From: Flavobacterium fluviale
GTDB lineage: Bacteria; Bacteroidota; Bacteroidia; Flavobacteriales; Flavobacteriaceae
Direction: 5' to 3'
Assembly (NCBI RefSeq): GCF_003312915.1
Contig: NZ_CP030261.1
Location: 2,418,001 to 2,482,000 of the forward strand
Length of the DNA stretch: 64,000 nucleotides
Part shown: one piece after another, positions 1 through 64,000 of the stretch
Position numbering within the stretch: position 1 is the stretch's first letter
Layout of the letters: every line of letters starts with the position of its first letter
Notes under the pieces: generated by a model
Database searches by the model: none
Told to the model about the DNA's origin: nothing
What the model saw: only the letters and a program-made list of their open reading frames with translations
Translations under genes and position numbers: made by a program

Positions 1-747
1 TTTTGTAAAGTTGATGAGGCTTCAGTGGCTAATTTAGTTCCAAACGGGAATCAATATAAATGGTACAATTCGCCAACATCGACGACACCATTGGCTGGTA
101 CATTGGTTTTAGAATCTGGCAATTATTATGTAAGAGAAACATCTCCTGCAGGCTGTACTTCAGAAGCGGCCACAGTTGTAGTTACGATAGAAGATTCGCC
201 GGCGCCGGTATTAAATTCAGATGGACAAAATTTCTGCGGATTAAATAATCCAACCATTGCAGATTTATCCAATAATACCAATATTCCTTCTACTGTAGTT
301 TGGTATGATGCTCCCGATAATGGAAATTTATTATCTGGAACAACTCCTCTAATAGAACAAGGAAGATATTATGGATTTAATTTTCCAAGCGCAGATTGCT
401 TCTCTTCAGAATATATTGAAGTCACAGTAACATTAACAGCGTGTGATAATGTACCAAATACCTTTTTTGTTCCCGACGGATTTTCTCCAAATGGTGATGG
501 AACAAACGACTCATTTGTGATAAAAGATATTGAATTTTTATACCCAAATTATACACTTGAAATTTATAATAGATACGGAAACGGAATGTATAAAGGAGAC
601 AAGAATAAACCAGCCTGGGATGGAATGAACTATGAAAAGAGCGGTATCGCCGGCGGAGTAGCACCAAACGGAGTTTATTTTTATGTGCTTCATTTTAATA
701 AAGATAATAAACCGCCGCAGCAAGGCCGTCTTTATTTAAATCGATAA
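1..747 (+). CDS. T9SS type B sorting domain protein, C-terminal part (5' end outside window)
   Basis: The reading frame is open from base 1 and stops at 747, so this is the C-terminal ~248 residues of a larger secreted protein. The first part contains Ig-like/PKD-like repeat segments (WYNSPTSTTPLAG, then WYDAPDNGNLLSG). The last ~90 residues are a gliding-motility-associated C-terminal domain: FFVPDGFSPNGDGTNDSF, then LEIYNRYG, W-DG and PNGVYFYVL. In the Bacteroidota this type B domain directs export through the type IX secretion system and retention at the surface. The next two genes encode a PorP/SprF-like protein and an OmpA-like protein, the usual partners of SprB-type adhesins, so a large surface adhesin is likely. 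Ligand unknown. Confidence 0.9.
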   Translation, partial: FCKVDEASVANLVPNGNQYKWYNSPTSTTPLAGTLVLESGNYYVRETSPAGCTSEAATVVVTIEDSPAPVLNSDGQNFCGLNNPTIADLSNNTNIPSTVVWYDAPDNGNLLSGTTPLIEQGRYYGFNFPSADCFSSEYIEVTVTLTACDNVPNTFFVPDGFSPNGDGTNDSFVIKDIEFLYPNYTLEIYNRYGNGMYKGDKNKPAWDGMNYEKSGIAGGVAPNGVYFYVLHFNKDNKPPQQGRLYLNR

Positions 748-779
748 ATCTCTTTTTATATTTCTAATATAATTTTCAA

Positions 780-1706
780 ATGAAAAAAATACTACTCTTA
801 ATAAATTTCCTTTTCTATTTATCAGCTTCTGCACAGCAGGATCCAGAATACACACATTATATGTATAATATGAGTGTCGTAAATCCCGCGTACGCAACAG
901 GAGTTCCTGCAATGATGAATTTCGGAGGATTGTACAGAACACAATGGGTCGGTGCAGTTGGAGCCCCAAAAACATTTACATTTTTTGGACACACTGCTAT
1001 AACAGATAAAATAGAAGCAGGAATCTCGTTCATCTCAGATGATATTGGAGACGGTGCCAAAAAAGAAAATAATGTCTATGCCGATTTTGCGTATGTCTTA
1101 AAATTAGGCGGACAAAACAAACTTTCATTAGGTTTAAAAGCTGGATTTTCATCTATGCAAAGCAATTTTAACGGTTTTCGTTTCACAGATCCGCAGACTG
1201 ATTTTGCTTTTTCAGAGAATATAAATGCAACTAAACCAAATATTGGAGTTGGAGCTTATTATTTTAGAGACAATCTGTATGTTGGATTATCTGTTCCTAA
1301 TTTGCTCAAATCTAAATATATCGAAGAAAAATCAGGAGTAAATGCTTTTGGTTCAGAAGAAATACATACTTTTTTAACGGCAGGTTATGTTTTTCAGCTT
1401 AATGATATGTTGAAATTAAAGCCCGCATTTATGTCCAAATTTGTCAAAGGAGGTCCAATAACTTTAGATGTTACCGCAAATGTTTTGTACAACGAAAAGT
1501 TTGAATTTGGAGCTGCTTATAGAATAGATGATTCGGTAAGTGCAATGTTTAATATCAATGTTACACCTACACTTAGAGTTGGTTATGCTTACGATTATAC
1601 AGTTACAAACTTTGGCCAGTTTAACTCTGGAACGCATGAAATTATGCTGTTATTCGATTTAGATTTACTAGGAAAAGGATTTGATAAATCACCAAGATTC
1701 TTTTAA
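780..1706 (+). CDS. PorP/SprF family type IX secretion membrane protein
   Basis: 308 aa with a signal peptide ending near SASAQQD. The opening QDPEYTHYMYNMSVVNPAYAT and the alternating amphipathic strands up to the end are characteristic of the PorP/SprF outer-membrane beta-barrel family. Family members help secrete or anchor individual type-B-domain adhesins. It lies 33 bp after the adhesin stop and 1 bp before the next start, so the three genes probably form one operon and this protein is inferred to be the dedicated partner of the upstream adhesin. Length is normal for the family. It is not necessarily the core PorP of the main T9SS locus. Confidence 0.9.
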   Translation: MKKILLLINFLFYLSASAQQDPEYTHYMYNMSVVNPAYATGVPAMMNFGGLYRTQWVGAVGAPKTFTFFGHTAITDKIEAGISFISDDIGDGAKKENNVYADFAYVLKLGGQNKLSLGLKAGFSSMQSNFNGFRFTDPQTDFAFSENINATKPNIGVGAYYFRDNLYVGLSVPNLLKSKYIEEKSGVNAFGSEEIHTFLTAGYVFQLNDMLKLKPAFMSKFVKGGPITLDVTANVLYNEKFEFGAAYRIDDSVSAMFNINVTPTLRVGYAYDYTVTNFGQFNSGTHEIMLLFDLDLLGKGFDKSPRFF

Positions 1707-1707
1707 A

Positions 1708-3846
1708 ATGAAAAATATGAAAAAACTACTCGTTATTATATTCGTATTTTCTATACAGTTTATAAAGGCACAAGATCTGGAATTGGCAAGAGCAAAACGA
1801 TTTTTTGACAAAACGTATTACAGCGAAGCCATTGTTTTATACCAAAAATTAGCAGACGATAAACCTTCGCAAGAAGTAATAAAAAATCTAGCCGATTCTT
1901 ATTTTTATACCAACGACTTGGTTAAAGCGCAGCGTTATTACCGCCTTTTAATCAATAATTACAGTAATAATTTAGATAGAGCTTATTATTTTAAATACGC
2001 GCAGACTTTAAAAGCTACCAATAGTACGGATGATGCCAGTACAGCTTTAAAAGAATATTATTCTAAATCTGCTAATGCAGAAGACGTTATTAATTTCGAA
2101 AAAGACCTTAAAACATTAGAAAATGTTACCGCAATAGGAAAACGTTTCGAGATTAAAAACCTGCCCATAAATACTCCAAATTCTGAATTCGGAGCCGTAA
2201 AATACAAGGATAATCTGGTTTTTGCAGGAGTTAAATTAAAGCCGGGCTGGTTTGATAAAAAATACAAATGGGACAATGAAACCTATTTGAATTTAGTTAC
2301 CATTCCATTAGCTAATATAAATGCCTCGGATTCTATAGTGAATTATTTTGCTAAAGAATTAAAAACAGGAATGCACGAATCGAATGCCATTTTTACCAAA
2401 GATGGTAAAACAATGTATTTTACCAGAAACAATTCTAAAAACGGAAAGAAAAAGAAAGACGACAAAAAAGTATCCAATCTTCAGATTTTTAAAGCGGAAT
2501 TAGTGAACGGGAAATGGACCAATATTACATCGCTTCCTTTCAATAGTGCGAACTATTCTTTTGAACATCCCGCTTTAAGTGCAGATGAAAAAATATTGTA
2601 TTTTGCTTCAGATATGCCGGGTTCTTTTGGTTCGTTTGATATTTATGCTGTAAATATAAATAAAGGAGCATTTGATACGCCAAAGAATTTAGGTCCGTTA
2701 GTAAATACAGATAAAAGAGAACAATTTCCTTTCGCATCTGCAGACAATAAACTTTATTTTTCTTCGGATGGACATTTAGGATATGGATCTTTAGACGTTT
2801 TTGTATCTGAAATTAACGGAAATGAATATTCAAAACCAGTTAATATCGGATTACCATTAAATTCAAATCTAGATGATTTTGCCTTTAATATCGATTCCAA
2901 TACTAAAGAAGGTTTTTTTGCATCGAATAGAGAAGGAGGAAAGGGCAGCGACGATATTTATCAATTCAAAGAAATTAAAGATTTAATTGTAGAAGATTGT
3001 AAACAATTTATCACAGGTATAATTACAGATGTCGATACAAAATTGGCTTTAGAAAATGCCACGGTAATTTTACAAGATGCGGAGAATAAAACTTTAAACA
3101 CAATAACAACTGCAGCAGACGGGAAATTCAGTTTTACTGCAGCCTGCGAAGCTTCTTATAAAGTTTCGGCCTTCAAGGAAAAGTATACCAATGAATCTAA
3201 ATCTTTGACTTTAGGAAAAACTAGAGATGCCGTAAACGACGCATCTTTAGCATTAAGATCTTTAGAAGCGATTAAGCAGGAAGAAAAACTAATTGCAGAA
3301 AATAAGAGAAAGCAGGAAATAATTATAGAAGAAGAAAACAAGAAAAAAGCGGAACTTGCTGCAATAGAATTAAAACAAAAAGAGAAAAAAGCGAAAGAAG
3401 CTGCGATAGTTGCTGCTGAAGTTAAAAAGCAGGAAAAAGTGAAAGAAATTCTAGCGCAGGAAAAAGATGTTGTAAGAGATAAAGACCGATTAATTATTAA
3501 AACCGATCCGATTTATTTTGATTACAACATGTGGTACATCCGTAAAGAATCGAAAGTTGTTTTAGGAAGAGTTGTTGATTTGATGAAAAAATATCCAGGA
3601 ATGGTAATCGAAATTGGATCACATACCGATTCTCGAGGCAATGCTAAATTCAATGAAGATTTATCTCAAAAAAGAGCCAATTCTACACGAGAGTTTATAA
3701 TTCAATCTGGAATTGATGCCAAGAGAGTTTCTGCAAAAGGGTACGGAGAATCTGTGCCAATTATCAAATGTAAAACCGACGAATCTTGTTCTGAAGAAGA
3801 CCACGAGTTAAACCGAAGATCTGAGTTTGTAATTAAGAATTTATAA
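1708..3846 (+). CDS. OmpA family protein with TPR-like, PD40 and carboxypeptidase-regulatory-like domains
   Basis: About 712 aa. I chose the ATG at 1708, one base after the previous stop, over an upstream in-frame TTG; an ATG at 1717 is also possible. A signal peptide ending near FIKAQD is followed by a TPR-like helical part (to ~130), WD40-like PD40 strands (EHPALSADEKILYFASD, QFPFASADNKLYFSSDG), a beta-sandwich CarboxypepD_reg-like domain (~440-510), a Lys/Glu-rich coiled coil (~520-590), and a C-terminal OmpA peptidoglycan-binding domain (IGSHTDSRGNAKFNEDLSQKR). Such proteins pair with PorP/SprF partners in gliding and T9SS loci and probably tie the outer-membrane complex to peptidoglycan. 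Related in architecture to PorE, but not proven to be PorE. Confidence 0.88.
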   Translation: MKNMKKLLVIIFVFSIQFIKAQDLELARAKRFFDKTYYSEAIVLYQKLADDKPSQEVIKNLADSYFYTNDLVKAQRYYRLLINNYSNNLDRAYYFKYAQTLKATNSTDDASTALKEYYSKSANAEDVINFEKDLKTLENVTAIGKRFEIKNLPINTPNSEFGAVKYKDNLVFAGVKLKPGWFDKKYKWDNETYLNLVTIPLANINASDSIVNYFAKELKTGMHESNAIFTKDGKTMYFTRNNSKNGKKKKDDKKVSNLQIFKAELVNGKWTNITSLPFNSANYSFEHPALSADEKILYFASDMPGSFGSFDIYAVNINKGAFDTPKNLGPLVNTDKREQFPFASADNKLYFSSDGHLGYGSLDVFVSEINGNEYSKPVNIGLPLNSNLDDFAFNIDSNTKEGFFASNREGGKGSDDIYQFKEIKDLIVEDCKQFITGIITDVDTKLALENATVILQDAENKTLNTITTAADGKFSFTAACEASYKVSAFKEKYTNESKSLTLGKTRDAVNDASLALRSLEAIKQEEKLIAENKRKQEIIIEEENKKKAELAAIELKQKEKKAKEAAIVAAEVKKQEKVKEILAQEKDVVRDKDRLIIKTDPIYFDYNMWYIRKESKVVLGRVVDLMKKYPGMVIEIGSHTDSRGNAKFNEDLSQKRANSTREFIIQSGIDAKRVSAKGYGESVPIIKCKTDESCSEEDHELNRRSEFVIKNL

Positions 3847-3852
3847 TTTATA

Positions 3853-3885
3853 AATCCGACAAGTTTTTTAAACCTGTCGGATTTT
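3853..3885 (+). terminator. Hairpin after the T9SS operon (CCGACAG palindrome family)
   Basis: AATCCGACAAG pairs with CTTGTCGGATT-like bases (one mismatch) and is followed by a T-rich run. It lies 7 bp after the OmpA stop. It belongs to the same palindrome family as copies at 4551, 7949, 43897 and 44033. Confidence 0.7.
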
Positions 3886-3977
3886 GATTTTTATAGAAAA
3901 ATTTGCAAAACACTTTCTGTTGATTTCTTTTTTATTTAATTTTATAAAATAACCTTGAAAAACAAAAACATTAAAAT

Positions 3978-4463
3978 ATGAAAAATCTAGTTTTACCGTG
4001 TCTTCTTGTAATCTGTATCGGATTCCAAAGTTGTAAAAATGATGAAAAAAACAAAGAAGTTGATGCAGCAAAAGCTGAGGGAGAAAAGATAGTAAGTACT
4101 GAATGCTACAAAGCCATATATGAAAAAGATACCTTAGATTTAAAATTGAATACTTTAAAAAATGGTAAATTAACTGGTGATATGGTGATGAAAGTAGCTC
4201 CTTCAACGGTAAGAACTGGAGAAGTTGCTGGTGAGTTTCATGGCGACACCTTATTTATAGACTATACATTTAAAGATTCGGCGAGCAAAGACAAAATTTT
4301 CAAAAATCCGATGGCTCTTTTAAAACGTGATAATCAGCTGATTTTAGGAAACGGAACAATGCAGACAACAATGGGGGTTACCTACTTAGTAAAAGATAAA
4401 CCAATTGATTTTGACCGAGTGAAATATAAATTCTATAGTGCAGAATGTACTGAGAAAAAATAA
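3978..4463 (+). CDS. Lipoprotein of unknown function
   Basis: 161 aa. The N-terminus has a short signal sequence and a lipobox (GFQSC, Cys about residue 19), so it is likely lipidated. After a charged linker the protein looks like a compact beta-rich domain (TECYKAIYEKDTLDLKL, GDMVMKVAPSTVRTGEVAGEFHGDTLFIDYTF). I do not recognise a named family with confidence. It is monocistronic: hairpins lie upstream and downstream and the next gene is convergent. The conserved Cys residues near the start and end of the mature domain could form a disulfide. Confidence 0.75.
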   Translation: MKNLVLPCLLVICIGFQSCKNDEKNKEVDAAKAEGEKIVSTECYKAIYEKDTLDLKLNTLKNGKLTGDMVMKVAPSTVRTGEVAGEFHGDTLFIDYTFKDSASKDKIFKNPMALLKRDNQLILGNGTMQTTMGVTYLVKDKPIDFDRVKYKFYSAECTEKK

Positions 4464-4550
4464 TAATTGCTGTTATGCGGAATTATTTGTCAAAGTTCAA
4501 AACTTTGACAAAGATTTGATAATGCTGCATTTTAGTCAATTTACATAATG

Positions 4551-4621
4551 AACCCGACAGCTTTTTAAAACTGTCGGGTTTAGTTAAAAAAAAGCCGTTC
4601 CTTATTTAAGAAACGGCTTTT
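4551..4621. terminator. Two back-to-back terminator hairpins between convergent genes
   Basis: The first is AACCCGACAG/CTGTCGGGTT (4551-4581). The second is AAAAGCCGTTcc/aaACGGCTTTT (4591-4621), flanked by A and T runs on the two sides, so it can act in both directions for the lipoprotein gene and the DUF1573 gene. Confidence 0.8.
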
Positions 4622-4642
4622 ACTATTTATTAAAGTTATTTT

Positions 4643-5023
4643 TTATAAAACTTCACCTTTAATTTTAAGGGCGACTCTTCCGTCAGGATAATTAACTGCA
4701 TTTGTTTCAACAGTAATTGTTTTACGAATTGGTCCAGAAGCCATATTGTATTTTACATCGATTTTACCTTTTTTACCCGGCATAATTGCTGCTACGGGTT
4801 TAGTAACGATAATAGAACTAACAGTCGATTCTGCACCTGTAATTAATAAAGGAGCGTCTCCCGTGTTAGTAAATTCAAAAGAACGAAGCCCATTATCACT
4901 TTTAGAAATTTTTCCATAATCAATTGTATTGTCTGGGGCTGCAAATTCAATTTTTGGGCCGTTTTGTGCATAACTTATTGCGCTAAACAATAAAACTGCA
5001 ATAAAAGAGGCTGCATTTTTCAT
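4643..5023 (-). CDS. DUF1573 domain-containing secreted protein
   Basis: 126 aa with a signal peptide ending at ISYAQN. The remaining ~105 residues form an Ig-like beta-sandwich of the DUF1573 type: IDYGKISKSDNGLRSFEFTN, TGDAPLLITGAESTVSS, then PGKKGKIDVKYN. This ASH/MSP-like fold is common and often multicopy in Flavobacteriia; its role is not established. It stands alone, divergent from valS and convergent with the upstream lipoprotein. Expected location is the periplasm or outer-membrane side. Confidence 0.85.
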   Translation of the reverse strand: MKNAASFIAVLLFSAISYAQNGPKIEFAAPDNTIDYGKISKSDNGLRSFEFTNTGDAPLLITGAESTVSSIIVTKPVAAIMPGKKGKIDVKYNMASGPIRKTITVETNAVNYPDGRVALKIKGEVL

Positions 5024-5115
5024 ATGAAATCAGTTTTTAATTGTAAGTAAATATACATTCTTTTAATTAACACACAAATTATTATTTCTCTTTTTATAGT
5101 GTACTTAATTATTTA

Positions 5116-5123
5116 CTTTTGCT
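5116..5123 (+). promoter_or_regulatory. Candidate -7 box (TACTTTTG) for valS
   Basis: Matches the Bacteroidota -7 consensus TAnnTTTG. It implies a leader of about 155 nt before valS, which contains an AACAGTTAA-type repeat at about 5222-5275. No clear -33 TTG at the right spacing. Confidence 0.4.
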
Positions 5124-5285
5124 GTCAGTTATAAATACAAAAATTGAACCAATTTTGGTGTTTAATTGTTTCCTTTTTAATTCGATTAATAGAATAAGGA
5201 CTAATAAAATGGTCGGAAGACCAATTAACAATTAAACAGTTAACCAAAAACGATTAAACAGTTAAACGAATAAACAACCTAATAA

Positions 5286-7919
5286 ATGACAATTCCAGCA
5301 CAATTTGACGCTAAGACGATTGAGAATAAATGGTATGATTACTGGATGAAAAATAATTATTTTCATTCAGAACCAGATCACAGAACGCCGTACACTATTG
5401 TAATTCCGCCGCCAAACGTCACTGGAGTCCTTCACATGGGACATATGTTGAATAATACGATTCAGGATGTATTAATTCGTCGTGCACGTTTAAAAGGTTT
5501 CAATGCCTGCTGGGTTCCAGGAACAGATCACGCATCTATTGCTACCGAAGCAAAAGTGGTAGCAAAACTAAAAGCAGAGGGAATCAATAAAAACGATTTA
5601 ACCCGCGAAGAATTCCTAAAACACGCATGGGAATGGACAGATAAATATGGCGGAACAATCTTAGAGCAGCTTAAAAAACTGGGAGCTTCATGTGATTGGG
5701 AACGTACCAAATTTACGATGGATCCAGATATGTCTGCATCTGTAATTAAATCGTTTGTAGACTTATACAACAAAGGATTAATTTACAGAGGATACCGTAT
5801 GGTGAACTGGGATCCAGAAGCTAAAACAACTTTGTCTGACGAAGAAGTAATTTATGAAGAACAACAAGGAAAATTATTTTTCTTAAAATATAAAATTGAA
5901 GGTTCAGAAGATTTCTTGACGATTGCGACAACACGTCCTGAGACTATCTTCGGAGATACTGCAATCTGCATCAACCCAAATGATGAGCGTTTTACACATT
6001 TAAAAGGTAAAAAAGCAATTGTTCCAATCTGCGGAAGAGTAATCCCGATTATCGAAGATGAATATGTAGATGTAGAATTCGGGACAGGATGTTTGAAAGT
6101 AACGCCTGCTCACGATATGAACGATAAAACGTTAGGGGAAAAACACAATCTAGAAATCGTTGATATTTTTAATGAAGATGCAACTTTAAACAGCTTCGGA
6201 TTACATTATCAAGGAAAAGACCGTTTTGTAGTTCGTACTGAAATTGCAAAAGAATTAGAAGAAATTGGAGCTTTGGCGAAGACCGAAATCCATTTGAATA
6301 AAGTAGGAACATCAGAAAGAACCAAAGCTGTAATCGAACCAAGATTATCAGACCAATGGTTTTTGAAAATGGAAGATTTAGTAAAACCAGCAATTAAGTC
6401 GGTTTTAGAAACAGGAGATATTAAATTACATCCAAAACGTTTCGAAAATACTTATGCGCATTGGTTAAACAACATTCGCGATTGGAATATATCTCGTCAA
6501 TTATGGTGGGGTCAACAAATCCCAGCTTATTACTACGGAGACGGAAAAGAAGATTTCGTAGTAGCTGAAAACATTGAAGACGCGCTAAAATTAGCACAAG
6601 AAAAAACTAACAATTCACAATTAACCATTAACAATTTAACACAGGATGTTGATGCATTAGATACTTGGTTTTCATCTTGGTTATGGCCAATGTCTGTTTT
6701 TGGAGGAATCATGGATCCAGAAAGTCCAGATTTTAAATACTATTATCCAACAAATGACTTGGTTACAGGTCCGGATATTTTATTTTTCTGGGTTGCGAGA
6801 ATGATTATTGCAGGCTACGAATATGCAGGCGAAAAACCATTTACAAACGTATATTTAACAGGTTTAGTTCGTGATAAACAACGTCGTAAAATGTCTAAAT
6901 CATTAGGAAATTCTCCTGATCCTTTAGACTTGATCGATAAATTTAGTGCAGACGGAGTTCGTGTAGGATTGCTTTTAAGCGCTTCTGCAGGAAACGACAT
7001 TATGTTTGATGAAGAATTATGTAATCAAGGAAAAGCGTTCTCAAACAAAATCTGGAATGCATTTAAATTGATTAAAGGATGGGAAGTTTCAGATACTATC
7101 GCACAGCCAGAATCATCAAAAGTGGCTATTGAATGGTACGAAGCGAAATTGCAGCAGACTTTAGTTGACATTGAAGATAATTTCGAGAAATACAGAATTT
7201 CAGATTCTCTTATGGCCATTTATAAATTGGTTTGGGATGATTTCTGTTCTTGGTTTCTAGAAATGATTAAACCTGCATACCAACAGCCAATTGACAGCGT
7301 AACTTTCGCGAAAGCGATCGAAATGTTAGAAAGCAACCTGAAGTTATTGCATCCATTCATGCCTTTCTTGACTGAGGAAATCTGGCAGTTAATTGCTGAA
7401 AGAACTTCAGAAGAAGCTTTAATCGTTTCAACTTGGCCAGAATTAAAACCATTTGATGCAAAATTAATTGCTGATTTTGAAAACTCAATTGAAGTAATTT
7501 CTGGAATTAGAACGATCCGTAAGGACAAAAATATTCCGTTTAAAGATGCTATCGAATTAAAAGGAATCAACAGTGAAAATGTTTCTACTTATTTTGATTC
7601 AATCATAACGAAATTAGGAAACGTTTCTGCTTTCGAATATGTTTCTGAAAAAGTAGACGGTGCATTGTCTTTCCGTGTAAAATCAAATGAATATTTCATT
7701 CCGATTACAGGAAACATCGATGTTGAAGCAGAAATTAAAAAGCTGACAGAAGAATTAAACTATACCAAAGGATTCTTGAAATCTGTTGAAGCAAAACTTT
7801 CAAACGAGAAATTCGTAAACGGAGCTCCAGAAAAAGTTTTAAATATAGAAAAACAAAAACAAGCAGATGCTTTAGCAAAAATTGCTACAATTGAGCAGAG
7901 TTTAGCTGGTTTGAAGTAA
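5286..7919 (+). CDS. valS: Valine--tRNA ligase
   Basis: 877 aa, normal length. Class I aminoacyl-tRNA synthetase that charges tRNA-Val in the cytoplasm. Seen: the HIGH-like motif in PPNVTGVLHMGHM (about residues 42-54), the CP1 editing domain (TTRPETIFGDTAICINP), the DTWFSSWLWPMS segment, the KMSKS motif at residues 535-539, an anticodon-binding domain, and a C-terminal coiled-coil arm (last ~70 residues, Lys/Glu-rich). Residues ~441-452 (NNSQLTINNLTQ) are encoded by a stretch that looks like the CAATT-rich intergenic repeats of this genome; the frame is intact. Probably monocistronic, with a palindrome terminator at 7949. Confidence 0.98.
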   Translation: MTIPAQFDAKTIENKWYDYWMKNNYFHSEPDHRTPYTIVIPPPNVTGVLHMGHMLNNTIQDVLIRRARLKGFNACWVPGTDHASIATEAKVVAKLKAEGINKNDLTREEFLKHAWEWTDKYGGTILEQLKKLGASCDWERTKFTMDPDMSASVIKSFVDLYNKGLIYRGYRMVNWDPEAKTTLSDEEVIYEEQQGKLFFLKYKIEGSEDFLTIATTRPETIFGDTAICINPNDERFTHLKGKKAIVPICGRVIPIIEDEYVDVEFGTGCLKVTPAHDMNDKTLGEKHNLEIVDIFNEDATLNSFGLHYQGKDRFVVRTEIAKELEEIGALAKTEIHLNKVGTSERTKAVIEPRLSDQWFLKMEDLVKPAIKSVLETGDIKLHPKRFENTYAHWLNNIRDWNISRQLWWGQQIPAYYYGDGKEDFVVAENIEDALKLAQEKTNNSQLTINNLTQDVDALDTWFSSWLWPMSVFGGIMDPESPDFKYYYPTNDLVTGPDILFFWVARMIIAGYEYAGEKPFTNVYLTGLVRDKQRRKMSKSLGNSPDPLDLIDKFSADGVRVGLLLSASAGNDIMFDEELCNQGKAFSNKIWNAFKLIKGWEVSDTIAQPESSKVAIEWYEAKLQQTLVDIEDNFEKYRISDSLMAIYKLVWDDFCSWFLEMIKPAYQQPIDSVTFAKAIEMLESNLKLLHPFMPFLTEEIWQLIAERTSEEALIVSTWPELKPFDAKLIADFENSIEVISGIRTIRKDKNIPFKDAIELKGINSENVSTYFDSIITKLGNVSAFEYVSEKVDGALSFRVKSNEYFIPITGNIDVEAEIKKLTEELNYTKGFLKSVEAKLSNEKFVNGAPEKVLNIEKQKQADALAKIATIEQSLAGLK

Positions 7920-7948
7920 GAATCAATTATTCTATTAATTTATAAATT

Positions 7949-7981
7949 AAACCCGACAGGTTTTTGAAACCTGTCGGGTTT
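7949..7981 (+). terminator. CCCGACAGG palindrome after valS
   Basis: AAACCCGACAGGTTT pairs with AAACCTGTCGGGTTT, followed by TGTTGTTTTT. Near-perfect 15-bp arms; probable terminator. Confidence 0.75.
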
Positions 7982-8002
7982 GTTGTTTTTAACCACAATT
8001 TT

Positions 8003-8103
8003 GTCATTCCGAGGAACGAGGAATCACACTAGAAATTCCGCAAAGAGAATCTTCAACCTTTGTTTATTGGCGATTGTAATTTCTTGTTCCTAGAAATGAT
8101 AAA
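8003..8103. repeat. Partial GTCATTCCGAG intergenic repeat
   Basis: Begins TGTCATTCCGAGGAACGAGG and ends TTGTTCCTAGAAATGA, so the two ends are imperfect inverted copies. It resembles, in layout, the long inverted element at 53047-53152 and the one at 43949-44014. No coding potential. Confidence 0.55.
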
Positions 8104-8104
8104 A

Positions 8105-9424
8105 TTATTTTTTATTCTTCTTTCTCAAAACCAAAAATAAAGGATAAGAAACTGCTGTAATTCCAACAATGATTATAAAACTCTTAGGATCGCTGTAAAT
8201 AAAACCTGCCAATAAAGCGATAGAAGCAATAATGGCTATTATTGTGGACCACGGATACCAATAAGAACGATATGGTCTTGGTAAATTGGGTTCTGATGTT
8301 CTTAGTTTTAAAAGAGAAAAGTAGGCGAGTCCCCAAACTATAATTGAGATAAAAGCGGCAAATGAAAATAATACTTCAAAAGAACCAATGCAGATCAAAA
8401 ATAAACTAACAAAAGATGAGACCAAAAGCGCAACAATTGGTGTTCCTCCTTTATTGATTTGTGTTCCTTTTTCGATAAAAAATCCATCACGGCTTAATCC
8501 GTAGAGAATTCGGGGCGGAATCATCATAAAAGCATTCAAAATACTAATTAACGAAAATATAGAAATTACCGTTACGATTACTGCGCCATTTTCTCCAAAA
8601 AGAATTTTCGCCACATCGGCTGCTGCGAGATTTGATTTAGCTAAAGTTTCGACTGGCAGTACGTGAAAAAATGCAGCATTTACCAAAACGTAAATTGACA
8701 TAACAAGTAAAACACCGCTGTATAATGATTTTGGAATATTTTTACTCGGATCATCATTTTCTTCGGCAAAAAAGCAAACGCTGTTCCAGCCATTATAAGT
8801 TCCAATAATAAGTTGTAATGATTTAAAAAATCCAAATAGTAATCCGATTTGAAAGAAGCTGTTGTCTGTTTGAATCGCTGGCACTTCGACACCAGAATAC
8901 ATAAAACAAGCTACAACTAAAGCCACAAAACAAATCACTTTTAAAAGACTTGTAATCTGCTGAATGACACTTCCGTTTTTGACACCGCTTAAATGAATTA
9001 ATACAAAGGCAGTTAATAGTGAAATGGCTATTACTGTTGAATAACTGGCCAGTGCTGGAAATAAAATAATAAGATATTCACTGATTACTATGCAGTAAAA
9101 GGCAGGCGGAATAACATTTGTAATGTAATCAAACCAGCCGGATAGAAAACCAGCATATTCTCCAAAAGCTCTTTTAATATAATTGTAAGATCCTCCTGCT
9201 TTTGGTAGCATCGTCGCCAGTTCTGCATATGAATTCGCTCCAAGCAAAACATAAAAGCCTCCAAAAAGCCATGAAGCAATAATCAGCCAATAGTTATTAA
9301 GCATTTCTGCAATTGTTCCTGGTGTTCTCAAAATTCCAACGCCGATTGTTCCTCCAATTAATACGGCAATGTTAAAACTAAGGCCTAAACTTTTCTTTAA
9401 TTGGTTTTTTGTGGAATCTGACAT
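8105..9424 (-). CDS. APC superfamily amino acid permease
   Basis: 439 aa with about 12 predicted membrane segments. The first helix has the APC signature (FNIAVLIGGTIGVGIL), the second the LLGANSYAELATMLPKAGGSYNYIKRAFGE pattern typical of LAT/YfnA-like amino acid exchangers. The gene is alone on the minus strand, with valS convergent on the other side. Substrate cannot be told from the sequence. The start at 9424 gives MSDSTKNQLKKSLGLS, a normal short cytoplasmic tail. Confidence 0.88.
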   Translation of the reverse strand: MSDSTKNQLKKSLGLSFNIAVLIGGTIGVGILRTPGTIAEMLNNYWLIIASWLFGGFYVLLGANSYAELATMLPKAGGSYNYIKRAFGEYAGFLSGWFDYITNVIPPAFYCIVISEYLIILFPALASYSTVIAISLLTAFVLIHLSGVKNGSVIQQITSLLKVICFVALVVACFMYSGVEVPAIQTDNSFFQIGLLFGFFKSLQLIIGTYNGWNSVCFFAEENDDPSKNIPKSLYSGVLLVMSIYVLVNAAFFHVLPVETLAKSNLAAADVAKILFGENGAVIVTVISIFSLISILNAFMMIPPRILYGLSRDGFFIEKGTQINKGGTPIVALLVSSFVSLFLICIGSFEVLFSFAAFISIIVWGLAYFSLLKLRTSEPNLPRPYRSYWYPWSTIIAIIASIALLAGFIYSDPKSFIIIVGITAVSYPLFLVLRKKNKK

Positions 9425-9488
9425 TGCTAAAATTCGTTTTTATTTATTTTGAATGTAAAAGTAAGTAAAAAATAGAGCTTTCACAGCA

Positions 9489-9516
9489 CAAAAAAACCTC
9501 GCTGTAAAGCAAGGTT
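9489..9516 (-). terminator. Terminator after the DUF4198 gene
   Basis: Read on the minus strand, AACCTTGCTTTACAGCGAGGTT forms an interrupted stem and is followed by a run of T. It lies about 40 bp after the stop at 9557. Confidence 0.75.
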
Positions 9517-9556
9517 TCCTGAATTGAAATTAAATCTAAGAATGAATTTTATAGAA

Positions 9557-10282
9557 TTATTTTACTGCAATTTGGTACGTGGCCATTTTCCAGATTTCAT
9601 CGTATTTTTTTCCGTTATGGTCTCCAGAAGCTTTTTCAGTGTGAGCATATTCTACCATATAGTTCCCAGACCAGATTGGTGTAAAAGAGAATTCTCCTTT
9701 ATCATTTGTCCATAATTCTTTTTCCCAGCCATTAGGAGCAATTACTTTAATTTTTGCTTCCTTAGCGATAACGCCTTCTAAAGATGCAACACCAGTAATT
9801 TTTGTGTCTTTTTTTGCAGTGGCTGAGCTTTCTGAGAATACAGCAATTTTGTTAGTGTTTGAAGCAATAGTGTTACCCGCAGTTTTAGTTCCGACAACTA
9901 CAGTCGCGCTTGAGTTGTAATCTAAAACCGTAGTTCCGTAAACGTCTTTTACTTTATGGTGCATTACGATAGTATAAACTCCGTCTTCGTCTGGTGTAAA
10001 GAAAGCTTGGTATTTATTGTCTAAAGCTTTTGAAGTAAGTTTTGTTTCTTTATTTGAAGGTGAAATTACAACCAAAGTGAAATCCTTTAAATCAGAAAAC
10101 CATTTATCGGCTTTTGTAATATCGTTATCAGAAAACTCTCCAAAGTAAACTGAGATTTCCTGAGCTTTTCCTTTTGTTCCGGTCGCTTTTGTTTCGATCC
10201 ACAAAGCGTGTGCAAAAATTTGAGGTGCAGCAAATAACATTAGGAATAAAAAGCTTAATGTTTTTAAAGTATTTGATTTCAT
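9557..10282 (-). CDS. DUF4198 domain-containing periplasmic protein
   Basis: 241 aa from the ATG at 10282; a longer frame runs upstream but crosses the operator-like box, so the downstream start with a clean signal peptide (ending IFAHALWIE) is preferred. The mature start HALWIE followed by TGTKGKAQEISVYFGEF matches the DUF4198 family, and the C-terminal part is an Ig-like domain (VASLEGVIAKEAKIKVIAPNGWEKELWT...GEFSFTPIWSGNYMVEYAH). Family members are periplasmic and often sit beside TonB receptors for metals. Here it lies just downstream of a siderophore receptor and has its own copy of the shared 20-bp box, so a role in iron or siderophore uptake is inferred. Confidence 0.82.
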   Translation of the reverse strand: MKSNTLKTLSFLFLMLFAAPQIFAHALWIETKATGTKGKAQEISVYFGEFSDNDITKADKWFSDLKDFTLVVISPSNKETKLTSKALDNKYQAFFTPDEDGVYTIVMHHKVKDVYGTTVLDYNSSATVVVGTKTAGNTIASNTNKIAVFSESSATAKKDTKITGVASLEGVIAKEAKIKVIAPNGWEKELWTNDKGEFSFTPIWSGNYMVEYAHTEKASGDHNGKKYDEIWKMATYQIAVK

Positions 10283-10331
10283 AAGATCAAGTTTAAAATT
10301 AGTAAAATGATATTTTTTACAAACATAGCTC

Positions 10332-10351
10332 TTATTTAGAATAATTAAAAA
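10332..10351 (-). promoter_or_regulatory. Shared 20-bp operator-like box, copy 1 (DUF4198 gene)
   Basis: On the plus strand TTATTTAGAATAATTAAAAA. Identical to the box at 12891 and one base different from the box at 16540. Located 50-70 bp before the ATG. Its place before three iron-uptake genes suggests a Fur-type operator; that identification is inference. Confidence 0.6.
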
Positions 10352-10362
10352 TAAAAATACAA

Positions 10363-10410
10363 AAAAAAGCCTCGAAACCACTTATTTTTTGTGGACATCG
10401 AGACTTTTTT
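10363..10410 (-). terminator. Terminator after the first TonB receptor
   Basis: Minus-strand stem AGTCTCGATGTCCAC / GTGGTTTCGAGGCT with a short A/T loop, followed by eight T. It separates the receptor gene from the DUF4198 gene. Confidence 0.8.
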
Positions 10411-10426
10411 GAAATTTAAAAGCGAT

Positions 10427-12856
10427 CTAGAATTTATAAGCAAAACTCGCTGCAACATTTCTAGGTTTTTGCGGATTTACGGTAGACCATCCTCCGTTGA
10501 AATAATCTTTGTTAGTAATGTTATTTACATTTAAACTTACGCGGAATTTAGTAGAGTTGTAAAATACAGAACCATTGATAACAGTATATTCTGGAAGAAT
10601 AAATTTTCCAGTAACACTGCTGTCTAAAATTGCATTGTCGCTGGCATAATTTCCTCCAAAACCAAGACCAAAATTCTCTAACGTTCCTTCATCAAATTTA
10701 TATGTTGCCCAAAGATTGACTAAGTTTTTTGGACCAGCCCAAAAAGGTCTTTTTCCTTGATCCAGCCAAACGTTATTTTCATCTCCTTTTGTAATTTTAC
10801 TTTCGTTATAACTATATCCAGCTATAATACTTAAACCTTTAACTGGCGAAGCATTCAAATCAAATTCAAAACCTTTACTGTTTGCTTCACCGCCTTGTGA
10901 GCTGTACATTGGGTTGCTTGTAACCAAATTAGCTACATTAATATCGTAATAGCTCAAAGTAGCTGTTAGTTTATCTGAAAATAAATCGGCTTTAATTCCT
11001 GCTTCCAGCTGATCGGCGTGCTCAGGTTCAAAGGTTTGCGAACCAATAAAATTTCCATCAGTGTCATATATTGCTGTTGGTGCAATATTTCTAAATCCAT
11101 TCATGTAATTGGCAAATACAGACAGTTGATCTTTAATGGGCTGATAAACCAGTCCAAATTTTGGCGATAATGCTGTTTGTGTATAATTATCGGTATCAAC
11201 TTTAATATTTCCTTCTGTGTCAAAATAATCTATTCTTAAACTGGCCATTGCTAATAAAGTTGGCGTAATGTTCAGTACGTCTGAGACGTAAGCACTATAA
11301 GTTGCATCTTTAGAATTGTAATTTGGACCAGCTTCTCCTGCCAATAATTGATCTACAGAAGTTTGAGTTAAGTTATAAGGATTTTGATCATCCAATTGTC
11401 GTACTTCGCCTTGAGCGGTAACATTGTACAATTTGCCATAACCAGAACCTCCAAACATCAGATTACGATCGAAATAGTCCAAACCAACAACCAGACGATT
11501 TCTCATATTTCCGATTTTGAAATCTCCAATAAAGTTCTGTTGAATATCGGTTGTTGCAGTTTGAGAATTTTCTTTTGTAATCCATAAAGCAAAATCGCGG
11601 TTTCCATCTTCGTTGTCATAAATATAAGAGTAGTATCCTTTTGATTTAGAAGAAGTTCTAGATAAAACTGTTTGCGAGGTCCATTGTTCAGAGATTTTAT
11701 AAGTCATTTGTCCCTGTAAATTAAATCTCGGATTTTTCATCGGAAGATCATTGCTGTAGAAAGACAAATCGGTATTGTAATTTAAATCGGCTAAGTCGGT
11801 AAATTGCAAAGGCGCATCTCTTCCTAAAAACAACATAGAAGGCGTTGTTTTTTCTTCAGCCATAAATTCGGTATTAATCAAGAAAGATAATTTGTCGTTT
11901 ACTTTATAAGAAAGGGAAGGAGCGACAAAAATAGAAGTTCTGAATCCTGCGTCTTGAAAACTATTTTCGGTTTGATATGCTGCATTAATTCTGAAAAGAA
12001 CATCATTATTATCGTCCAATGGCGTGTTGACGTCTGCGGTAACTCTGTTTAAACCAAAACTTCCGGCAAGATAAGAAACCTCACCACCAAAACCACTGTA
12101 AGGTTTTTTAGTAACCGTATTGATAAGCCCGCCATAACTAACTAAACTGCTGCCGAATAAAGTTCCAGATGGTCCTTTAATAACTTCGATACGTTCAATA
12201 TTGGCAGGATCTAATGTTCCGCTTGTTATGCCTGGTAAACCGTTAACAATATTAGCCTGAACTTCAAAACCACGTAAGGAATAATAAGAACCTCCATCAC
12301 CGCCGCGACCTGTAGATTCCCATAATTTCTGAATGCCAGGAACATTTTTTAACGCATCTTCGTAATTCGTAATCGCTTGTTCTTTCATCAATTCAGACGA
12401 AACGATATTGTAAACCTGCGGATTTTCAACATTTTTAAGAGGCATTTTCGAAACATAAGTACTTTGTTTCGGGAAAGCTTTTCCTCTATTATTAGTAATA
12501 ATGACTTCTTGTAATTGTTTGTTAGAAACCGTCAATTGTAAATTAAGAGAAGTAGTTTCATTTGCAGTAACAATTACTTCCTGTTCTAATGTTTCATATC
12601 CAGGTAAAGAAACTTGAACAGTATAATTGTTGGGTTTTACTCGGTTAAACTCAAATGCACCATCCTCGTTACTAATTGTGCCGTATTTTGAATTTTTAAG
12701 GATAAGGTTAACTCCAACAGCAAGTTCTCCGTCAGATGTGGTTATAACTCCTTTAATTTTTCCTGCGTTTTGCTGTGCAAATATACTACAGCTCATGAAG
12801 AGCAGCAGACAGATTTTGGTAAGGATCTGCTTAATGCCGGTTTTCGAATAATTCAT
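10427..12856 (-). CDS. TonB-dependent siderophore receptor
   Basis: 809 aa from the ATG at 12856; the longer frame crosses the operator box. Signal peptide ends SCSIFAQQ. Then comes a CarboxypepD_reg-like domain (~GKIKGVITTSDGELAVGVNLILKNSKYGTI), a TonB plug (YVSKMPLKNVENPQVYNIVSSEL... NVPGIQKLWESTGRGG; IERIEVIKGPSGTLFG), and a 22-strand barrel ending in the aromatic VAASFAYKF. This is the FhuA/FecA-like subclass used for ferric siderophores. It is paralogous to the receptor at 14188-16509. Operator box at 12891-12910 and terminator at 10363. Acts in the outer membrane with TonB-ExbBD, which are not in this window. Confidence 0.94.
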   Translation of the reverse strand: MNYSKTGIKQILTKICLLLFMSCSIFAQQNAGKIKGVITTSDGELAVGVNLILKNSKYGTISNEDGAFEFNRVKPNNYTVQVSLPGYETLEQEVIVTANETTSLNLQLTVSNKQLQEVIITNNRGKAFPKQSTYVSKMPLKNVENPQVYNIVSSELMKEQAITNYEDALKNVPGIQKLWESTGRGGDGGSYYSLRGFEVQANIVNGLPGITSGTLDPANIERIEVIKGPSGTLFGSSLVSYGGLINTVTKKPYSGFGGEVSYLAGSFGLNRVTADVNTPLDDNNDVLFRINAAYQTENSFQDAGFRTSIFVAPSLSYKVNDKLSFLINTEFMAEEKTTPSMLFLGRDAPLQFTDLADLNYNTDLSFYSNDLPMKNPRFNLQGQMTYKISEQWTSQTVLSRTSSKSKGYYSYIYDNEDGNRDFALWITKENSQTATTDIQQNFIGDFKIGNMRNRLVVGLDYFDRNLMFGGSGYGKLYNVTAQGEVRQLDDQNPYNLTQTSVDQLLAGEAGPNYNSKDATYSAYVSDVLNITPTLLAMASLRIDYFDTEGNIKVDTDNYTQTALSPKFGLVYQPIKDQLSVFANYMNGFRNIAPTAIYDTDGNFIGSQTFEPEHADQLEAGIKADLFSDKLTATLSYYDINVANLVTSNPMYSSQGGEANSKGFEFDLNASPVKGLSIIAGYSYNESKITKGDENNVWLDQGKRPFWAGPKNLVNLWATYKFDEGTLENFGLGFGGNYASDNAILDSSVTGKFILPEYTVINGSVFYNSTKFRVSLNVNNITNKDYFNGGWSTVNPQKPRNVAASFAYKF

Positions 12857-12890
12857 GGTAATTTCTTTTTTTTGGATTAAATGGTTTTCG

Positions 12891-12910
12891 TTATTTAGAA
12901 TAATTAAAAA
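12891..12910 (-). promoter_or_regulatory. Shared 20-bp operator-like box, copy 2 (TonB receptor)
   Basis: TTATTTAGAATAATTAAAAA on the plus strand, identical to copy 1. It lies 35-54 bp before the receptor ATG, a suitable position to overlap the promoter. Confidence 0.62.
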
Positions 12911-13002
12911 CAAGGCAAATGTAGAAATTATAATTATTTTAACAACAAGGAACTGAGTTTATAATTACTTGTTTATTTCTTTTTTTTGTTATTTCTTCCC
13001 CA

Positions 13003-14109
13003 CTAGATTAAGAAACCAGTTATCGGTAAACTAGCCGAAACCAGACTGGCAAAAAAGGCTAGTACTTTTCCTGGAAATCCAAGAATACTGCCCACATGTA
13101 TATCGTAATTTAAAAAGCGGAATTTTTCTCCGTTGCTTTTATCCTCATATTTTATCGTTCTAAGAGGTTTCGCAGTATAACGGTCAAAATCTATGGCTGT
13201 GTCATCAAAACGGCTTTTATATCGAATGAATGTATTGTAAGTCGCAACCGAATCATTTTCTTGCGGCATAAACAGATAATAACTTTCTGCCTTTGGATGT
13301 GATTGTTTGATGGAAGCGTAAATCTTATCAATCGAGTTGTCTGTCGTATATTGAGAAATATCGGAAACGACCTTTTCTCTTTTAAATGTTTTTCCTCCGT
13401 TAAAAAGCCATTGCAGTCCTTTATCATAAGAATCAAATGCCCAGACTAATCCTGTCAATGCAATTATTAAAGCAAAAAACATCATATAGTATCCCAGTAT
13501 ATTATGCAGGTCGTAATTTTTGCGTTTCCATTTCGTTGAATCTTTCCATCTAAACCAAAAGCGCTGTTTGGCTGCCTGCTTATTTTTGGGCCACCAAAGT
13601 ATAAGCCCCGTAATAAGCGAAATAATAAATATTATGGTCGCTGTTCCGGTAATAGGGTCGCCAATCTTAGGATTGAGACAGAGGGTTTGATGGAGCATTC
13701 TGATAAAAACAAAAAATTCGAAATTATAATTTTCATGTTCCTTAACCTTTCCTGTATAGGGATCTATATAGATATAAATGGTCTGATATTGCTCCCAATA
13801 CCAAAATCCATTTGGATTTAGTTCTTCAAAAAACCAGACAATTACAGTACGATCATCTTCATTAAGTATTCGGCATCCAGAAATAGATTGTTTCGGATTC
13901 TTGTTGGCTTTTTTGGCAATTTCAATTATCTGGCTGACAGGCAGTTTTTTTTCTTTTACCTGATCTGCATAATAATAGTCATGAACCACAGGGCGCAGTT
14001 CTTCTTCAAAAGCAAATAAACAGCCGGTAATGCCGAGTACGATTACAATTAAACCAGAAGACAAGCCGAGCCAAAGGTGAATTTTAAGAATGAGTTTTTT
14101 AAATGTCAT
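13003..14109 (-). CDS. PepSY-associated TM protein (iron-uptake reductase-like), C-terminus apparently cut by an amber codon
   Basis: 368 aa from the ATG at 14109 (MTFKKLILKIHLWLGLSSGLIVIVLGITGCLFAFEEEL). This is the PepSY_TM family: an N-terminal membrane helix, two periplasmic PepSY-like domains, three further helices with membrane His residues (HQTLCLNPKIG, YDLHNILGYYMMFFALIIALTGLVWAFDS), and a last helix ending PITGFLI. Members beside TonB siderophore receptors are thought to reduce ferric siderophores. Just after GFLI the codon is TAG; read through, it continues WGRNNKKKK and then TAA, whereas family members usually continue with WWG plus a Lys-rich tail. So TAG most likely replaces a TGG. 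The loss is ~10 residues and may be tolerated. It follows a receptor gene on the same strand. Confidence 0.85.
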   Translation of the reverse strand: MTFKKLILKIHLWLGLSSGLIVIVLGITGCLFAFEEELRPVVHDYYYADQVKEKKLPVSQIIEIAKKANKNPKQSISGCRILNEDDRTVIVWFFEELNPNGFWYWEQYQTIYIYIDPYTGKVKEHENYNFEFFVFIRMLHQTLCLNPKIGDPITGTATIIFIISLITGLILWWPKNKQAAKQRFWFRWKDSTKWKRKNYDLHNILGYYMMFFALIIALTGLVWAFDSYDKGLQWLFNGGKTFKREKVVSDISQYTTDNSIDKIYASIKQSHPKAESYYLFMPQENDSVATYNTFIRYKSRFDDTAIDFDRYTAKPLRTIKYEDKSNGEKFRFLNYDIHVGSILGFPGKVLAFFASLVSASLPITGFLI

Positions 14110-14140
14110 AGAAATAACTCTAAAAAGATTATAATTAAAA

Positions 14141-14167
14141 GCGCCCCAATTCAAAAAATTGAGGCGC
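14141..14167 (-). terminator. Hairpin between the second TonB receptor and the PepSY gene
   Basis: Minus-strand GCGCCTCAATT / AATTGGGGCGC stem (one mismatch) followed by TTTTAATTATAATC. It sits between the receptor stop and the PepSY start, so it may limit PepSY expression by partial termination. Confidence 0.7.
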
Positions 14168-14187
14168 TGGTTTAGTGCATTATACTT

Positions 14188-16509
14188 TTAAAATTTGACT
14201 GTTAAATTTGCCAATATACTTGTTGGTGCCTGCGATGAACCCCAGAAATCCCAGTATTTTTCATTGGTTAAATTATTAAATTTTAAACCTACTCTCCAAG
14301 ATGGTTTTTCGTAGTATACTGTCGCATTATAAACTGTATACGATGGAATGTAAAACGTGTTTTCTGCCGTAAAATAATTTTTGTCAACATAATTTGCGCC
14401 CGCTCCAATTCCTAAACCTTTTAATTTGTTTTGAAAAGTATAAGTTGTCCAAAAGTTAACTACATTTTCTGGAGAAGAAGTCGCCTTGTTTCCTTCAATT
14501 GCAGCAACAGAAGCTTTTACAATTCGGTTATCATTATAAGCATAACCCGAAACTATACTTAAGCCATTAAATGGAGTAGCCATTAATTCAAAATCTACAC
14601 CTTTACTAACTTGTTTACCATCTTGTAAAGTAAAACCTGCAGCATCAATTCTTGTAGCATTATCAATCGTAATGTTATAATAACTTACAGATCCGCTTAA
14701 TTTTTTGTTGAAAGCGTCGGCTTTAATACCTCCTTCATACTGAACCGCGTAAATTGGGTCTAGAACTAACTGTGTCGCATCTGGCTGCGTAACCGGCTGC
14801 ATGTTTTGGAAACCGTTCATGTAATTTCCAAATACAGAAACCTGATCTTTTACAACTTCATAAACTAATCCTAATTTTGGAGAAAGAGCTGTCTGACTGT
14901 AACCTTCTACAGTTCCTACTTTTGCACGTTCAAAATTGTCCAAACGTAAGCTCAGCATTACAGAAAGTTTGTCTGTAAAATTCACTACATCGCTGGCATA
15001 AACACTAAAAGTTTTTTGATCTGCAATAGGTGATGTCGTAAGTACAAGACCTGCATCAACTGCTTTTCTTCTAATTGGCGTAAAAGGAGCCGTTACATCA
15101 ATATTGTCGAGCGTAAAAGTTGATCCTCCAGAAAAATTAGAACTGTAAAGTCTGTAGTTTACACCTGTTAGGAATTTATGTTTGATACTTCCTGTAGAAA
15201 ATTTTCCGTTGATATTTTCCTGAATGTTGGTGTAGTTGTTAAAAATTGGTCCCCATAAACCAACTCTTCTCGCGGTTTGTGTTGGTGAACTCCAAACAGC
15301 ATAACTCTGATAACTGCGTTCTACATCTTCTCCTACAAATGAAAAAACCGTTGTAGATTTCCAGTTCTCTGATATTTCATATTCTGCCTGAGCGAAAAAT
15401 TTTGTTGCAGTTGATTTCGCATCGTTATCATCATGAAACATTGATTTTTTGTAATCGATTTTCAAATCATTCGGATTGGTAATTCCAGATGTTGCAGCAT
15501 AAGTATTGTAAGTGCGTCTTGTATTGTTAACGTTATAAAGTTCTGCATCAAAGTTAAAAGTCAATTTGTCAGAAGCCTTATAAGTAAGAGTCGGTGCAAA
15601 AAGAAGCGTGTTGTTAAAGCCATAATCTAGAAAACTCTTCTCTCTGTTTACGGCAAGATTAATTCTGAATAATACCGTTTTGTCGTCGTTTAGCGGTGTA
15701 TTAACATCAGCGGTAAGTCGGTTTAAGTTGAAACTACCCGTTGTGTACGATACTTCGGCAGCTGTAGTTTCAAAAGGTTTTTTTGTAACCAGATTTACAA
15801 CACCTCCAAATGAAGAAACAGATGAACCAAATAAAGTTCCAGACGGCCCTTTCATGATTTCAATACGTTCTACGTTACCCAAATCAACAGAAGAACGGCC
15901 AGAAACTGTTTCCATCCCGTTTCTTGCATTAACTCCTGTAGAAAATCCTCTAAAAATTACCCCAACGCCACCAGAAGGAAAGCTGATAGAAACGACACCT
16001 GGAGAGTTCTGTACAGCACTTTTGATATCTACAGCAACTTGTTCCATTAAAAGTTCTTTCTGAATAACACTGTAAACCTGCGGATTTTCAAGATTCGTCA
16101 ATGGCATTCTGGCAACATAATCTGTTTTTTTAGATAAGATGCTTTTTTTACTGTTTACAACAACTTCTTTAAGTTCCTTGTTTGAAACTTTTAGCTGTAA
16201 ATCAACAGTTGCGGTTTCGCTTTCTGAAACAACTACTTCGCTTTCTGAAGTTTCATATCCCGTTAAGGACACTTGTAAAATATAGCTGCCTGGTTTTACT
16301 CTGTTGAATTCAAAGTTTCCATTTTCATCTGAAACGGTCCAGTATTTTGAGTTTTTTAAGATGATATTGACTCCCGCTCCCAGCTCGCCATCTGAAGTGG
16401 TGATGGTTCCTTTAACTTTTCCATTTTGCTGGGCAGACATGATAAAGAACGAAAAGACAAAACTAATTGCCAGTAGAAAACGTGACGTTTTCGGATTAAA
16501 ATATTTCAT
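14188..16509 (-). CDS. TonB-dependent siderophore receptor
   Basis: 773 aa with a signal peptide (FSFFIMSAQQ), a CarboxypepD_reg-like domain (GKVKGTITTSDGELGAGVNIILKNSKYWTV), plug (YVARMPLTNLENPQVYSVIQKELLMEQ; VERIEIMKGPSGTLFGSS), and a barrel ending ILANLTVKF. It shares most N-terminal phrases with the receptor at 10427-12856, so the two are paralogs by duplication with diverged barrels, suggesting different siderophores. Followed on the same strand by the PepSY protein with a hairpin between. The shared operator-like box lies 31-50 bp upstream of the ATG. Confidence 0.94.
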   Translation of the reverse strand: MKYFNPKTSRFLLAISFVFSFFIMSAQQNGKVKGTITTSDGELGAGVNIILKNSKYWTVSDENGNFEFNRVKPGSYILQVSLTGYETSESEVVVSESETATVDLQLKVSNKELKEVVVNSKKSILSKKTDYVARMPLTNLENPQVYSVIQKELLMEQVAVDIKSAVQNSPGVVSISFPSGGVGVIFRGFSTGVNARNGMETVSGRSSVDLGNVERIEIMKGPSGTLFGSSVSSFGGVVNLVTKKPFETTAAEVSYTTGSFNLNRLTADVNTPLNDDKTVLFRINLAVNREKSFLDYGFNNTLLFAPTLTYKASDKLTFNFDAELYNVNNTRRTYNTYAATSGITNPNDLKIDYKKSMFHDDNDAKSTATKFFAQAEYEISENWKSTTVFSFVGEDVERSYQSYAVWSSPTQTARRVGLWGPIFNNYTNIQENINGKFSTGSIKHKFLTGVNYRLYSSNFSGGSTFTLDNIDVTAPFTPIRRKAVDAGLVLTTSPIADQKTFSVYASDVVNFTDKLSVMLSLRLDNFERAKVGTVEGYSQTALSPKLGLVYEVVKDQVSVFGNYMNGFQNMQPVTQPDATQLVLDPIYAVQYEGGIKADAFNKKLSGSVSYYNITIDNATRIDAAGFTLQDGKQVSKGVDFELMATPFNGLSIVSGYAYNDNRIVKASVAAIEGNKATSSPENVVNFWTTYTFQNKLKGLGIGAGANYVDKNYFTAENTFYIPSYTVYNATVYYEKPSWRVGLKFNNLTNEKYWDFWGSSQAPTSILANLTVKF

Positions 16510-16539
16510 TGGTTTTTAAAAATTGGTTTGTAATTAATT

Positions 16540-16559
16540 TTATTTAGAATAAATAAAAA
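16540..16559 (-). promoter_or_regulatory. Shared 20-bp operator-like box, copy 3 (second TonB receptor)
   Basis: TTATTTAGAATAAATAAAAA on the plus strand, one base different from copies 1 and 2. Downstream in plus coordinates, GCGCAAATGTAGAAATTAT also resembles the GGCAAATGTAGAAATTAT after copy 2, so promoter and operator were duplicated together. Confidence 0.6.
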
Positions 16560-16733
16560 CAGCGCAAATGTAGAAATTATTGTTTTTTTAACAAATTATA
16601 TTTGATTTCATTTTGGTTTTTAGGGCCATAAGACTTGATAAGAAAGAAAAGTCTTCACTTTTTTAGAATAAAAAGCTAAAAACTGTATGAATTTATTAAA
16701 GCTAAAACCAACTATAATTCGTTTTAAAAGCCT

Positions 16734-16741
16734 TAATTTTG
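16734..16741 (+). promoter_or_regulatory. -7 box TAATTTTG for the MFS gene
   Basis: Exact TAnnTTTG match 20 bp before the ATG at 16761, giving a very short leader and supporting that start. Confidence 0.6.
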
Positions 16742-16760
16742 CAGTCTGAAAAATGACTTC

Positions 16761-17921
16761 ATGATTTTATCTTTCTTCAAAAAAATTCAAAATACCCCAA
16801 GAGGATACCGTATAGCGAATACAGTGTTCTTTTTCCTTTCAGGATTTGGATATTCTTCCTGGGTATCGAGAATACCGCACATACAAGCACAATTAAAGTT
16901 ATCTGAAGCTGAATTCGGAGCAGTTTTATTCGCCTTTCCGATTGGTTTAATGCTGACAATGCCTTTCACCGGAAAACTTTTAAATAAATACAGCAGCCGT
17001 TACATTATGCTTTTAGGAGCTATAATGTTCAATATTGTATTGTCTTTACCAGGTTTAGTTGCATTTGTATGGCAGCTGGTAATTGTACTTCTCATTTTTG
17101 GAGCTTCTCGTAATATTTTCAATTTATCGATAAATGCACAGTCACTCGAAGTACAGAAATTATACCCGAAATCTATTATAACGCGTTTTCATGCAGTTTG
17201 GAGTATTGCCGTTTTTTCTGGAGCTGGTTTAGGCTATGTAATGGTGACACAGAAAATTGCGCCATCGCATCATTTACTGGGAGTAAGTGTTTTCATGCTG
17301 GCGCTGACCGCTTGTTTTTATCCAATGAGTATTCATAATGAGCCTGTTCCCGTTAAAAAGAAGTTCTTCTCGATGCCTGAAAAAAACTTAATTAAGTTCG
17401 CCTTAATTTGTTTTGTTTCAATGGCATGCGAAAATACAATGTACGATTGGAGCGGAATTTATTTCGAAAATATCTTAAAGGCTTCACCAAAAATGACGAG
17501 CGCTGCGTTTGTATTTTTTGCATCGGCAGTAACTTTAGGACGTCTGTTTGGAGATTATGGCGTAATGAAATTTGGTACAAAGAAAATCCTGCTTTACAGT
17601 GGCATCTTAATCACAGTTGGTTTCGGGATCTGTTTTATACTTCCGTATGCATATCCAACTATTTTCGGGTATGTCTTAATTGGATTTGGGGTTTCCTGCG
17701 TGGTTCCGTTGGTGTTTAGTATTGCCGGAAGATCATCTAAACTCAGCAGTGGTTCTGCCTTAACATCGATATCAACTATTGGTTATCTTGGCTTTTTATT
17801 GGTGCCGCCAATGGTTGGTTTTATCTCTGAATATTTAAGTATGAAGTGGGCGTTTTTGGTTATGGCAATTTTAGGAATTCTGATGATTTTTATGGTGAAT
17901 AAAATAGGGGAGAATGAGTAG
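16761..17921 (+). CDS. MFS transporter
   Basis: 386 aa with about 12 membrane helices. Seen: GFGYSSWVSRIPHIQAQLKLSEAEFGAVLFAFPIG in the first two helices and the MFS loop 2-3 region GKLLNKYSSRY; the second half starts at about residue 205. The pattern (WxxRIPxIxxxLxLS at the N-terminus) is that of the YbjJ/FucP-like group. Substrate not assignable. It is divergent from the iron-uptake block; a good -7 box lies 20 bp before the ATG. No partner gene in the same direction. Confidence 0.87.
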   Translation: MILSFFKKIQNTPRGYRIANTVFFFLSGFGYSSWVSRIPHIQAQLKLSEAEFGAVLFAFPIGLMLTMPFTGKLLNKYSSRYIMLLGAIMFNIVLSLPGLVAFVWQLVIVLLIFGASRNIFNLSINAQSLEVQKLYPKSIITRFHAVWSIAVFSGAGLGYVMVTQKIAPSHHLLGVSVFMLALTACFYPMSIHNEPVPVKKKFFSMPEKNLIKFALICFVSMACENTMYDWSGIYFENILKASPKMTSAAFVFFASAVTLGRLFGDYGVMKFGTKKILLYSGILITVGFGICFILPYAYPTIFGYVLIGFGVSCVVPLVFSIAGRSSKLSSGSALTSISTIGYLGFLLVPPMVGFISEYLSMKWAFLVMAILGILMIFMVNKIGENE

Positions 17922-17929
17922 ATTTTTTT

Positions 17930-17965
17930 AAGGTGCTGAGGTGCTAAGTTACTGAGGTTATAAGT
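17930..17965. repeat. GGTGCTGAGGTGCTAAG-type short repeat
   Basis: AAGGTGCTGAGGTGCTAAGTTACTGAGG. The same wording, in permuted order and in both orientations, recurs at about 30661, 30966, 31080, 32531, 32812, 43865 and 57375, always between genes. Confidence 0.6.
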
Positions 17966-18017
17966 TTTTTTACAATTGTTCTACTTTCGAGATTACATTT
18001 GTGATTAAGGAGGAAAT

Positions 18018-18524
18018 TTATTTTTTGGAATCAACTATTAAACAGAATCCTACTATTAAAATTCCAGATACTAGAAGAATTTTAGTGTACTTTTTGTCTG
18101 TAAGATCTCCGTATCTTTTTTCAAAATTACTTTTATATCGATACATATTCCCTCTTCCAGTTTCATATGGAATAAATTCTCTTTTATTTTTCTTCCAAAA
18201 TATTAATCTGATTAAATGATATTGAAAGAAAGTTAGTAATGGAAGTATGGAAATAAAAGAATTGTTGATAAAAAAGGCAATTGATATTAGCAGCCAGATT
18301 ATTGAAAAATAAATATTTCTAAATCTTAACCCAAAAGGAGAAGAAATAGTTGTTATGCTAATAATCCAAGAAATCAAAAATGAGGTTACAAATTTGTCTG
18401 CTGATTTGTATTTAAGTATATATATGTAGTACAATAGGGCGATTACATATAAAAATAAATATAAAATATCTGAAAGAATTAGTTTTCTAACCTCTAATTT
18501 TCCAATGATAAATTTTCTTTCCAT
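18018..18524 (-). CDS. Hypothetical membrane protein
   Basis: 168 aa from the ATG at 18524 (MERKFIIGKLEVRKLILS); the frame extends 8 codons further to a TTG. About four hydrophobic segments (ILYLFLYVIALLYYIYIL, FLISWIISITTISSPFG, IYFSIIWLLISIAFFINNSF, ILLVSGILIVGFCLIV) surround a basic cytoplasmic-looking loop (FWKKNKREFIPYETGRGNMYRYKSNFEKRYG). I do not recognise the family. Low GC and single-gene context. Real gene rather than chance frame, judging by its length and clean membrane topology. Confidence 0.6.
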   Translation of the reverse strand: MERKFIIGKLEVRKLILSDILYLFLYVIALLYYIYILKYKSADKFVTSFLISWIISITTISSPFGLRFRNIYFSIIWLLISIAFFINNSFISILPLLTFFQYHLIRLIFWKKNKREFIPYETGRGNMYRYKSNFEKRYGDLTDKKYTKILLVSGILIVGFCLIVDSKK

Positions 18525-18578
18525 TCTTTTATTGTAGAATATGCACAATCTGATTTGAAAATTATTTAAAAAGAAATA

Positions 18579-19055
18579 TTATTTCTTCGTCAAAACAAAC
18601 TTCTCCGAACTAGGCTTCCCATTCAATTTTCCAGAAATCTCAGCGGTTAAGGTATTATTGGCACCTTTTGTATACGTGATTTTTTGAGGATAATCGTGTT
18701 TAGGATTTTCGAAAACCAATTGTTTATCTGATTCTGCGGTTGATGGAAAGAAAACAGGTTTGTCTTCATTCTGACCTTTTACGGTTGCCTTATAAGTTAG
18801 ATTTTCGCCCAATTGAGCCAAAACAATAGTTTCAAAGTGTAGAGTATCTTTTCCTTTTATAAAATAAGAAGAAGCACTGAAAGTACTATCGTTCAATTTT
18901 TGCCAGTTTTCAGTTAAAACGCCATCTGGTGAAGTATTTTCCCAATTTCCAATTAACCAATCGGCTGTTTTGATTTTGTGTTTTTCAATAGTTTCTTTTT
19001 TCTGGCAGGAAACAAATGCTATTATAAGTGTAATAAGAGTAATTTTCTGAAACAT
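18579..19055 (-). CDS. DUF6265-like lipoprotein
   Basis: 158 aa with lipobox AFVSC (Cys ~17). The mature part begins with the WLIGNWENTSPDGVLTENWQKLNDSTFSASSYFIKGKDT pattern, followed by ELIVL-like strands and FENPKHDYPQKITY; this lipocalin-like beta-barrel is the DUF6265 type. Function unknown; proteins of this kind probably bind small hydrophobic ligands in the periplasm. Monocistronic. Upstream of it (19056-19346) is a nested inverted repeat rather than another gene. Confidence 0.75.
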   Translation of the reverse strand: MFQKITLITLIIAFVSCQKKETIEKHKIKTADWLIGNWENTSPDGVLTENWQKLNDSTFSASSYFIKGKDTLHFETIVLAQLGENLTYKATVKGQNEDKPVFFPSTAESDKQLVFENPKHDYPQKITYTKGANNTLTAEISGKLNGKPSSEKFVLTKK

Positions 19056-19110
19056 ATTTTTTGAGTTTTTTGGTTTTGTAATGAGGTACTAAAGTAGGAA
19101 AAATTTTGTT

Positions 19111-19345
19111 GCCGTGAATTACACTAATTTTTACTAATTTTTTTTAAAATTGGAAGAGTTTACTTGCCACAGATTAAAAGGATTCAAATGATTTTTCTCC
19201 CGTAGATTCTGTCGATTTTTTGAATTATTAAATCTGCAAAATCTGCAGAATCTGCGTGAAAAAAATTAGTAAAAATTAGTGTAATTCGCCGCAAAGCACA
19301 ATTCAAAAAAAATCATTTGAATCCTTTTAATCTGTGGCAAAAAAA
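19111..19345. repeat. Nested inverted repeat between the lipoprotein and topB
   Basis: The outer arm GCCGTGAATTACACTAATTT (19111 on) is matched in reverse by AAATTAGTGTAATTCGCCGC (about 19273-19292). A second pair, GCCACAGATTAAAAGGATTC (from 19167) and GAATCCTTTTAATCTGTGGC (19319-19338), is interleaved with it. Between them lie TCTGCAAAATCTGCAGAATCTGCG short direct repeats. No coding potential seen. Looks like a repeat element that has inserted or inverted upon itself. Confidence 0.75.
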
Positions 19346-19346
19346 A

Positions 19347-21650
19347 TTAAACACTTTCCTGTAAAATCGAATAAACCAATTCCTTTGTAGGTTTTTGATC
19401 TTTCAATTTAGCACGAACTTCGTCAAAAGTTACTTTAAAATCACAGCCAGATTTGTATGCTGCGCATCCGTAAGCAGTTTTTCCTTTTAGAATTGTTCCT
19501 TTTTTACATTTCGGACAAGTTAGAGAATCAGATGTTGGAGTAGATGCAGCCTTTGGAGCTGTTTTTTTAGGTTCTAATTTCAGTTTGTAATTTTCTTCAA
19601 AACGAATTAAACCTTCAACCGTTCCAGCCTCGGTTTTAAAGCCTTTTATATTTACAGTTGAACCTTTTTGAATTAATCGTAAATACTGACTTTCGGTAAT
19701 TTTTTTATCTGAAAAAACATAAGGCAATACAAAATCACAACCCGATTTATATTCGCTGCATCCAAAAGCCGATTTCCCTTTTATAAAATTTCCTTTTTGG
19801 CATTTCGGACAGGTTTCTGCTAAAATCCCTGCGGCTTTCTTTTTTTCTGTTTTTGCAGCTGGTTTTTGGACGGTTGCAGCATGCGAAATATTGGCGTGTT
19901 TTGTTTCGCTTCGAACTTCATAAACCAAAGCTTCAACCATACGCTTCATGTTTTTTATAAAGGCAGCGGCTGTAAAAGTTCCTTTTTCAATATCTTTCAA
20001 CTGTTTTTCCCAAGAACCTGTAAGTTCAGCCGATTTGATCAATTCATTCTGAATCGTATCAATCAACTGAATTCCAGTTATAGTTGGTAAGACCTGTTTT
20101 TTATTTCTGACAATGTATTGCCGCTTAAAAAGCGTTTCGATAATATTCGCACGCGTTGACGGGCGACCGATTCCGTTCTCTTTCATCAATTCGCGCAAAT
20201 CTTCATCATCGACTTGTTTTCCTGCTGTTTCCATGGCACGCAGTAAAGTTGCCTCGGTAAAATGATTGGGCGGTTTGGTTTCTTTTTGAAGGAAAGAAGG
20301 TTCATGCGGGCCTTTTTCGCCCACAACAAAACTCGGCAGTAAATCGGGTTCTTTTTCTTTCGCATTCGGATCTTCAAAAACCACACGGAAACCTTTTTTC
20401 AAGATTTCTTTTCCAGTGGCTTTAAAAGTCACATCGGCAGCTTTTCCAATAACTGTGGTATTTGCGACTAAACAATCATCGTAAAAAACAGCAATAAAAC
20501 GTTTGGTAATAATATCATAAACCTGCTGCTGATTGTACGGCAGATTAATTTCAATTCCAGTCGGAATAATCGCGTGGTGATCGGTTACTTTTTTATCATT
20601 AAAAACCTTTGGCGATTTTTTAATTTTCTTTCCTAAAAGCGGTTCTGTTAAAGGAGCGTAATGCGTCAGTTTTTGCAGAATACCAGGCACTTTTGGGTAA
20701 ATATCGCCCGGAAGAAAAGTCGTATCAACCCTCGGATATGTTATCGCTTTCTGCTCATACAAAGTCTGCGCAATTTTCAGCGTTTCCTCTGCCGAAAATC
20801 CGAATTTCTGATTGCAGTAAACTTGTAAACCTGTCAAGTCAAATAACTTTGGTGCGTATTCATTTCCGTTTTTTTTGTCAACAGAAACAATTTCGAAATC
20901 ACTTTCTTTGACTTTTTCAGCCAGAACTTCTCCGTCTTCTTTGTTTAGAAAGCGACCTTCTTCGTAGCTGAAAAGTGTTTCTCTGTATAAAGTCTGTAAT
21001 TCCCAATACGGCTGCGGGTTGAAGTTTTCGATTTCTTTAAATCTTTCCACAACCATTGCCAATGTCGGCGTCTGCACGCGCCCAATTGATAAAACTTGTT
21101 TGTAACCGCCGTGTTTTACGGTATACAAACGCGTTGCGTTCATTCCGAGAAGCCAGTCGCCAATTGCTCTGGAAAACCCGGCATAGAATAAATTATCATA
21201 GTTTTCAGAAGGTTTTAAGTTGTCGAAACCTTCTTTTATAGCTTCGGTTGTAAGTGACGAAATCCACAAGCGTTTTATCTCGCCTTTATAATGTGCTTCG
21301 TTCATTACCCAGCGCTGAATCAATTCTCCTTCCTGCCCGGCATCCCCGCAGTTGATAACCAATTCGGCTTTGTCGAAAAGACTTTTAATGATTTTAAACT
21401 GTTTTTGGATTCCCGAATTCTGAACCACTTTGGTTTCAAATTTTTCAGGAAGCATTGGAAGATTGTTCAAATCCCAGCTTTTCCAGTGTGGTTTGTAATC
21501 GTTGGGTTCTTTTAAGGTGCATAAATGACCAAAAGTGTAGGTTACGGCATAACCGTTTCCTTCATAATAGCCGTCGTGTTTGGTATTGGCTCCCAAAACG
21601 GATGCGATTTCACGTGCTACACTTGGTTTCTCAGCAATACAGACCTTCAT
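19347..21650 (-). CDS. topB: Type IA DNA topoisomerase (topoisomerase III-like)
   Basis: 767 aa. It relaxes or decatenates DNA through a 5'-phosphotyrosine intermediate. Seen: TOPRIM domain at the N-terminus (MKVCIAEKPSVAREIASVLG with catalytic Glu7; NCGDAGQEGELI with the DxD-like acidic pair), the active-site Tyr305 in AITYPRVDT, and the conserved IGRPSTRANIIETL. The C-terminus carries two topoisomerase zinc-finger repeats, CPKCQKGNFIKGKSAFGCSE and CPKCKKGTILKGKTAYGCAA. Length is normal for TopB with zinc repeats. It stands alone on the minus strand, between unrelated lipoprotein genes, and nothing suggests it belongs to a mobile element. Confidence 0.95.
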   Translation of the reverse strand: MKVCIAEKPSVAREIASVLGANTKHDGYYEGNGYAVTYTFGHLCTLKEPNDYKPHWKSWDLNNLPMLPEKFETKVVQNSGIQKQFKIIKSLFDKAELVINCGDAGQEGELIQRWVMNEAHYKGEIKRLWISSLTTEAIKEGFDNLKPSENYDNLFYAGFSRAIGDWLLGMNATRLYTVKHGGYKQVLSIGRVQTPTLAMVVERFKEIENFNPQPYWELQTLYRETLFSYEEGRFLNKEDGEVLAEKVKESDFEIVSVDKKNGNEYAPKLFDLTGLQVYCNQKFGFSAEETLKIAQTLYEQKAITYPRVDTTFLPGDIYPKVPGILQKLTHYAPLTEPLLGKKIKKSPKVFNDKKVTDHHAIIPTGIEINLPYNQQQVYDIITKRFIAVFYDDCLVANTTVIGKAADVTFKATGKEILKKGFRVVFEDPNAKEKEPDLLPSFVVGEKGPHEPSFLQKETKPPNHFTEATLLRAMETAGKQVDDEDLRELMKENGIGRPSTRANIIETLFKRQYIVRNKKQVLPTITGIQLIDTIQNELIKSAELTGSWEKQLKDIEKGTFTAAAFIKNMKRMVEALVYEVRSETKHANISHAATVQKPAAKTEKKKAAGILAETCPKCQKGNFIKGKSAFGCSEYKSGCDFVLPYVFSDKKITESQYLRLIQKGSTVNIKGFKTEAGTVEGLIRFEENYKLKLEPKKTAPKAASTPTSDSLTCPKCKKGTILKGKTAYGCAAYKSGCDFKVTFDEVRAKLKDQKPTKELVYSILQESV

Positions 21651-21767
21651 TCTTTCTTTTCTTATTGAAGAGCGAAGTTAGGACTTTTTTTGGTTTGCCC
21701 CAAAGGCGCGAAGACACTAACTCTTTTAAACTTAAAATAGAATTTCTAATCGAAATCAAAATACATT

Positions 21768-22166
21768 TTAATTGGGAAAAGTTAATTCAAATTCGGGCTC
21801 ATCAATGGCAAGCTGCTCGCATTTTTTTTCAAAATCAGCTTTATTAAAGGGACCAAAAACAGGTTTGTCCTGAAGAAAGCTTAACGTTCTTTCGATGATA
21901 TAATAATTTGTTACGGAGAGATTTATTTTTTCTTTAGAGTTTTCTAAAAGAGGATGCTGTTTCGAATAAATATATTTTGAATTATATCCTACAGCAGCAA
22001 TATACGCAGGGATTAAGATGTCGCCTTTTTTTAAAGATCTAGATTGCTGTAAATCAACCCAGATAACTTCATAACCATCGACAATAGTATCACTTCCGTT
22101 GTCGTACAAACTAAAGCAGGAGGAAAGTAAAATTGATGCTAAAATGCTGTAAATGAATTTTTTCAT
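21768..22166 (-). CDS. Lipoprotein, DUF3997-like
   Basis: 132 aa. Lipobox LLSSC (Cys ~17), then DGYEVIWVDLQQSRSLKKGDILIPAYIAAVGYNSKYIYSKQHP and NYYIIERTLSFLQDKPVFGPFNKADFEKKCEQL. The order of these phrases resembles DUF3997 proteins; that assignment is from memory and moderate. Single gene, starts with ATG at 22166 after a T-rich gap. Function unknown. Confidence 0.72.
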   Translation of the reverse strand: MKKFIYSILASILLSSCFSLYDNGSDTIVDGYEVIWVDLQQSRSLKKGDILIPAYIAAVGYNSKYIYSKQHPLLENSKEKINLSVTNYYIIERTLSFLQDKPVFGPFNKADFEKKCEQLAIDEPEFELTFPN

Positions 22167-22268
22167 TCTTTTAATTGCAACTAAGTTCTGATTTTATATT
22201 ATTTTTAGTAAAGGTTGAGAACAAATGTAGAAGAGCAAACAACTTTGAAATTGAAAAATAAAGGCTGA

Positions 22269-22697
22269 TTAGATTTTAAAAATATCGATCCTCCTCATCC
22301 AAGTAATTTCTGAATCTAAGAACTGAAGTTTAGTCTTCACTATTTTATCGCTTTTATCTCTTGGATTTTTAGTAACAAATCTCGCAGTTGAATTAGTAAA
22401 ATCTAAAGTATATTTTTCGTCAAAATCTTCTTTTTTGTTAGAAGAAAAAGTAATAAGGTTATCATTTGCGATCCATTTTCCTTTTCCATATTTATTTGTT
22501 TCGGCTGGAATACCGCCTTGTATTTTTGAATAGGAATGAAACAAAAATGTACCATTTTGATTTAAAGTCAATTTATATTCAATTATATGCTTTCCTTCAT
22601 CAGAGAGAGATCGCGCATAATCGCCTGCAAACTGGTTAGATTGTGCAGTGAGAATAAAGTGGAAGATAAAAAGAAATGCGGTAATTAATAGTTTCAT
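22269..22697 (-). CDS. Secreted hypothetical protein
   Basis: 142 aa with a signal peptide ending ILTAQSN. The mature part (AGDYARSLSDEGKHIIEYKLTLNQNGTFLFHSYS..., GKGKWIANDNLITFSSNKK) has the pattern of small lipocalin/META-like beta-barrels found in many Flavobacteriia: a glycine-W-containing GKW strand after a phase of alternating strands. I recognise no named family. Single gene; upstream 200 bp show nothing notable. Confidence 0.65.
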   Translation of the reverse strand: MKLLITAFLFIFHFILTAQSNQFAGDYARSLSDEGKHIIEYKLTLNQNGTFLFHSYSKIQGGIPAETNKYGKGKWIANDNLITFSSNKKEDFDEKYTLDFTNSTARFVTKNPRDKSDKIVKTKLQFLDSEITWMRRIDIFKI

Positions 22698-22930
22698 TGA
22701 TGTGGTTTTTAATGATTAAACGTATTAAAGGCTTTTCTTTCAAAAGTAAATTGTTTAAAATTAATTTCCTTACGGAAAGACGTAACTGTCCAAAAAAGAG
22801 ATTCTATGATTTCTGATAAAGTTAAGGGCACTAGAAGCAAAGCTGAAAAAAGTGATTTGTCCTATTGTATTATAAACAAAACTTTTGTAAGCTTTTTTAA
22901 ATAGTGAGATGCTGTATTTTTAAACAAAAA

Positions 22931-23086
22931 ATGACAATTAGAAAAAATAATATTGATTTTAAAAATGTAGAGAAATTGGTTCATGCCGAAGCACAAAGAA
23001 GAAAAAAACTTTTGAGAAGAAGAAGCAATAAGCTAATAGTGCTTCTAATAGCTTTTCTTTTAGTAACGACTTTATTTCTGCAATAA
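22931..23086 (+). CDS. Possible small single-pass membrane protein
   Basis: 51 aa from the ATG at 22931: a basic cytoplasmic part (MTIRKNNIDFKNVEKLVHAEAQRRKKLLRRRSNK) followed by one hydrophobic helix (LIVLLIAFLLVTTLFL). The positive-inside layout is coherent, which favours a real product, but there is no homology or promoter that I can point to. Could be a chance frame in a 440-bp gap between genes. Confidence 0.4.
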   Translation: MTIRKNNIDFKNVEKLVHAEAQRRKKLLRRRSNKLIVLLIAFLLVTTLFLQ

Positions 23087-23141
23087 TTTAAGATAAATTC
23101 CTAGATATTTACACTACCATTTGATGTACTCGATTAACAAT

Positions 23142-23636
23142 TTAATTATTAATCATAGGATTCAAATTCTTATCCTTATTGCGTAAATCCAAACCACCTT
23201 CGTAAACCGATTTAAGATTGGTAAGATAAAAATGCCAGCCGTTCGAACAGCCCAGTCTGATATATTGTTTCGAATGATCATCTGTTGGAATATTATGATG
23301 GCGAAGTTCGACAATCGTGTAACCATTGCTTTCGCTCAATTTGATATCTACAAGACAATCTCCTTCAAATGTAAACTGCAATTGATCTTTTCCGTTGGCA
23401 GCAGTTATTTTTCCTTTCATTGCGTCATCATACAAATACCAAAGCCATTCATATGTATTGCCTTCAGAAACATTTTGGTCTTTACTTACCAGCTCTTGAT
23501 TACTATCAAAAAAAGATACTTTTTCGAGAAACCATTTTTCAAGTTCCTCAGCCTTTGTCCAGGCGTTATAAATATCGCTGATTTTAGCTTTAACGGCTAT
23601 TTTTTTGGTGAAAGATGTCCAATCGAAGTTTTGCAT
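23142..23636 (-). CDS. SRPBCC/AHSA1-family protein
   Basis: 164 aa. It begins FDWTSFTKKIAVKAKISDIYNAWTKAEELEKWFLEKVSFFD, the standard opening of the START-like AHSA1 (Activator of Hsp90 ATPase homolog) group, and ends near HSKQYIRLGCSNGWHFYLTNLKSVYEGGLDLR. A cytoplasmic helix-grip fold with a hydrophobic pocket; ligand unknown. Single gene at the left edge of the accessory island. Length normal. Confidence 0.85.
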   Translation of the reverse strand: MQNFDWTSFTKKIAVKAKISDIYNAWTKAEELEKWFLEKVSFFDSNQELVSKDQNVSEGNTYEWLWYLYDDAMKGKITAANGKDQLQFTFEGDCLVDIKLSESNGYTIVELRHHNIPTDDHSKQYIRLGCSNGWHFYLTNLKSVYEGGLDLRNKDKNLNPMINN

Positions 23637-23820
23637 GATCTAAACTTTCAGTTATATGCTTCTCTTTAAAATCGAAAACGCTTGCAATTTAATGCTGCTA
23701 ATATATAAAGTTATTAATAAAACATTGATATGATGATAGTTAATGTTATTTTCTATATCCTATTCGAAGGAAATTTCATAATTTAGCTTAATAGATCTGA
23801 TTAATATCAAACTTCATAAT

Positions 23821-24978
23821 ATGAATGAAAATATCAGACATTACAATCCAATTTTTAAAGAAAATGCAGTTTTACTAAGTTATGTAAGAAATACGATTAG
23901 AGAAACTGCAGAAGAACTTGATATTGATCCAAAACAACTTTCCAAATGGCGTAAGATTTATGAGAAATTTGGAAAAGGAAGTTTTCCTGGTGAAGGTCGT
24001 AAAAGAGTTTATTTTGAAAATACGGAAATCTACGAATTAGAAAAGAAGCTTTCAGAATCCCAACTTCGGTTAGAAATACTGGAAGAAGGATTGAAATATA
24101 TGCATCAAGGAAAGCATGTGCTTTGTAATTTCATACATAATAACAGAGATAAATATCCTTTGTATAAAATGTTCGAAGTCTTAGGAGCTTCGCATTCCAC
24201 TTACGATTTATGGACAAAACAGCCTTTTTCTAAAACGGAAACGCGTGTCTATTTACTTAAAAAAGAAATAAAGTCTATATTTTTTGAATTCAAACAGTAC
24301 AAAGGATGCTTATTAATTACTAGAGAACTCCATAACCGTGGATTCCAAATTTCTGATACTCAAGTATCATTTTATATGAAGCAACTTGGTTTACGTAGTA
24401 AAGTCAAAAAGAAATTTATAGCCACAACAGATTCTAAGCATAACTTATGTATCGCTCCAAATTTATTGAACAGAAAATTTAAAATAGATCAACCTTGTAG
24501 AGTGTGGGTTTCAGACATTACTTATATCCGCACAGATAAAAGGTTTTCATATTTAACTGTTGTCATGGACTTGTATGATAGAAAAATAATAGGATGGCAT
24601 TTGAGTTCTGCACTTTCTACTAAGGTTACAACTTTGCCTGCTTTTGAAAAAGCAATTATTAATCGTCCCGTTACCGAAGGATTAATATTTCATTCTGATA
24701 AAGGAATTCAATATGCAAATAAATTGTTTACTAATAAATTGGTTGAACATAATTGCAAACCCAGTATGAGTCGAACGGGAGACAGTTATGATAATGCTGT
24801 TGTAGAAAGTTTTTTTAATACGTTAAAGAGAGAAGCAATTTATAAACAGACAAAATTACTCACAACACGTGAAAGTAAAAGAGTAATATTCGATTATATA
24901 GAAAACTGGTACAATAAGAAAAGAATACATTCCAGTCTTAATTACAAAACAATTGATGAATTTAATAATTACCTATGA
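23821..24978 (+). CDS. IS3-family transposase, OrfA and OrfB in one frame
   Basis: 385 aa. The N-terminus is the OrfA HTH (NPIFKENAVLLSY...TAEELDIDPKQLSKWRKIYEKFGKGSFPGEG) with a leucine-zipper-like helix (~62-95), then the HTH_21 region (QYKGCLLITRELHNRGFQIS) and the rve/DDE core: VWVSDITYIRT (first Asp), FHSDKGIQYAN (second Asp) and YDNAVVESFFNTLKRE (Glu), ending in the ENWYNKKRIHSSL signature. Most IS3 elements make this fusion by -1 frameshifting; here both halves are in one continuous frame. All catalytic residues are present. Its stop overlaps the start of the next gene as ATGA, implying translational coupling. Confidence 0.92.
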   Translation: MNENIRHYNPIFKENAVLLSYVRNTIRETAEELDIDPKQLSKWRKIYEKFGKGSFPGEGRKRVYFENTEIYELEKKLSESQLRLEILEEGLKYMHQGKHVLCNFIHNNRDKYPLYKMFEVLGASHSTYDLWTKQPFSKTETRVYLLKKEIKSIFFEFKQYKGCLLITRELHNRGFQISDTQVSFYMKQLGLRSKVKKKFIATTDSKHNLCIAPNLLNRKFKIDQPCRVWVSDITYIRTDKRFSYLTVVMDLYDRKIIGWHLSSALSTKVTTLPAFEKAIINRPVTEGLIFHSDKGIQYANKLFTNKLVEHNCKPSMSRTGDSYDNAVVESFFNTLKREAIYKQTKLLTTRESKRVIFDYIENWYNKKRIHSSLNYKTIDEFNNYL

Positions 24979-25571
24979 AAAAGTGCAGAGTACATTATAA
25001 CCGGGATTTCAAATTAAAAGCTATTCAACTAAGCTATGAAAATGGCAATGTAACTCAAACGGCTAGAGATTTACAAATAAGTCTTAACTCTCTGTCTTTA
25101 TGGCGAAATATTTTAAAAAAGGATGGAAATGCAAGCTTTCCTGGCAAGGGAAATCCAGTGTTAAGTTGTGAAGAGAAAAAAATTAAAATTCTTAAAAAAA
25201 AGATTAAAAATATAAATCTAAAGTTTGAAATTATTAGAGATGCTAAGGATTTTATTGTTTTGGGGAAACCTTTTATTTTTCAATTTATTGCAGAAAATGA
25301 AATGAAATATTCTAAAGAATTAATGTGTAAAACATTAGGCACAAACACAGAAACTTATAATTCATGGAAAAGAGGTTTTCTCACAGAAAAACAAAAAAGT
25401 AAAATTAATTTAAAAGACAAAATCTATTCTATATTTGTTCAATCAAGAGAAACTTATGGATGTTGTCGTATCGCAGTAGAACTTGAAAAATGTGGATATT
25501 TGGTATCTTCCAACACAGTACTTAGATGTATGAGAGAATTAGGATTATATGTTTCATTGAAAAAAAAATAA
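24975..25571 (+). CDS. DDE-less IS3-family transposase relative
   Basis: 198 aa, collinear with the upstream transposase: OrfA HTH (YNRDFKLKAIQLSYENGNVTQTARDLQIS...SLWRNILKKDGNASFPGKG), coiled coil (EEKKIKILKKKIKNINLKFEI) and HTH_21 region (SRETYGCCRIAVELEKCGYLVSSNTVLRCMRELGLY). It stops at SLKKK, exactly where the neighbour passes into the DDE core (VKKKFIATTD). The stop follows a run of nine A. Only ~30 bp lie before the next gene, so the catalytic domain is missing rather than frameshifted. It could be a decayed copy or a DNA-binding regulator of its neighbour. Divergent in sequence from the upstream copy, so not a recent duplication. Confidence 0.82.
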   Translation: MKKCRVHYNRDFKLKAIQLSYENGNVTQTARDLQISLNSLSLWRNILKKDGNASFPGKGNPVLSCEEKKIKILKKKIKNINLKFEIIRDAKDFIVLGKPFIFQFIAENEMKYSKELMCKTLGTNTETYNSWKRGFLTEKQKSKINLKDKIYSIFVQSRETYGCCRIAVELEKCGYLVSSNTVLRCMRELGLYVSLKKK

Positions 25572-25597
25572 TCACATAATGAGAAATAAATGAAATA

Positions 25598-25834
25598 TTA
25601 CAAATCCTTAATTAACTCACTTGGATGAATTTTTAAAGCTTGTGCAATTTTAAACAAAGTTCCAATTTTCATTTCTTGCGAACCTCTTATATATTTTCTT
25701 AGACTTTCAACGTCCATTTCTGCATCATGAGCAACCTCTCGTCTCTTGAATTTCTTTTCTTCAATTATATCTTTAATCTTGATTCCTAGATCTTTTACAA
25801 CTTCTGGAATTTCACTTTTTCTTTCTCTTTTCAT
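25598..25834 (-). CDS. XRE-family HTH regulator
   Basis: 78 aa. Single Cro/C1-type HTH: VVKDLGIKIKDIIEEKKFKRREVAHDAEMDVESLRKYIRGSQEMKIGTLFKIAQALKIHPSELIKDL; the recognition helix is around DVESLRKYIRG. Expected cytoplasmic DNA-binding repressor. It faces away from the ~110-aa gene at 25946, with a 111-bp shared region holding the promoter of that gene. The same XRE/small-protein arrangement occurs at 53395-54312, so this pairing is probably meaningful. Placed between the transposase pair and the TIR cassette. Confidence 0.85.
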   Translation of the reverse strand: MKRERKSEIPEVVKDLGIKIKDIIEEKKFKRREVAHDAEMDVESLRKYIRGSQEMKIGTLFKIAQALKIHPSELIKDL

Positions 25835-25886
25835 AGAAATGAAATTACAAGTAATCGATTGTTTTTACGTGAATGTAAAAAAGGGG

Positions 25887-25915
25887 TTGTATGTTACTGA
25901 TTTTTTCTATATTTG
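25887..25915 (+). promoter_or_regulatory. Promoter of the small XRE-linked gene
   Basis: TTG at 25887-25889, 18-bp spacer, and TATATTTG at 25908-25915: a good match to the Bacteroidota sigma-A consensus. The start codon (TTG, 25946) is 30 bp downstream. Confidence 0.6.
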
Positions 25916-25945
25916 TTTAAAATTGTAAATTAAATCTTATATAAA

Positions 25946-26281
25946 TTGGAATCGCAAAATAAGGAAAGAGCAGAAGAATTATTAGAATTAGTAAATAAAG
26001 GAAGATATTTCACCAAACTAAAACCAGAGCCTAAAGAAGCCAACTCGTTTACCATACCGCTAAAAGTTTCTTCTTATAACGAATTAAATCTAATGGTTAC
26101 AGATTTGCTAAAAGCAAGCATTATTTTGCTTAATCCAGATGCAAACGGTTTGTCGAGTTTTACAAAAGACAATAATGTCAATGTCATGACTTTGCTTGAA
26201 ATCGCCTTGCAGTTATTGCCAGAAGATGAAATGGAGTTGTTGGATGAATTGTGTAAGGTTTCTTTGCAAGGGAATTTATAA
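25946..26281 (+). CDS. XRE-linked ~110-aa protein of unknown function
   Basis: 111 aa starting at a TTG; no ATG is available in the conserved first part. It aligns with the 105-aa product at 53395-53712: GRYFTKLKPEPKEANSFTIPLKVSSYNELNLMVTDLLKASIILL versus AQYFTTLKPTNEANFYTAQFKVVNYLELGCLITDLLKLCIL, and a shared LEIALQLLPEDEMELLDEL / LETVLHLFPMDEMEFLGYV near the end. Mixed helix/strand, no signal peptide, no catalytic motif seen. Both copies adjoin an XRE gene. Could be an antitoxin-like partner, a co-regulator or an effector; nothing in the sequence decides. Own terminator at 26288. Confidence 0.7.
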   Translation: MESQNKERAEELLELVNKGRYFTKLKPEPKEANSFTIPLKVSSYNELNLMVTDLLKASIILLNPDANGLSSFTKDNNVNVMTLLEIALQLLPEDEMELLDELCKVSLQGNL

Positions 26282-26287
26282 AAAAAG

Positions 26288-26328
26288 AAACTGCGCAAAA
26301 TCAGAGACATTTGCGCAGTTTTTTTTAT
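26288..26328 (+). terminator. Terminator of the small XRE-linked gene
   Basis: AAACTGCGCAAA pairs with TTTGCGCAGTTT across a 14-nt loop and is followed by T-rich sequence. Confidence 0.85.
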
Positions 26329-26352
26329 TAAAGCATTTTTAATGCAACAAAA

Positions 26353-26793
26353 TTATTGAAAAAGGGATGTTAATAAATTTGTGATTTTATTTGAACTAAA
26401 TTCTAGTTTTACTATGACCGTTATAACAAATAAGAAAATGTAGATAGGCCAAATTGAAGAAGCCCAAAGACATTTTCTAATACTGTTTTTTGCTCCATTA
26501 TAGCTAGTAATATCCATTGAAAAATCAATCTGATTTTCAGACTTTACTCGGACATCATTATATAAAGATCTAAACTTTCTTTCCAATAATAAAAAATATG
26601 CATTTAAGTACCAAAAAACAGGAATAATAATGAACATTAAACAAATATAATTTTGATTGCTTTCTTTTTCAGCTAATACAAATATTGCAGAAAGTAATGT
26701 AATAATCCATCCTTTTATAATAAATGAATTAGTACTCATTCTTATGATTGTGTTTTGAATAAATTCTAAATGTTTTAATTTATTTTCGTGCAT
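26353..26793 (-). CDS. 3-TM membrane protein of the TIR cassette (candidate effector)
   Basis: 146 aa. N-terminal amphipathic helix (HENKLKHLEFIQNTIIRMSTNSF), then TM1-TM2 (IIKGWIITLLSAIFVLA; ICLMFIIIPVFWYLNAYFLL), a cytoplasmic part (ERKFRSLYNDVRVKSENQIDFSMDITSY) and TM3 (ASSIWPIYIFLFVITVIVKL). This protein type accompanies TIR-domain and other sensor genes in many bacterial defence neighbourhoods, similar in plan to SLATT or 4TM effectors, though I would not assign it to either formally. Its ATG shares one base with the TIR gene stop (TAATG), a sign of translational coupling. A membrane-disrupting or signal-receiving role is inferred. Confidence 0.75.
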   Translation of the reverse strand: MHENKLKHLEFIQNTIIRMSTNSFIIKGWIITLLSAIFVLAEKESNQNYICLMFIIIPVFWYLNAYFLLLERKFRSLYNDVRVKSENQIDFSMDITSYNGAKNSIRKCLWASSIWPIYIFLFVITVIVKLEFSSNKITNLLTSLFQ

Positions 26794-27584
26794 TACAATA
26801 AAAATTTTGTATTAATATTATGTTGTTTGTAGAGGTTATCAAGAGCTTCTTCAGGTGAATTTGCTGGTGTATTTTTCCAGTTTAAGATATCTGATGTATC
26901 TAGTGTTGTTAGATGTGAAAGTTCTAATTCATATTCTATATTTAACTTAGTGCTTTCTTTCATGGCAATTACATCGCTACTTGAAAACATTTTTGTTTTT
27001 TTCTTTAATCTTTCTGGGGTTTGTTTACGAATAATTTTTGATGTTGCTATTTCTGAAAATATCCATGGTGAGTTTGTTTTTTGATTAATTTCTGTCGAGG
27101 TTGTTATAGAATTAGGAGAATTCAGAAAAAATAAACACTCGCTATTATCAATCATCTTATTTAGGGCAGTTGAAAGCATTAAATGAACATGGGCTGTTGA
27201 ATAATTTCTTTTTTCATAATCATAATTTTCTCTATTAGTATGTAAGCAATATTCATCATCAATTTTTTTTAATAATTCATTCGAATATCCCCATACAGTT
27301 GAATCAATGAAAGTTAAAATTCCAAATTCTTTAGCTAACATTCCTGCTATTGTCATTGCTTTTTCTCTGTCCTTATGAGAATGAGATAAAAATATATGTG
27401 ACTCAAATTCTGGAAACCAATTTTTAATTATTTTAGTTCCATCTAAAGAGCCGTTGTCTAATAAGTAATTATTTAATGATTTTTTTACAATTTCATTGGT
27501 TAACTCTAGTATTTCTTTACCAATTTCTAATGATTTGGAAGAATTTAAATCATTAGGTATTTTTAAATCAAATCCTCTGTACAT
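26793..27584 (-). CDS. TIR-domain protein of the defence-like cassette
   Basis: 263 aa. An N-terminal helical part (1-60) precedes the TIR-like core: ESHIFLSHSHKDREKAMTIAGMLAKEFGILTFIDSTVWGYSNELLKKIDD (61-110), a mid-region strand SECLFFLNSPNSI, and SPWIFSEIATSKII, where Glu178 in WIFSE fits the position of the TIR NADase glutamate. Bacterial TIR proteins hydrolyse NAD+ or make cyclic-ADP-ribose-like signals; here activity is inferred from the motif only. Ends in the start codon of the 3-TM gene (TAATG) and begins 51 bp after the AAA-TIR gene, so all three are probably one operon transcribed leftwards. Confidence 0.82.
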   Translation of the reverse strand: MYRGFDLKIPNDLNSSKSLEIGKEILELTNEIVKKSLNNYLLDNGSLDGTKIIKNWFPEFESHIFLSHSHKDREKAMTIAGMLAKEFGILTFIDSTVWGYSNELLKKIDDEYCLHTNRENYDYEKRNYSTAHVHLMLSTALNKMIDNSECLFFLNSPNSITTSTEINQKTNSPWIFSEIATSKIIRKQTPERLKKKTKMFSSSDVIAMKESTKLNIEYELELSHLTTLDTSDILNWKNTPANSPEEALDNLYKQHNINTKFLL

Positions 27585-27635
27585 ATTTTTTTTAAATTTT
27601 TAATTGTTGATAATTAAACCAAATTAAAAGTTGGC

Positions 27636-29132
27636 TCATTGTCTTTCTTTTCTTTTATCTTCTAGCTTTTTTGATAGTATAGAAACAATTCTTTCACTTT
27701 CTTTTTCAAAATCTTTGTCTATATGAAAAGTCAAGCCTCCATATTTTCTAGATTCATCAAATAAATTTGTATCTATATCTGAAAACCAAATTGGAATTAT
27801 TGTATTCTCTCCAAATCTTTGCTTAAATTGTTCAGATTCAAATTTCGTCCATATTTTTTTTGGATAATCTTTACTAAGAATGACAACAACAAAATTTGCT
27901 TCTGAATTGTAAATAGGAGCAAGATAATCTTCAATATTAGAAGCTAAGATTCTATGTTGCTCATTTTCGTCATAAAAAACAGAAATTTCTCTTTCTAACA
28001 ATTTTGAATTAATTCTTTCTGCCAGAGTTCGATTTTCTCCCGCAAAAGAAAGTGCAAAATCATACGGTTTGGTAAACTCAATGCCAACAAAGCCAATTTG
28101 TTCGGCAAACTTATTCCACAAAATATTTCTAATATAAAATAGAAATTTAGGATCTTCAATTGTAAGAACGTTAGATTGGTCGTCAAAGTGAATAACATCT
28201 TGTAATAAAGGGTTGTCTTCAATAAGTTTTTTTAAAAAGCCTTTTTCGACAACCTGATTAATACTAAGTTTCATATTAGGATTTTGATTAAGTAATTCAT
28301 CTATTTGGATTGACCAATCAGAACTATATGATAGCCAATTAAGTAAATGAAGGTATGGTGCTCTTCCTTCCTTTCTTAATTTAGACCCAATTGCAAATAT
28401 TCTAGCTTTAGGATAAAATAGACGTCCAAGTTCCTGATTAACTTTTGCTTTTATAGTTTCTATACTTGTGTCTGTTTCTAATTTATGTGAATGATTGTCT
28501 ATAATTTCACAATTAATACATGTTTCTTTAGCAAGTAATTGCGCAATATGAAAGCTTCCTTTGGATTCATTTACAATCTCTGATTTAATATTTATTGTAA
28601 TATTAAGAGCTTTCTCACCTAAAGAAAGCATTTCTTCGATTTTTTCACTTGGATTTGCTTCAAATCGTATTGTATCAATTCGATTATTTAAGTCTGGTGA
28701 AAATGACACAAGAGAATCCCCAGCTTTATTAATTCCAATTAGTATAAGCTTTGAAGATATAGAGTCTTCATCCGCTAAAGTTTTCATATAGTCTGATAAG
28801 GCTTTTTTCGTCTCATTAGGAAGTACATGAAAGTCATCAACAATCACAATTCCAAAGTCGCTAAACTCAGGTAATAATTGAATTAAGTCAATATCTTCTT
28901 TTTTTCTTGCAGAAAGGGAGGTTATTTGTGTATTAATACCCATTTCTTCAATTGCCTTATTAATACTTGTAGTTTTTCCAATTCCAGAAGGCCCCTCTAT
29001 TATTAATCCTCTTCCCTTTGTTCTTAAAGAAACTAAAAGTTTTGTGTACTCTACTGGCTTTACGAATGTATAAGTAGGAGTTCCTGATGTTTTAAAAACA
29101 TCTTCTAAAAATATTTTAATTTTATTTTCCAC
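27636..29132 (-). CDS. AAA ATPase-TIR fusion protein (candidate defence sensor)
   Basis: 498 aa. The N-terminus is a P-loop ATPase: Walker A at residues 47-55 (GPSGIGKTT), Walker B at 94-102 (GIVIVDDFH), a sensor-like LILIGI strand and NNRIDTIRF (Arg151). A helical/winged-helix part follows (165-350, FDDQSNVLTIEDPKFLFYIRNILW). Residues ~357-490 are a TIR domain: PYDFALSFAGENRTLAERINSKL, FYDENEQHRILASNIEDYLAPIYNSEANFVVVILSKDYPKKIWTKFESEQF; Glu432 or Glu434 in WTKFESEQF is the likely catalytic residue. ATP-driven assembly bringing TIR domains together is the expected mode, by analogy with STAND-type immune proteins. First gene of the cassette. Very AT-rich relative to prfA next door, consistent with acquisition. 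Confidence 0.85.
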   Translation of the reverse strand: MENKIKIFLEDVFKTSGTPTYTFVKPVEYTKLLVSLRTKGRGLIIEGPSGIGKTTSINKAIEEMGINTQITSLSARKKEDIDLIQLLPEFSDFGIVIVDDFHVLPNETKKALSDYMKTLADEDSISSKLILIGINKAGDSLVSFSPDLNNRIDTIRFEANPSEKIEEMLSLGEKALNITINIKSEIVNESKGSFHIAQLLAKETCINCEIIDNHSHKLETDTSIETIKAKVNQELGRLFYPKARIFAIGSKLRKEGRAPYLHLLNWLSYSSDWSIQIDELLNQNPNMKLSINQVVEKGFLKKLIEDNPLLQDVIHFDDQSNVLTIEDPKFLFYIRNILWNKFAEQIGFVGIEFTKPYDFALSFAGENRTLAERINSKLLEREISVFYDENEQHRILASNIEDYLAPIYNSEANFVVVILSKDYPKKIWTKFESEQFKQRFGENTIIPIWFSDIDTNLFDESRKYGGLTFHIDKDFEKESERIVSILSKKLEDKRKERQ

Positions 29133-29360
29133 TTTTCAGTTAAGTTTTTTTTATGTTTATCATTTGGTTAAAGTTTAGTTCTTTAAAAGATATTTATTAA
29201 TGATAAATCTTTTATAAAACAAACATCGTATTAAATCTAAATCCATCAACAAGTAAAAACCCCTGATTTTTTAATTTGTTAAAAATAATTCCTTTAAATA
29301 TAATTGTATTACGGAAAACCGTAAACCATAAACCTTGTTTTAAAAGGAAAGCCTTAGCAC

Positions 29361-29470
29361 TGATAGAAGAATCATCCTTTTTAGGCAAAAGAAAAGATCT
29401 TATTAAAACCGTAAACTTTCTGCCTAAAAAGATAAAGCTTCCCGAAGCTTCGGGAGCAGGAATCAGCTCC
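29361..29470 (+). ncRNA. Candidate structured element upstream of prfA
   Basis: CCTTTTTAGGCA (29376-29387) pairs with TGCCTAAAAAG (29421-29431) across a ~33-nt arm, and a 21-base perfect palindrome centred on CCCGAAGCTTCGGG (29437-29457) follows, then AGGAATCAGCTCC. Layout and wording recall an intergenic element that I associate with Flavobacteriia (GATAGAAG...CCTTTTT...AAAAAGAT...AGCTCC), but I cannot confirm that. No credible gene here: the rest of 29133-29582 holds only the prfA promoter. Strand is uncertain. Confidence 0.45.
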
Positions 29471-29550
29471 AAAAAACAATCCAAATCTCACTAAATATCC
29501 TCCTCAAAAAACACAAAAAATCAACACTAGAATAATCAATAAATATTTCG

Positions 29551-29558
29551 TAATTTTG
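29551..29558 (+). promoter_or_regulatory. -7 box TAATTTTG of prfA
   Basis: Exact TAnnTTTG, 24 bp before the ATG at 29583. Confidence 0.6.
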
Positions 29559-29582
29559 CAGTCCAATAAAAGGAATTAGAAA

Positions 29583-30659
29583 ATGTTAGATAGACTTCAA
29601 TATGTAAAGCAGCGTTTTGATGAGATTTCGGATTTGATTATTCAGCCGGATGTTATTGCTGATCAAAAGCGTTATGTGCAACTCAACCAAGAATATAAAA
29701 GCATAAAAGCTTTGGTTGAAAAGAGAGAAGAATACATTCTTGTTTTAGCCAATATTGACGAAGCAAACGAAATTATTGCTGACGGAAGCGATGCAGATAT
29801 GGTTGAAATGGCCAAAATGCAGTTGGATGAAGCAAAAGAACGTTTACCGCAGCTAGAGGAGGAAATCAAATTTATGTTGATTCCTAAAGATCCTGAAGAT
29901 GCTAAAAATGTTATGGTGGAGATCCGCGCCGGAACGGGTGGGGACGAAGCGAGTATTTTTGCCGGGGATTTGTTTAGAATGTATACTAAATATTGTGAAG
30001 CACAAGGATGGAGAACATCTGTTGTGGATATGAACGAAGGTACTTCTGGAGGTTTCAAAGAGGTTATTTTTGAGGTTTCGGGAGAGGATGTTTACGGTAC
30101 TTTAAAGTTTGAAGCGGGTGTTCACCGTGTACAGCGTGTACCGCAGACTGAAACGCAGGGTCGTGTGCATACATCAGCTGCTACTGTTATGGTTTTACCA
30201 GAAGCAGAAGAGTTTGATGTACAGATCGATATGAACGATGTTCGTGTAGATTTCTTCTGTTCGTCTGGACCTGGAGGACAATCGGTAAATACTACGAAAT
30301 CGGCTGTACGTTTAACGCACATTCCAACTGGATTGGTGGCGCAATGTCAGGATCAGAAATCGCAGCATAAAAATAAAGATAAGGCGTTAACGGTTTTACG
30401 TTCTCGTTTGTACGAAATGGAATTAGCTAAGAAAGAAGCTGAAGATGCTACAAAACGTACTTCTCAGGTAAGTTCTGGCGACCGTTCTGCTAAAATTCGT
30501 ACCTATAACTACGCTCAAGGTCGTGTAACCGATCACAGAGTTGGTTTGACACTTTACGATTTAGGAAACATCATGAATGGTGATATTCAGAAAATTGTTG
30601 CCGAGCTTCAATTGGTTAACAACATGGAGAAATTGAAAGAGGCTTCAGAAGTTTTTTAA
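29583..30659 (+). CDS. prfA: Peptide chain release factor 1
   Basis: 358 aa. Recognises UAA and UAG stop codons and triggers peptidyl-tRNA hydrolysis. Seen: N-terminal coiled-coil domain 1, the PCRF domain ([23 protein letters not shown]) and the catalytic GGQ loop at residues 231-233 in [24 protein letters not shown], followed by the basic C-terminal RF-1 domain and ending EASEVF. Normal length and intact. A short leader with a TAATTTTG box and a hairpin terminator at 30726. Housekeeping gene that marks the right edge of the accessory island. Confidence 0.98.
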
Positions 30660-30660
30660 A

Positions 30661-30702
30661 CTGAGGTGCTGAGATTCTAAGATGCTAAGGTTCTAAGGTT
30701 TT
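30661..30702. repeat. GCTGAGATTCTAAG-type repeat after prfA
   Basis: CTGAGGTGCTGAGATTCTAAGATGCTAAGGTTCTAAGG immediately after the prfA stop; same family as 17930. Confidence 0.6.
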
Positions 30703-30725
30703 TTCTCTTTGAACTTAAATTATAA

Positions 30726-30755
30726 AAAAGCCGAACTTGCGTTCGGCTTTTTTTA
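30726..30755 (+). terminator. Terminator of prfA
   Basis: AAAAAGCCGAAC/GTTCGGCTTTTTTT with loop TTGC. Strong rho-independent hairpin. Confidence 0.9.
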
Positions 30756-30783
30756 TGCTTTTTTTTAAATTTCTATAATCAAA

Positions 30784-30903
30784 TATAGCCCGCGGTTTTA
30801 ACCGCGGGAGACGTATTAGGATTACGCATTTTTTATTACCTGTTGTGAATGGATTGTGTCAATACCTTTGCGTTCCCGCGGTTGAAACCGCGGGGTATAT
30901 TTT
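30784..30903. repeat. REP-like element, AGCCCGCGG pair
   Basis: Two hairpins in opposite order: ATAGCCCGCGGTTTTAACCGCGGG (each arm GCCCGCGGTT) and, ~65 bp later, CCCGCGGTTGAAACCGCGGG followed by GTATATTT. The outer ends ATATAGCC and GGGTATAT are inverted copies. Same element class as 52925-53007 and 53284-53363. Gap 30660-31197 holds only such repeats. Confidence 0.75.
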
Positions 30904-30965
30904 GATTCTGAGAATGTTTTTTGAGCAATTTTTTTATGTGAATTGTTTTTTATTGGCGTAAAAAT

Positions 30966-31118
30966 CTTAGCCCCTTAGCATCTTAGTCCCTCAGCACCTT
31001 AAAAAAAACTAATGACAAAAACTACACATTACTAATACCAAGTAAGATTTATAAGCGATTTTTATAAAACTTAGTCCCGAAGCCTTGGAGAGCCCCTTAG
31101 AACCTTGGTGCCTAGAAA
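30966..31118. repeat. CTTAGCATCTTAGTCCCTCAGCACC-type repeats
   Basis: Two blocks, CTTAGCCCCTTAGCATCTTAG (30969 on) and CTTGGAGAGCCCCTTAGAACC (31084 on), are reverse-orientation members of the repeat family at 17930 and 30661. No frame of note. Confidence 0.55.
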
Positions 31119-31197
31119 AAAAACCTTTTTTATTCGGCTTTTTTATTAAATATTTGCAGGACTAAAACATGACAAAACATAACCAACCAATTATTTT

Positions 31198-32529
31198 ATG
31201 AAGAAAACTTTACTCTTATTTTGCTTCTTTGGAAGCTTTTTTTGTGCACGCTCGCAATCGTATTTCGGATTTAGAGATGATAATTATGCCGGGATTCAAA
31301 GCGTGTTATTTAATCCGTCTGCTGTGGTTGATTCTAAATATAAAGCGGATGTTACTATTGGTTCTATTAGTGCAACGGGACAAAATGATTTATACGGAAT
31401 TAATGTTTTAGATGCATTAGATGGAGATTATGATCTTGATACCGATGCAACTAAAAATTTCAAATCAAACAACAGAGGAAACTTGAATGTAGATATTCTA
31501 GGTCCGTCGTTTATGATGAATATCACGCCTTTACATAGTATTGCACTTTTTACAAGAGTTCGAAGCGTAACCAATCTAGTAGGGGTAAATGGTGAGCTTG
31601 TAGATGAAGTAAATAAAGATTTAGATGTCTCGAGTAGTTTTATGATTACTGGCGGTAATCCGAATGGAGTTACGAATTCTTGGGCAGAAATTGGCGCGTC
31701 GTACGGAACGGTTTTATTGGACCGAGACGACCATTTTGTAAAAGGTGGACTTACGTTGAAGTATTTGATGGCGGGAGCAAACAGCTACATTAACGGAACT
31801 GATTTGAGTGTCGCTTTTAATAGAAATGCCGTTAATCCTGCGTTGAGCGAATATTATTCTACTGGAACATTGCGAACGGCTGCAAGCTACGATTATCAAA
31901 ATGGAGAAAAACAAAAATTTGATCCAACGTCTGCTGGTGTGGGCGTAGATTTAGGTTTTACTTATGAATACCGTACCAATTGCCACACTTGTGTAGGAAA
32001 CCGTTATAAATTCAAAGCTGCAGCATCTGTAACGGATATTGGAAGTTTGAATTATAAAAACGTTACTGAAAACACTTATAATTTGACTGGAAGAGTTACG
32101 CAGGAAGATATAGAAGATGCAGAAGATATCTTCGAATTTTTTGATGCTAATTACACTAAAACTTCTTCAAGAAAAGCGGTAAAAGCAAGTCTGCCAACAG
32201 CTTTGCATACTAACTTTGACTGGAATATCGACAATAAATTTTACCTGAATTTAAGCGGCGATTTCGGACTGGTGAATGCCAATAAAATAAACGGAACAGC
32301 GATTGCTAATTCGGTTACTTTTACGCCAAGATACGAAACGAGACAGTTTAGTTTTTATATTCCGCTGACTTGGATGGAATACAGCGGTACTCAAATTGGA
32401 ACTGGCTTAAGAGCTGGACCAATCTTTATTGGGTCGGGTTCATTAATTTCTAATTTGTTTTCAAACAACTCTAAAGCAGCAAATGTTTATGTGGGCTTAA
32501 AGCTGCCGATTTATCAAGATTATAAGTAA
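31198..32529 (+). CDS. DUF5723 family outer-membrane beta-barrel protein
   Basis: 443 aa with a signal peptide (MKKTLLLFCFFGSFFCARSQS). The opening YFGFRDDNYAGIQSVLFNPSAVVDSKYKADV is the DUF5723 start (similar to PorV/PorQ-type FadL-like barrels: NPA-like phrase then strands). The rest is a series of amphipathic strands; two Cys in CHTCVGN sit in a periplasmic or surface loop. Role unknown; many Bacteroidota encode several. Single gene with terminator at 32605. Confidence 0.82.
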   Translation: MKKTLLLFCFFGSFFCARSQSYFGFRDDNYAGIQSVLFNPSAVVDSKYKADVTIGSISATGQNDLYGINVLDALDGDYDLDTDATKNFKSNNRGNLNVDILGPSFMMNITPLHSIALFTRVRSVTNLVGVNGELVDEVNKDLDVSSSFMITGGNPNGVTNSWAEIGASYGTVLLDRDDHFVKGGLTLKYLMAGANSYINGTDLSVAFNRNAVNPALSEYYSTGTLRTAASYDYQNGEKQKFDPTSAGVGVDLGFTYEYRTNCHTCVGNRYKFKAAASVTDIGSLNYKNVTENTYNLTGRVTQEDIEDAEDIFEFFDANYTKTSSRKAVKASLPTALHTNFDWNIDNKFYLNLSGDFGLVNANKINGTAIANSVTFTPRYETRQFSFYIPLTWMEYSGTQIGTGLRAGPIFIGSGSLISNLFSNNSKAANVYVGLKLPIYQDYK

Positions 32530-32604
32530 AAAAGGTCCTAAGGTTCTAAGGTACTGAGGTTCTAAGATTTCTGAGTTTTCTTTTTAAACTTATTTTATAA
32601 TATT

Positions 32605-32630
32605 AAGCCGAACTTTTAGTTCGGTTTTTT
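32605..32630 (+). terminator. Terminator of the DUF5723 gene
   Basis: AAGCCGAAC/GTTCGGTTTTTT hairpin with loop TTTTA. Confidence 0.8.
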
Positions 32631-32695
32631 TATGTTTTGAATAACTTTTTATTTATTCGATTTAGAATAGGAACTATCAGTATTTATAAAGTAAA

Positions 32696-32728
32696 AGAGA
32701 CTGTCTACTAACGTAAACAGTCTCTTTT
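32696..32728. terminator. AGAGACTGT hairpin in the 32530-33016 gap
   Basis: AGAGACTGTctactaacgtaaACAGTCTCTTTT. With A-rich left and T-rich right sides it could terminate on either strand. The rest of the gap holds a GGTTCTAAGG-type repeat at 32531 and 32812 and, at 32895-32993 on the minus strand, a 32-codon frame I do not count as a gene. Confidence 0.65.
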
Positions 32729-33016
32729 GTAAGGTTGAGATTTTAAGTTTCTATTTTATTAGAGACTTTATAAAATTTCGATGTATCGAATTTAAGATCT
32801 TATTAATTTAGAATCTTAGTTACTCAGAACCTTTAAAATATAGTGAAGGTCTTATCTTCATCAACCGCTTTCCCCAATAAGCGTATGATGAAAGTTAGAT
32901 ACCTAGAAATACTCTCGTATATTCAAAACATTTATATAGATTCGAGTAAACGTATACACCATTTTTTAATACTATTTCGCTTAACTTTTCCATAATATAA
33001 AATTTAAGTTGACAAA

Positions 33017-33400
33017 TTACTCTCTAGATGATTCGTATTGTAATGATTCTTCTTCTGAAGATTCATGTGAAGCTCCTTCTTGTGGTTTAGAAACCAGATT
33101 GGTGACAATAAGCTGTACAACTGAACCTAAGATGCCTTTAAACATAGAGTCACCTTTTCCAACTATAAAACGTTTTGCTATGTATCCAATCCCGATACTG
33201 ATGGCTGACTGCGCTAAGTGACTTTTAAAACCTACTGTTTCGTTAATTTCCTCAACAGTATTTCTAATTAAATTAAGAGGTTTCAAATTCTCCTTAATAT
33301 CCTCGATATGATCTTTGATATCGCACCATTCTGTATCTTGACGAACTTCTAATTCTTTAATTTTTTGATTTAATTGATCAATAGTTAATATAGCCTCCAT
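33017..33400 (-). CDS. Hypothetical stress-operon protein
   Basis: 127 aa. An N-terminal coiled coil (LNQKIKELEVRQDTEWCDIKDHIEDIKENLKPLNLIRNTVEEINE) is followed by a hydrophobic, glycine-rich segment (LAQSAISIGIGYIAKRFIV; FKGILGSVVQLIVTNLVS) and an acidic Ser/Glu-rich tail. Not a recognised family. It is the last gene of a six-gene minus-strand operon with YtxH and holin-like proteins, so it probably works at the inner membrane in envelope stress. Confidence 0.65.
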   Translation of the reverse strand: MEAILTIDQLNQKIKELEVRQDTEWCDIKDHIEDIKENLKPLNLIRNTVEEINETVGFKSHLAQSAISIGIGYIAKRFIVGKGDSMFKGILGSVVQLIVTNLVSKPQEGASHESSEEESLQYESSRE

Positions 33401-33434
33401 AAGTTAGTCTTTTATAAATTATTAATAATTAAAT

Positions 33435-33800
33435 CTATTTCTTAGTTTCTGTTTCTTTTAAAATACTTGATATGATAGTATTTCCAATTGGTGTTTTTAT
33501 CAATTTATGATGCGATTTTACAATCACAACGGCAACAATTAAATAAAAAAGTGCCATGATAAAAAAGCCGTAGTAATACTCTCCAAGCAATTTGCCTACC
33601 CATAAGCTAATCCCTATATTAAGGAACAAAGTAAAAAATGCAACAACAATTCCGATTGCGATCTTAGATGCTAATGATGAAACACCATCAGCAACTGAAC
33701 ATACTGTTTTTAGTTTTAATAATTCTAAACTTGTTTTAGCATAGTTTTCAGCTTTTTCATAAAGATTTAAATTCTCGTTTGTTGTTGCATTTGGTTCCAT
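33435..33800 (-). CDS. Phage holin family/YqjE-like membrane protein
   Basis: 121 aa. A short helical start (NLYEKAENYAKTSLELLKLKTV) then two membrane helices (IAIGIVVAFFTLFLNIGISLWVG; YYGFFIMALFYLIVAVVIV). This is the layout of the phage-holin-like DUF1469/YqjE family that occurs next to YtxH and YqjD-like proteins. A real lysis role is unlikely here as no phage genes are near. Fifth gene of the operon, 48 bp after YtxH. Confidence 0.72.
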   Translation of the reverse strand: MEPNATTNENLNLYEKAENYAKTSLELLKLKTVCSVADGVSSLASKIAIGIVVAFFTLFLNIGISLWVGKLLGEYYYGFFIMALFYLIVAVVIVKSHHKLIKTPIGNTIISSILKETETKK

Positions 33801-33848
33801 GATATAGGGTTTTATGGTTTGAAAAATTCACTTATTAATAGATGTTTA

Positions 33849-34133
33849 TTAATAGTTTGTTTTTACAGTTTTAGCTTCATCTTTGATTGTATTGAAGTCA
33901 TCTTTAACTTGGTTAAGTTTAGATTTTCCTTCTTCGATAATGTCTTTACCGTTTGAAGTAATTGTGCTTACAATACCGTCAAATTTTGTTTTAATGTTAT
34001 CTCCGTAATCTTTCGATTTATCTTTGATTTTTTTTCTTGTATTTGAACCTTTATCTGGTGCAAACAATACTCCTATAAACGCTCCCGCCGCTGCGGCTCC
34101 TAAAATTCCTAAAATTGTGCTACTAGTTTTCAT
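33849..34133 (-). CDS. YtxH domain-containing protein
   Basis: 94 aa. The glycine/alanine-rich helix ILGILGAAAAGAFIGVLFAPDKGSNTRKKIKDKSKDYGDNIK is the YtxH signature, followed by an amphipathic Lys/Asp-rich tail (KTKFDGIVSTITSNGKDIIEEGKSKLNQVKDD). General-stress proteins anchored to the inner membrane. Fourth gene of the operon. Confidence 0.88.
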   Translation of the reverse strand: MKTSSTILGILGAAAAGAFIGVLFAPDKGSNTRKKIKDKSKDYGDNIKTKFDGIVSTITSNGKDIIEEGKSKLNQVKDDFNTIKDEAKTVKTNY

Positions 34134-34183
34134 AATAATTGATTTAATGGATTAATATTTAAAATTTGTTGATTTAATATGAT

Positions 34184-34336
34184 TTAAATTTCTCGACCTT
34201 TAATAAGTCTAAGCAGTACTGCGATAATGGCAATAACTAACAGAATGTGAATAATACTTCCGAAACTGTAAACAAAGAACCCTAAAGCCCAAAGAATTAC
34301 CAAAATCACTGCGATTGTATATAATAAGTTTGACAT
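34184..34336 (-). CDS. Lmo0937 family membrane protein
   Basis: 50 aa: MSNLLYTIAVILVILWALGF...SFGSIIHILLVIAIIAVLLRLIKGREI, two membrane helices separated by a short Gly/Ser turn and a basic end. This is the Lmo0937 (formerly YqaE-neighbour) type small protein, common in stress operons of Bacteroidota. Short gene; 35 bp after the OMP gene and 50 bp before YtxH. Confidence 0.85.
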   Translation of the reverse strand: MSNLLYTIAVILVILWALGFFVYSFGSIIHILLVIAIIAVLLRLIKGREI

Positions 34337-34371
34337 GGTTTTTTATTTTAGTGGTTTATAATTAATTTCGC

Positions 34372-35019
34372 TTAATTCAACTTATACGAAAGGTATAATG
34401 TCAAATTGCTGTTTTTTGCGTCTGGTACAGTGTAAGTTGTTCCAGCAACAGTTCTTTCTTTACCAACAGTTGTTAAACCGTAATTGTAACGAACTCCAAT
34501 ACTAATAGGATCAAAGTCAACTCCAACACCTGCAGCGATACCTGCGTCAAATTTTGCTAAATCATCTCTATCAATTTCTTGGTCGAAATCAAAACTTCCG
34601 TCTCCAGTTACTTTAGAACTTACTAGGTAAGAAGCGTATCCACCAGCATGAATATTAAAGTTTTTAGTAACATTTACTCTTACTAATAAAGGAACTTCGA
34701 TATAGTTTAATTTGAATTTTGTACTTCCGCTTGCAAAAGCATTGTTGTATTCAAATTCAGCACCTTTTGTGGTAAACAAAACCTCTGGCTGAATAGCTAC
34801 CATATCTGAAATAGGAAGAGTAGCATAAACTCCGGCATTAAAACCGTATAAAATATTGTTGTCATCTACATCATCTCCACTTCCATATAAGTTAGACATG
34901 TTGAATCCTCCTTTTACACCGAACTCGGTATTTACATTATTGTCTTGAGCGTGCAGCATTCCAAATGAAGCTGTTAAAAAAAGTGTTAAGGCGCATAAAA
35001 AATTTGTTTGCATTTTCAT
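34372..35019 (-). CDS. Outer-membrane beta-barrel porin family protein
   Basis: 215 aa, signal peptide ending MLHAQDN, then FGVKGGFNMSNLYG and a chain of amphipathic strands ending NLTLYLSYKLN. OMP_b-brl_2 (PF13568) type, 8-stranded barrel. Likely an outer-membrane protein induced by envelope stress; no enzymatic motif. Second gene of the operon, 37 bp after DUF4142. Confidence 0.85.
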   Translation of the reverse strand: MKMQTNFLCALTLFLTASFGMLHAQDNNVNTEFGVKGGFNMSNLYGSGDDVDDNNILYGFNAGVYATLPISDMVAIQPEVLFTTKGAEFEYNNAFASGSTKFKLNYIEVPLLVRVNVTKNFNIHAGGYASYLVSSKVTGDGSFDFDQEIDRDDLAKFDAGIAAGVGVDFDPISIGVRYNYGLTTVGKERTVAGTTYTVPDAKNSNLTLYLSYKLN

Positions 35020-35056
35020 AGTTAAAAATTTTAGTTAATTGATAGATAATAGGCTC

Positions 35057-35626
35057 TTATACGTTTTGTATTCTAATTCTCTCGGTTTCCCTTAAGAGTT
35101 TATATTGTTCAGGCAAATACCTTAAAACTATTTCTAGAATTGTTTTATCATTTGTTTCTCTAGAGATAGTCTCAAATAACTCAATCTGGCTGTTTAAAGC
35201 ATCTTTCATTGTATTTAAATAAACATCGTTGAATTCTGTACCATTTGCATCAATGAGGTTGTACAGGTCTCTTTTATGCGTGGCGTTAATTTCAGTAATT
35301 ACAATGAGCTTTACAGTGGCCATTTTTGTTATTTCGTCCAGAATTAAATTTTCTTGAATTTCAATTCTCTTACTCAATTCCTGAACTATGGCGTCTGAAC
35401 TTTTTTGTTGTGCAATTTGACTTTTTGAAATAATAGACTTACTCGCATTTGCCGTTTTAATAAAAAAGAAAGCTTCTGTTTCTTCTTTCTCTGTCATTGA
35501 AAAAGCTTGGTTTCTTAAAGAGTTTTCAATCGGATTAATTTTTCTGCAAGACGTGATGCACAATATCATTACCAAAAAGAAAAACACTTTGAAAATTGAA
35601 GCTTTTAAAGGTGATATTGCTTTCAT
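35057..35626 (-). CDS. DUF4142-like lipoprotein
   Basis: 189 aa. Lipobox CITSC, then a helical bundle: EAFFFIKTANASKSIISKSQIAQQKSSDAIVQELSKRIEIQENLILDEITKMA and NDVYLNTMKDALNSQIELFETISRET with a ferritin-like rhythm of the DUF4142 family. The conserved His of many members is not obvious at the usual place (HKRDLYNLIDANG holds one). First gene of the operon 35626-33017, which has no obvious terminator inside. Confidence 0.72.
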   Translation of the reverse strand: MKAISPLKASIFKVFFFLVMILCITSCRKINPIENSLRNQAFSMTEKEETEAFFFIKTANASKSIISKSQIAQQKSSDAIVQELSKRIEIQENLILDEITKMATVKLIVITEINATHKRDLYNLIDANGTEFNDVYLNTMKDALNSQIELFETISRETNDKTILEIVLRYLPEQYKLLRETERIRIQNV

Positions 35627-35788
35627 TATTACTTCCTAAAGTATTACATTACAAAGATGCTAACGAATGAAAGATTTTACTTTACAGCATAAAAAAGAAA
35701 CGTTATATAATTCCCATAATAGAATTATTTGACTCTTTTATCCTTTAAAAATCAGGGGTTTGATTCTTTTTTTTAGATGCATAAAAAA

Positions 35789-35825
35789 AAGAGAAACCAT
35801 AAAATTTTCTATGATTTCTCTTTTT
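35789..35825 (-). terminator. Terminator of the AraC-RR-HK operon
   Basis: On the minus strand GAGAAATCATAGAAAATTTT... pairs GAGAAAnCATA with TATGnTTTCTC; A run and T run on its two sides. About 125 bp after the kinase stop. Confidence 0.75.
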
Positions 35826-35950
35826 GTTGTAAAATTACCGGCTGATTTTTTTCTTACATTTCTGTATTTAAAGATTCAGTTTCTAGAAGGTGATTTTTGG
35901 ACAGAATGGCTGCAGTCTATATAATAGTATAAAAAACTTTAGTTGTAAAC

Positions 35951-37735
35951 TTAATCAGGAAGGTAAACGGTAAACGATGAACCTTTTCCTAAAGTACTGT
36001 CTGCTGTAATATGTCCTTTATGATTTTCTACAATTTTTTTACAAATTGCTAAACCAATTCCGGTTCCTGGATAATCTGTTTTAGAATGAAGGCGCTGAAA
36101 AAGAATAAAAATAGTTTCTTTAAACTGCGGGTCAAATCCCATTCCGTTATCAGTAAAAGTTATTTTATGGAATTTCTTTATAGACTGCTCCAAAATTTCT
36201 GGATAGTCAGCAGAACTTACTTTTTCGCTTAAAATCGAAATTTCAGGTTCAACACCTGGTCGGCTGTATTTTAATGAGTTTCCAATTAAATTAATGAACA
36301 ACTGCTCAATCTGATAGGGAATGACGGATAGCTTAGGAAGTTTTTCACTTCTAATAACGGCTTTCTTTTCTTCTATAATTTCTGCCAGTTCAGATTCTGC
36401 ATTATCAAGAAGTTCATTTAAATTCATTTTAATAAACTCCTTCTTAGTAGTATTTGTTCTGGAGAATAAAAGAAGGTCGTCAATTAATACGCGCATTCTT
36501 TTTGCAGAGCTTTCAATTTTATGGATGTAATTTTTTGCACTTTCAGACATTACAGCTTTATCCGCATCTGAAACCCTCGAAATAAAGGTCTGGATTTTTC
36601 GCAGCGGTTCCTGCAAATCATGGCTCGCAACATGGTTGAAAGAAGCCAGCTCTTTATTGCTTTTCTCTAATTCTCTATTTCGTTCCTGAAGTTCGATATT
36701 TAATAAATGCTCATCAGTAATGTCAAAATTAATACCAAGTAAAATTTTACTACCCTGCTGATCGGTTACAATTTTACCAGTGGTCTTAAAATATCGGATT
36801 TCGTAATCTGCACGGACAATTTTATAATATACAAACGTAAGTTTCTTTTTATCGATAATTCCGTCCATATATTCAGCAAACGTTTCTTTATCGTCTGGAT
36901 GAACAAATTTTAATAGAGTTGCCTTATTCGGAACAAAAGATTTAGGTTCGCAGCCCAGCAGGCGATATTGATTATCAGAATAGTCAATTTTATCAGAGTC
37001 TAAATCCCATTGCCAAGTACTGAAATTTCCAATACTTTCAGATTCAGCAATTAATCCGTTTGAAATTAAAAGTCTTTTATTAAAAATTTTTAAACGTTGA
37101 AAATCACGGCTGATTTGTCTGTAAGCCAATAAAATAAAAAGTAAGGCAGCTAAGAATAGGGAAATCGAAAAAAGCGGACTTAATGAGATTTCAGAATCAT
37201 AAATTTTAAGTCTTTTTTTGAGAAAGGCTTTTTCAATATCATTCATTTCGTCAACCTTAAACCGAATATTTTCCATTAGAATTCGACCGCCAAACATATG
37301 GTTGTCTAATTTTCTTTTGTCATACGTTTTAGGGTCGCTATATTTTAGGCAATTTTCAAAAGAAACGAAACGCTGCGTAATGAGTTTGAAAAGTTTTTGA
37401 AGATTTTCCTGTTGCTGTGGATTATCGGCAGTGAGTTTTTTTAAAGTAATAAACGAGGTGTTTACTTTATCACGTGAATAAATATACGGCGTTAAAAAAC
37501 GGGCGTTGCGAGTGATAATATACCCTCGCTGGCCCGTTTCTGCATCTTTAATAGCCGACATTAATTGTTCGAGCTGGATGTTGATTTCGTAAGTATGCAT
37601 AACCAGTTTACTTGATTCATTCAAGTCCTGATTATGCTTATAAGCGATAGAAGAAAGAAATAACAGGATGAAAACTGCGATTACAAAAATAACTCTCAAA
37701 GAGTTTGAAGAATTAAAATTTGGGATCCACTTCAT
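35951..37735 (-). CDS. Sensor histidine kinase with CHASE3 and PAS domains
   Basis: 594 aa. TM1 (VIFVIAVFILLFLSSIAY), CHASE3 sensor (QLMSAIKDAETGQRGYIITRNARFLTPY), TM2 (ISLFLAALLFILLAY), a PAS_3 domain (FSTWQWDLDSDKIDYSDNQYRLLGCEP...VHPDDKETFAEYM), HisKA with the H-box HVASHDLQEPLRKIQTF, and HATPase_c with NLIGNSLKYSRPG, FTDNGMGFDP and GTGIGLAICKKIVENHKG. Complete. Autophosphorylates and passes phosphate to a regulator. It is the last gene of an AraC-RR-HK operon (10 bp after the RR gene), so the RR is its probable partner; the signal is unknown. Confidence 0.93.
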   Translation of the reverse strand: MKWIPNFNSSNSLRVIFVIAVFILLFLSSIAYKHNQDLNESSKLVMHTYEINIQLEQLMSAIKDAETGQRGYIITRNARFLTPYIYSRDKVNTSFITLKKLTADNPQQQENLQKLFKLITQRFVSFENCLKYSDPKTYDKRKLDNHMFGGRILMENIRFKVDEMNDIEKAFLKKRLKIYDSEISLSPLFSISLFLAALLFILLAYRQISRDFQRLKIFNKRLLISNGLIAESESIGNFSTWQWDLDSDKIDYSDNQYRLLGCEPKSFVPNKATLLKFVHPDDKETFAEYMDGIIDKKKLTFVYYKIVRADYEIRYFKTTGKIVTDQQGSKILLGINFDITDEHLLNIELQERNRELEKSNKELASFNHVASHDLQEPLRKIQTFISRVSDADKAVMSESAKNYIHKIESSAKRMRVLIDDLLLFSRTNTTKKEFIKMNLNELLDNAESELAEIIEEKKAVIRSEKLPKLSVIPYQIEQLFINLIGNSLKYSRPGVEPEISILSEKVSSADYPEILEQSIKKFHKITFTDNGMGFDPQFKETIFILFQRLHSKTDYPGTGIGLAICKKIVENHKGHITADSTLGKGSSFTVYLPD

Positions 37736-37745
37736 TGGTATGCTC

Positions 37746-38195
37746 TTATTTTAGTCGCAGCAAGAAATTATCACGGTTTAAACCTGAAGTATGATAATGC
37801 CAGTTTACGGTCACGACTTCATTAATTATTTTTTTTAGTGTATTAAAATCACTTGGTTTTTTAATGTAAATATTAGCGCCCTGAATAAAAGTGTCTTCAA
37901 TGTCTTCTTCAGATGAAGAAGTAGAATAAATCGCAATGATTATGTCTTTTAGATGATCTGTTTTTTTGATTTCAATTAAACATTCTTTACCTGTTTTTTT
38001 AGGCATATTCAAATCGAGAAACAAAATATCCGGAAGTTTATTGTCTTTGTTCATTAAATGATCCATAAGCTGCATTCCATCATGTACGAAATTTACGTTC
38101 GTTTGGATTTTTATTTCTTCAAAAGCGTCTTTAAAGAAAAGACGATCATCTTCATCATCATCAGCTAGTAAAATGTGTAATGCGTTTTTCTGCAT
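37746..38195 (-). CDS. Single-domain response regulator
   Basis: 149 aa, REC domain only: acidic pocket LLADDDEDD, phosphoacceptor Asp in DILFLDLNMPKKTG, YSTSSSEED and K in IYIKKPSDF. No output domain, so it acts by protein contact (Rcp1/CheY-like). The tail has an unusual WHYHTSG. 21 bp after the AraC gene, 10 bp before the kinase. Probably relays the kinase signal to the stress operon nearby. Confidence 0.9.
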   Translation of the reverse strand: MQKNALHILLADDDEDDRLFFKDAFEEIKIQTNVNFVHDGMQLMDHLMNKDNKLPDILFLDLNMPKKTGKECLIEIKKTDHLKDIIIAIYSTSSSEEDIEDTFIQGANIYIKKPSDFNTLKKIINEVVTVNWHYHTSGLNRDNFLLRLK

Positions 38196-38216
38196 TTGAT
38201 TGCGGTATTTGGGTTT

Positions 38217-38768
38217 TTATTTTAAATTTTCTCTTCGTTTCTTAATAATCCTCTGAAAAGCAGACGGAGTAATTCCAGTTGTGTTTTTAAACTGCGTACT
38301 TAAGTGGGCAACACTGGAGTAATTTAGTAAAAAAGCAATTTCTGTCAAACTCATTTCATTAATAATTATTAATTGTTTTGCTCTTTCAATTTTCTGTAAT
38401 ATAATAAAGTTTTCTATAGAAGAATATGTTACTTCTGAGAAAACATTGGATAGATAGCCGTAACTATGATTTAGCTTCTCAGCTAAAAACACAGAACTTT
38501 TGTAATTATTACTGTCGTCCATAAAAACAAGTTCGATGATAGCATCTTTTATTTTTTGGACTAATACACTTTTTTGATTTTCAACTACTTCAAAGCCGCA
38601 TGGAGCTAATTTGTGTTTTAATTTCTCCAGTGCTTCAGCATCAATATTGTCTTCAATCTCAATTTCTCCAAATCCCAGAGTTGTAAAGTTAATATTGTTT
38701 TGTTCCAGGTTTTGTTTTAAATAAAGAGAGCAAATCGTGTTAATGTCAAACTTTATAAATAGTTTCAT
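38217..38768 (-). CDS. AraC-family regulator with a short N-terminal domain
   Basis: 183 aa. The N-terminal ~85 residues are an alpha/beta domain (KFDINTICSLYLKQNLEQNNINFTTLGFGEIEI) of the type seen in small AraC regulators of Flavobacteriia. The C-terminus holds the HTH pair: NVFSEVTYSSIENFIILQKIERAKQLIIINEMSLTEIAFLLNYSSVAHLSTQFKNTTGITPSAFQ. First gene of the HK/RR operon. Expected target: its own operon and perhaps the neighbouring stress genes; no operator recognised. Confidence 0.88.
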   Translation of the reverse strand: MKLFIKFDINTICSLYLKQNLEQNNINFTTLGFGEIEIEDNIDAEALEKLKHKLAPCGFEVVENQKSVLVQKIKDAIIELVFMDDSNNYKSSVFLAEKLNHSYGYLSNVFSEVTYSSIENFIILQKIERAKQLIIINEMSLTEIAFLLNYSSVAHLSTQFKNTTGITPSAFQRIIKKRRENLK

Positions 38769-38868
38769 TTTATGGAAATTTGGTTAAAGATACTTAATTT
38801 ATTTGGTGTTTTTGTTTAAAAATAGCTTAGAATTACAAGTTGAACGCATTTTAAAATAAAATTTTCAA

Positions 38869-38905
38869 AAAAATACCGTCTAATATTTTGTACTAGACGG
38901 TATTT
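38869..38905 (-). terminator. Terminator of csbD-like gene
   Basis: AAATACCGTCT / AGACGGTATTT with loop AATATTTTGTACT, A run on the left. 20 bp after the CsbD stop (minus strand). Confidence 0.85.
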
Positions 38906-38925
38906 CCTGATTGAGTTGCAAGGAT

Positions 38926-39111
38926 TTACAAATCTGACAGGATTTGATGAAATTCTTCTTTTGTTTTTCCTAATTTTTGTTGAAGTCTTCCGTACATTTC
39001 GTCTTCTTTTCCTTCAGCAAACATCAAATCGTCATCTGTTAATTCAGCATATTTTTGTTTTAACTTTCCTTTTAACTCATTCCAGTTTCCTTTTATCTCT
39101 GTAGTATTCAT
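38926..39111 (-). CDS. CsbD family stress protein
   Basis: 61 aa: [50 protein letters not shown], the CsbD signature. Small soluble general-stress protein. Sits between the AraC regulator and Dps, in a block of stress genes. Confidence 0.93.
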
Positions 39112-39240
39112 GATATTCTTTGTTTGAATTTATAATACTGTAAAATTGCAAATTCTAAAAAGGGTTTTTGTTACATTAATTTTTAAGACTGCTGCATAAT
39201 TTTCATCCCGACATAAAATTACACTAGAAAATATCTCGAA

Positions 39241-39337
39241 TTAAAAATTAAAAATTAAAAATTAAATAATCTTAACATCGTACAATTCACAATTCACAAT
39301 TCACAATTCACAATTTACAATTTACAATTCACAATTA
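39241..39337. repeat. Tandem short repeats: TTAAAAA(T) and CAATTCACAA units
   Basis: First four units of AATTAAAA (39241-39266), then about six units of a 9-10-bp ACAATTCAC/ACAATTTAC period (39282-39337). The last unit runs into the dps stop codon. Too short a period for CRISPR. Confidence 0.8.
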
Positions 39338-39808
39338 CCCCTGATATCTTCTTAAAACCCAAGCCATTTTTTCGTGTTCCTGCAGCAGACCCGTTACAAA
39401 GTCTGCAGAACCGGCGTCATTTGTTTCATTTTCAAAAACAGGAAGATAACCTCTAAATTCGGTTACCAGCTGCTCATGGTTTTCTAAAAGTTCAATTAAC
39501 ATATGTTTTTGAGAGGCATATTCTTTTGGAGATTCCTTAAGAGTAGAATTTTCAATAAACTCTTTCATAGTTCCAATTGTTTTTTCTCCAAGCTGGTTAA
39601 TTCGTTCTGCAACTTCATCAATATTCGCTTCAAGAATTCGGTATTGGTCTTCAAATAGTTTATGCAATTCCATAAAACTATTTCCCGATATATTCCAGTG
39701 AAACTTTCTAGTTTTCACATATAAAGTCATTTCGTTCGATAAAATTGTGGCTAATATAGTGGCACTTTTTTTTAAGTTTTTTGGCGATATTCCGATATTT
39801 GGGCTCAT
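39335..39808 (-). CDS. dps: Dps-like ferroxidase, DNA protection protein
   Basis: 157 aa. Oxidises Fe(II) with H2O2 in a 12-subunit shell and protects DNA. Ferroxidase residues seen: His37 (RKFHWNISG), His49 and Glu53 (FMELHKLFEDQ), Asp64 and Glu68 (ANIDEVAERI). The length is normal. The basic N-terminus (KNLKKSAT) may bind DNA. Its stop codon sits at the end of the CAATT tandem repeat. Single gene on the minus strand, at the border of the stress block. Confidence 0.93.
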   Translation of the reverse strand: MSPNIGISPKNLKKSATILATILSNEMTLYVKTRKFHWNISGNSFMELHKLFEDQYRILEANIDEVAERINQLGEKTIGTMKEFIENSTLKESPKEYASQKHMLIELLENHEQLVTEFRGYLPVFENETNDAGSADFVTGLLQEHEKMAWVLRRYQG

Positions 39809-39973
39809 AATAGTCTCTTTTTAGGATTTTTCCAAAGATAACTTTTCGGTACTTTTAATTTCTTACATAATTTTAGAGAGGAGTTATAGAAATCCAATGT
39901 TTTTTGTTAATTCAGTGCGGAAAATCAAAAAAAGAAATAAGTTTTAAAGACGTAAAACATGAGTTTTCATAAA

Positions 39974-40004
39974 TTGGCAAACCAATTATATTATTGTAAT
40001 TTTG
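39974..40004 (+). promoter_or_regulatory. Promoter of pyrF (TTG-N20-TAATTTTG)
   Basis: TTG at 39974-39976 and TAATTTTG at 39997-40004, 20 bp apart, ending 20 bp before the ATG at 40025. It lies inside the longer frame, so it decides the start. Confidence 0.7.
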
Positions 40005-40024
40005 CCCGCACTAGCAAATACAAT

Positions 40025-40852
40025 ATGACAACACAACAATTACACGAACAAATTCTTCAAAAAAAATCATTTCTATGCGTTGGTTTAGATCCAGATCTAG
40101 CTAAAATGCCACAGCATTTATTAGAAACAGAAGATCCGATTTTTGAATTTAATAAAGCAATAATCGATGCTACACACGATTTAACTGTAGGTTATAAACC
40201 AAATACAGCTTTCTTTGAGGCATACGGAATAAAAGGATGGATATCGCTGCAGAAAACAATCAATTACATCAACGAAAATTATCCTGAAATTTTTACTATT
40301 GCCGATGCAAAACGTGGTGATATCGGGAATACATCTAGTATGTATGCAAAAGCTTTTTTTGAAGATTTGAATTTTGATAGTGTAACCGTTGCTCCTTATA
40401 TGGGAAAAGATTCTGTCGAGCCATTTTTAGCATTCGAAAATAAACACACTATAATGTTAGCTTTAACATCGAATGAAGGTGCATTCGATTTTCAGACTTT
40501 AAATACAAACGGAAAAGAATTGTATAAACAAGTTTTGGAAACTTCTAAAACTTGGAAAAACAGCGAAAACTTGATGTACGTTGTGGGCGCAACAAAAGCC
40601 GAATATTTTACTGAAATTAGAAAAATTGTTCCAGACAGCTTTTTATTAGTTCCAGGAATTGGCGCTCAAGGCGGAAGCTTATCTGAAGTCTGCAAATACG
40701 GAATGAATGATAAAATTGGTCTTTTGGTAAATTCTGCAAGAGCTATTATCTACGCTTCAAAGGGAACTGACTTTGCTGAAAAGGCTAGGGAAGAAGCTTT
40801 ATCAGTTCAAAAAGAAATGGCTGAGATTATTGGTTTAAAGTTTCAGGTTTAA
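40025..40852 (+). CDS. pyrF: Orotidine 5'-phosphate decarboxylase (type 2)
   Basis: 275 aa from the ATG at 40025; a longer frame from 39959 would begin upstream of the promoter. It converts OMP to UMP, the last pyrimidine step. Seen: [14 protein letters not shown], the catalytic Asp-Lys-Asp triad in [20 protein letters not shown], and a C-terminal [12 protein letters not shown] phosphate-binding loop. Type-2 PyrF (about 275 aa) as in other Bacteroidota. Intact. Confidence 0.96.
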
Positions 40853-40884
40853 GGTTTCAAGCTGTTTTACTTTGAATATAATTT

Positions 40885-40970
40885 AACGGCAAAGTTCGTA
40901 AAGGTTTTACAAGTTCACAAAGAAATAACTTTGTGTTCTTAGCGTAAATCTTTGCGAACTTAGCGGTTAA
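40885..40970. repeat. CAAAGTTCGYAAAG-type inverted repeat
   Basis: GGCAAAGTTCGTAAAGG in one direction and CTTTGCGAACTTAGC in the other, flanking TTCACAAAGAAATAACTTTGTG. Same family as 41906, 56460 and 57440. Confidence 0.6.
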
Positions 40971-41011
40971 AAAAACACTCCACAAACTTGAAACAAAAAA
41001 AGACTTGAAAC

Positions 41012-41812
41012 ATGAAACAAATAATAGATCAGCTGGGTACTGTTCATTCTTTTGAAACAACTCCAAAACGTATCATTTCGCTAGTTCCATCGCAAACCGA
41101 ATTATTGTATGATTTAGGTTTAGAAGAGAAAATTATCGGAATTACCAAGTTTTGTGTGCATCCGTTTCATTTTAAGTCGACTAAAAAGATTGTTGGCGGA
41201 ACAAAGAAAATTCATTTCGAAAAAATAAAACTTTTAGAGCCAGATATTATCATTTGCAATAAAGAAGAAAACACAGAAGAAATTGTAAATCTGTTACAGG
41301 AAATATGCCCGGTTTGGGTTACTAACATTGTTTCTGTTGAAGATAATTTTCAGATGATTTCAGATTTTGGACAACTTTTCAATTGCAGAACCGAAGCCCA
41401 AAAGTGGAATGATAAATTGACTTTCGCCTTGAGCGATTTTAAAAATTATATCAAAGATATTCCGTCTAAAAAAGCAGCGTATTTCATTTGGAAAAATCCA
41501 TACATGGCTGCGGGCAATGATACCTATATAAATGAATTATTGAAATTAAATCATTTTACAAATATATACCAAGATAAGGGGCGTTATCCCGAAATCGAAT
41601 TAAAAAAAATGCGCTTGGAAGGAGATCCAGATCTTGTTTTCCTTTCTTCGGAGCCTTATCCTTTTAAAGAAGAAGATGCTTTTGAAATAGGCAGATTCAC
41701 ACATCACGCCAAAACCATCTTCGTCGACGGCGAAATGTTCTCTTGGCACGGAAGCCGATTACTAAAGGCTTTTGCGTATTTCAAATTATTGCAAGAAAGG
41801 TTGAAGAGTTAG
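41012..41812 (+). CDS. Helical-backbone metal receptor (ABC substrate-binding type) without signal peptide
   Basis: 266 aa. Fold: PKRIISLVPSQTELLYDLGLEEKIIGITKFCVHP, GGTKKIHFEKIKLLEPDIIICNKEENTEEIV, SSEPYPFKEEDAFEIG and FSWHGSRLLKAFAYFKLL, all typical of the BtuF/FhuD class III binding proteins for cobalamin or siderophores. The first residues (MKQIIDQLGTVHSF) contain no hydrophobic signal and no lipobox, so as written it stays in the cytoplasm. No transporter genes are beside it. Family members of this signal-less kind occur in Flavobacteriia; role uncertain. Confidence 0.82.
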   Translation: MKQIIDQLGTVHSFETTPKRIISLVPSQTELLYDLGLEEKIIGITKFCVHPFHFKSTKKIVGGTKKIHFEKIKLLEPDIIICNKEENTEEIVNLLQEICPVWVTNIVSVEDNFQMISDFGQLFNCRTEAQKWNDKLTFALSDFKNYIKDIPSKKAAYFIWKNPYMAAGNDTYINELLKLNHFTNIYQDKGRYPEIELKKMRLEGDPDLVFLSSEPYPFKEEDAFEIGRFTHHAKTIFVDGEMFSWHGSRLLKAFAYFKLLQERLKS

Positions 41813-41818
41813 TTTGAT

Positions 41819-42060
41819 TTTGTTTCAGGTTTCAGGTTTGAAGTTTCAAGTTTGAGGTTTGAGGATTGAGGTTTCAAGTTTAAGGTTTGAAGTTGTTGAG
41901 AGTTTAACCGCAAAGTTCGCAAGTTTTTACACAAAGCTTTGCGAACTTTGCGTTTTATACAAAACCTCTTAAATAAAAAACTTTGCGCCCTTTGCGGTAG
42001 AATTATGTTCAAAGTAAAGCAACCTGAAACTTTAAACCTGAAACCTGAAACCTTAAACAA
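41819..42060. repeat. TTTCAGGTTTGAAG tract around a CAAAGTTCGC inverted repeat
   Basis: 41819-41895 is a permuted run of TTTCAGGTTTGAAGTTTCAAG-like words; the reverse words (CCTGAAACCTTAAAC) occupy 42021-42060. Between them, AACCGCAAAGTTCGC (41906) and TTTGCGGTAG/AACTTTGCG (to 42000) form the same kind of inverted element as at 40885. Apparent frames here are translations of repeats. Confidence 0.7.
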
Positions 42061-42088
42061 TTAAAACCAAGTTGATACAAAAAAAAGA

Positions 42089-42115
42089 ATGCCGGCATCT
42101 CGAAGACGCCGGCAT
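42089..42115 (+). terminator. ATGCCGGC hairpin before the katA promoter
   Basis: ATGCCGGCATCTCGAAGACG with closing GCCGGCAT. 8-bp perfect GC-rich stem, 11-nt loop, followed by CATTTAACT. No T run, so termination is uncertain. Confidence 0.55.
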
Positions 42116-42279
42116 CATTTAACTAACCAAAACCAAAATAATAAATAACCAGTTTATTACATTACAAATGTCCGACATATATCAATCTTATGCTGTTAAG
42201 GTTTTGTTATTACTTTGTTGACCATAAGTTAAGATTTGTAAAACTTTCGTTTTGAGCTTTCTGCAGTATTACATAATTT

Positions 42280-42315
42280 TTGATTATTAAAATATAATAA
42301 CAATCAATTTTGATT
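42280..42315 (+). promoter_or_regulatory. Three TTGATT half-sites upstream of katA
   Basis: TTGATT (42280-42285), AATCAA (42302-42307) and TTGATT (42310-42315), the first two forming a near-palindrome across TTATTAAAATATAAT. Position suggests an operator for a peroxide regulator such as OxyR or PerR; identity is inference. Confidence 0.4.
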
Positions 42316-42339
42316 ATTAAATCGATATGTTTTTGTTTG

Positions 42340-42347
42340 TATATTTG
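42340..42347 (+). promoter_or_regulatory. -7 box TATATTTG of katA
   Basis: Exact TAnnTTTG, 23 bp before the ATG. No TTG at the usual -33 distance, as would be expected for an activated promoter. Confidence 0.6.
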
Positions 42348-42370
42348 ATAAAACATTAAAAATCAGCAAT

Positions 42371-43864
42371 ATGGAAGAAAACAAAAAATTAACAACTGCT
42401 ACAGGAACTCCAGTTCCAGATAACCAAAATATTCAAACAGCAGGCCCTCGTGGACCAGTTTTACTTCAAGATTTTTGGTTCTTAGAAAAGATGGCCCATT
42501 TTGACCGCGAAGTGATTCCCGAGAGAAGAATGCATGCCAAAGGATCTGGAGCATACGGAACTTTTACAGTAACCCATGACATTACAAAATATACAAGAGC
42601 AGATTTGTTTTCTGAAATTGGAAAGAAGACAGAAATGTTTGCTCGTTTCTCTACTGTTGCAGGAGAAAGGGGAGCCGCTGATGCTGAAAGAGATATCCGT
42701 GGTTTTGCTTTGAAATTTTATACAAATGAAGGAAATTGGGATTTGGTTGGAAATAACACTCCAGTATTTTTCTTCCGTGATCCAATGAAATTTCCAGATC
42801 TGAACCACGCTGTAAAACGTGATCCTAAAACCAATTTAAGAAGTGCTGACAATAATTGGGATTTTTGGACATTACTTCCTGAAGCACTGCACCAGGTTAC
42901 CATAGTAATGAGTGATAGAGGAATTCCAAGATCATACAGACAAATGCACGGATTTGGCAGTCATACTTTTAGTTTTCTGAACGCTCAAAATGAAAGACAT
43001 TACGTAAAGTTTCATTTTGTTTCACAACAGGGTATTGATAATCTTTCTGATGAAGAAGCGGCATTGTTAGTTGGAGGGGATAGGGAAAGCCATCAGCGTG
43101 ATTTATTTAATGCTATTGAAGAAGGAAATTTTCCAAAATGGAAATTATTTGTTCAAATTATGACAGAGGAACAAGCAGAGAATTACCGTTTTCATCCTTT
43201 TGATTTGACTAAAGTTTGGTTAAAAGGTGATTTTCCATTAATTCCTGTGGGAGAATTTGAACTAAATAAAAACCCAGAAAATTATTTTGCCGAAGTTGAG
43301 CAAGCGGCTTTTAATCCAGCTCACGTTGTACCTGGAATTAGTTTCTCTCCAGATAAAATGCTGCAAGCCCGTTTGTTTTCTTATGGTGATGCCCATAGAT
43401 ATCGTTTGGGAGTGAATAATTTCCAAATCCCTGTAAATTCATCAAGATGTCCTTATAATACTTTCCATAGAGATGGTGCGATGCGTGTCGATGGAAATAA
43501 CGGCGGACGTAAACATTACGAGCCAAACAGCTTTGGAGAATGGCAGGAACAGCCAGAATTTAAAGAACCGCCATTAAAACTTCATGGTGATGCGTGGGCA
43601 CATAATTTTAGAGATGATGATACTGATTATTTCACACAACCTGGATTATTGTTTCGTTTGCTGACAGATGAGAAAAAACAGTTGTTATTTAAAAATACGG
43701 CTGCACAAGTTGGAGGGGCTCAAAAGTTTATTCAAGTCCGTCATATTAGAAATTGTTTCAAAGCAGATCCTGCATACGGAGAAGGAGTAGCAAATGCTTT
43801 AGGAATGACAATGGAAGAAGTAAATGCTTTTGATGATCCTAGATTAGCGATTGTGGTTCGTTAG
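42371..43864 (+). CDS. katA: Catalase (monofunctional heme catalase)
   Basis: 497 aa. Converts hydrogen peroxide to water and oxygen. Seen: the active-site His55 in [19 protein letters not shown], Asn in the GNNTPVFF phrase, and the heme-ligating Tyr338 in [14 protein letters not shown]. Small-subunit catalase length. Single gene with its own promoter and a hairpin terminator at 43897. Lies near dps, giving a peroxide/iron stress association in the neighbourhood. Start [20 protein letters not shown] is typical. Confidence 0.97.
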
Positions 43865-43896
43865 ATGACGTTCTAAGATTCTGAGTTTTCAATAGT

Positions 43897-43930
43897 AAAC
43901 CCGACAGGTTTTGGAAACCTGTCGGGTTTA
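43897..43930 (+). terminator. CCCGACAGG palindrome after katA
   Basis: AAACCCGACAGG / CCTGTCGGGTTT, 15-bp arms. Confidence 0.75.
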
Positions 43931-43948
43931 CTTATTTAGTGCAGAGTT

Positions 43949-44014
43949 GTCAGACTGAGCGAAGTCGAAGTGCTTTTAGGTAAAGCCAGCCTTCGACTAT
44001 GCTCAGGATGACAG
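43949..44014. repeat. GTCAGACTGAGCGAAGTCGAAG/CTTCGACTATGCTCAGGATGAC inverted repeat
   Basis: Imperfect inverted copies about 20 bp long separated by a ~15-nt loop. Typical intergenic palindrome of Bacteroidota; no gene. Confidence 0.7.
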
Positions 44015-44032
44015 TATTTTTTTAAAAATAAC

Positions 44033-44066
44033 AAACCCGACAAGTTTCCAAAACTCGTCGGGTTTG
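44033..44066 (-). terminator. CCCGACAAG palindrome before purU end
   Basis: AAACCCGACAAG / CTCGTCGGGTTT. Could serve purU (minus strand) as a terminator with the mirror copy at 43897 serving katA. Confidence 0.65.
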
Positions 44067-44131
44067 CTTTTTATAAGATAGAAAAGCCTTTGTATCTTTG
44101 GACCTTTGTCTCTTTGAGCCTTAAAAAAAAA

Positions 44132-44986
44132 CTAAGAAAAAACCACCGTCTTATTACTATAAACCATTGTTTTTCTTTCGGCATGAAGTTTTATGGCTCT
44201 TGCTAGAACAATACGTTCCAAATCTCGTCCTTTCATGATAAAATCTTCGACAGAGTGAATGTGCGAAACTCTTGCAATATCCTGCTCAATAATCGGACCT
44301 TCGTCTAGTTCTTCTGTAACATAATGGCTTGTGGCACCAATGATTTTTACCCCGCGTTTAAAAGCAGAATGATATGGTTTTGCTCCTGGAAAAGCAGGTA
44401 AAAACGAATGGTGAATATTGATAATTCTATTCTCGTAAAGTGAAATCAGTTTTGGTGTAATTATCTGCATATAACGAGCCAAAACAATAAAATTGATTTC
44501 ATATCTTTTTAATAATTCAATTTGTCTTGCTTCGCCTTCTTCCTTGTTGTCTTTTGTAAAAGGAACATAATGAAACGGAATATCAAAACGTTCCGCAATT
44601 GATCTTAAATCATTATGATTACTGATAATCAGAGGAATCTCAACATTAAGTTCTCCAGCACTGTAGCGGCCTAAAATATCAAATAAGCAATGATCGTATT
44701 TAGAAACAAACAAAGCCATTTTTGGTTTTTGTTCCTGACTATATAAATCCCAAGACATATTAAATTTTACGGCAAGGGTTTCGTCAAAATCCTTTTTTAA
44801 CCCTTCAACAGTAATCTGCGGATTGGTAAATTCGCATTCCAATCGCATAAAGAATACATTTTGCTCTACATCAACATGCTGGTCGATATAGGTGATATTT
44901 CCCTCTACTTTAGCAATAAAAGTAGTTACCGAGGCGATAATATTTTTTTGATCTTTACAGTGAATTAGAATGGTTATTTTTTGCAT
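44132..44986 (-). CDS. purU: Formyltetrahydrofolate deformylase
   Basis: 284 aa. Hydrolyses 10-formyl-THF to THF and formate, supplying formate for PurT and balancing one-carbon units. An N-terminal ACT domain (ITILIHCKDQKNIIASVTTFIAKVEGNITYIDQH), then the formyltransferase fold with the catalytic Asn-His-Asp set: NIHHSFLPAFPGAKPYHSAFKRGVKIIGATSHYVTEELDEGPIIEQD. Intact and normal in length. Single gene. Confidence 0.95.
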   Translation of the reverse strand: MQKITILIHCKDQKNIIASVTTFIAKVEGNITYIDQHVDVEQNVFFMRLECEFTNPQITVEGLKKDFDETLAVKFNMSWDLYSQEQKPKMALFVSKYDHCLFDILGRYSAGELNVEIPLIISNHNDLRSIAERFDIPFHYVPFTKDNKEEGEARQIELLKRYEINFIVLARYMQIITPKLISLYENRIINIHHSFLPAFPGAKPYHSAFKRGVKIIGATSHYVTEELDEGPIIEQDIARVSHIHSVEDFIMKGRDLERIVLARAIKLHAERKTMVYSNKTVVFS

Positions 44987-45083
44987 TTTGGTTGTTAATT
45001 TTGGTTAGTGACAAAGTTGAAGATCCAAATTTTCAAAGGCTTTGTACCTTTGTACCTTTGAAAATTTGTAACTTCAGAAAAAA

Positions 45084-45803
45084 CTATTTTCCGTCCTGCA
45101 TCGCAAATACTTTTTGTAGTAAAGGCGTTGTTCTTGCAGAAATATTATTTCGAATTTCTTTTTCTTCAACCGCAATCATTTTAAAAACGCCGGATAAAGC
45201 CTGAGTTGTTGTATAGTCGGTCAAATCTGGGTTTACTTTTTTAACTAACGGAATTGTATTGTATTTATTGATGATTTTTGTCCAAACGGCATCAGCACCA
45301 ACTTTTTCAAAAGAGCTTTTAATTACTGGATTAAATTTTCCGTATAATGCAGTAGTTGTACTTCCTTGTAAATAGCTTGTTGCTGCTGTGTCATTTCCTA
45401 ATAAAATATTTTTAGCATCTGTAAAAGACATATTTTTTACTGCTGCAACAAATATTGGAGTGGCTTCTTTCACTGCATCTTCTGCTGCGCGGTTCAACAT
45501 TTTGATTCCTTCATCTGCAAGGGAGCTCAAGCCTACTTTTCTTAAAGTGGCATCTACTTTTTGTAATTCTTCCGGCATTAAAATTTTCACGGCTTGGTTT
45601 TTATAAAAACCATCTACTGCGGTTAATTTGCTTACCTGTTCTGTAATTCCTTTATTTAAGGCTTCTTTTAAACCAGAAGCAATATCCACACCGCCAACTC
45701 CAGGAAGCTGAGATGATATTTGAGGTAATTGATTTAATGTCTGCTGTACCTGCGCGCAAGACGTAAGAGAAAACGTAACGGCTAATAATAAAATCTTTTT
45801 CAT
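45084..45803 (-). CDS. DUF4197 lipoprotein
   Basis: 239 aa from the ATG at 45803; the longer frame (45827) adds residues before a good signal. Lipobox SLTSC (Cys ~16). Seen: LKEALNKGITEQVSKLTAVDGFYKNQAVKILMPEELQKVDATLRKVG and FTDAKNILLGNDTAATSYLQGSTTTALYGKFNPVIK, the DUF4197 layout (helical, Gly-Asp-rich loop). Unknown function, outer-membrane-associated. Single gene. Confidence 0.86.
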   Translation of the reverse strand: MKKILLLAVTFSLTSCAQVQQTLNQLPQISSQLPGVGGVDIASGLKEALNKGITEQVSKLTAVDGFYKNQAVKILMPEELQKVDATLRKVGLSSLADEGIKMLNRAAEDAVKEATPIFVAAVKNMSFTDAKNILLGNDTAATSYLQGSTTTALYGKFNPVIKSSFEKVGADAVWTKIINKYNTIPLVKKVNPDLTDYTTTQALSGVFKMIAVEEKEIRNNISARTTPLLQKVFAMQDGK

Positions 45804-45924
45804 TTGTTGGGGATTATTAAGTTTCAAAAATACTACTTATTCAAAAATAAAGCCATAAAAATATTCTGGGACTTTAAACAATTTGTTTAATAAATAACAG
45901 TTCTATTACAATTCGTTTTAAAAT

Positions 45925-45960
45925 AAAAAATCATCTCATAAAAACTATAAGATGATTTTT
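45925..45960 (-). terminator. Terminator of the SGNH-like gene
   Basis: AAAATCATCT / AGATGATTTT around loop CATAAAAACTATA, A run on the left end. Confidence 0.8.
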
Positions 45961-45981
45961 GATTTTATACAAAGTTTATTT

Positions 45982-46854
45982 CTATCGATTACTAAAAGCG
46001 ATTTCTTGTAAAGCCCGTGGATTGCTAATTGCTTTACTAACTTCTTGTTTTCGCATATTATCATTGTTTCCTGTTCCTGTACTGAGAATAAGTTTTTTGG
46101 GAATTATCGGCTTTTTATCAAAAATAGAAGCATATAATAAAACAGCCTGCAAAAATCCGCCGTCATTTAAAAAGTGAAGCGTACTCTTTCCGTATCGAAG
46201 ACGATCATTATTATCGATTAGATATTTGTAACCATTTTTGCCATTATAGGCATCTTTAACCGCGTCACCAACTCTCAATAAACCAGCATTTTTAATAAAA
46301 ACTGCAGCTCTGACAGAATTTTTGCGCAGATCATCGTAATAAGTATTGTAATTGGAGTCTTTAAAAGGTACTGGAGACATTCCTTGATAAACATATACCG
46401 CAACATCTGGGCTGTTTTTGTGGATCTTTTCAACAATAAATTTTAAATTATCTCTGTATTTCGCCAGATTATTTAACGCAATGGGTGTGGCTTCTTGAAG
46501 AACAACGTAATCGTAATAATTTCCATCCTTATCTATGTTAGAAAAATTTTGGTTGGCCTCCGTTTTATTGGTTTCATATACCTTATCAAGCGGGACCCCC
46601 ATCGTTACTAACTGCTGTACATTAATATGATGGTTATTGGCATTGCAAAGCTCTTGAAATAATGTAGATGTACTGACAAAATATTCCATTTGACTGTTGC
46701 CCATAAATAAAATGCGAGTTGGACTAAGAGCCTTAGGAGCCTTAGGACGACCAATCTCTAACGATTTAAGTTGATTTTCAGATGCTTTTGAATTATTGCA
46801 GCCAGAAATTAAAAGTAACATTGTCGCGGCAAATAGGAAAAAGTATTTTTGCAC
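45982..46854 (-). CDS. SGNH/GDSL hydrolase-like lipoprotein
   Basis: 290 aa. Lipobox LLISGC (Cys ~19). Block I is RILFMGNSQMEYFVSTSTL (GNS in place of GDS), block II-like VTMGVPLDKVYE, block III QEATPIAL, and a late LHFLNDGGFLQAVLLYASIFD where a His would be expected at the D-x-x-H position. So this is a SGNH-like fold with altered motif residues; hydrolase activity is uncertain. Single gene, terminator at 45925. Confidence 0.72.
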   Translation of the reverse strand: MQKYFFLFAATMLLLISGCNNSKASENQLKSLEIGRPKAPKALSPTRILFMGNSQMEYFVSTSTLFQELCNANNHHINVQQLVTMGVPLDKVYETNKTEANQNFSNIDKDGNYYDYVVLQEATPIALNNLAKYRDNLKFIVEKIHKNSPDVAVYVYQGMSPVPFKDSNYNTYYDDLRKNSVRAAVFIKNAGLLRVGDAVKDAYNGKNGYKYLIDNNDRLRYGKSTLHFLNDGGFLQAVLLYASIFDKKPIIPKKLILSTGTGNNDNMRKQEVSKAISNPRALQEIAFSNR

Positions 46855-46965
46855 TTTGATTTAATTAAAAAAAAATTTTGGCAAATCTCTTTTTAATTAA
46901 AACCATTCTTAGCCCTTATTTGTTTTTAATGTATCATTTTAAGACAATATAGATAGCATGAATTT

Positions 46966-47307
46966 TTAAATATTGAGCTCAGGTTGATATACAGGGTTGT
47001 TTTTATTTAATTCGGTTAATATAGGCTGTGTATAATCTTTTCCACCTTTAATCAAATAATAAAAGGATTTAACGACATACACAGGCCCCCATGGAAAAGA
47101 TTTCCAGCCGAGTGCTAAATTTTTAGCAAAATGTTTTAAGGCGTATTTAAAAGTTTTTTCTTCTGGACGAACAAAATAGATATTAGAGCCTTTGAATTTT
47201 TTCATGAGTTTTGAAATAGTATTGGGAAAAATTACAAATCTTCCGCCTTGCTGCACTAATACATTGATTTCAAACATTGTTAGACCTTCGATATTATTTG
47301 TTTTCAT
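46966..47307 (-). CDS. Hypothetical protein
   Basis: 113 aa: NVLVQQGGRFVIFPNTISKLMKKFKGSNIYFVRPEEKTFKYALKHFAKNLALGWKSFPWGPVYVVKSFYYLIKGGKDYTQ. Compact alpha/beta, basic, with no signal peptide or membrane helix. Similar short proteins are found in other Flavobacteria, but I know no role. Single gene with an ATG at 47307. Confidence 0.7.
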   Translation of the reverse strand: MKTNNIEGLTMFEINVLVQQGGRFVIFPNTISKLMKKFKGSNIYFVRPEEKTFKYALKHFAKNLALGWKSFPWGPVYVVKSFYYLIKGGKDYTQPILTELNKNNPVYQPELNI

Positions 47308-47449
47308 AATAATTAGATTTTAAGTATTATAAAATTTTCGTGTAATTATGGAGGCAAAAATAATGAGGTTTTAAAAATGATAGTGCCTCTAAAAGGTTTT
47401 GTAGTAATAAGTTAAGTCTTTTTTTTGGTTCATAAAAAAGACTAAAAAA

Positions 47450-47483
47450 GAGAGAAATTACCATAAAATGATAACTTCTCTCT
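47450..47483 (-). terminator. Terminator of the L,D-transpeptidase gene
   Basis: AGAGAGAA / TTCTCTCT with a 18-nt loop, between A and T runs. Confidence 0.8.
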
Positions 47484-47503
47484 AAAATTTAATAGAATTT
47501 ATT

Positions 47504-49078
47504 TTATTGAGTTACAACTGCATTTTCGCCAGTTAACTCTTTGTCTTTTTCATAAACATCTTGAAAGAAACCAATTTCACCATTTTCATTTACTAAGGAA
47601 GTGAAATAAGTAATATAAATAGGAACTTTTTTAGTTAATTTAAAACTTTTTTCTGCTTTACCATCCATTGCTTTATCAATTTTTGCTGGTGTCCATTCTG
47701 GATAATCCTGCAGCATTGCAGCGGCTAATTCTTTTGCCATTTTTACATTGATACAACCATGGCTGAAAGTTCTTTTTTCAAAATCGAATAAAGTTTTAGA
47801 TGGTGTATCGTGCATATAAATATCATCTTGGTTTGGAAACATAAATTTTACTAAACCTAAAGAATTATCTGGACCTGGTTTTTGTCTGACTTGACCGTTT
47901 ATCATTTCCATGTTTTTTTCTGCAAGATAATTTGGATCTGAAGCGATTTTAGATTTTAATTCATTTTGAACAATACTTTGAGGAATTGTCCAATATGGGC
48001 TAAAAACGATTCTGTCAATTTCACTGTTAAAAATCGTTGTTTTTGTTAAAGGTGCTCCAACAAAAACGCTTGAAGTTAATGCTACTTTTCCGTTTTTCAC
48101 ATAAATTAATTCATAAGAAGGAACGTTTACCAAAACATATTCGTCGCTGGCAGTAATTTGAGCCGAAATAGCGCGACATCTTTCCATATTAAGTTTCAGC
48201 GTTTCCATTTTATCAGAAAGCGGTATATTCATTTCATTAATATGTTCTTCTGCTAGAATATAATTTGGTTTAAAACCGTTACGAACTTTGTATTTCATTA
48301 CAGCATCCATCAATTCACGGTCGTAAACATCACTTTTAGAATCATGTTGTAAGTCTCCCATTAAATATAAACGGGTTCTTACCTGTGCAATTGTACTTGA
48401 AACTGCATCTGGACGTAATTCTTTGTATGGAGTTTCCGTAACAATTGGTTTCCATTTATGGGAACGCTCTAATCTTTTGTATTTTTTTAAAACATCTTCT
48501 AATTTATAATACTGATCATACTGTACTTTTACATCTTCTGTTGTTGTTGAAGCAGTTGCTTCTTCGATTGTGCTGTAGTTTAAAAAATCTTTCAGCATAG
48601 AATCATAAGATAATCTTTTCTTATCTGCGTTATTCTTTTTAGTATACAATACATATAAAGAACTCAAAAGCATGTCCGCATCTGTTTTAGACAATTTTGT
48701 TTGTGCTGATTGGTCAAAAAGCTGATCAATTTCTTTTTGATAAGGAATTACTAAATCATTAGTTTTTTTTGCTTTTTCGTATAAAACAGTTCCAAACTCA
48801 TTAATGTCATCTTCATCAAACCAAATAGATCCTAAAGTTCTGTTTTTGTACAATGACATGACATCAGATTTATATTTTTTTAAATCTGAATATCTTTTAA
48901 AGAAATCATTTGAAACTTTGTCTACATTATCTGCATTATCATTATGCAAATTGTAAATCGCTGCAATAGTTGAAGTTTTTTTATTGTGATCTGAGAGAGT
49001 GTTTTTTTCTATTCTACTAAAAGAAGATATAAAAAAACTCAAACTTAAAATTAGGGCGAATGAATAATATGTTTTCAT
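47504..49078 (-). CDS. L,D-transpeptidase (YcbB/LdtD-like)
   Basis: 524 aa with a signal peptide (MKTYYSFALILSLSFFISSFSR). A long helical region (60-220) and a peptidoglycan-binding-like segment (AQVRTRLYLMGDLQHDSKSDVYDRELMDAVMKYKVRNGF) precede the YkuD domain: VLVNVPSYELIYVKNGKVALTSSVFVG, DIYMHDTPSKTLFD and FSHGCINVKMAKELA with the catalytic Cys442. It forms 3-3 peptidoglycan cross-links or attaches proteins in the periplasm. Matches the YcbB architecture in order. Single gene. Confidence 0.92.
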   Translation of the reverse strand: MKTYYSFALILSLSFFISSFSRIEKNTLSDHNKKTSTIAAIYNLHNDNADNVDKVSNDFFKRYSDLKKYKSDVMSLYKNRTLGSIWFDEDDINEFGTVLYEKAKKTNDLVIPYQKEIDQLFDQSAQTKLSKTDADMLLSSLYVLYTKKNNADKKRLSYDSMLKDFLNYSTIEEATASTTTEDVKVQYDQYYKLEDVLKKYKRLERSHKWKPIVTETPYKELRPDAVSSTIAQVRTRLYLMGDLQHDSKSDVYDRELMDAVMKYKVRNGFKPNYILAEEHINEMNIPLSDKMETLKLNMERCRAISAQITASDEYVLVNVPSYELIYVKNGKVALTSSVFVGAPLTKTTIFNSEIDRIVFSPYWTIPQSIVQNELKSKIASDPNYLAEKNMEMINGQVRQKPGPDNSLGLVKFMFPNQDDIYMHDTPSKTLFDFEKRTFSHGCINVKMAKELAAAMLQDYPEWTPAKIDKAMDGKAEKSFKLTKKVPIYITYFTSLVNENGEIGFFQDVYEKDKELTGENAVVTQ

Positions 49079-49370
49079 TTTTTTTAAATTTTTACGTTAT
49101 TACTTTTTGGTAAGGTGATGGTAAAAATTTGGGGCTTTTCTACTTTGCTAAATTACTTTAGAACAGCCTGTAACATGTTTTGACATTTTATTTAAATGTT
49201 GCGAAATTGCCATGTTTTTAAGCTTTCATTAACTATATCAATTAGTTACGTAAAAAGAGGGCCTTTTGGATTCCGAAATCGATATATTTTTTGTTAAGAT
49301 AAGCGAATACTGGGGATTGAATATTAAAATATTTTGTAAATTGCCCTCATAAAATTATCATATTCATAAA

Positions 49371-52300
49371 ATGGAGCAACAAATCCCATATATTCCTAAA
49401 AATAAAGTAAGAATTGTCACAGCTGCTTCACTTTTTGACGGACATGATGCCGCAATAAACATTATGCGTCGTATTATTCAGTCAACAGGAGTAGAAGTTA
49501 TTCATCTTGGGCACGACAGAAGCGTTGAGGAAGTGGTAAATACTGCTATACAAGAAGATGCTAATGCTATTGCAATGACTTCTTATCAAGGCGGGCACAA
49601 TGAATACTTTAAATATATGTATGATCTGCTTCATGAAAAAGGAGCGGGACATATTAAAATATTCGGCGGCGGCGGCGGTGTAATTCTGCCAAGCGAAATT
49701 GCCGAATTGCACGAATATGGTATTACTAGAATTTATTCTCCTGACGATGGACGTTCTTTAGGTTTGCAGGGAATGATTAATGATTTGGTTGAACGTTCTG
49801 ATTTTCCTATTGGAGATCAATTAAACGGAGAAGTAGATCATATCGAAAATAAAGTTCCTACTGCCATTGCGCGTTTAATTTCGGCAGCAGAAAACTTCCC
49901 CGAAATTGCAAAACCTGTTTTCGATAAAATTCACGAAAGCAATACAAGTTCTAAAATTCCAGTTTTAGGAATTACAGGAACGGGCGGTGCTGGAAAATCT
50001 TCTTTGGTTGATGAATTGGTTCGCCGATTTTTAATTGATTTTCCAGAAAAAACAATCGGATTAATTTCTGTCGATCCTTCTAAGAGAAAAACTGGAGGAG
50101 CACTTTTAGGAGACAGAATCCGTATGAATGCCATCAATAATCCGCGCGTGTATATGCGTTCGCTGGCGACACGTCAGTCAAATTTGGCCTTATCTAAATA
50201 TGTAGCCGAAGCGATTCAGGTTTTGAAAGCGGCAAAATACGATTTGATTATTTTGGAAACTTCAGGAATTGGCCAGTCTGATACCGAAATTATGGATCAT
50301 TCTGATGTATCCTTATATGTAATGACACCAGAATTTGGAGCTGCAACACAATTGGAAAAGATCGATATGCTTGATTTTGCCGATTTAGTAGCTTTAAACA
50401 AATTTGATAAAAGAGGAGCTCTTGATGCTTTGCGCGATGTAAAAAAACAATATCAAAGAAACCATAATCTTTGGGATAAAAATCCTGATGAAATGCCGGT
50501 TTTCGGAACAATCGCTTCTCAGTTTAACGATCCCGGAATGAATACGCTTTACAAAGCGATTATGGATAAAGTGGTGGAAAAAACCGATTCTGATTTGAAA
50601 TCGACTTTTGAAATCACCAAAGAAATGAGTGAGAAAATCTTCGTGATTCCGCCGGGAAGAACACGTTATTTATCTGAAATTGCAGAGAATAACAGAAGTT
50701 ATGATGAAATCGCACTTTCGCAGCAAAAAGTAGCTCAGAAATTATACGGAATTTTCAAAACCATAGAGTCGGTTTCTGGGAAAATTCCTCAGATTACAAA
50801 AGCAGGAATTGATGATTCTACAGTTTTGCCAAGTGCAGCCCAACCACACGACGAAAACAGAATCTTTTTAAATCTTTTACTGAATCAGTTTGATAAAGTA
50901 AAAATGGATTTAGATCCGTACAATTGGGAAATTATCCTGAATTGGGATGAAAAAGCAGCGAAATATAAAAATCCAGTTTATAGTTTTAAAGTTCGTGATA
51001 AAGAAATTAAGATTGCTACGCATTCTGAAAGTTTATCGCATTTACAGATTCCTAAAATTGCTTTACCAAAATACGAAGGCTGGGGCGATATTCTGCGATG
51101 GAATTTACAGGAAAATGTTCCTGGCGAATTTCCGTTTGCTTCGGGATTATATCCGTTTAAGCGTGAAGGCGAAGATCCGTCGAGAATGTTTGCAGGCGAG
51201 GGCGGACCAGAAAGAACCAATAAACGTTTTCATTATGTAAGTGCTGGAATGCCTGCAAAACGTCTTTCGACAGCTTTTGACAGTGTTACGTTATACGGAA
51301 ACGATCCAGATTTGCGTCCAGATATTTATGGCAAAATTGGAAATGCAGGAGTTTCAATCTGCTGTTTAGACGATGCCAAAAAACTCTATTCAGGTTTCGA
51401 TTTGGTTCACGCTTTGACTTCGGTAAGTATGACCATCAATGGGCCAGCTCCAATGCTGTTAGGTTTCTTTATGAACGCAGCAATCGATCAGCAATGCGAA
51501 TTGTACATCAAAGCCAACGAATTAGAAAAAGAAGTTGAAGCCAAAATCAACAAAATATATAAGGACAAAGGAATCGAAAGACCAAAATACCAAGGCGATC
51601 TACCGGAAGGAAACAACGGTTTAGGATTAATGCTTTTGGGCGTTACGGGAGATCAGGTTTTACCTTTGGAAGTTTACAACGAAATAAAAGCCAAAACCTT
51701 ATCGCAAGTTCGTGGAACGGTTCAAGCCGATATTTTAAAAGAAGATCAGGCACAGAACACTTGTATTTTCTCAACTGAATTTGCGTTGCGATTAATGGGT
51801 GATGTTCAGGAATATTTTATCACTAAAAACGTTCGTAATTTTTATTCGGTTTCGATCTCAGGATATCATATTGCAGAGGCGGGAGCAAACCCAATTACGC
51901 AATTGGCTTTCACGCTTTCAAATGGTTTCACTTACGTGGAATATTATTTGAGCCGAGGCATGAACATCAACGATTTTGGACCGAATTTATCGTTCTTCTT
52001 CTCGAACGGAGTAGATCCAGAATATTCGGTTATTGGTCGTGTGGCACGTAAAATTTGGGCAAAAGCCATGAAAAACAAATACGGAGCCAATGAAAGAGCA
52101 CAAATGCTGAAATATCATATTCAGACTTCTGGACGTTCGCTGCATGCGCAGGAAATTGATTTCAACGATATTAGAACCACTTTACAGGCTTTATACGCCA
52201 TTTATGACAACTGTAATTCATTGCATACCAATGCTTACGACGAAGCCATTACAACGCCAACGGAAGAATCTGTACGTCGTGCCATGGCCATTCAGCTGAT

Positions 52301-52811
52301 TATTAATAAAGAATTAGGTTTGGCTAAAAACGAAAACCCAATTCAAGGTTCCTTCATCATCGAAGAATTAACTGATTTAGTAGAAGCAGCGGTTTTAAAA
52401 GAATTCGACAGAATTACAGAAAGAGGAGGAGTTCTAGGTGCAATGGAAACGATGTACCAAAGATCTAAAATTCAGGAAGAAAGTTTGTATTACGAAACCT
52501 TAAAACACAACGGAGATTTCCCAATTGTGGGTGTAAATACTTTCTTGAGTTCAAAAGGTTCGCCAACGGTGATTCCGGCTGAGGTTATTCGTGCTACCGA
52601 AGAGGAAAAGCAATATCAAATTACAATGCTGGATAATTTGCATCAATTTAATGAAGCAAAAGTAAACGAACATTTAAATACGTTACAGCAAGCGGCTATT
52701 AAAAACGAAAACTTATTCGACCATTTAATGGAAGCTACAAAGGTTTGTTCGTTAGGGCAGATTACTTCAGCGCTGTTTGAAGTGGGTGGGCAGTATAGAA
52801 GGAATATGTAA
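49371..52811 (+). CDS. icmF: Fused isobutyryl-CoA mutase
   Basis: 1146 aa, the IcmF architecture in order: N-terminal B12-binding domain ([17 protein letters not shown]; His25 can ligate cobalt), a G3E-family P-loop GTPase chaperone domain (GTGGAGKSS at residues 203-211; [20 protein letters not shown]), a linker and a large mutase TIM-barrel domain ([57 protein letters not shown]). It interconverts isobutyryl-CoA and n-butyryl-CoA or similar. Complete. The function is typical for this fused layout; the exact acyl-CoA preference is not seen. The 292 bp before it shows nothing beyond A/T-rich sequence. Confidence 0.93.
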
Positions 52812-52835
52812 TTTTTTATTTTTTAATGATATGGA

Positions 52836-52865
52836 AAAACCTCTCAAGAATTTTGAGAGGTTTTT
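52836..52865 (+). terminator. Terminator of icmF
   Basis: AAAACCTCTCAA / TTGAGAGGTTTTT, perfect stem. Confidence 0.88.
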
Positions 52866-52924
52866 ATTAGTAAGGTACGAATAAGACACTCTCGCCAGCA
52901 AAACAATAAAATCCAATTAGCAAA

Positions 52925-53363
52925 CATAGCCCGTGGTTTCAACCACGGGTACACAGCACGAGCAAGACAATATTACGTTCCCGTGGTTGAAACCACGGGC
53001 TATATTTATAAAGTTTTGTAATAGCAAAAAAGAAAATCGTATTATTTTGTCATTTCGACAGAAGGGAGAAATCTTCGCAAGTAACTCCGCAACGAGAATC
53101 CAATCTTTGCCGAGTTACTTGCGAAGATTTCTCCTCCGTCGAAATGACAAGATTGCGGTTAATCTTGAAGAAGTTCCAAAGGAACAAAGGATATTGTAGG
53201 GATGTATTTTAATCCATCCAAGATAAAGAAATTCCGTAATCAAAATCCGTTAGCACGAGCAACCAAAAAATCCAATTGTCAAATATAGCCCGTGGTTTCA
53301 ACCACGGGAACGTAATATTATCTTGCTCGTATTGTGTACCCGTGGTTGAAACCACGGGCTATG
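52925..53363. repeat. Mirror-image REP element array
   Basis: Unit A (52925-53007) has the ends ATAGCCCGTGGTTTCAACCA and GGTTGAAACCACGGGCTAT. Unit B (53284-53363) is nearly the exact reverse complement of unit A (I counted only about three base changes in the central segment). Between them a ~105-bp inverted repeat (53047-53152; TGTCATTTCGACAGAAGGG... to ...CGTCGAAATGACA) is itself palindromic. No gene in 52812-53394. Confidence 0.82.
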
Positions 53364-53394
53364 TTTATATCGTTTTGAAGTAACAAATAGAAAA

Positions 53395-53712
53395 TCATTC
53401 CCCAACAACCTCCCCAACATACCCCAAAAACTCCATTTCATCCATAGGAAATAAATGCAAAACTGTTTCCAAAATCAGACTTACATTAATAGTTGCACTT
53501 TTATCTTTTTTAGAAAAATTATGCATGTCATTGTCAAGCGCAAGAATACATAATTTCAGTAAATCGGTAATAAGGCAGCCGAGTTCCAAATAATTGACCA
53601 CTTTAAATTGTGCGGTATAAAAATTGGCTTCATTGGTTGGTTTTAGCGTTGTAAAATACTGAGCAGTTAATTTTTGCAGCTTTTGTAAAGTTTCAGTTTC
53701 ATTGGTTTCCAT
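53395..53712 (-). CDS. XRE-linked ~105-aa protein (paralog of 25946-26281)
   Basis: 105 aa. It aligns in order with the 25946 product: FTTLKPTNEANFYTAQFKVVNYLELGCLITDLLKLCILALD...NFSKKDKSATINVSLILETVLHLFPMDEMEFLGYV. No membrane helix, no recognised motif. Its neighbour at 53905, 193 bp away and divergent, encodes an XRE protein, the same combination as the first copy. The stop lies just after a repeat array. Confidence 0.7.
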   Translation of the reverse strand: METNETETLQKLQKLTAQYFTTLKPTNEANFYTAQFKVVNYLELGCLITDLLKLCILALDNDMHNFSKKDKSATINVSLILETVLHLFPMDEMEFLGYVGEVVGE

Positions 53713-53892
53713 AAGGCGTATATTTTTAATTTCTTTACAATTGGGCTTTTATAAATTTATTATAAGAAAAATTGTACTTTTGTTTTATTCGGCGAAGGAA
53801 GAAATAGATTTTGCTGTACGAAATCATTTTTTGCTGTATCGCACTGCGTAAAATCTGTTTTTTACATTTTACCAATTTTGACACTTTATTAT

Positions 53893-53900
53893 TATCTTTG
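53893..53900 (+). promoter_or_regulatory. -7 box TATCTTTG almost touching the XRE start codon
   Basis: Exact TAnnTTTG ending 4 bp before the ATG at 53905. If used, transcription would begin at or next to the start codon, giving a leaderless message. Confidence 0.45.
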
Positions 53901-53904
53901 AATT

Positions 53905-54312
53905 ATGAGCACACTAACAAAACCAAATCATATAGGGCGAAAAATAAGCCGTATTCGTGAACTGCGAGATATGAAACAAGAAGCTTTGGCGCAGGCGTTA
54001 GGAACAAACCAGCAAGCAATTTCGGCTATGGAAAACAGCGAAACGATAGAAGAAGAAAGACTTGTTGAGGTGGCAAAAGCGCTTGGTGTATCGGTTGAAG
54101 CGATTAAGAATTTTTCAGACGAAGCAGCAATTAATTATTTCAATACTTTCAATGAAAGTCCTAATAATTATTTTGGTCTAAACAATTGCACTTTCAATCC
54201 ATTAGATAAATTAATGGAAACTGTAGAAGAGAATAAAAAGCTTTACGAACGTTTGCTGAAAGCGGAACAAGATAAAATCGAATATTTAGAGAAATTGCTA
54301 AAAGAGAAATAG
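53905..54312 (+). CDS. XRE-family HTH regulator
   Basis: 135 aa. HTH: IGRKISRIRELRDMKQEALAQALGTNQQAISAMENSETIEEERLVEVAKALGVSVEAIKNF. The C-terminal half (NYFNTFNESPNNYFGLNNCTFNPLDKLMETVEENKKLYERLLKAEQDKIEYLEKLLKEK) is an acidic/Lys-rich coiled coil, likely for dimerisation. Regulator of the divergent 53395 gene by position (inference). Larger than the 25598 XRE protein and not closely related outside the HTH. Confidence 0.87.
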   Translation: MSTLTKPNHIGRKISRIRELRDMKQEALAQALGTNQQAISAMENSETIEEERLVEVAKALGVSVEAIKNFSDEAAINYFNTFNESPNNYFGLNNCTFNPLDKLMETVEENKKLYERLLKAEQDKIEYLEKLLKEK

Positions 54313-54327
54313 TAATTGTGAAAAATA

Positions 54328-54357
54328 AAAAAGCATTCGCCAACACGAATGCTTTTC
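54328..54357 (+). terminator. Terminator after the XRE gene
   Basis: AAAAGCATTCG / CGAATGCTTTT with loop CCAACA. Confidence 0.85.
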
Positions 54358-54383
54358 TCATTTTAAAAACAACTATCTGATTT

Positions 54384-54998
54384 TTGAAAGTAGTATTAGA
54401 AAATAAAGGCATTAAAACAGACACTTATTATATACCGCCTTTTACTTTGTATGAAGGCGAGATAGTGGTTTTGTATTTGTACAACGGAAAGCATTTATAT
54501 GATGCCGAGATTTTTCTCAGAGATATTTTTTGCGGTAAAACCAAACATGAAAGTGTGATTCTTTACAGAAAAATGACCTTTGTTGAGTATTTTAAAAGAT
54601 CGTACTTCAGAGATACTTTTTTCCCTTTAACAGTTAAAAGGTATCTTAAACGGAATGCAAATCTTAAGAGTCCATTATCTCAAAAAATATTTGAAGATAA
54701 GTGGAAATGGATAACGCCAGAAACAAGATTGAAGAAAATTCCAGGAACGCCTAAAAAGCTTTTAACCTTATATGCGACTCTTTCTAAAAGCAATAATATA
54801 GTATTCGATTTGGGTGCGCTGGATGATGAAGGCTATGAATATTCCTTTAAAATTGTTGAAGGAATTGTAAAAGATGGAGGTTCAGCAATTTTATTGCATT
54901 GTTTTGATAATATGCAAGAATATGCATCTAAAATTGTAACCTTAGAATGGAACGCAGGGCATTCTCCGCCGGGAAATGAATTTCATTTCAATTTTTAA
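54384..54998 (+). CDS. Degenerate ABC-ATPase-like protein
   Basis: 204 aa starting with TTG; an in-frame TGA lies at 54378-54380, so no earlier start exists. Reading: VLENKGIKTDTYYIPPFTLYEGEIVVLYLYNGKHLYDAEIFLRDIFCGKTKHESVILY, later PKKLLTLYATLSKSNNIVFDLGALDDEGYEYSFKIVEGIVKDGGSAILLHCFDN. The order (core strand, loop, LSGG-less ATL SK, D-rich strand, GGSAIL) follows an ABC ATPase, but the Walker A GxxGxGKS and Walker B acidic pair are absent. Such proteins recur in Flavobacteria. Function unknown; ATP hydrolysis unlikely. Confidence 0.6.
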   Translation: MKVVLENKGIKTDTYYIPPFTLYEGEIVVLYLYNGKHLYDAEIFLRDIFCGKTKHESVILYRKMTFVEYFKRSYFRDTFFPLTVKRYLKRNANLKSPLSQKIFEDKWKWITPETRLKKIPGTPKKLLTLYATLSKSNNIVFDLGALDDEGYEYSFKIVEGIVKDGGSAILLHCFDNMQEYASKIVTLEWNAGHSPPGNEFHFNF

Positions 54999-55003
54999 AT
55001 AAA

Positions 55004-55032
55004 AAAAGCACCAGCCAATGACTGATGCTTTT
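55004..55032. terminator. Bidirectional terminator between convergent genes
   Basis: AAAAGCAcCAGccaatgaCTGaTGCTTTT. Serves the 54384 gene and, on the other strand, the 55057 gene. Confidence 0.8.
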
Positions 55033-55056
55033 TAACTTTTTGGGCAAAAAGAGTGA

Positions 55057-55443
55057 TTAACGGCGGAATCCTGGGCTATGATTAGCAGATTCGTCTAATT
55101 TCACTGCTTTTACCTTTTTTGCAGCAACTTTAATTTCGTGTTTCGCAACTTTGTCGTTTGCTTTCACTTCTAGAACATAAGTTCCAGCTGGAAAACTTTC
55201 TAAACTAATTGTTTTTGAAACTTCCAATTTATTTGCTGCAGCGTCTCCTGCATAAAGTAAATTGTGATTCTCGTCGAAGATCGAGAAAGATGAATTCTCA
55301 ACAGTGTCTAAAGTAAAGCTAACTACTTTTCCGTTTCCTGTTTTGATGTTTAAAATATAATCACCTTTCCCATCAATGGCATAGGTAAACACAGTCGCTA
55401 AAAAAAAGGCAGCAACTAAACCGGCTTTGGTAAATTTTGTCAT
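55057..55443 (-). CDS. Small secreted beta-sandwich-like protein 1
   Basis: 128 aa. Signal peptide ends TVFTYAIDG. Mature part: GDYILNIKTGNGKVVSFTLDTVENSSFSIFDENHNLLYAGDAAANKLEVSKTISLESFPAGTYVLEVKANDKVAKHEIKV. The arrangement IFDENHNLLY...LESFPAGTYVLEV resembles the type A sorting-domain sandwich of T9SS substrates, here as a free-standing domain. It is the most diverged of four tandem paralogs and the only one without the 27-bp upstream motif. Basic Pro-Gly-Phe end (HSPGFRR) is shared in style with the next two. Confidence 0.75.
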   Translation of the reverse strand: MTKFTKAGLVAAFFLATVFTYAIDGKGDYILNIKTGNGKVVSFTLDTVENSSFSIFDENHNLLYAGDAAANKLEVSKTISLESFPAGTYVLEVKANDKVAKHEIKVAAKKVKAVKLDESANHSPGFRR

Positions 55444-55715
55444 GTTTTTTTTAATTGTTAATTACTAAATGTGGAACACGTAAAACTACAAATACAAATT
55501 TAATTTTTAGCAAAATTTTAGCATTTTTAGCGCGTTAAGTTGTTGAATTGTAATCATATCAGTATTTTGTTTGAACTATGTACGTAATTACTGGGCTTGT
55601 GGATTGCTGTTTTTTAATTTTTTTTTAACGGTTGGAAATCAAATATTTGAATTAATAAGAATATTTTTTCATATAAAATTTAGTGTAAAAATCACGTTTA
55701 TTTTTCGGCACAAAA

Positions 55716-55748
55716 AAAACAGCTCCGTAACCAACCGCGAGCTGTTTT
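55716..55748 (-). terminator. Terminator of secreted paralog 2
   Basis: AACAGCT / AGCTGTT hairpin with A and T runs. Same stem as the terminators at 56619 and 57543: the terminators were duplicated with the genes. Confidence 0.8.
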
Positions 55749-55817
55749 TCTTCTTCAACAATAAAATATTTTAATTTTTTCTAACCTTATTTTATACCGT
55801 TTGAAAGTATAAAATTT

Positions 55818-56219
55818 TTAACGTGCAGCAACGCTTGTATTTTTTGCAAAACCTGGTTTGTAAACTGAAGAAATTGCAGTTCTTGATAAAGCTGCATTAT
55901 CAGTTATTGTAATCTCGTATTTTGCTTTTTTTACGTTGTCTTCAACTACTAAAAAATAAGTTCCTTCTGGGAATTCTTCTAAGCTGAAAGTTCTTAAAAT
56001 TCCTTCTTTACCTGAAGCGCTTTCAGAATAAATTAAAGTTCCGTCTTTGTCATAAATAGCTAAATTGGCTTTCTGTACTTTATTAAGTGCGAAAGTGATC
56101 AGTTTTCCATTAGCTTTTAATACGTGAAGATTAAATTCTCCATTTCCGTCAATTGCGTAAGTGCTTATTCCTGTGAATAGCAACGCTGCTACTAAACTCA
56201 ATTTTGCAATCTTTTTCAT
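55818..56219 (-). CDS. Small secreted beta-sandwich-like protein 2
   Basis: 133 aa. Signal peptide ends STYAIDG. FNLHVLKANGKLITFALNKVQKANLAIYDKDGTLIYSESASGKEGILRTFSLEEFPEGTYFLVVEDNVKKAKYEITI, then VYKPGFAKNTSVAAR. Very close to paralog 3. Upstream 27-bp motif at 56324-56350 and a conserved leader. Likely periplasmic or surface protein of unknown role. Confidence 0.78.
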   Translation of the reverse strand: MKKIAKLSLVAALLFTGISTYAIDGNGEFNLHVLKANGKLITFALNKVQKANLAIYDKDGTLIYSESASGKEGILRTFSLEEFPEGTYFLVVEDNVKKAKYEITITDNAALSRTAISSVYKPGFAKNTSVAAR

Positions 56220-56323
56220 GGTACTTAGTTTTTAAATTAATAGTTCTAATTCTCTGATGCTAAATTACTTATGAAATACGTTAAAAAGCGCAACTGTGTT
56301 TTCTTATTTCTATGCTATATTCT

Positions 56324-56350
56324 CATTTACGAAACCGTTATAGGTTAAAA
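56324..56350 (-). promoter_or_regulatory. 27-bp motif, copy 1 (before paralog 2)
   Basis: Core AACCGTTATAGGTTAAAA, preceded by CATTTACGA. The near end is 105 bp before the ATG. AACC and GGTT half-sites form a short inverted repeat across GTTATA. Confidence 0.75.
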
Positions 56351-56459
56351 CATGAATTATTTTTAACGTTTTTGTTAATTCAGTTATTTTTATTCAAAGT
56401 TTTACTAGATTTTAAGTTTACAAAGAGCTAAGAATTTATTTACATATAAAATAGTGTGT

Positions 56460-56600
56460 TTAAACGCAAAGCTCGCAAAGATTTACGCAAAGTGCGCTAA
56501 AAATTATTATAAGGAGGTTTATAAAACGAAAAAGTTCGCAAAGCTTTGTGAAAAAAAACTTTGCGAACTTTGCGTAAATCTTTGCGAGCTTTGCGGTAAA
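56460..56600. repeat. CGCAAAGCTCGCAAAGATTTACGCAAAG repeats in 56220-56721
   Basis: Forward words (CGCAAAGCTCGCAAAG) and reverse words (AACTTTGCGTAAATC, CTTTGCGAGCTTTGCGG) form an inverted repeat. The in-frame translations here (KLCELCVNLCELC) are repeat artefacts, not a protein. Confidence 0.7.
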
Positions 56601-56618
56601 AAACTTTGTGATAAAAAA

Positions 56619-56650
56619 AAACAGCTCTATAACCACAAAGAGCTGTTTTT
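56619..56650 (-). terminator. Terminator of secreted paralog 3
   Basis: AACAGCTCT / AGAGCTGTT with loop ATAACCACAA. Confidence 0.82.
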
Positions 56651-56721
56651 AAAACTTTAAAAGTTTTTAAACTTTACTAACTATCTAACCTCACTTTATA
56701 CTTTATGAGAGTATAAACTTT

Positions 56722-57126
56722 TTAGCGTGTTGCCACACTTGTGTTTTTTTCGAAACCTGCTTTATAAACCGAAGAAACTGCATTTTGAGATAATACAGAA
56801 ATGTTATCAGTTACTTTAATTTCGTATTTTGATTTTTTCATATTGTCCTCTACTTCTAAGAAGTAAGTTCCTTCTGGAAATTCTTCTAAGCTGAAAGTTC
56901 TCAAGATTCCATCTTTACCTGAAGCTGTTTCAGAATAAATAAGAGATCCATCTTTATCGTAAATAGATAAATTAGCTTTCTGAGTCTGATTAAGACCGAA
57001 AGTGATTAATTTTCCATTAGCTTTTAATACGTGAAGATTAAACTCCGCCGTTCCATCAATTGCATATGTGCTAATTCCTGTGAAAAGCAATGCAGCAACT
57101 AAACTCAATCTAACAATCTTTTTCAT
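56722..57126 (-). CDS. Small secreted beta-sandwich-like protein 3
   Basis: 134 aa. Signal peptide ends STYAIDG; FNLHVLKANGKLITFGLNQTQKANLSIYDKDGSLIYSETASGKDGILRTFSLEEFPEGTYFLEVEDNMKKSKYEIKV and VYKAGFEKNTSVATR. Almost identical to paralog 2 over its whole length, so recent tandem duplication. 27-bp motif at 57231-57257. Confidence 0.8.
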   Translation of the reverse strand: MKKIVRLSLVAALLFTGISTYAIDGTAEFNLHVLKANGKLITFGLNQTQKANLSIYDKDGSLIYSETASGKDGILRTFSLEEFPEGTYFLEVEDNMKKSKYEIKVTDNISVLSQNAVSSVYKAGFEKNTSVATR

Positions 57127-57230
57127 AGTATTTAGTTTTAAAATTAATAGTTCTAATTCTCTGATGCTAAATTACTTTAGTTGTAAGTAAAAAATCACAA
57201 CTATATTTTCCTATTTCTATGCTGTATTCT

Positions 57231-57257
57231 CATTTACGAAACCGTTATAGGTTAAAA
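57231..57257 (-). promoter_or_regulatory. 27-bp motif, copy 2 (before paralog 3)
   Basis: Same core AACCGTTATAGGTTAAAA, again 105 bp before the ATG. Confidence 0.75.
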
Positions 57258-57439
57258 TTTGAATTATTTTTATCGTTTTTGTTAATTCAGTTGTTATTTT
57301 TCAACGTTTTTGATGATTTTTAATTTACATTGAATTAAAGATTTCTTTAATAATTGTAGGAATGTGGGTGAGGTTGATGCTAAGGTATCGAGATGCTAAG
57401 TTTTTATTCTTGTGTATTTATACCTTAAAATCACACGAA

Positions 57440-57530
57440 GAAAAACACAGAGGTTCGCAAAGTTAAAAAAACTCTGAGTACCGAGGCTTCGGGGATTGCG
57501 TAAGTCTTTGCGTGCTTTGCGATTAAAAAA
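57440..57530. repeat. CAAAGTT/CTTTGCG repeat in 57127-57692
   Basis: GAGGTTCGCAAAGTTAAAA to AAGTCTTTGCGTGCTTTGCG; same family as 40885. A GGTATCGAGATGCTAAG word lies at ~57380. Otherwise only the promoter and terminator are seen in this gap. Confidence 0.55.
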
Positions 57531-57542
57531 AAGTAAAGAGCA

Positions 57543-57580
57543 AAAAAAAAACAGCTCAGTAACCACAAAGAGCTGTTTTT
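57543..57580 (-). terminator. Terminator of secreted paralog 4
   Basis: AACAGCTC / GAGCTGTT with loop AGTAACCACAAA. Confidence 0.82.
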
Positions 57581-57692
57581 AAAACTTTTGAAAGTTTTTA
57601 ACTTACTAACTATCTAACCTCACTTTTTATACTGTATTAGAGTATAAAACTTTTAAGTGCTGTGAAGTAATGCACTTAACCTTAATATCTTC

Positions 57693-58058
57693 TTAGTAAA
57701 TTGAAGTAGTTCCTTTTGAAGACAATACAGAACTATTTGCATTTACGTTAATGTCGTATTTTACTTTTTTGAAATTGTCAGCAACTTCTAAAATGTATTT
57801 TCCTTGTGGAAATTCTTCTAAACTGAATGTTCTTAAGATACCATCTTTACCAGAAGCATTTTCAGTGTAGATTAAATTACCATTTGTATCATATATACTA
57901 ATAACTGCTTTCTGAAGTTGGTTAATACCAAATGCAATTACCTTGCCATTTCCTTTTAATACATGAAGATTTAGTGCTTCATTTCCATCAATTGCATAAG
58001 TACTCATTCCAGTAAAAAGTACTGCACATACTAAACTTAATTTCATAATCTTTTTCAT
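57693..58058 (-). CDS. Small secreted beta-sandwich-like protein 4
   Basis: 121 aa, ending at TTSIY; the C-terminal Arg-rich tail of paralogs 2 and 3 is missing. Signal peptide ends STYAIDG; LNLHVLKGNGKVIAFGINQLQKAVISIYDTNGNLIYTENASGKDGILRTFSLEEFPQGKYILEVADNFKKVKYDINV. 27-bp motif at 58162-58188. Family as in paralogs 1-3. Confidence 0.78.
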   Translation of the reverse strand: MKKIMKLSLVCAVLFTGMSTYAIDGNEALNLHVLKGNGKVIAFGINQLQKAVISIYDTNGNLIYTENASGKDGILRTFSLEEFPQGKYILEVADNFKKVKYDINVNANSSVLSSKGTTSIY

Positions 58059-58161
58059 ATTCCTGGGTGTTTAAATTTTTAGTTCGTTTCTCTTAGGCAA
58101 AGTTATAGCAGCATGTGTGTTATTTTAACAACTATATTTTCCAATTTATGTGCTATATTCT

Positions 58162-58188
58162 CATTTACGAAACCGTTATAGGTTAAAA
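58162..58188 (-). promoter_or_regulatory. 27-bp motif, copy 3 (before paralog 4)
   Basis: Same core, 104 bp before the ATG. Confidence 0.75.
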
Positions 58189-58423
58189 TTTGAGTTTAAT
58201 TAAGTGTTTTTGTTAATTTGATTATTATTTTTCAATGTTTTGCTAAAACCGAATACTTCTTAAATTTTCTGTTTTTCTTACAAATTTTAACATATTTGTA
58301 TTAATTTGGGTTTTAAATATGATTATTGAAAAAAAAGTGAAGAAAAAAAATGAGACATGAAAAAATTAGCGTTTTTGTTGTAAAATTCTCAGTGTTAAGA
58401 ACGTTATTTTAATGTAAAATTCG

Positions 58424-58450
58424 CATTTACGAAACCGTTATAGGTTAAAA
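58424..58450 (+). promoter_or_regulatory. 27-bp motif, copy 4 (before the AraC gene)
   Basis: Same core in the same orientation as copies 1-3, but here the gene lies on the other side. It ends 25 bp before the TAAATTTG -7 box, a position fit for an activator or auto-regulator. Confidence 0.75.
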
Positions 58451-58475
58451 TTTAAATTATTTTAGGTGTTTTTGT

Positions 58476-58483
58476 TAAATTTG
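58476..58483 (+). promoter_or_regulatory. -7 box TAAATTTG of the AraC gene
   Basis: Exact TAnnTTTG, 24 bp before the ATG at 58508. It supports 58508 rather than the upstream start at 58466. Confidence 0.65.
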
Positions 58484-58507
58484 CTATTATTTTTTAAAGA
58501 AATTATC

Positions 58508-59380
58508 ATGAAGACAATTGCCCCAGCTCTTGAAGTGATAACTAACTCATACGGAAGTTCTTTTACCTACACTAAACACGCCGAAAAGACCAATAGCAAA
58601 GCTCATTTATGGCATTATCATCCAGAGATTGAGTTGGTTTATATTAACGGCGGGGCTGGAAAAAGACAAATAGGAAGCCATGTTTCTTATTACACGAATG
58701 GTAGTTTACTTTTAATAGGAGCCAATTTGCCCCATTGCGGTTTTACAAATGAAAATACAGGTAATACAAATGAAACTGTAATTCATATTAAACCTGAATT
58801 TTTAGGAAGCGATTTTTTTGTTGCTCCTGAAATGAAAAAAGTGCAGAATATTTTGAATCAGGCTAAAGGCGGAATTGCTTTTGGAGGTGAAACAAAAAAA
58901 AGAATAGGAAAGAAAATTGAAATGATGGAGAATGAACCTCCGTTTCAACGTTTGATCACACTTTTGAGTGTTTTGGACGAATTGGAATCGGCTGAGGATT
59001 ATACCATTTTAAATGCTGACGGATTTTCATTAGAGTTACAGACTCAGGATAACGACCGTATTAATGTGGTTTTTAATTTTGTGAAAGATCATTTTCAGGA
59101 ATCTATTTCGATCGATGAAGTCTCAAGTTTGGTAAGTATGACAACACCATCTTTCTGTCGTTATTTTAAAAAGATATCCAATAAAACATTTACTGAATTT
59201 GTGAATGAATACCGTTTGGTTCATGCTTCAAAGCTTTTGGCAGAACAACCAATGAGTATCAATGAAGTATGCTACGAAAGCGGATTTAATAATTTCAGCC
59301 ACTTTAGTAAATCATTTAAACAATATACAGGTAAAAGCGCGTCGCAATACCGACATGAGCATAAGATTATAATTAGCTAG
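58508..59380 (+). CDS. AraC-family regulator with cupin sensor domain
   Basis: 290 aa from the ATG at 58508. N-terminal cupin domain (LWHYHPEIELVYINGGAGKRQIGSHV...GSLLLIGANLPHCGF) binds a ligand or senses one; C-terminal HTH pair (ISIDEVSSLVSMTTPSFCRYFKKISNKTFTEFVNEYRLVHASKLLAEQPMSINEVCYESGFNNFSHFSKSFKQYTGKSASQYR). Its promoter has copy 4 of the 27-bp motif, whose other copies precede paralogs 2-4, so it is the best candidate for the factor that reads the motif and for autoregulation. Inducing ligand unknown. Confidence 0.9.
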   Translation: MKTIAPALEVITNSYGSSFTYTKHAEKTNSKAHLWHYHPEIELVYINGGAGKRQIGSHVSYYTNGSLLLIGANLPHCGFTNENTGNTNETVIHIKPEFLGSDFFVAPEMKKVQNILNQAKGGIAFGGETKKRIGKKIEMMENEPPFQRLITLLSVLDELESAEDYTILNADGFSLELQTQDNDRINVVFNFVKDHFQESISIDEVSSLVSMTTPSFCRYFKKISNKTFTEFVNEYRLVHASKLLAEQPMSINEVCYESGFNNFSHFSKSFKQYTGKSASQYRHEHKIIIS

Positions 59381-59402
59381 TTTTTAGCTGGAATTTTTTT
59401 TA

Positions 59403-59549
59403 GCCACGAATTCACGAATTTTTTTTTGATATTAATTCGTGAATTCGTGGTTTTTATTTTTGTTCAAAGAATGTCAATAGGATTTTTGTAATTAAATAAG
59501 TAAAGTGTTTTTTAAGATTTTCAAAGTGAAATTCGTGAATTCGCGGCTA
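59403..59549. repeat. CCACGAATTCACGAA inverted repeat
   Basis: GCCACGAATTCACGAATT pairs with AATTCGTGAATTCGTGG (59403-59450); a third copy, AATTCGTGAATTCGCGGC, follows at 59531. The first hairpin probably terminates the AraC message. Confidence 0.75.
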
Positions 59550-59641
59550 TTTTTTTATCGCAAACACTAGTCGGATTTTTCATATATTTTATTCTGAAAA
59601 AAGGTATATTTACAAACCCTAATCAGAAAAAATATATCAAA

Positions 59642-60511
59642 ATGAAGAAATTTAAAATGCTATTGTCTGCCTTTTTGCTTTGCATGACCACTATGACATA
59701 CGCCGCAAAAGTAGACACTTTACAAGTTGCCAGCACCGCTATGGGTAAAACCTACAAAGCTGCGGTTGTTTTACCCAATTCTTACTCAAAAAGTAAAACG
59801 GCTTTTCCAGTCATGTATTTATTACACGGAGCTTACGGACATTTTAGTGACTGGCTTAAAAATACTCCGAACAAAAAATTAGTTCACGGTTTGGCCGATC
59901 AATACAATATCATTATTGTAATGCCCGAAGGAGAAACGTTTAGTTTTTATTTAGACAGTCCAGTAAATAAAGAAAGTCAGTTTGAGACATTTATTACGCA
60001 GGAAGTTATTCAAAAAGTAGATAAAACATACAGAACAATTAGCAATAGAAATGGAAGAGTTATTACAGGTCTTTCTATGGGCGGACACGGCGCCTTATAT
60101 TTGTCTGGAAGGCATCCCGACTTATTTTGCGCTGCAGGAAGTATGAGCGGAGCGGTAGATATGAGTGTGATGCTTAACAGAGATTCATCTGCGCAAGTGG
60201 TCAAATTAATGCAGCCTGTTTTTGGAGATAAAAGCGGCAGCACAGAATTGTACGAGCAAAACTCTGTTTTAAGAATGGCTGATAAATTGAAATCTAATAA
60301 ATTACCGATAATTATAGATTGTGGTGTAGACGATTTTTTAATAGAACCAAACAGAGAACTTCATAGAAGATTGGTTTATAATAAAGTTGATCATGATTAC
60401 ACAGAGCGTCCAGGAGCACATACTTGGGATTATTGGGAAAACTCATTGCCTTATCATGTTTTATTTTTTAATAAAATTCTACTTAAAAATCAGGTACCTG
60501 CGAAAAAATAA
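59642..60511 (+). CDS. Secreted esterase (esterase D-like alpha/beta hydrolase)
   Basis: 289 aa, signal peptide ending MTYAAKV. Catalytic Ser in ITGLSMGGHGALYLSG, Asp in DCGVDDFLIEPNRELHR and His in RPGAHTWDYWENSLPYH: the full triad of the PF00756 (esterase D/feruloyl-esterase-like) fold. It splits an ester of unknown type in the periplasm or outside. Single gene, 26 aa of signal sequence; no sorting domain at the end. Not clearly tied to its neighbours. Confidence 0.87.
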   Translation: MKKFKMLLSAFLLCMTTMTYAAKVDTLQVASTAMGKTYKAAVVLPNSYSKSKTAFPVMYLLHGAYGHFSDWLKNTPNKKLVHGLADQYNIIIVMPEGETFSFYLDSPVNKESQFETFITQEVIQKVDKTYRTISNRNGRVITGLSMGGHGALYLSGRHPDLFCAAGSMSGAVDMSVMLNRDSSAQVVKLMQPVFGDKSGSTELYEQNSVLRMADKLKSNKLPIIIDCGVDDFLIEPNRELHRRLVYNKVDHDYTERPGAHTWDYWENSLPYHVLFFNKILLKNQVPAKK

Positions 60512-60601
60512 AGATTTTTTTGACTTAAAATTGACCGAATAACTTTTTTTGGTTTAATTTTTGGAATACCTTTATAGTATAATCCTTAAAAAAATAAAAT
60601 T

Positions 60602-61123
60602 ATGAAAAAGATACTTACCTTATTTGCAGTTATCGGTTTAATTGCATTTTCAAGCTGTGAAGGACCAGAAGGGCCTCCGGGACCTCCGGGAGAATCGGTG
60701 GCAGCAGATGTTATTGATGTTAATAATGTTTCTTTTGATGCAAATGGAAATGGTGGTGTTAGGCCTTTTGGTTTTACACTTTTTCCTGGGGATGTGGTTT
60801 TGGCTTACCGTGCAGATGGAGTAAGTGCTGGCCGCACTGTTTGGGTTCAAATCCCAGAATCGCATTATTATGATGATGGAACTTTATTTTTTACATACAA
60901 ATTTAATTTTACTCTAGTTGATTATGAGCTTTATCTACAAGGGTTTGAATTAAATACTGTGCCAGCTGATTTAAGAACTGGACAAAAATTCCGTATAGTA
61001 GTTGTTCCGGGCAATGATCCTGTAAATACTAATAAATCTGTTAATAAGTCAGATTACTCTGATTACTATGCTGTAATTAAAAAGTATAACATTGATGATA
61101 GTAATGTTAAACAAGTAAATTAA
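60602..61123 (+). CDS. Lipoprotein with a short collagen-like stretch
   Basis: 173 aa. Lipobox FSSC (Cys ~19). Immediately after it come G-x-y triplets (GPEGPPGPPGES), then a beta-rich domain (FTLFPGDVVLAYRADGVSAGRTVWVQIPESHYYDDGTLFFTYKFNFTLVDYELYLQGFE). Such collagen-motif lipoproteins are frequent in Flavobacteriia, function unknown. Outer-membrane lipoprotein by inference. Terminator at 61148. Confidence 0.78.
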   Translation: MKKILTLFAVIGLIAFSSCEGPEGPPGPPGESVAADVIDVNNVSFDANGNGGVRPFGFTLFPGDVVLAYRADGVSAGRTVWVQIPESHYYDDGTLFFTYKFNFTLVDYELYLQGFELNTVPADLRTGQKFRIVVVPGNDPVNTNKSVNKSDYSDYYAVIKKYNIDDSNVKQVN

Positions 61124-61147
61124 TTTTACAATTGATTTAGAAAAATC

Positions 61148-61180
61148 AAAAAAAGGAAATCGTAAGATTTCCTTTTTTTG
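61148..61180. terminator. GGAAATC hairpin, copy 1
   Basis: AAAAAAAGGAAATCgtaaGATTTCCTTTTTTT, able to act both ways. A near-identical hairpin lies at 63102-63135 on the other side of the disrupted T9SS gene. Confidence 0.85.
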
Positions 61181-61189
61181 ATAAATTAT

Positions 61190-62989
61190 TTAATTGCTTT
61201 TTATGAATGTAACTTTTATGCTTCTGCGGTCTCCAGTATCAAAATTTGCAAAATAAGTTCCAGCTGGTAAGCTGGAAACATCTACGCTGATTTTAGTAGG
61301 GCTTAATATTGAGTAATTATTTAAATTTACTACTGATCCATTTATATTGGTTATGCTTACTGTGTTTGTTTCTATTTTAAAGAAAACATCTCCCTTACTA
61401 TTTTCAAAATTTATAATGGATGTAGCGGGATTTGGGTATGCAATTACGCTGGGTATCGAGTATAAGTAGCTTTCTGCAGATAATTTTATTACATTGCTGT
61501 AGGATGATTTTCCGTTGTAATACTGTGGAACGGTAATTCGTCTATAATTGTATGATGTTAAAGTTGTCCATATGTTTCCTCTCGTGCGAGAATCATAAAC
61601 GGAAACAAGTACAAGTGGTACAGGTAAGTAATCTTTTGATGTTGCTCCAGTTATATTTGTCCAATTGCTAATGTTGCCAGTGTTGTTATCGATTGATTGA
61701 CTTTGCCATTGATATTTTAAATATCCATTTGATTCAGGTGTTGCATCTGAGCCGATAATTAAACTTGGTTGATCGATAGTATTTGTAGGCGATATTATAA
61801 GGGTTTGGTCACAACAAATAGTGTTGTTGTTACGAATTGTTCTTATTACAATTTTTAAAGTATTGCTTGCTCTTTGAATGTTTTGATAAGTTGCAATTCG
61901 TCTAAGTAAATAATAATTATCTTCTGTTTCATCTATATCTGTGGGCATAAAGGATTCTAAATTATACGGATGATTGCTATTTATAGTTGTCCAATTATTA
62001 GTTGCAGTGTTCATTTTTTTATACTGCCATTCAAAGCTCTCAATATTTGCACTAAGATCTCCTCTTTGAGGGGTGTGGTTGGGATTTTGTAGGATATTTA
62101 AATTAACTTGACTTCCCTGCCTTGTTCCTGATATTTGTTTTGGATTACTAGTTGTAATTTCGAAATAGCCTTTTGAGTCTACAGGTGCATTGATGGAATT
62201 TCATTTGATGTTATCGGGGAAGGAACTACAGTAATTGTAATGGAATTACTTTTATTAGGAAAAGTATTTCCATAAACATAACCTAAGCTTCTTTGTACTG
62301 TGAAGTTTCCAGGCTCAGTGATATAATCTACCGATAAAGTTTGGTTTATATTATCTAATTCTATGATATTTCCTTTGTATTCCCATTTGGCATTGATGCC
62401 ATAAGGTTCATTTTTATAAGGGTTTAAAAATACTGACCCTTTAAATGGTTCAGGTTTGTCTTCTAGTCTCACAGTTTGGTTACAGCATAGAGTGTTTGAA
62501 ATGTTTGAAGGATTAGGAGCGTCTGCGGGAGGGTTTAGGGTTGTACCTCCTGTCATAGTTGCGTTTTTAATTATGGCTAAATTCGAACTTCTATAGGATG
62601 TTCCTGCAGGTGTCTTGTATTCAGCAAAAATGAATCCGCCTGAAGTTAAGAAATCACTCCAGAATAAGTTTATTACGATGCTTCTAGTGGCAATTTTTCC
62701 ACCACCAAAAAATAGAGTACCTCTATCTCCGCCACTTGCGACATTGGCGTTTGTGACGCTTAGATTAGAATAATAAATCTTTAATGTTCCATAATCAGTA
62801 ACAGCAACATTGCTTGGTATCTCAACTTTGACGTTTAATGAGATGGTTGAAGTTGGTACAGAAGCTAAATTGATTGGACCAGTATTTACATTGGTGTTAT
62901 TTACTATTGTAGGTGTTAAGGTAACGGTTTGTGCAAATACTAAAGCATTCAGCATATGTTGCAATGAGAAATAAGTAATTTTTTTTCAT
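61190..62989 (-). pseudogene. Frameshifted T9SS-secreted protein with type A sorting domain
   Basis: Read on the minus strand, a protein of about 600 aa in three frames. Frame 1 (ATG at 62989) gives the signal start MKKNYLFLIAT, then goes off; frame 2 (62964 on) carries on as MLNALVFAQTVTLTP and runs to a TAG at 62179-62181; frame 3, open from about 62200 down to 61190, continues NAPVDSKGYFEITTSNPKQISGTRQ and ends with the type A sorting domain (SVIAYPNPATSIINFENSKGD...VDVSSLPAGTYFANFDTGD). Two single-base shifts, near 62958 and near 62200, account for this. A real product is unlikely as drawn unless the sequence contains errors. The middle has CCNQTV repeats as in PKD/Ig-like surface proteins. 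Confidence 0.72.
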
Positions 62990-63021
62990 GATAATTATTT
63001 AAATTAAAAAAGCCAAAAATA

Positions 63022-63039
63022 AATATATATATATATATA
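63022..63039. repeat. (AT)9 microsatellite
   Basis: Nine AT units upstream of the frameshifted T9SS gene (minus strand), in its leader region. Could vary in length; no gene. Confidence 0.75.
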
Positions 63040-63101
63040 ATTTCTTTAATTTTGAATGTTAAATTATAAGAAAAATAATAAAAAAAATAACTTATGGTTA
63101 T

Positions 63102-63135
63102 AAAAAAAGGAAATCGCAAGATTTCCTTTTTTTTA
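63102..63135. terminator. GGAAATC hairpin, copy 2
   Basis: AAAAAAAGGAAATCgcaaGATTTCCTTTTTTTT; a terminator for TerC (minus strand) and an almost exact copy of 61148. Confidence 0.85.
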
Positions 63136-63157
63136 TGAATATATGTTTCAAAATATT

Positions 63158-64000
63158 TTATTCTTTCTCTGAATCTGTAAGTACTTTTTCTTCTCCGAAT
63201 TTTAAAGAAACTAAAATCCCAACTAAAAGTGATAAAGCGATAAATCCTAAAGAAGCCCATTCTGGAACGTGGAAGAAATCATGCAACAGCATTTTTAATC
63301 CCACAAAAGCTAAAATAGCCACTAAACTGTATTCTAAATAACTGAATTTCGCCAGCATATTGGCTAAGAAGAAATACATTGAACGCAGTCCAAGAATAGC
63401 AAAAATATTAGAACTGAATACTAAAAAAGGATCTGAAGTTATCGCTAAAATTGCAGGAACACTGTCTACGGCGAAAAGAACGTCCATAACTTCAATTACA
63501 ATCAAAGCAACGAAAAGCGGAGTAGCGGCTTTTTTTCCTGTTTCGGTTAAAATGAAGAATTTCTCATGCTCCATATGAGAAGTAATTGGAATAATTTTTC
63601 CTAATGTCTTGTATACGAAAGAATCTTTTGGATGAAAATCTTCGTCTTCGCCAGAAAACAGCATTTTTACAGCGGTAAATATTAAGAAAATTCCAAAGAC
63701 ATAGGTAGTCCAGGTAAATTTATTGATCAGCATTACGCCAAAGAAAATCATTAAACCGCGGAAAACAATGGCGCCCAAGATTCCCCAGAACAAAACACGG
63801 TGCTGGTACTTTTGCGGAATTTTAAAAGAAGCAAAAATAATGGCAATTACAAAAATGTTGTCTACGCTTAGTGATAGTTCAATTAAATAACCAGTAATAA
63901 ACTTCATGGCTGCTACCGAAGGTTTTAATGCATCTGGGTTATCAATATAATCTGTTGTGTAAAGCCAATAAATTACTCCCGAAAAAAGAAATGATAAAGT
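63158..64000 (-). CDS. TerC family integral membrane protein (5' end beyond window)
   Basis: The frame remains open to base 64000 (…YWLYTTDYIDNPDALKPSVAAMKFITGYLIELSLSVDNIFVIAIIF), so the true start is outside. Seen: the TerC signature ELSLSVDNIFV with Asp, LFAVDSVPAILAITSDPFLVFSSNIFAILGLRSMYFFL, and ~7 helices ending in a charged tail. Members (Alx, TerC) are manganese or metal-ion exporters or help insert metals; substrate not determined here. No tellurite genes nearby. Terminator at 63102. Confidence 0.9.
   Translation of the reverse strand, partial: TLSFLFSGVIYWLYTTDYIDNPDALKPSVAAMKFITGYLIELSLSVDNIFVIAIIFASFKIPQKYQHRVLFWGILGAIVFRGLMIFFGVMLINKFTWTTYVFGIFLIFTAVKMLFSGEDEDFHPKDSFVYKTLGKIIPITSHMEHEKFFILTETGKKAATPLFVALIVIEVMDVLFAVDSVPAILAITSDPFLVFSSNIFAILGLRSMYFFLANMLAKFSYLEYSLVAILAFVGLKMLLHDFFHVPEWASLGFIALSLLVGILVSLKFGEEKVLTDSEKE

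Follow-up and report, generated by a model that had tools for sequence, protein, structure and literature searches.

A cupin-AraC regulator and secreted Ig-like protein genes of Flavobacterium probably share copies of an ancient two-way operator

In Flavobacterium fluviale, three tandem genes for small secreted proteins and the adjoining gene for an AraC-type regulator each carry the same upstream element, called S2 here. Comparison of the sequences across relatives makes it likely that all four S2 sites go back to a single operator, that of an old divergent promoter common to the cupin-AraC regulator and a secreted Ig-like protein. S2 is a candidate second operator, probably shared by both sides, and the element that adjoins it, S1 (AATATAGCATAnAAATnGGAAAA), is more deeply conserved and is probably the AraC activation site. 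Because the four sites would all be copies of one two-way promoter, AraC very probably controls itself and the neighboring secreted genes, and little else.

The locus lies in a stretch of 64,000 nucleotides, hereafter the window. Four genes for secreted-type proteins are found on its minus strand: paralog 1 (55057-55443), paralog 2 (55818-56219), paralog 3 (56722-57126) and paralog 4 (57693-58058). Domain searches describe paralogs 2 to 4 as Ig-like and DUF3244-like, with scores against DUF3244 (PF11589) of 25.9 bits for paralog 4, 24.8 for paralog 3 and 22.9 for paralog 2, and 13.7 for paralog 1 (cut-off 25). The model of paralog 3 is all-beta, its strands mostly predicted with pLDDT >85, and its top fold matches are DUF3244 structures (Foldseek probability 1.00); with E values of 2.5e-3 or weaker, these matches are suggestive of an Ig-like beta-sandwich rather than strong. 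The best of them are Bacteroides proteins (PDB 4g5a, BT_1867; 3sd2, BT_3571; 3d33, BVU_0276), a resemblance also reflected in the borderline Pfam matches of the paralogs. Yet these proteins are only 10-17% identical to paralog 3, and the descriptions of them consulted here mention no AraC pairing. A search for a solved structure related to the secreted protein by sequence found none. The sole domain of the paralogs also scores just above the NCBIfam cut-off for the type A sorting domain of the T9SS (TIGR04183 / Por_Secre_tail), at residues 38-101 of 134. In the paralogs the mature protein consists entirely of this domain, instead of carrying it as a C-terminal tail; the match is probably a fold resemblance, and we rejected T9SS cargo with a type A sorting domain because the match is not C-terminal.

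The regulator (290 aa, 58508-59380, plus strand) is read here from the ATG at 58508; the listed open reading frame begins upstream at a GTG. Its C-terminal double helix-turn-helix is recognized above gathering scores (HTH_18, E 1.4e-20; HTH_AraC, E 2.1e-15), and a candidate N-terminal cupin domain scores below them (Cupin_2, E 3.5e-4; AraC_binding, E 0.0098). An HYHPEIE motif is conserved in the protein and the recognition-helix region, SFCRYFKK, is nearly invariant. Against the model proposed below, S2 varies although the DNA-binding domain of AraC is almost unchanging.

The S2 core, AACCGTTATAGGTTAAAA, occurs in four exact copies on the plus strand (starting at 56333, 57240, 58171 and 58433), within 27 bp common to all of them (CATTTACGAAACCGTTATAGGTTAAAA). 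Three copies, kept across Flavobacterium, lie upstream of paralog 2 (27-mer 56324-56350, core 56333-56350), paralog 3 (27-mer 57231-57257, core 57240-57257) and paralog 4 (27-mer 58162-58188, core 58171-58188). The fourth (27-mer 58424-58450, core 58433-58450) is upstream of araC, at about -75 from its ATG across the genus, and its core ends 25 bp before the araC -7 box TAAATTTG (58476-58483). Our scan of the window thus bears out the initial annotation, which had reported the four exact copies, the 25 bp to the -7 box and a constant 104-105 bp to the starts of paralogs 2-4. This last figure is the distance from the start of the 27-mer; from the core to the ATG the gap is 113, 113 and 112 bp. 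The same orientation claimed for all copies holds on the plus strand but not relative to transcription, S2 being inverted at the paralogs (minus strand) and direct at araC (plus strand). The AACC...GGTT inverted repeat pointed out earlier exists in these copies, but orthologous sites do not keep it (AATCG..., AAACG..., ...TGTTAA), for which reason we rejected a palindromic site of LuxR/TetR type.

In the window the S2 core has five matches at <=3 mismatches, compared to 0.11 in window shuffles. In the 4.84-Mb genome only the four copies, all at this locus, match at 0-1 mismatch. The closest other sequence differs at 2 positions, and the total at <=3 mismatches (21) is below that of a reversed-pattern control (32). 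S1 behaves alike, with three matches at <=1 mismatch, all at this locus. The whole-genome scans yielded no further good sites for either element, and we rejected a genome-wide regulon of S2 or S1.

S1, which the initial annotation does not mention, abuts the -33 box of the secreted genes. Its copies are on the minus strand at paralog 2 (AATATAGCATAGAAATAAGAAAA, 56299-56321, a probable AraC half-site), at paralog 3 (57206-57228) and paralog 4 (58137-58159). It is bipartite, like a half-site of the AraC family (TAGCATA...GGAAAA), and resembles in form the AraC site TAGC-N7-TCCATA and the XylS site TGCA-N6-GGNTA (PMC4514859). When ten other genomes were scanned, S1 matches fell at the araC locus with a single exception, which also speaks against a wide regulon. 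Most relatives have S1 77-80 bp ahead of the start codon, and Sinomicrobium has it at 81-84 bp. Beyond ~57% AraC identity it is only partly recognizable, its core appearing in 8 of 19 class-wide loci where 0.25 would be expected.

The divergent pair itself, a cupin-AraC gene and a secreted Ig-like (DUF3244-like) gene, is an old one that occurs in Flavobacterium, Pedobacter, Sinomicrobium and other Bacteroidia. In class-wide loci an HMM of the family recovers the divergent gene with E values of 1e-14 to 1e-88, even where AraC is only 42% identical. Outside the close clade the other neighbor genes of the pair are not kept, and its conserved neighborhood contains no catabolic genes. The two genes have stayed together throughout the class although the genes around them have changed, which suggests that the signal sensed by the regulator is linked to the secreted protein or to its export. 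In single-copy relatives the intergenic region holds a single site, whose distance to the ATG is ~112 bp for the secreted gene and ~58 bp for araC. S2 is restricted to Flavobacterium, where 58 of 299 genomes have it, 55 of these with this araC; in turn, it is carried by 54 of the 57 genus genomes whose AraC is >=79% identical. The three S2-bearing genomes that lack araC have single near-matches only, every genome with two or more matches has araC, and, except for G184:C59 and G162:C107, the matches listed for genomes with araC are found immediately before that gene. This tracking of araC within the genus, and the fixed place of S2 before araC and the paralogs, support the compact local regulon proposed in the initial annotation. 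The motif that had been proposed as the AraC site is another matter. S1 is the better candidate: S2 has disappeared from Pedobacter and Sinomicrobium, whose AraC recognition helices are almost identical, and S1 is still there. The constant distances probably go back to tandem duplication of one ancestral divergent promoter.

The duplicated copies separate the parts of the promoter. An exact araC -7 box is present in 39/39 araC-proximal copies and in 0/119 others. S1 averages 8.1 mismatches (of 20) in the araC-proximal copies of 39 genomes versus 1.5 in the secreted-gene copies, while S2 averages 0.64 versus 0.48. Conservation counts of this kind are not independent, because related sequences share history, a dependence that parsimony counts reduce but do not remove; changes per column in the two copy classes are 0.95/0.43 for S2 and 7.4/1.4 for S1. 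Thus S1 decays where no secreted gene follows, as seen by mismatch count at its former position beside the araC-proximal S2 (58399-58421, minus strand), and S2 is kept in both copy types. Paralog 1, without S1 or S2, is a real natural control, as first suggested: it lacks S2 here and in all the relatives examined. It is very improbable that the S2 copies are functionless by-products of tandem duplication at their extra positions: they do sit in duplicated promoter blocks whose homology reaches beyond the motif, but S2 has 0.4-1.0 changes per column where the third codon positions of araC have 6.4 and the far flank has ~6, and other parts of the same block decay. An RNA element (leader or small RNA) could also be suspected behind such conservation in non-coding DNA near start codons. 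We rejected it as equally far-fetched, since the spacer alignment has no consensus structure and no Rfam family reaches the gathering score; moreover, the site occurs both direct and inverted with respect to transcription and lies upstream of the -33/-7 boxes.

The araC -7 box follows the consensus TAnnTTTG (PMC6847099). On the minus strand, paralogs 2 and 3 have a conserved -7-like box (TAATTTAG, 56260-56267 and 57167-57174), paralog 2 a conserved -33-like AGTTG (56291-56295) and paralog 4 the -7 box TAACTTTG (58098-58105). A scan for sigma-70 promoters of E. coli type gave no more hits than shuffled sequence, which is the expected outcome in this phylum. Between S2 and the araC -7 box lies S3 (AATTATTTTAGGTG..., 58455-58475, plus strand), kept in araC copies but not in paralog copies; at this position the araC promoter of Pedobacter has an S1-like AATAAAGCATA in place of S2. 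This substitution would fit a different arrangement, in which S2 is bound by another locus-specific regulator, and AraC works via S1 and also, at the araC promoter, via S3. The unlike sequences of S1 and S2, and the loss of S2 in Pedobacter and Sinomicrobium despite almost the same recognition helices, point the same way. We nevertheless find it doubtful: S2 has no other occurrence in the genome and throughout the genus goes with this araC, which would be odd for an unlinked regulator, and the S1-S2 linker at the secreted copies shows zero change in 39 genomes, as if one complex spans both.

The S2 sites of paralog 4 and araC are separated by a spacer (58189-58432) that sets them 262 bp apart, start to start. 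It holds short conserved islands; a candidate small ORF of 13 codons near 58321 was rejected because the aligned relatives do not keep it. In E. coli, araO2 and araI1 form a repression loop, and by analogy the S2 pair, ~25 helical turns apart, might hold one between the paralog-4 and araC promoters. The spacing is exactly 262 bp in 30/38 genomes (range 260-264) despite a mean pairwise spacer identity of 71%, down to 60%, and a different intergenic stretch in the cluster ranges in length from 218 to 1051 bp. Still, a loop seems unlikely: the islands could be enough to set the length, the spacer alignment contains few gaps and so gives little sign of compensating indels, and single-copy relatives lack a second site to loop to.

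To explain these results we propose that a signal-responsive AraC binds S1 just upstream of the -33 box of each secreted gene, leading to activation. S2, which lies between S1 and the araC promoter and borders the araC -33 region, would serve both directions, as a helper in activating the secreted genes and as a site for autoregulation of araC. The secreted gene, together with its half of the divergent promoter, would have been duplicated in tandem to give paralogs 2-4, each with S1 and S2; the araC-proximal copy would have lost its secreted gene, then S1, and retained S2 and the araC -7 box. Of these steps, binding of AraC to S1 is the one we hold most likely, followed closely by activation as the direction of control; autoregulation of araC is reasonably likely, and binding of AraC to S2 as well is only slightly favored, as S2 is unlike S1 in sequence and a single protein reading both is not obvious.

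This organization recalls E. coli araC-araBAD, of the AraC/XylS family: a cupin-AraC regulator divergent from its target, a predicted bipartite TAGC-type half-site beside the target's upstream promoter box, probable autoregulation and two candidate operator elements of unequal quality. In contrast, the target here is a small exported Ig-like protein instead of catabolic enzymes, in a conserved unit without sugar genes; the promoters are the -33/-7 type of Bacteroidota, S2 is no obvious copy of S1, and the tandem duplicates each have their own operator. A search of the open PMC literature found no published description of this system. On a bolder and less likely reading, this is an undescribed Bacteroidia-wide pair in which the cupin-AraC acts solely on its own gene and on a family of small exported Ig-like proteins, probably as one sensing loop; Flavobacterium would have added S2 as a second operator working in both directions, which another factor may read or which may serve to form a DNA loop across the fixed 262 bp. 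An AraC-type regulator of the Bacteroidota thus gets a predicted operator and a closed target list, and the paralog copies with and without each element are ready-made natural promoter mutants.

Four copies of a motif, here S2, had been described in the initial annotation before three of four tandem secreted-protein genes (paralogs 1-4, minus strand) and before araC, the adjoining cupin-AraC regulator gene (58508-59380, plus strand). In fact, the S2 core AACCGTTATAGGTTAAAA occurs in four exact copies, starting at 56333, 57240, 58171 and 58433, against 0.11 matches expected from shuffles at up to three mismatches, and all four share the 27 bp CATTTACGAAACCGTTATAGGTTAAAA. Scanning the whole 4.84-Mb genome, one of the checks proposed with the motif, returned no further copy at zero or one mismatch, and looser matches were no more numerous than those of a reversed control pattern. 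The constant spacing reported for paralogs 2, 3 and 4 holds (113, 113 and 112 bp from core to ATG), and paralog 1 indeed has no S2 site. At araC, 25 bp separate the core from the TAAATTTG box. Because the paralogs lie on the minus strand and araC on the plus strand, S2 has opposite orientations relative to the genes it precedes.

In AraC (ATG at 58508), the AraC-type DNA-binding domain is clear and the cupin domain scores weakly. The paralogs are exported-type proteins of 121-134 aa with one beta domain each, which falls between DUF3244 and the T9SS type A sorting domain (Pfam, NCBIfam); the paralog 3 model (mean pLDDT 78, strands mostly >85) best matches Bacteroides DUF3244 Ig-like structures (E 2.5e-3). 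Since the sorting-domain match falls on the protein body, not on a C-terminal tail, the paralogs need not be T9SS cargo.

We compared 80 loci with the closest AraC relatives and added more distant ones by a class-wide search. Secreted proteins of the paralog family are divergent from araC in nearly all 80 (Flavobacterium, Pedobacter, Sinomicrobium). Class-wide, the divergent gene matches the family HMM (E 1e-14 to 1e-88) down to 42% AraC identity, and no longer does at the lower-scoring loci L161-L168 (AraC about 36-42%). Flanking genes outside the pair (esterase, TerC, mutase) persist in the near clade alone; thus, the conserved unit is the two-gene pair. Upstream of the cluster, 49371-52811 encodes a 1146-aa protein, recognised by eye alone as a fused methylmalonyl-CoA mutase type, in a neighbourhood kept only in the near clade. 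An inverted-repeat element resembling REP/BIME-type intergenic repeats lies at 52926-53005 and, in opposite orientation, at 53283-53362, with CCCGTGGTTTCAACCACGGG on both flanks.

Among 299 genus genomes, araC (E <= 1e-90) is present in 111 and S2 (at most one mismatch) in 58; 55 carry both and 185 neither. The three with S2 but without araC have single one-mismatch matches, such as the control pattern also gives, and the 56 with araC alone mostly encode a 56-73% identical AraC and have a diverged S2. At AraC identities of at least 79%, S2 is found in 54 of 57 genomes. A few of the listed S2 matches fall on a contig other than that of araC (one in genome G184, contig C59; two in G162, C107).

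Intergenic alignment revealed a second element beside S2, on the secreted-gene side, with deeper conservation. This element, S1, reads AATATAGCATAnAAATnGGAAAA in the sense of the secreted gene. In most relatives its distance upstream of the start codon is 77-80 bp, against 81-84 bp in Sinomicrobium; smaller values at some loci reflect ORF starts set too far upstream. Its three one-mismatch matches in the own genome all fall at the araC/paralog cluster, as do eight of nine matches in ten other genomes at their araC locus. S2 is undetectable in Pedobacter or Sinomicrobium, while the AraC recognition-helix region hardly varies among these genera and Flavobacterium, which makes S1 a stronger candidate than S2 for the site that AraC recognises. 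The motif first proposed as that site is real and, below two mismatches, unique to the locus within the genome, but its neighbour appears better suited to the role. In a Flavobacterium MAG (L123:6957-7334), where the secreted gene sits downstream of araC and is not divergent from it, an S1-like element still precedes that gene by 76 bp; S1 thus travels with the secreted gene.

The repeated copies offer a natural promoter dissection. In 39 genomes, we compared the araC-proximal copy with 119 sites preceding secreted genes only. The araC -7 box (consensus TAnnTTTG; PMC6847099) is exact in 39/39 araC-proximal copies versus 0/119 secreted-gene copies. Mean S1 mismatches, of 20 positions, are 8.1 versus 1.5 (shuffled, 10.5), and those of S2 0.64 versus 0.48. 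On the araC tree, the araC-proximal and nearest secreted copy show parsimony changes per column of 0.95 and 0.43 for S2, 3.3 and 0.0 for the S1-S2 linker and 7.4 and 1.4 for S1, with 6.4 at araC third codon positions as yardstick. S3, between S2 and the araC -7 box, is asymmetric in the reverse sense to S1, and its Pedobacter form, AATAAAGCATA, resembles the first box of S1. This asymmetric conservation argues for S1 acting on the secreted gene and for S3 and the -7 box acting on araC, with S2 shared between the two genes.

Single-copy relatives such as locus L089 have one intergenic site, with about 112 bp to the secreted start codon on one side and about 58 bp to the araC start codon on the other. 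Both distances equal those in the window, whose layout can therefore be explained by a tandem duplication that copied the secreted gene together with its divergent-promoter half. Judging from this anatomy, the cluster would have grown by tandem duplication and the araC-proximal copy would have lost its secreted gene. The paralog genes are separated by almost identical AACAGCTC...GAGCTGTTTTT hairpins (55719-55750, 56619-56650, 57549-57582), probably intrinsic terminators that were duplicated with them. GCAAAG-rich intergenic inverted repeats also lie between these genes, at 56460-56610 (e.g. stem 56531-56571) and 57440-57530.

The last-paralog S2 and the araC S2 lie 262 bp apart in 30 of 38 genomes and 260-264 bp apart in all 38, although spacer identity between genomes averages 71% and the length of a comparable intergenic stretch ranges between 218 and 1051 bp. 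Looping between the two sites is possible. The spacer holds short conserved islands (TTCTTAC, TATnnnTATAAAA, TTTAAATAnGAT and A-tracts, 58270-58400); a search of it, islands included, for RNA structure and a conserved ORF found neither.

We propose that AraC would activate the secreted genes from S1, and that S2 would act as a second, bidirectional operator also controlling araC; AraC binding and the direction of control are our reading of the sequence. That AraC itself would read S2 is the weakest step, because S2 is unlike S1 and varies where the DNA-binding domain stays constant. The secreted target and the class-wide conservation of the pair appear to be undescribed in the open literature searched. 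In kind, the system would be a divergent, self-contained AraC regulon.
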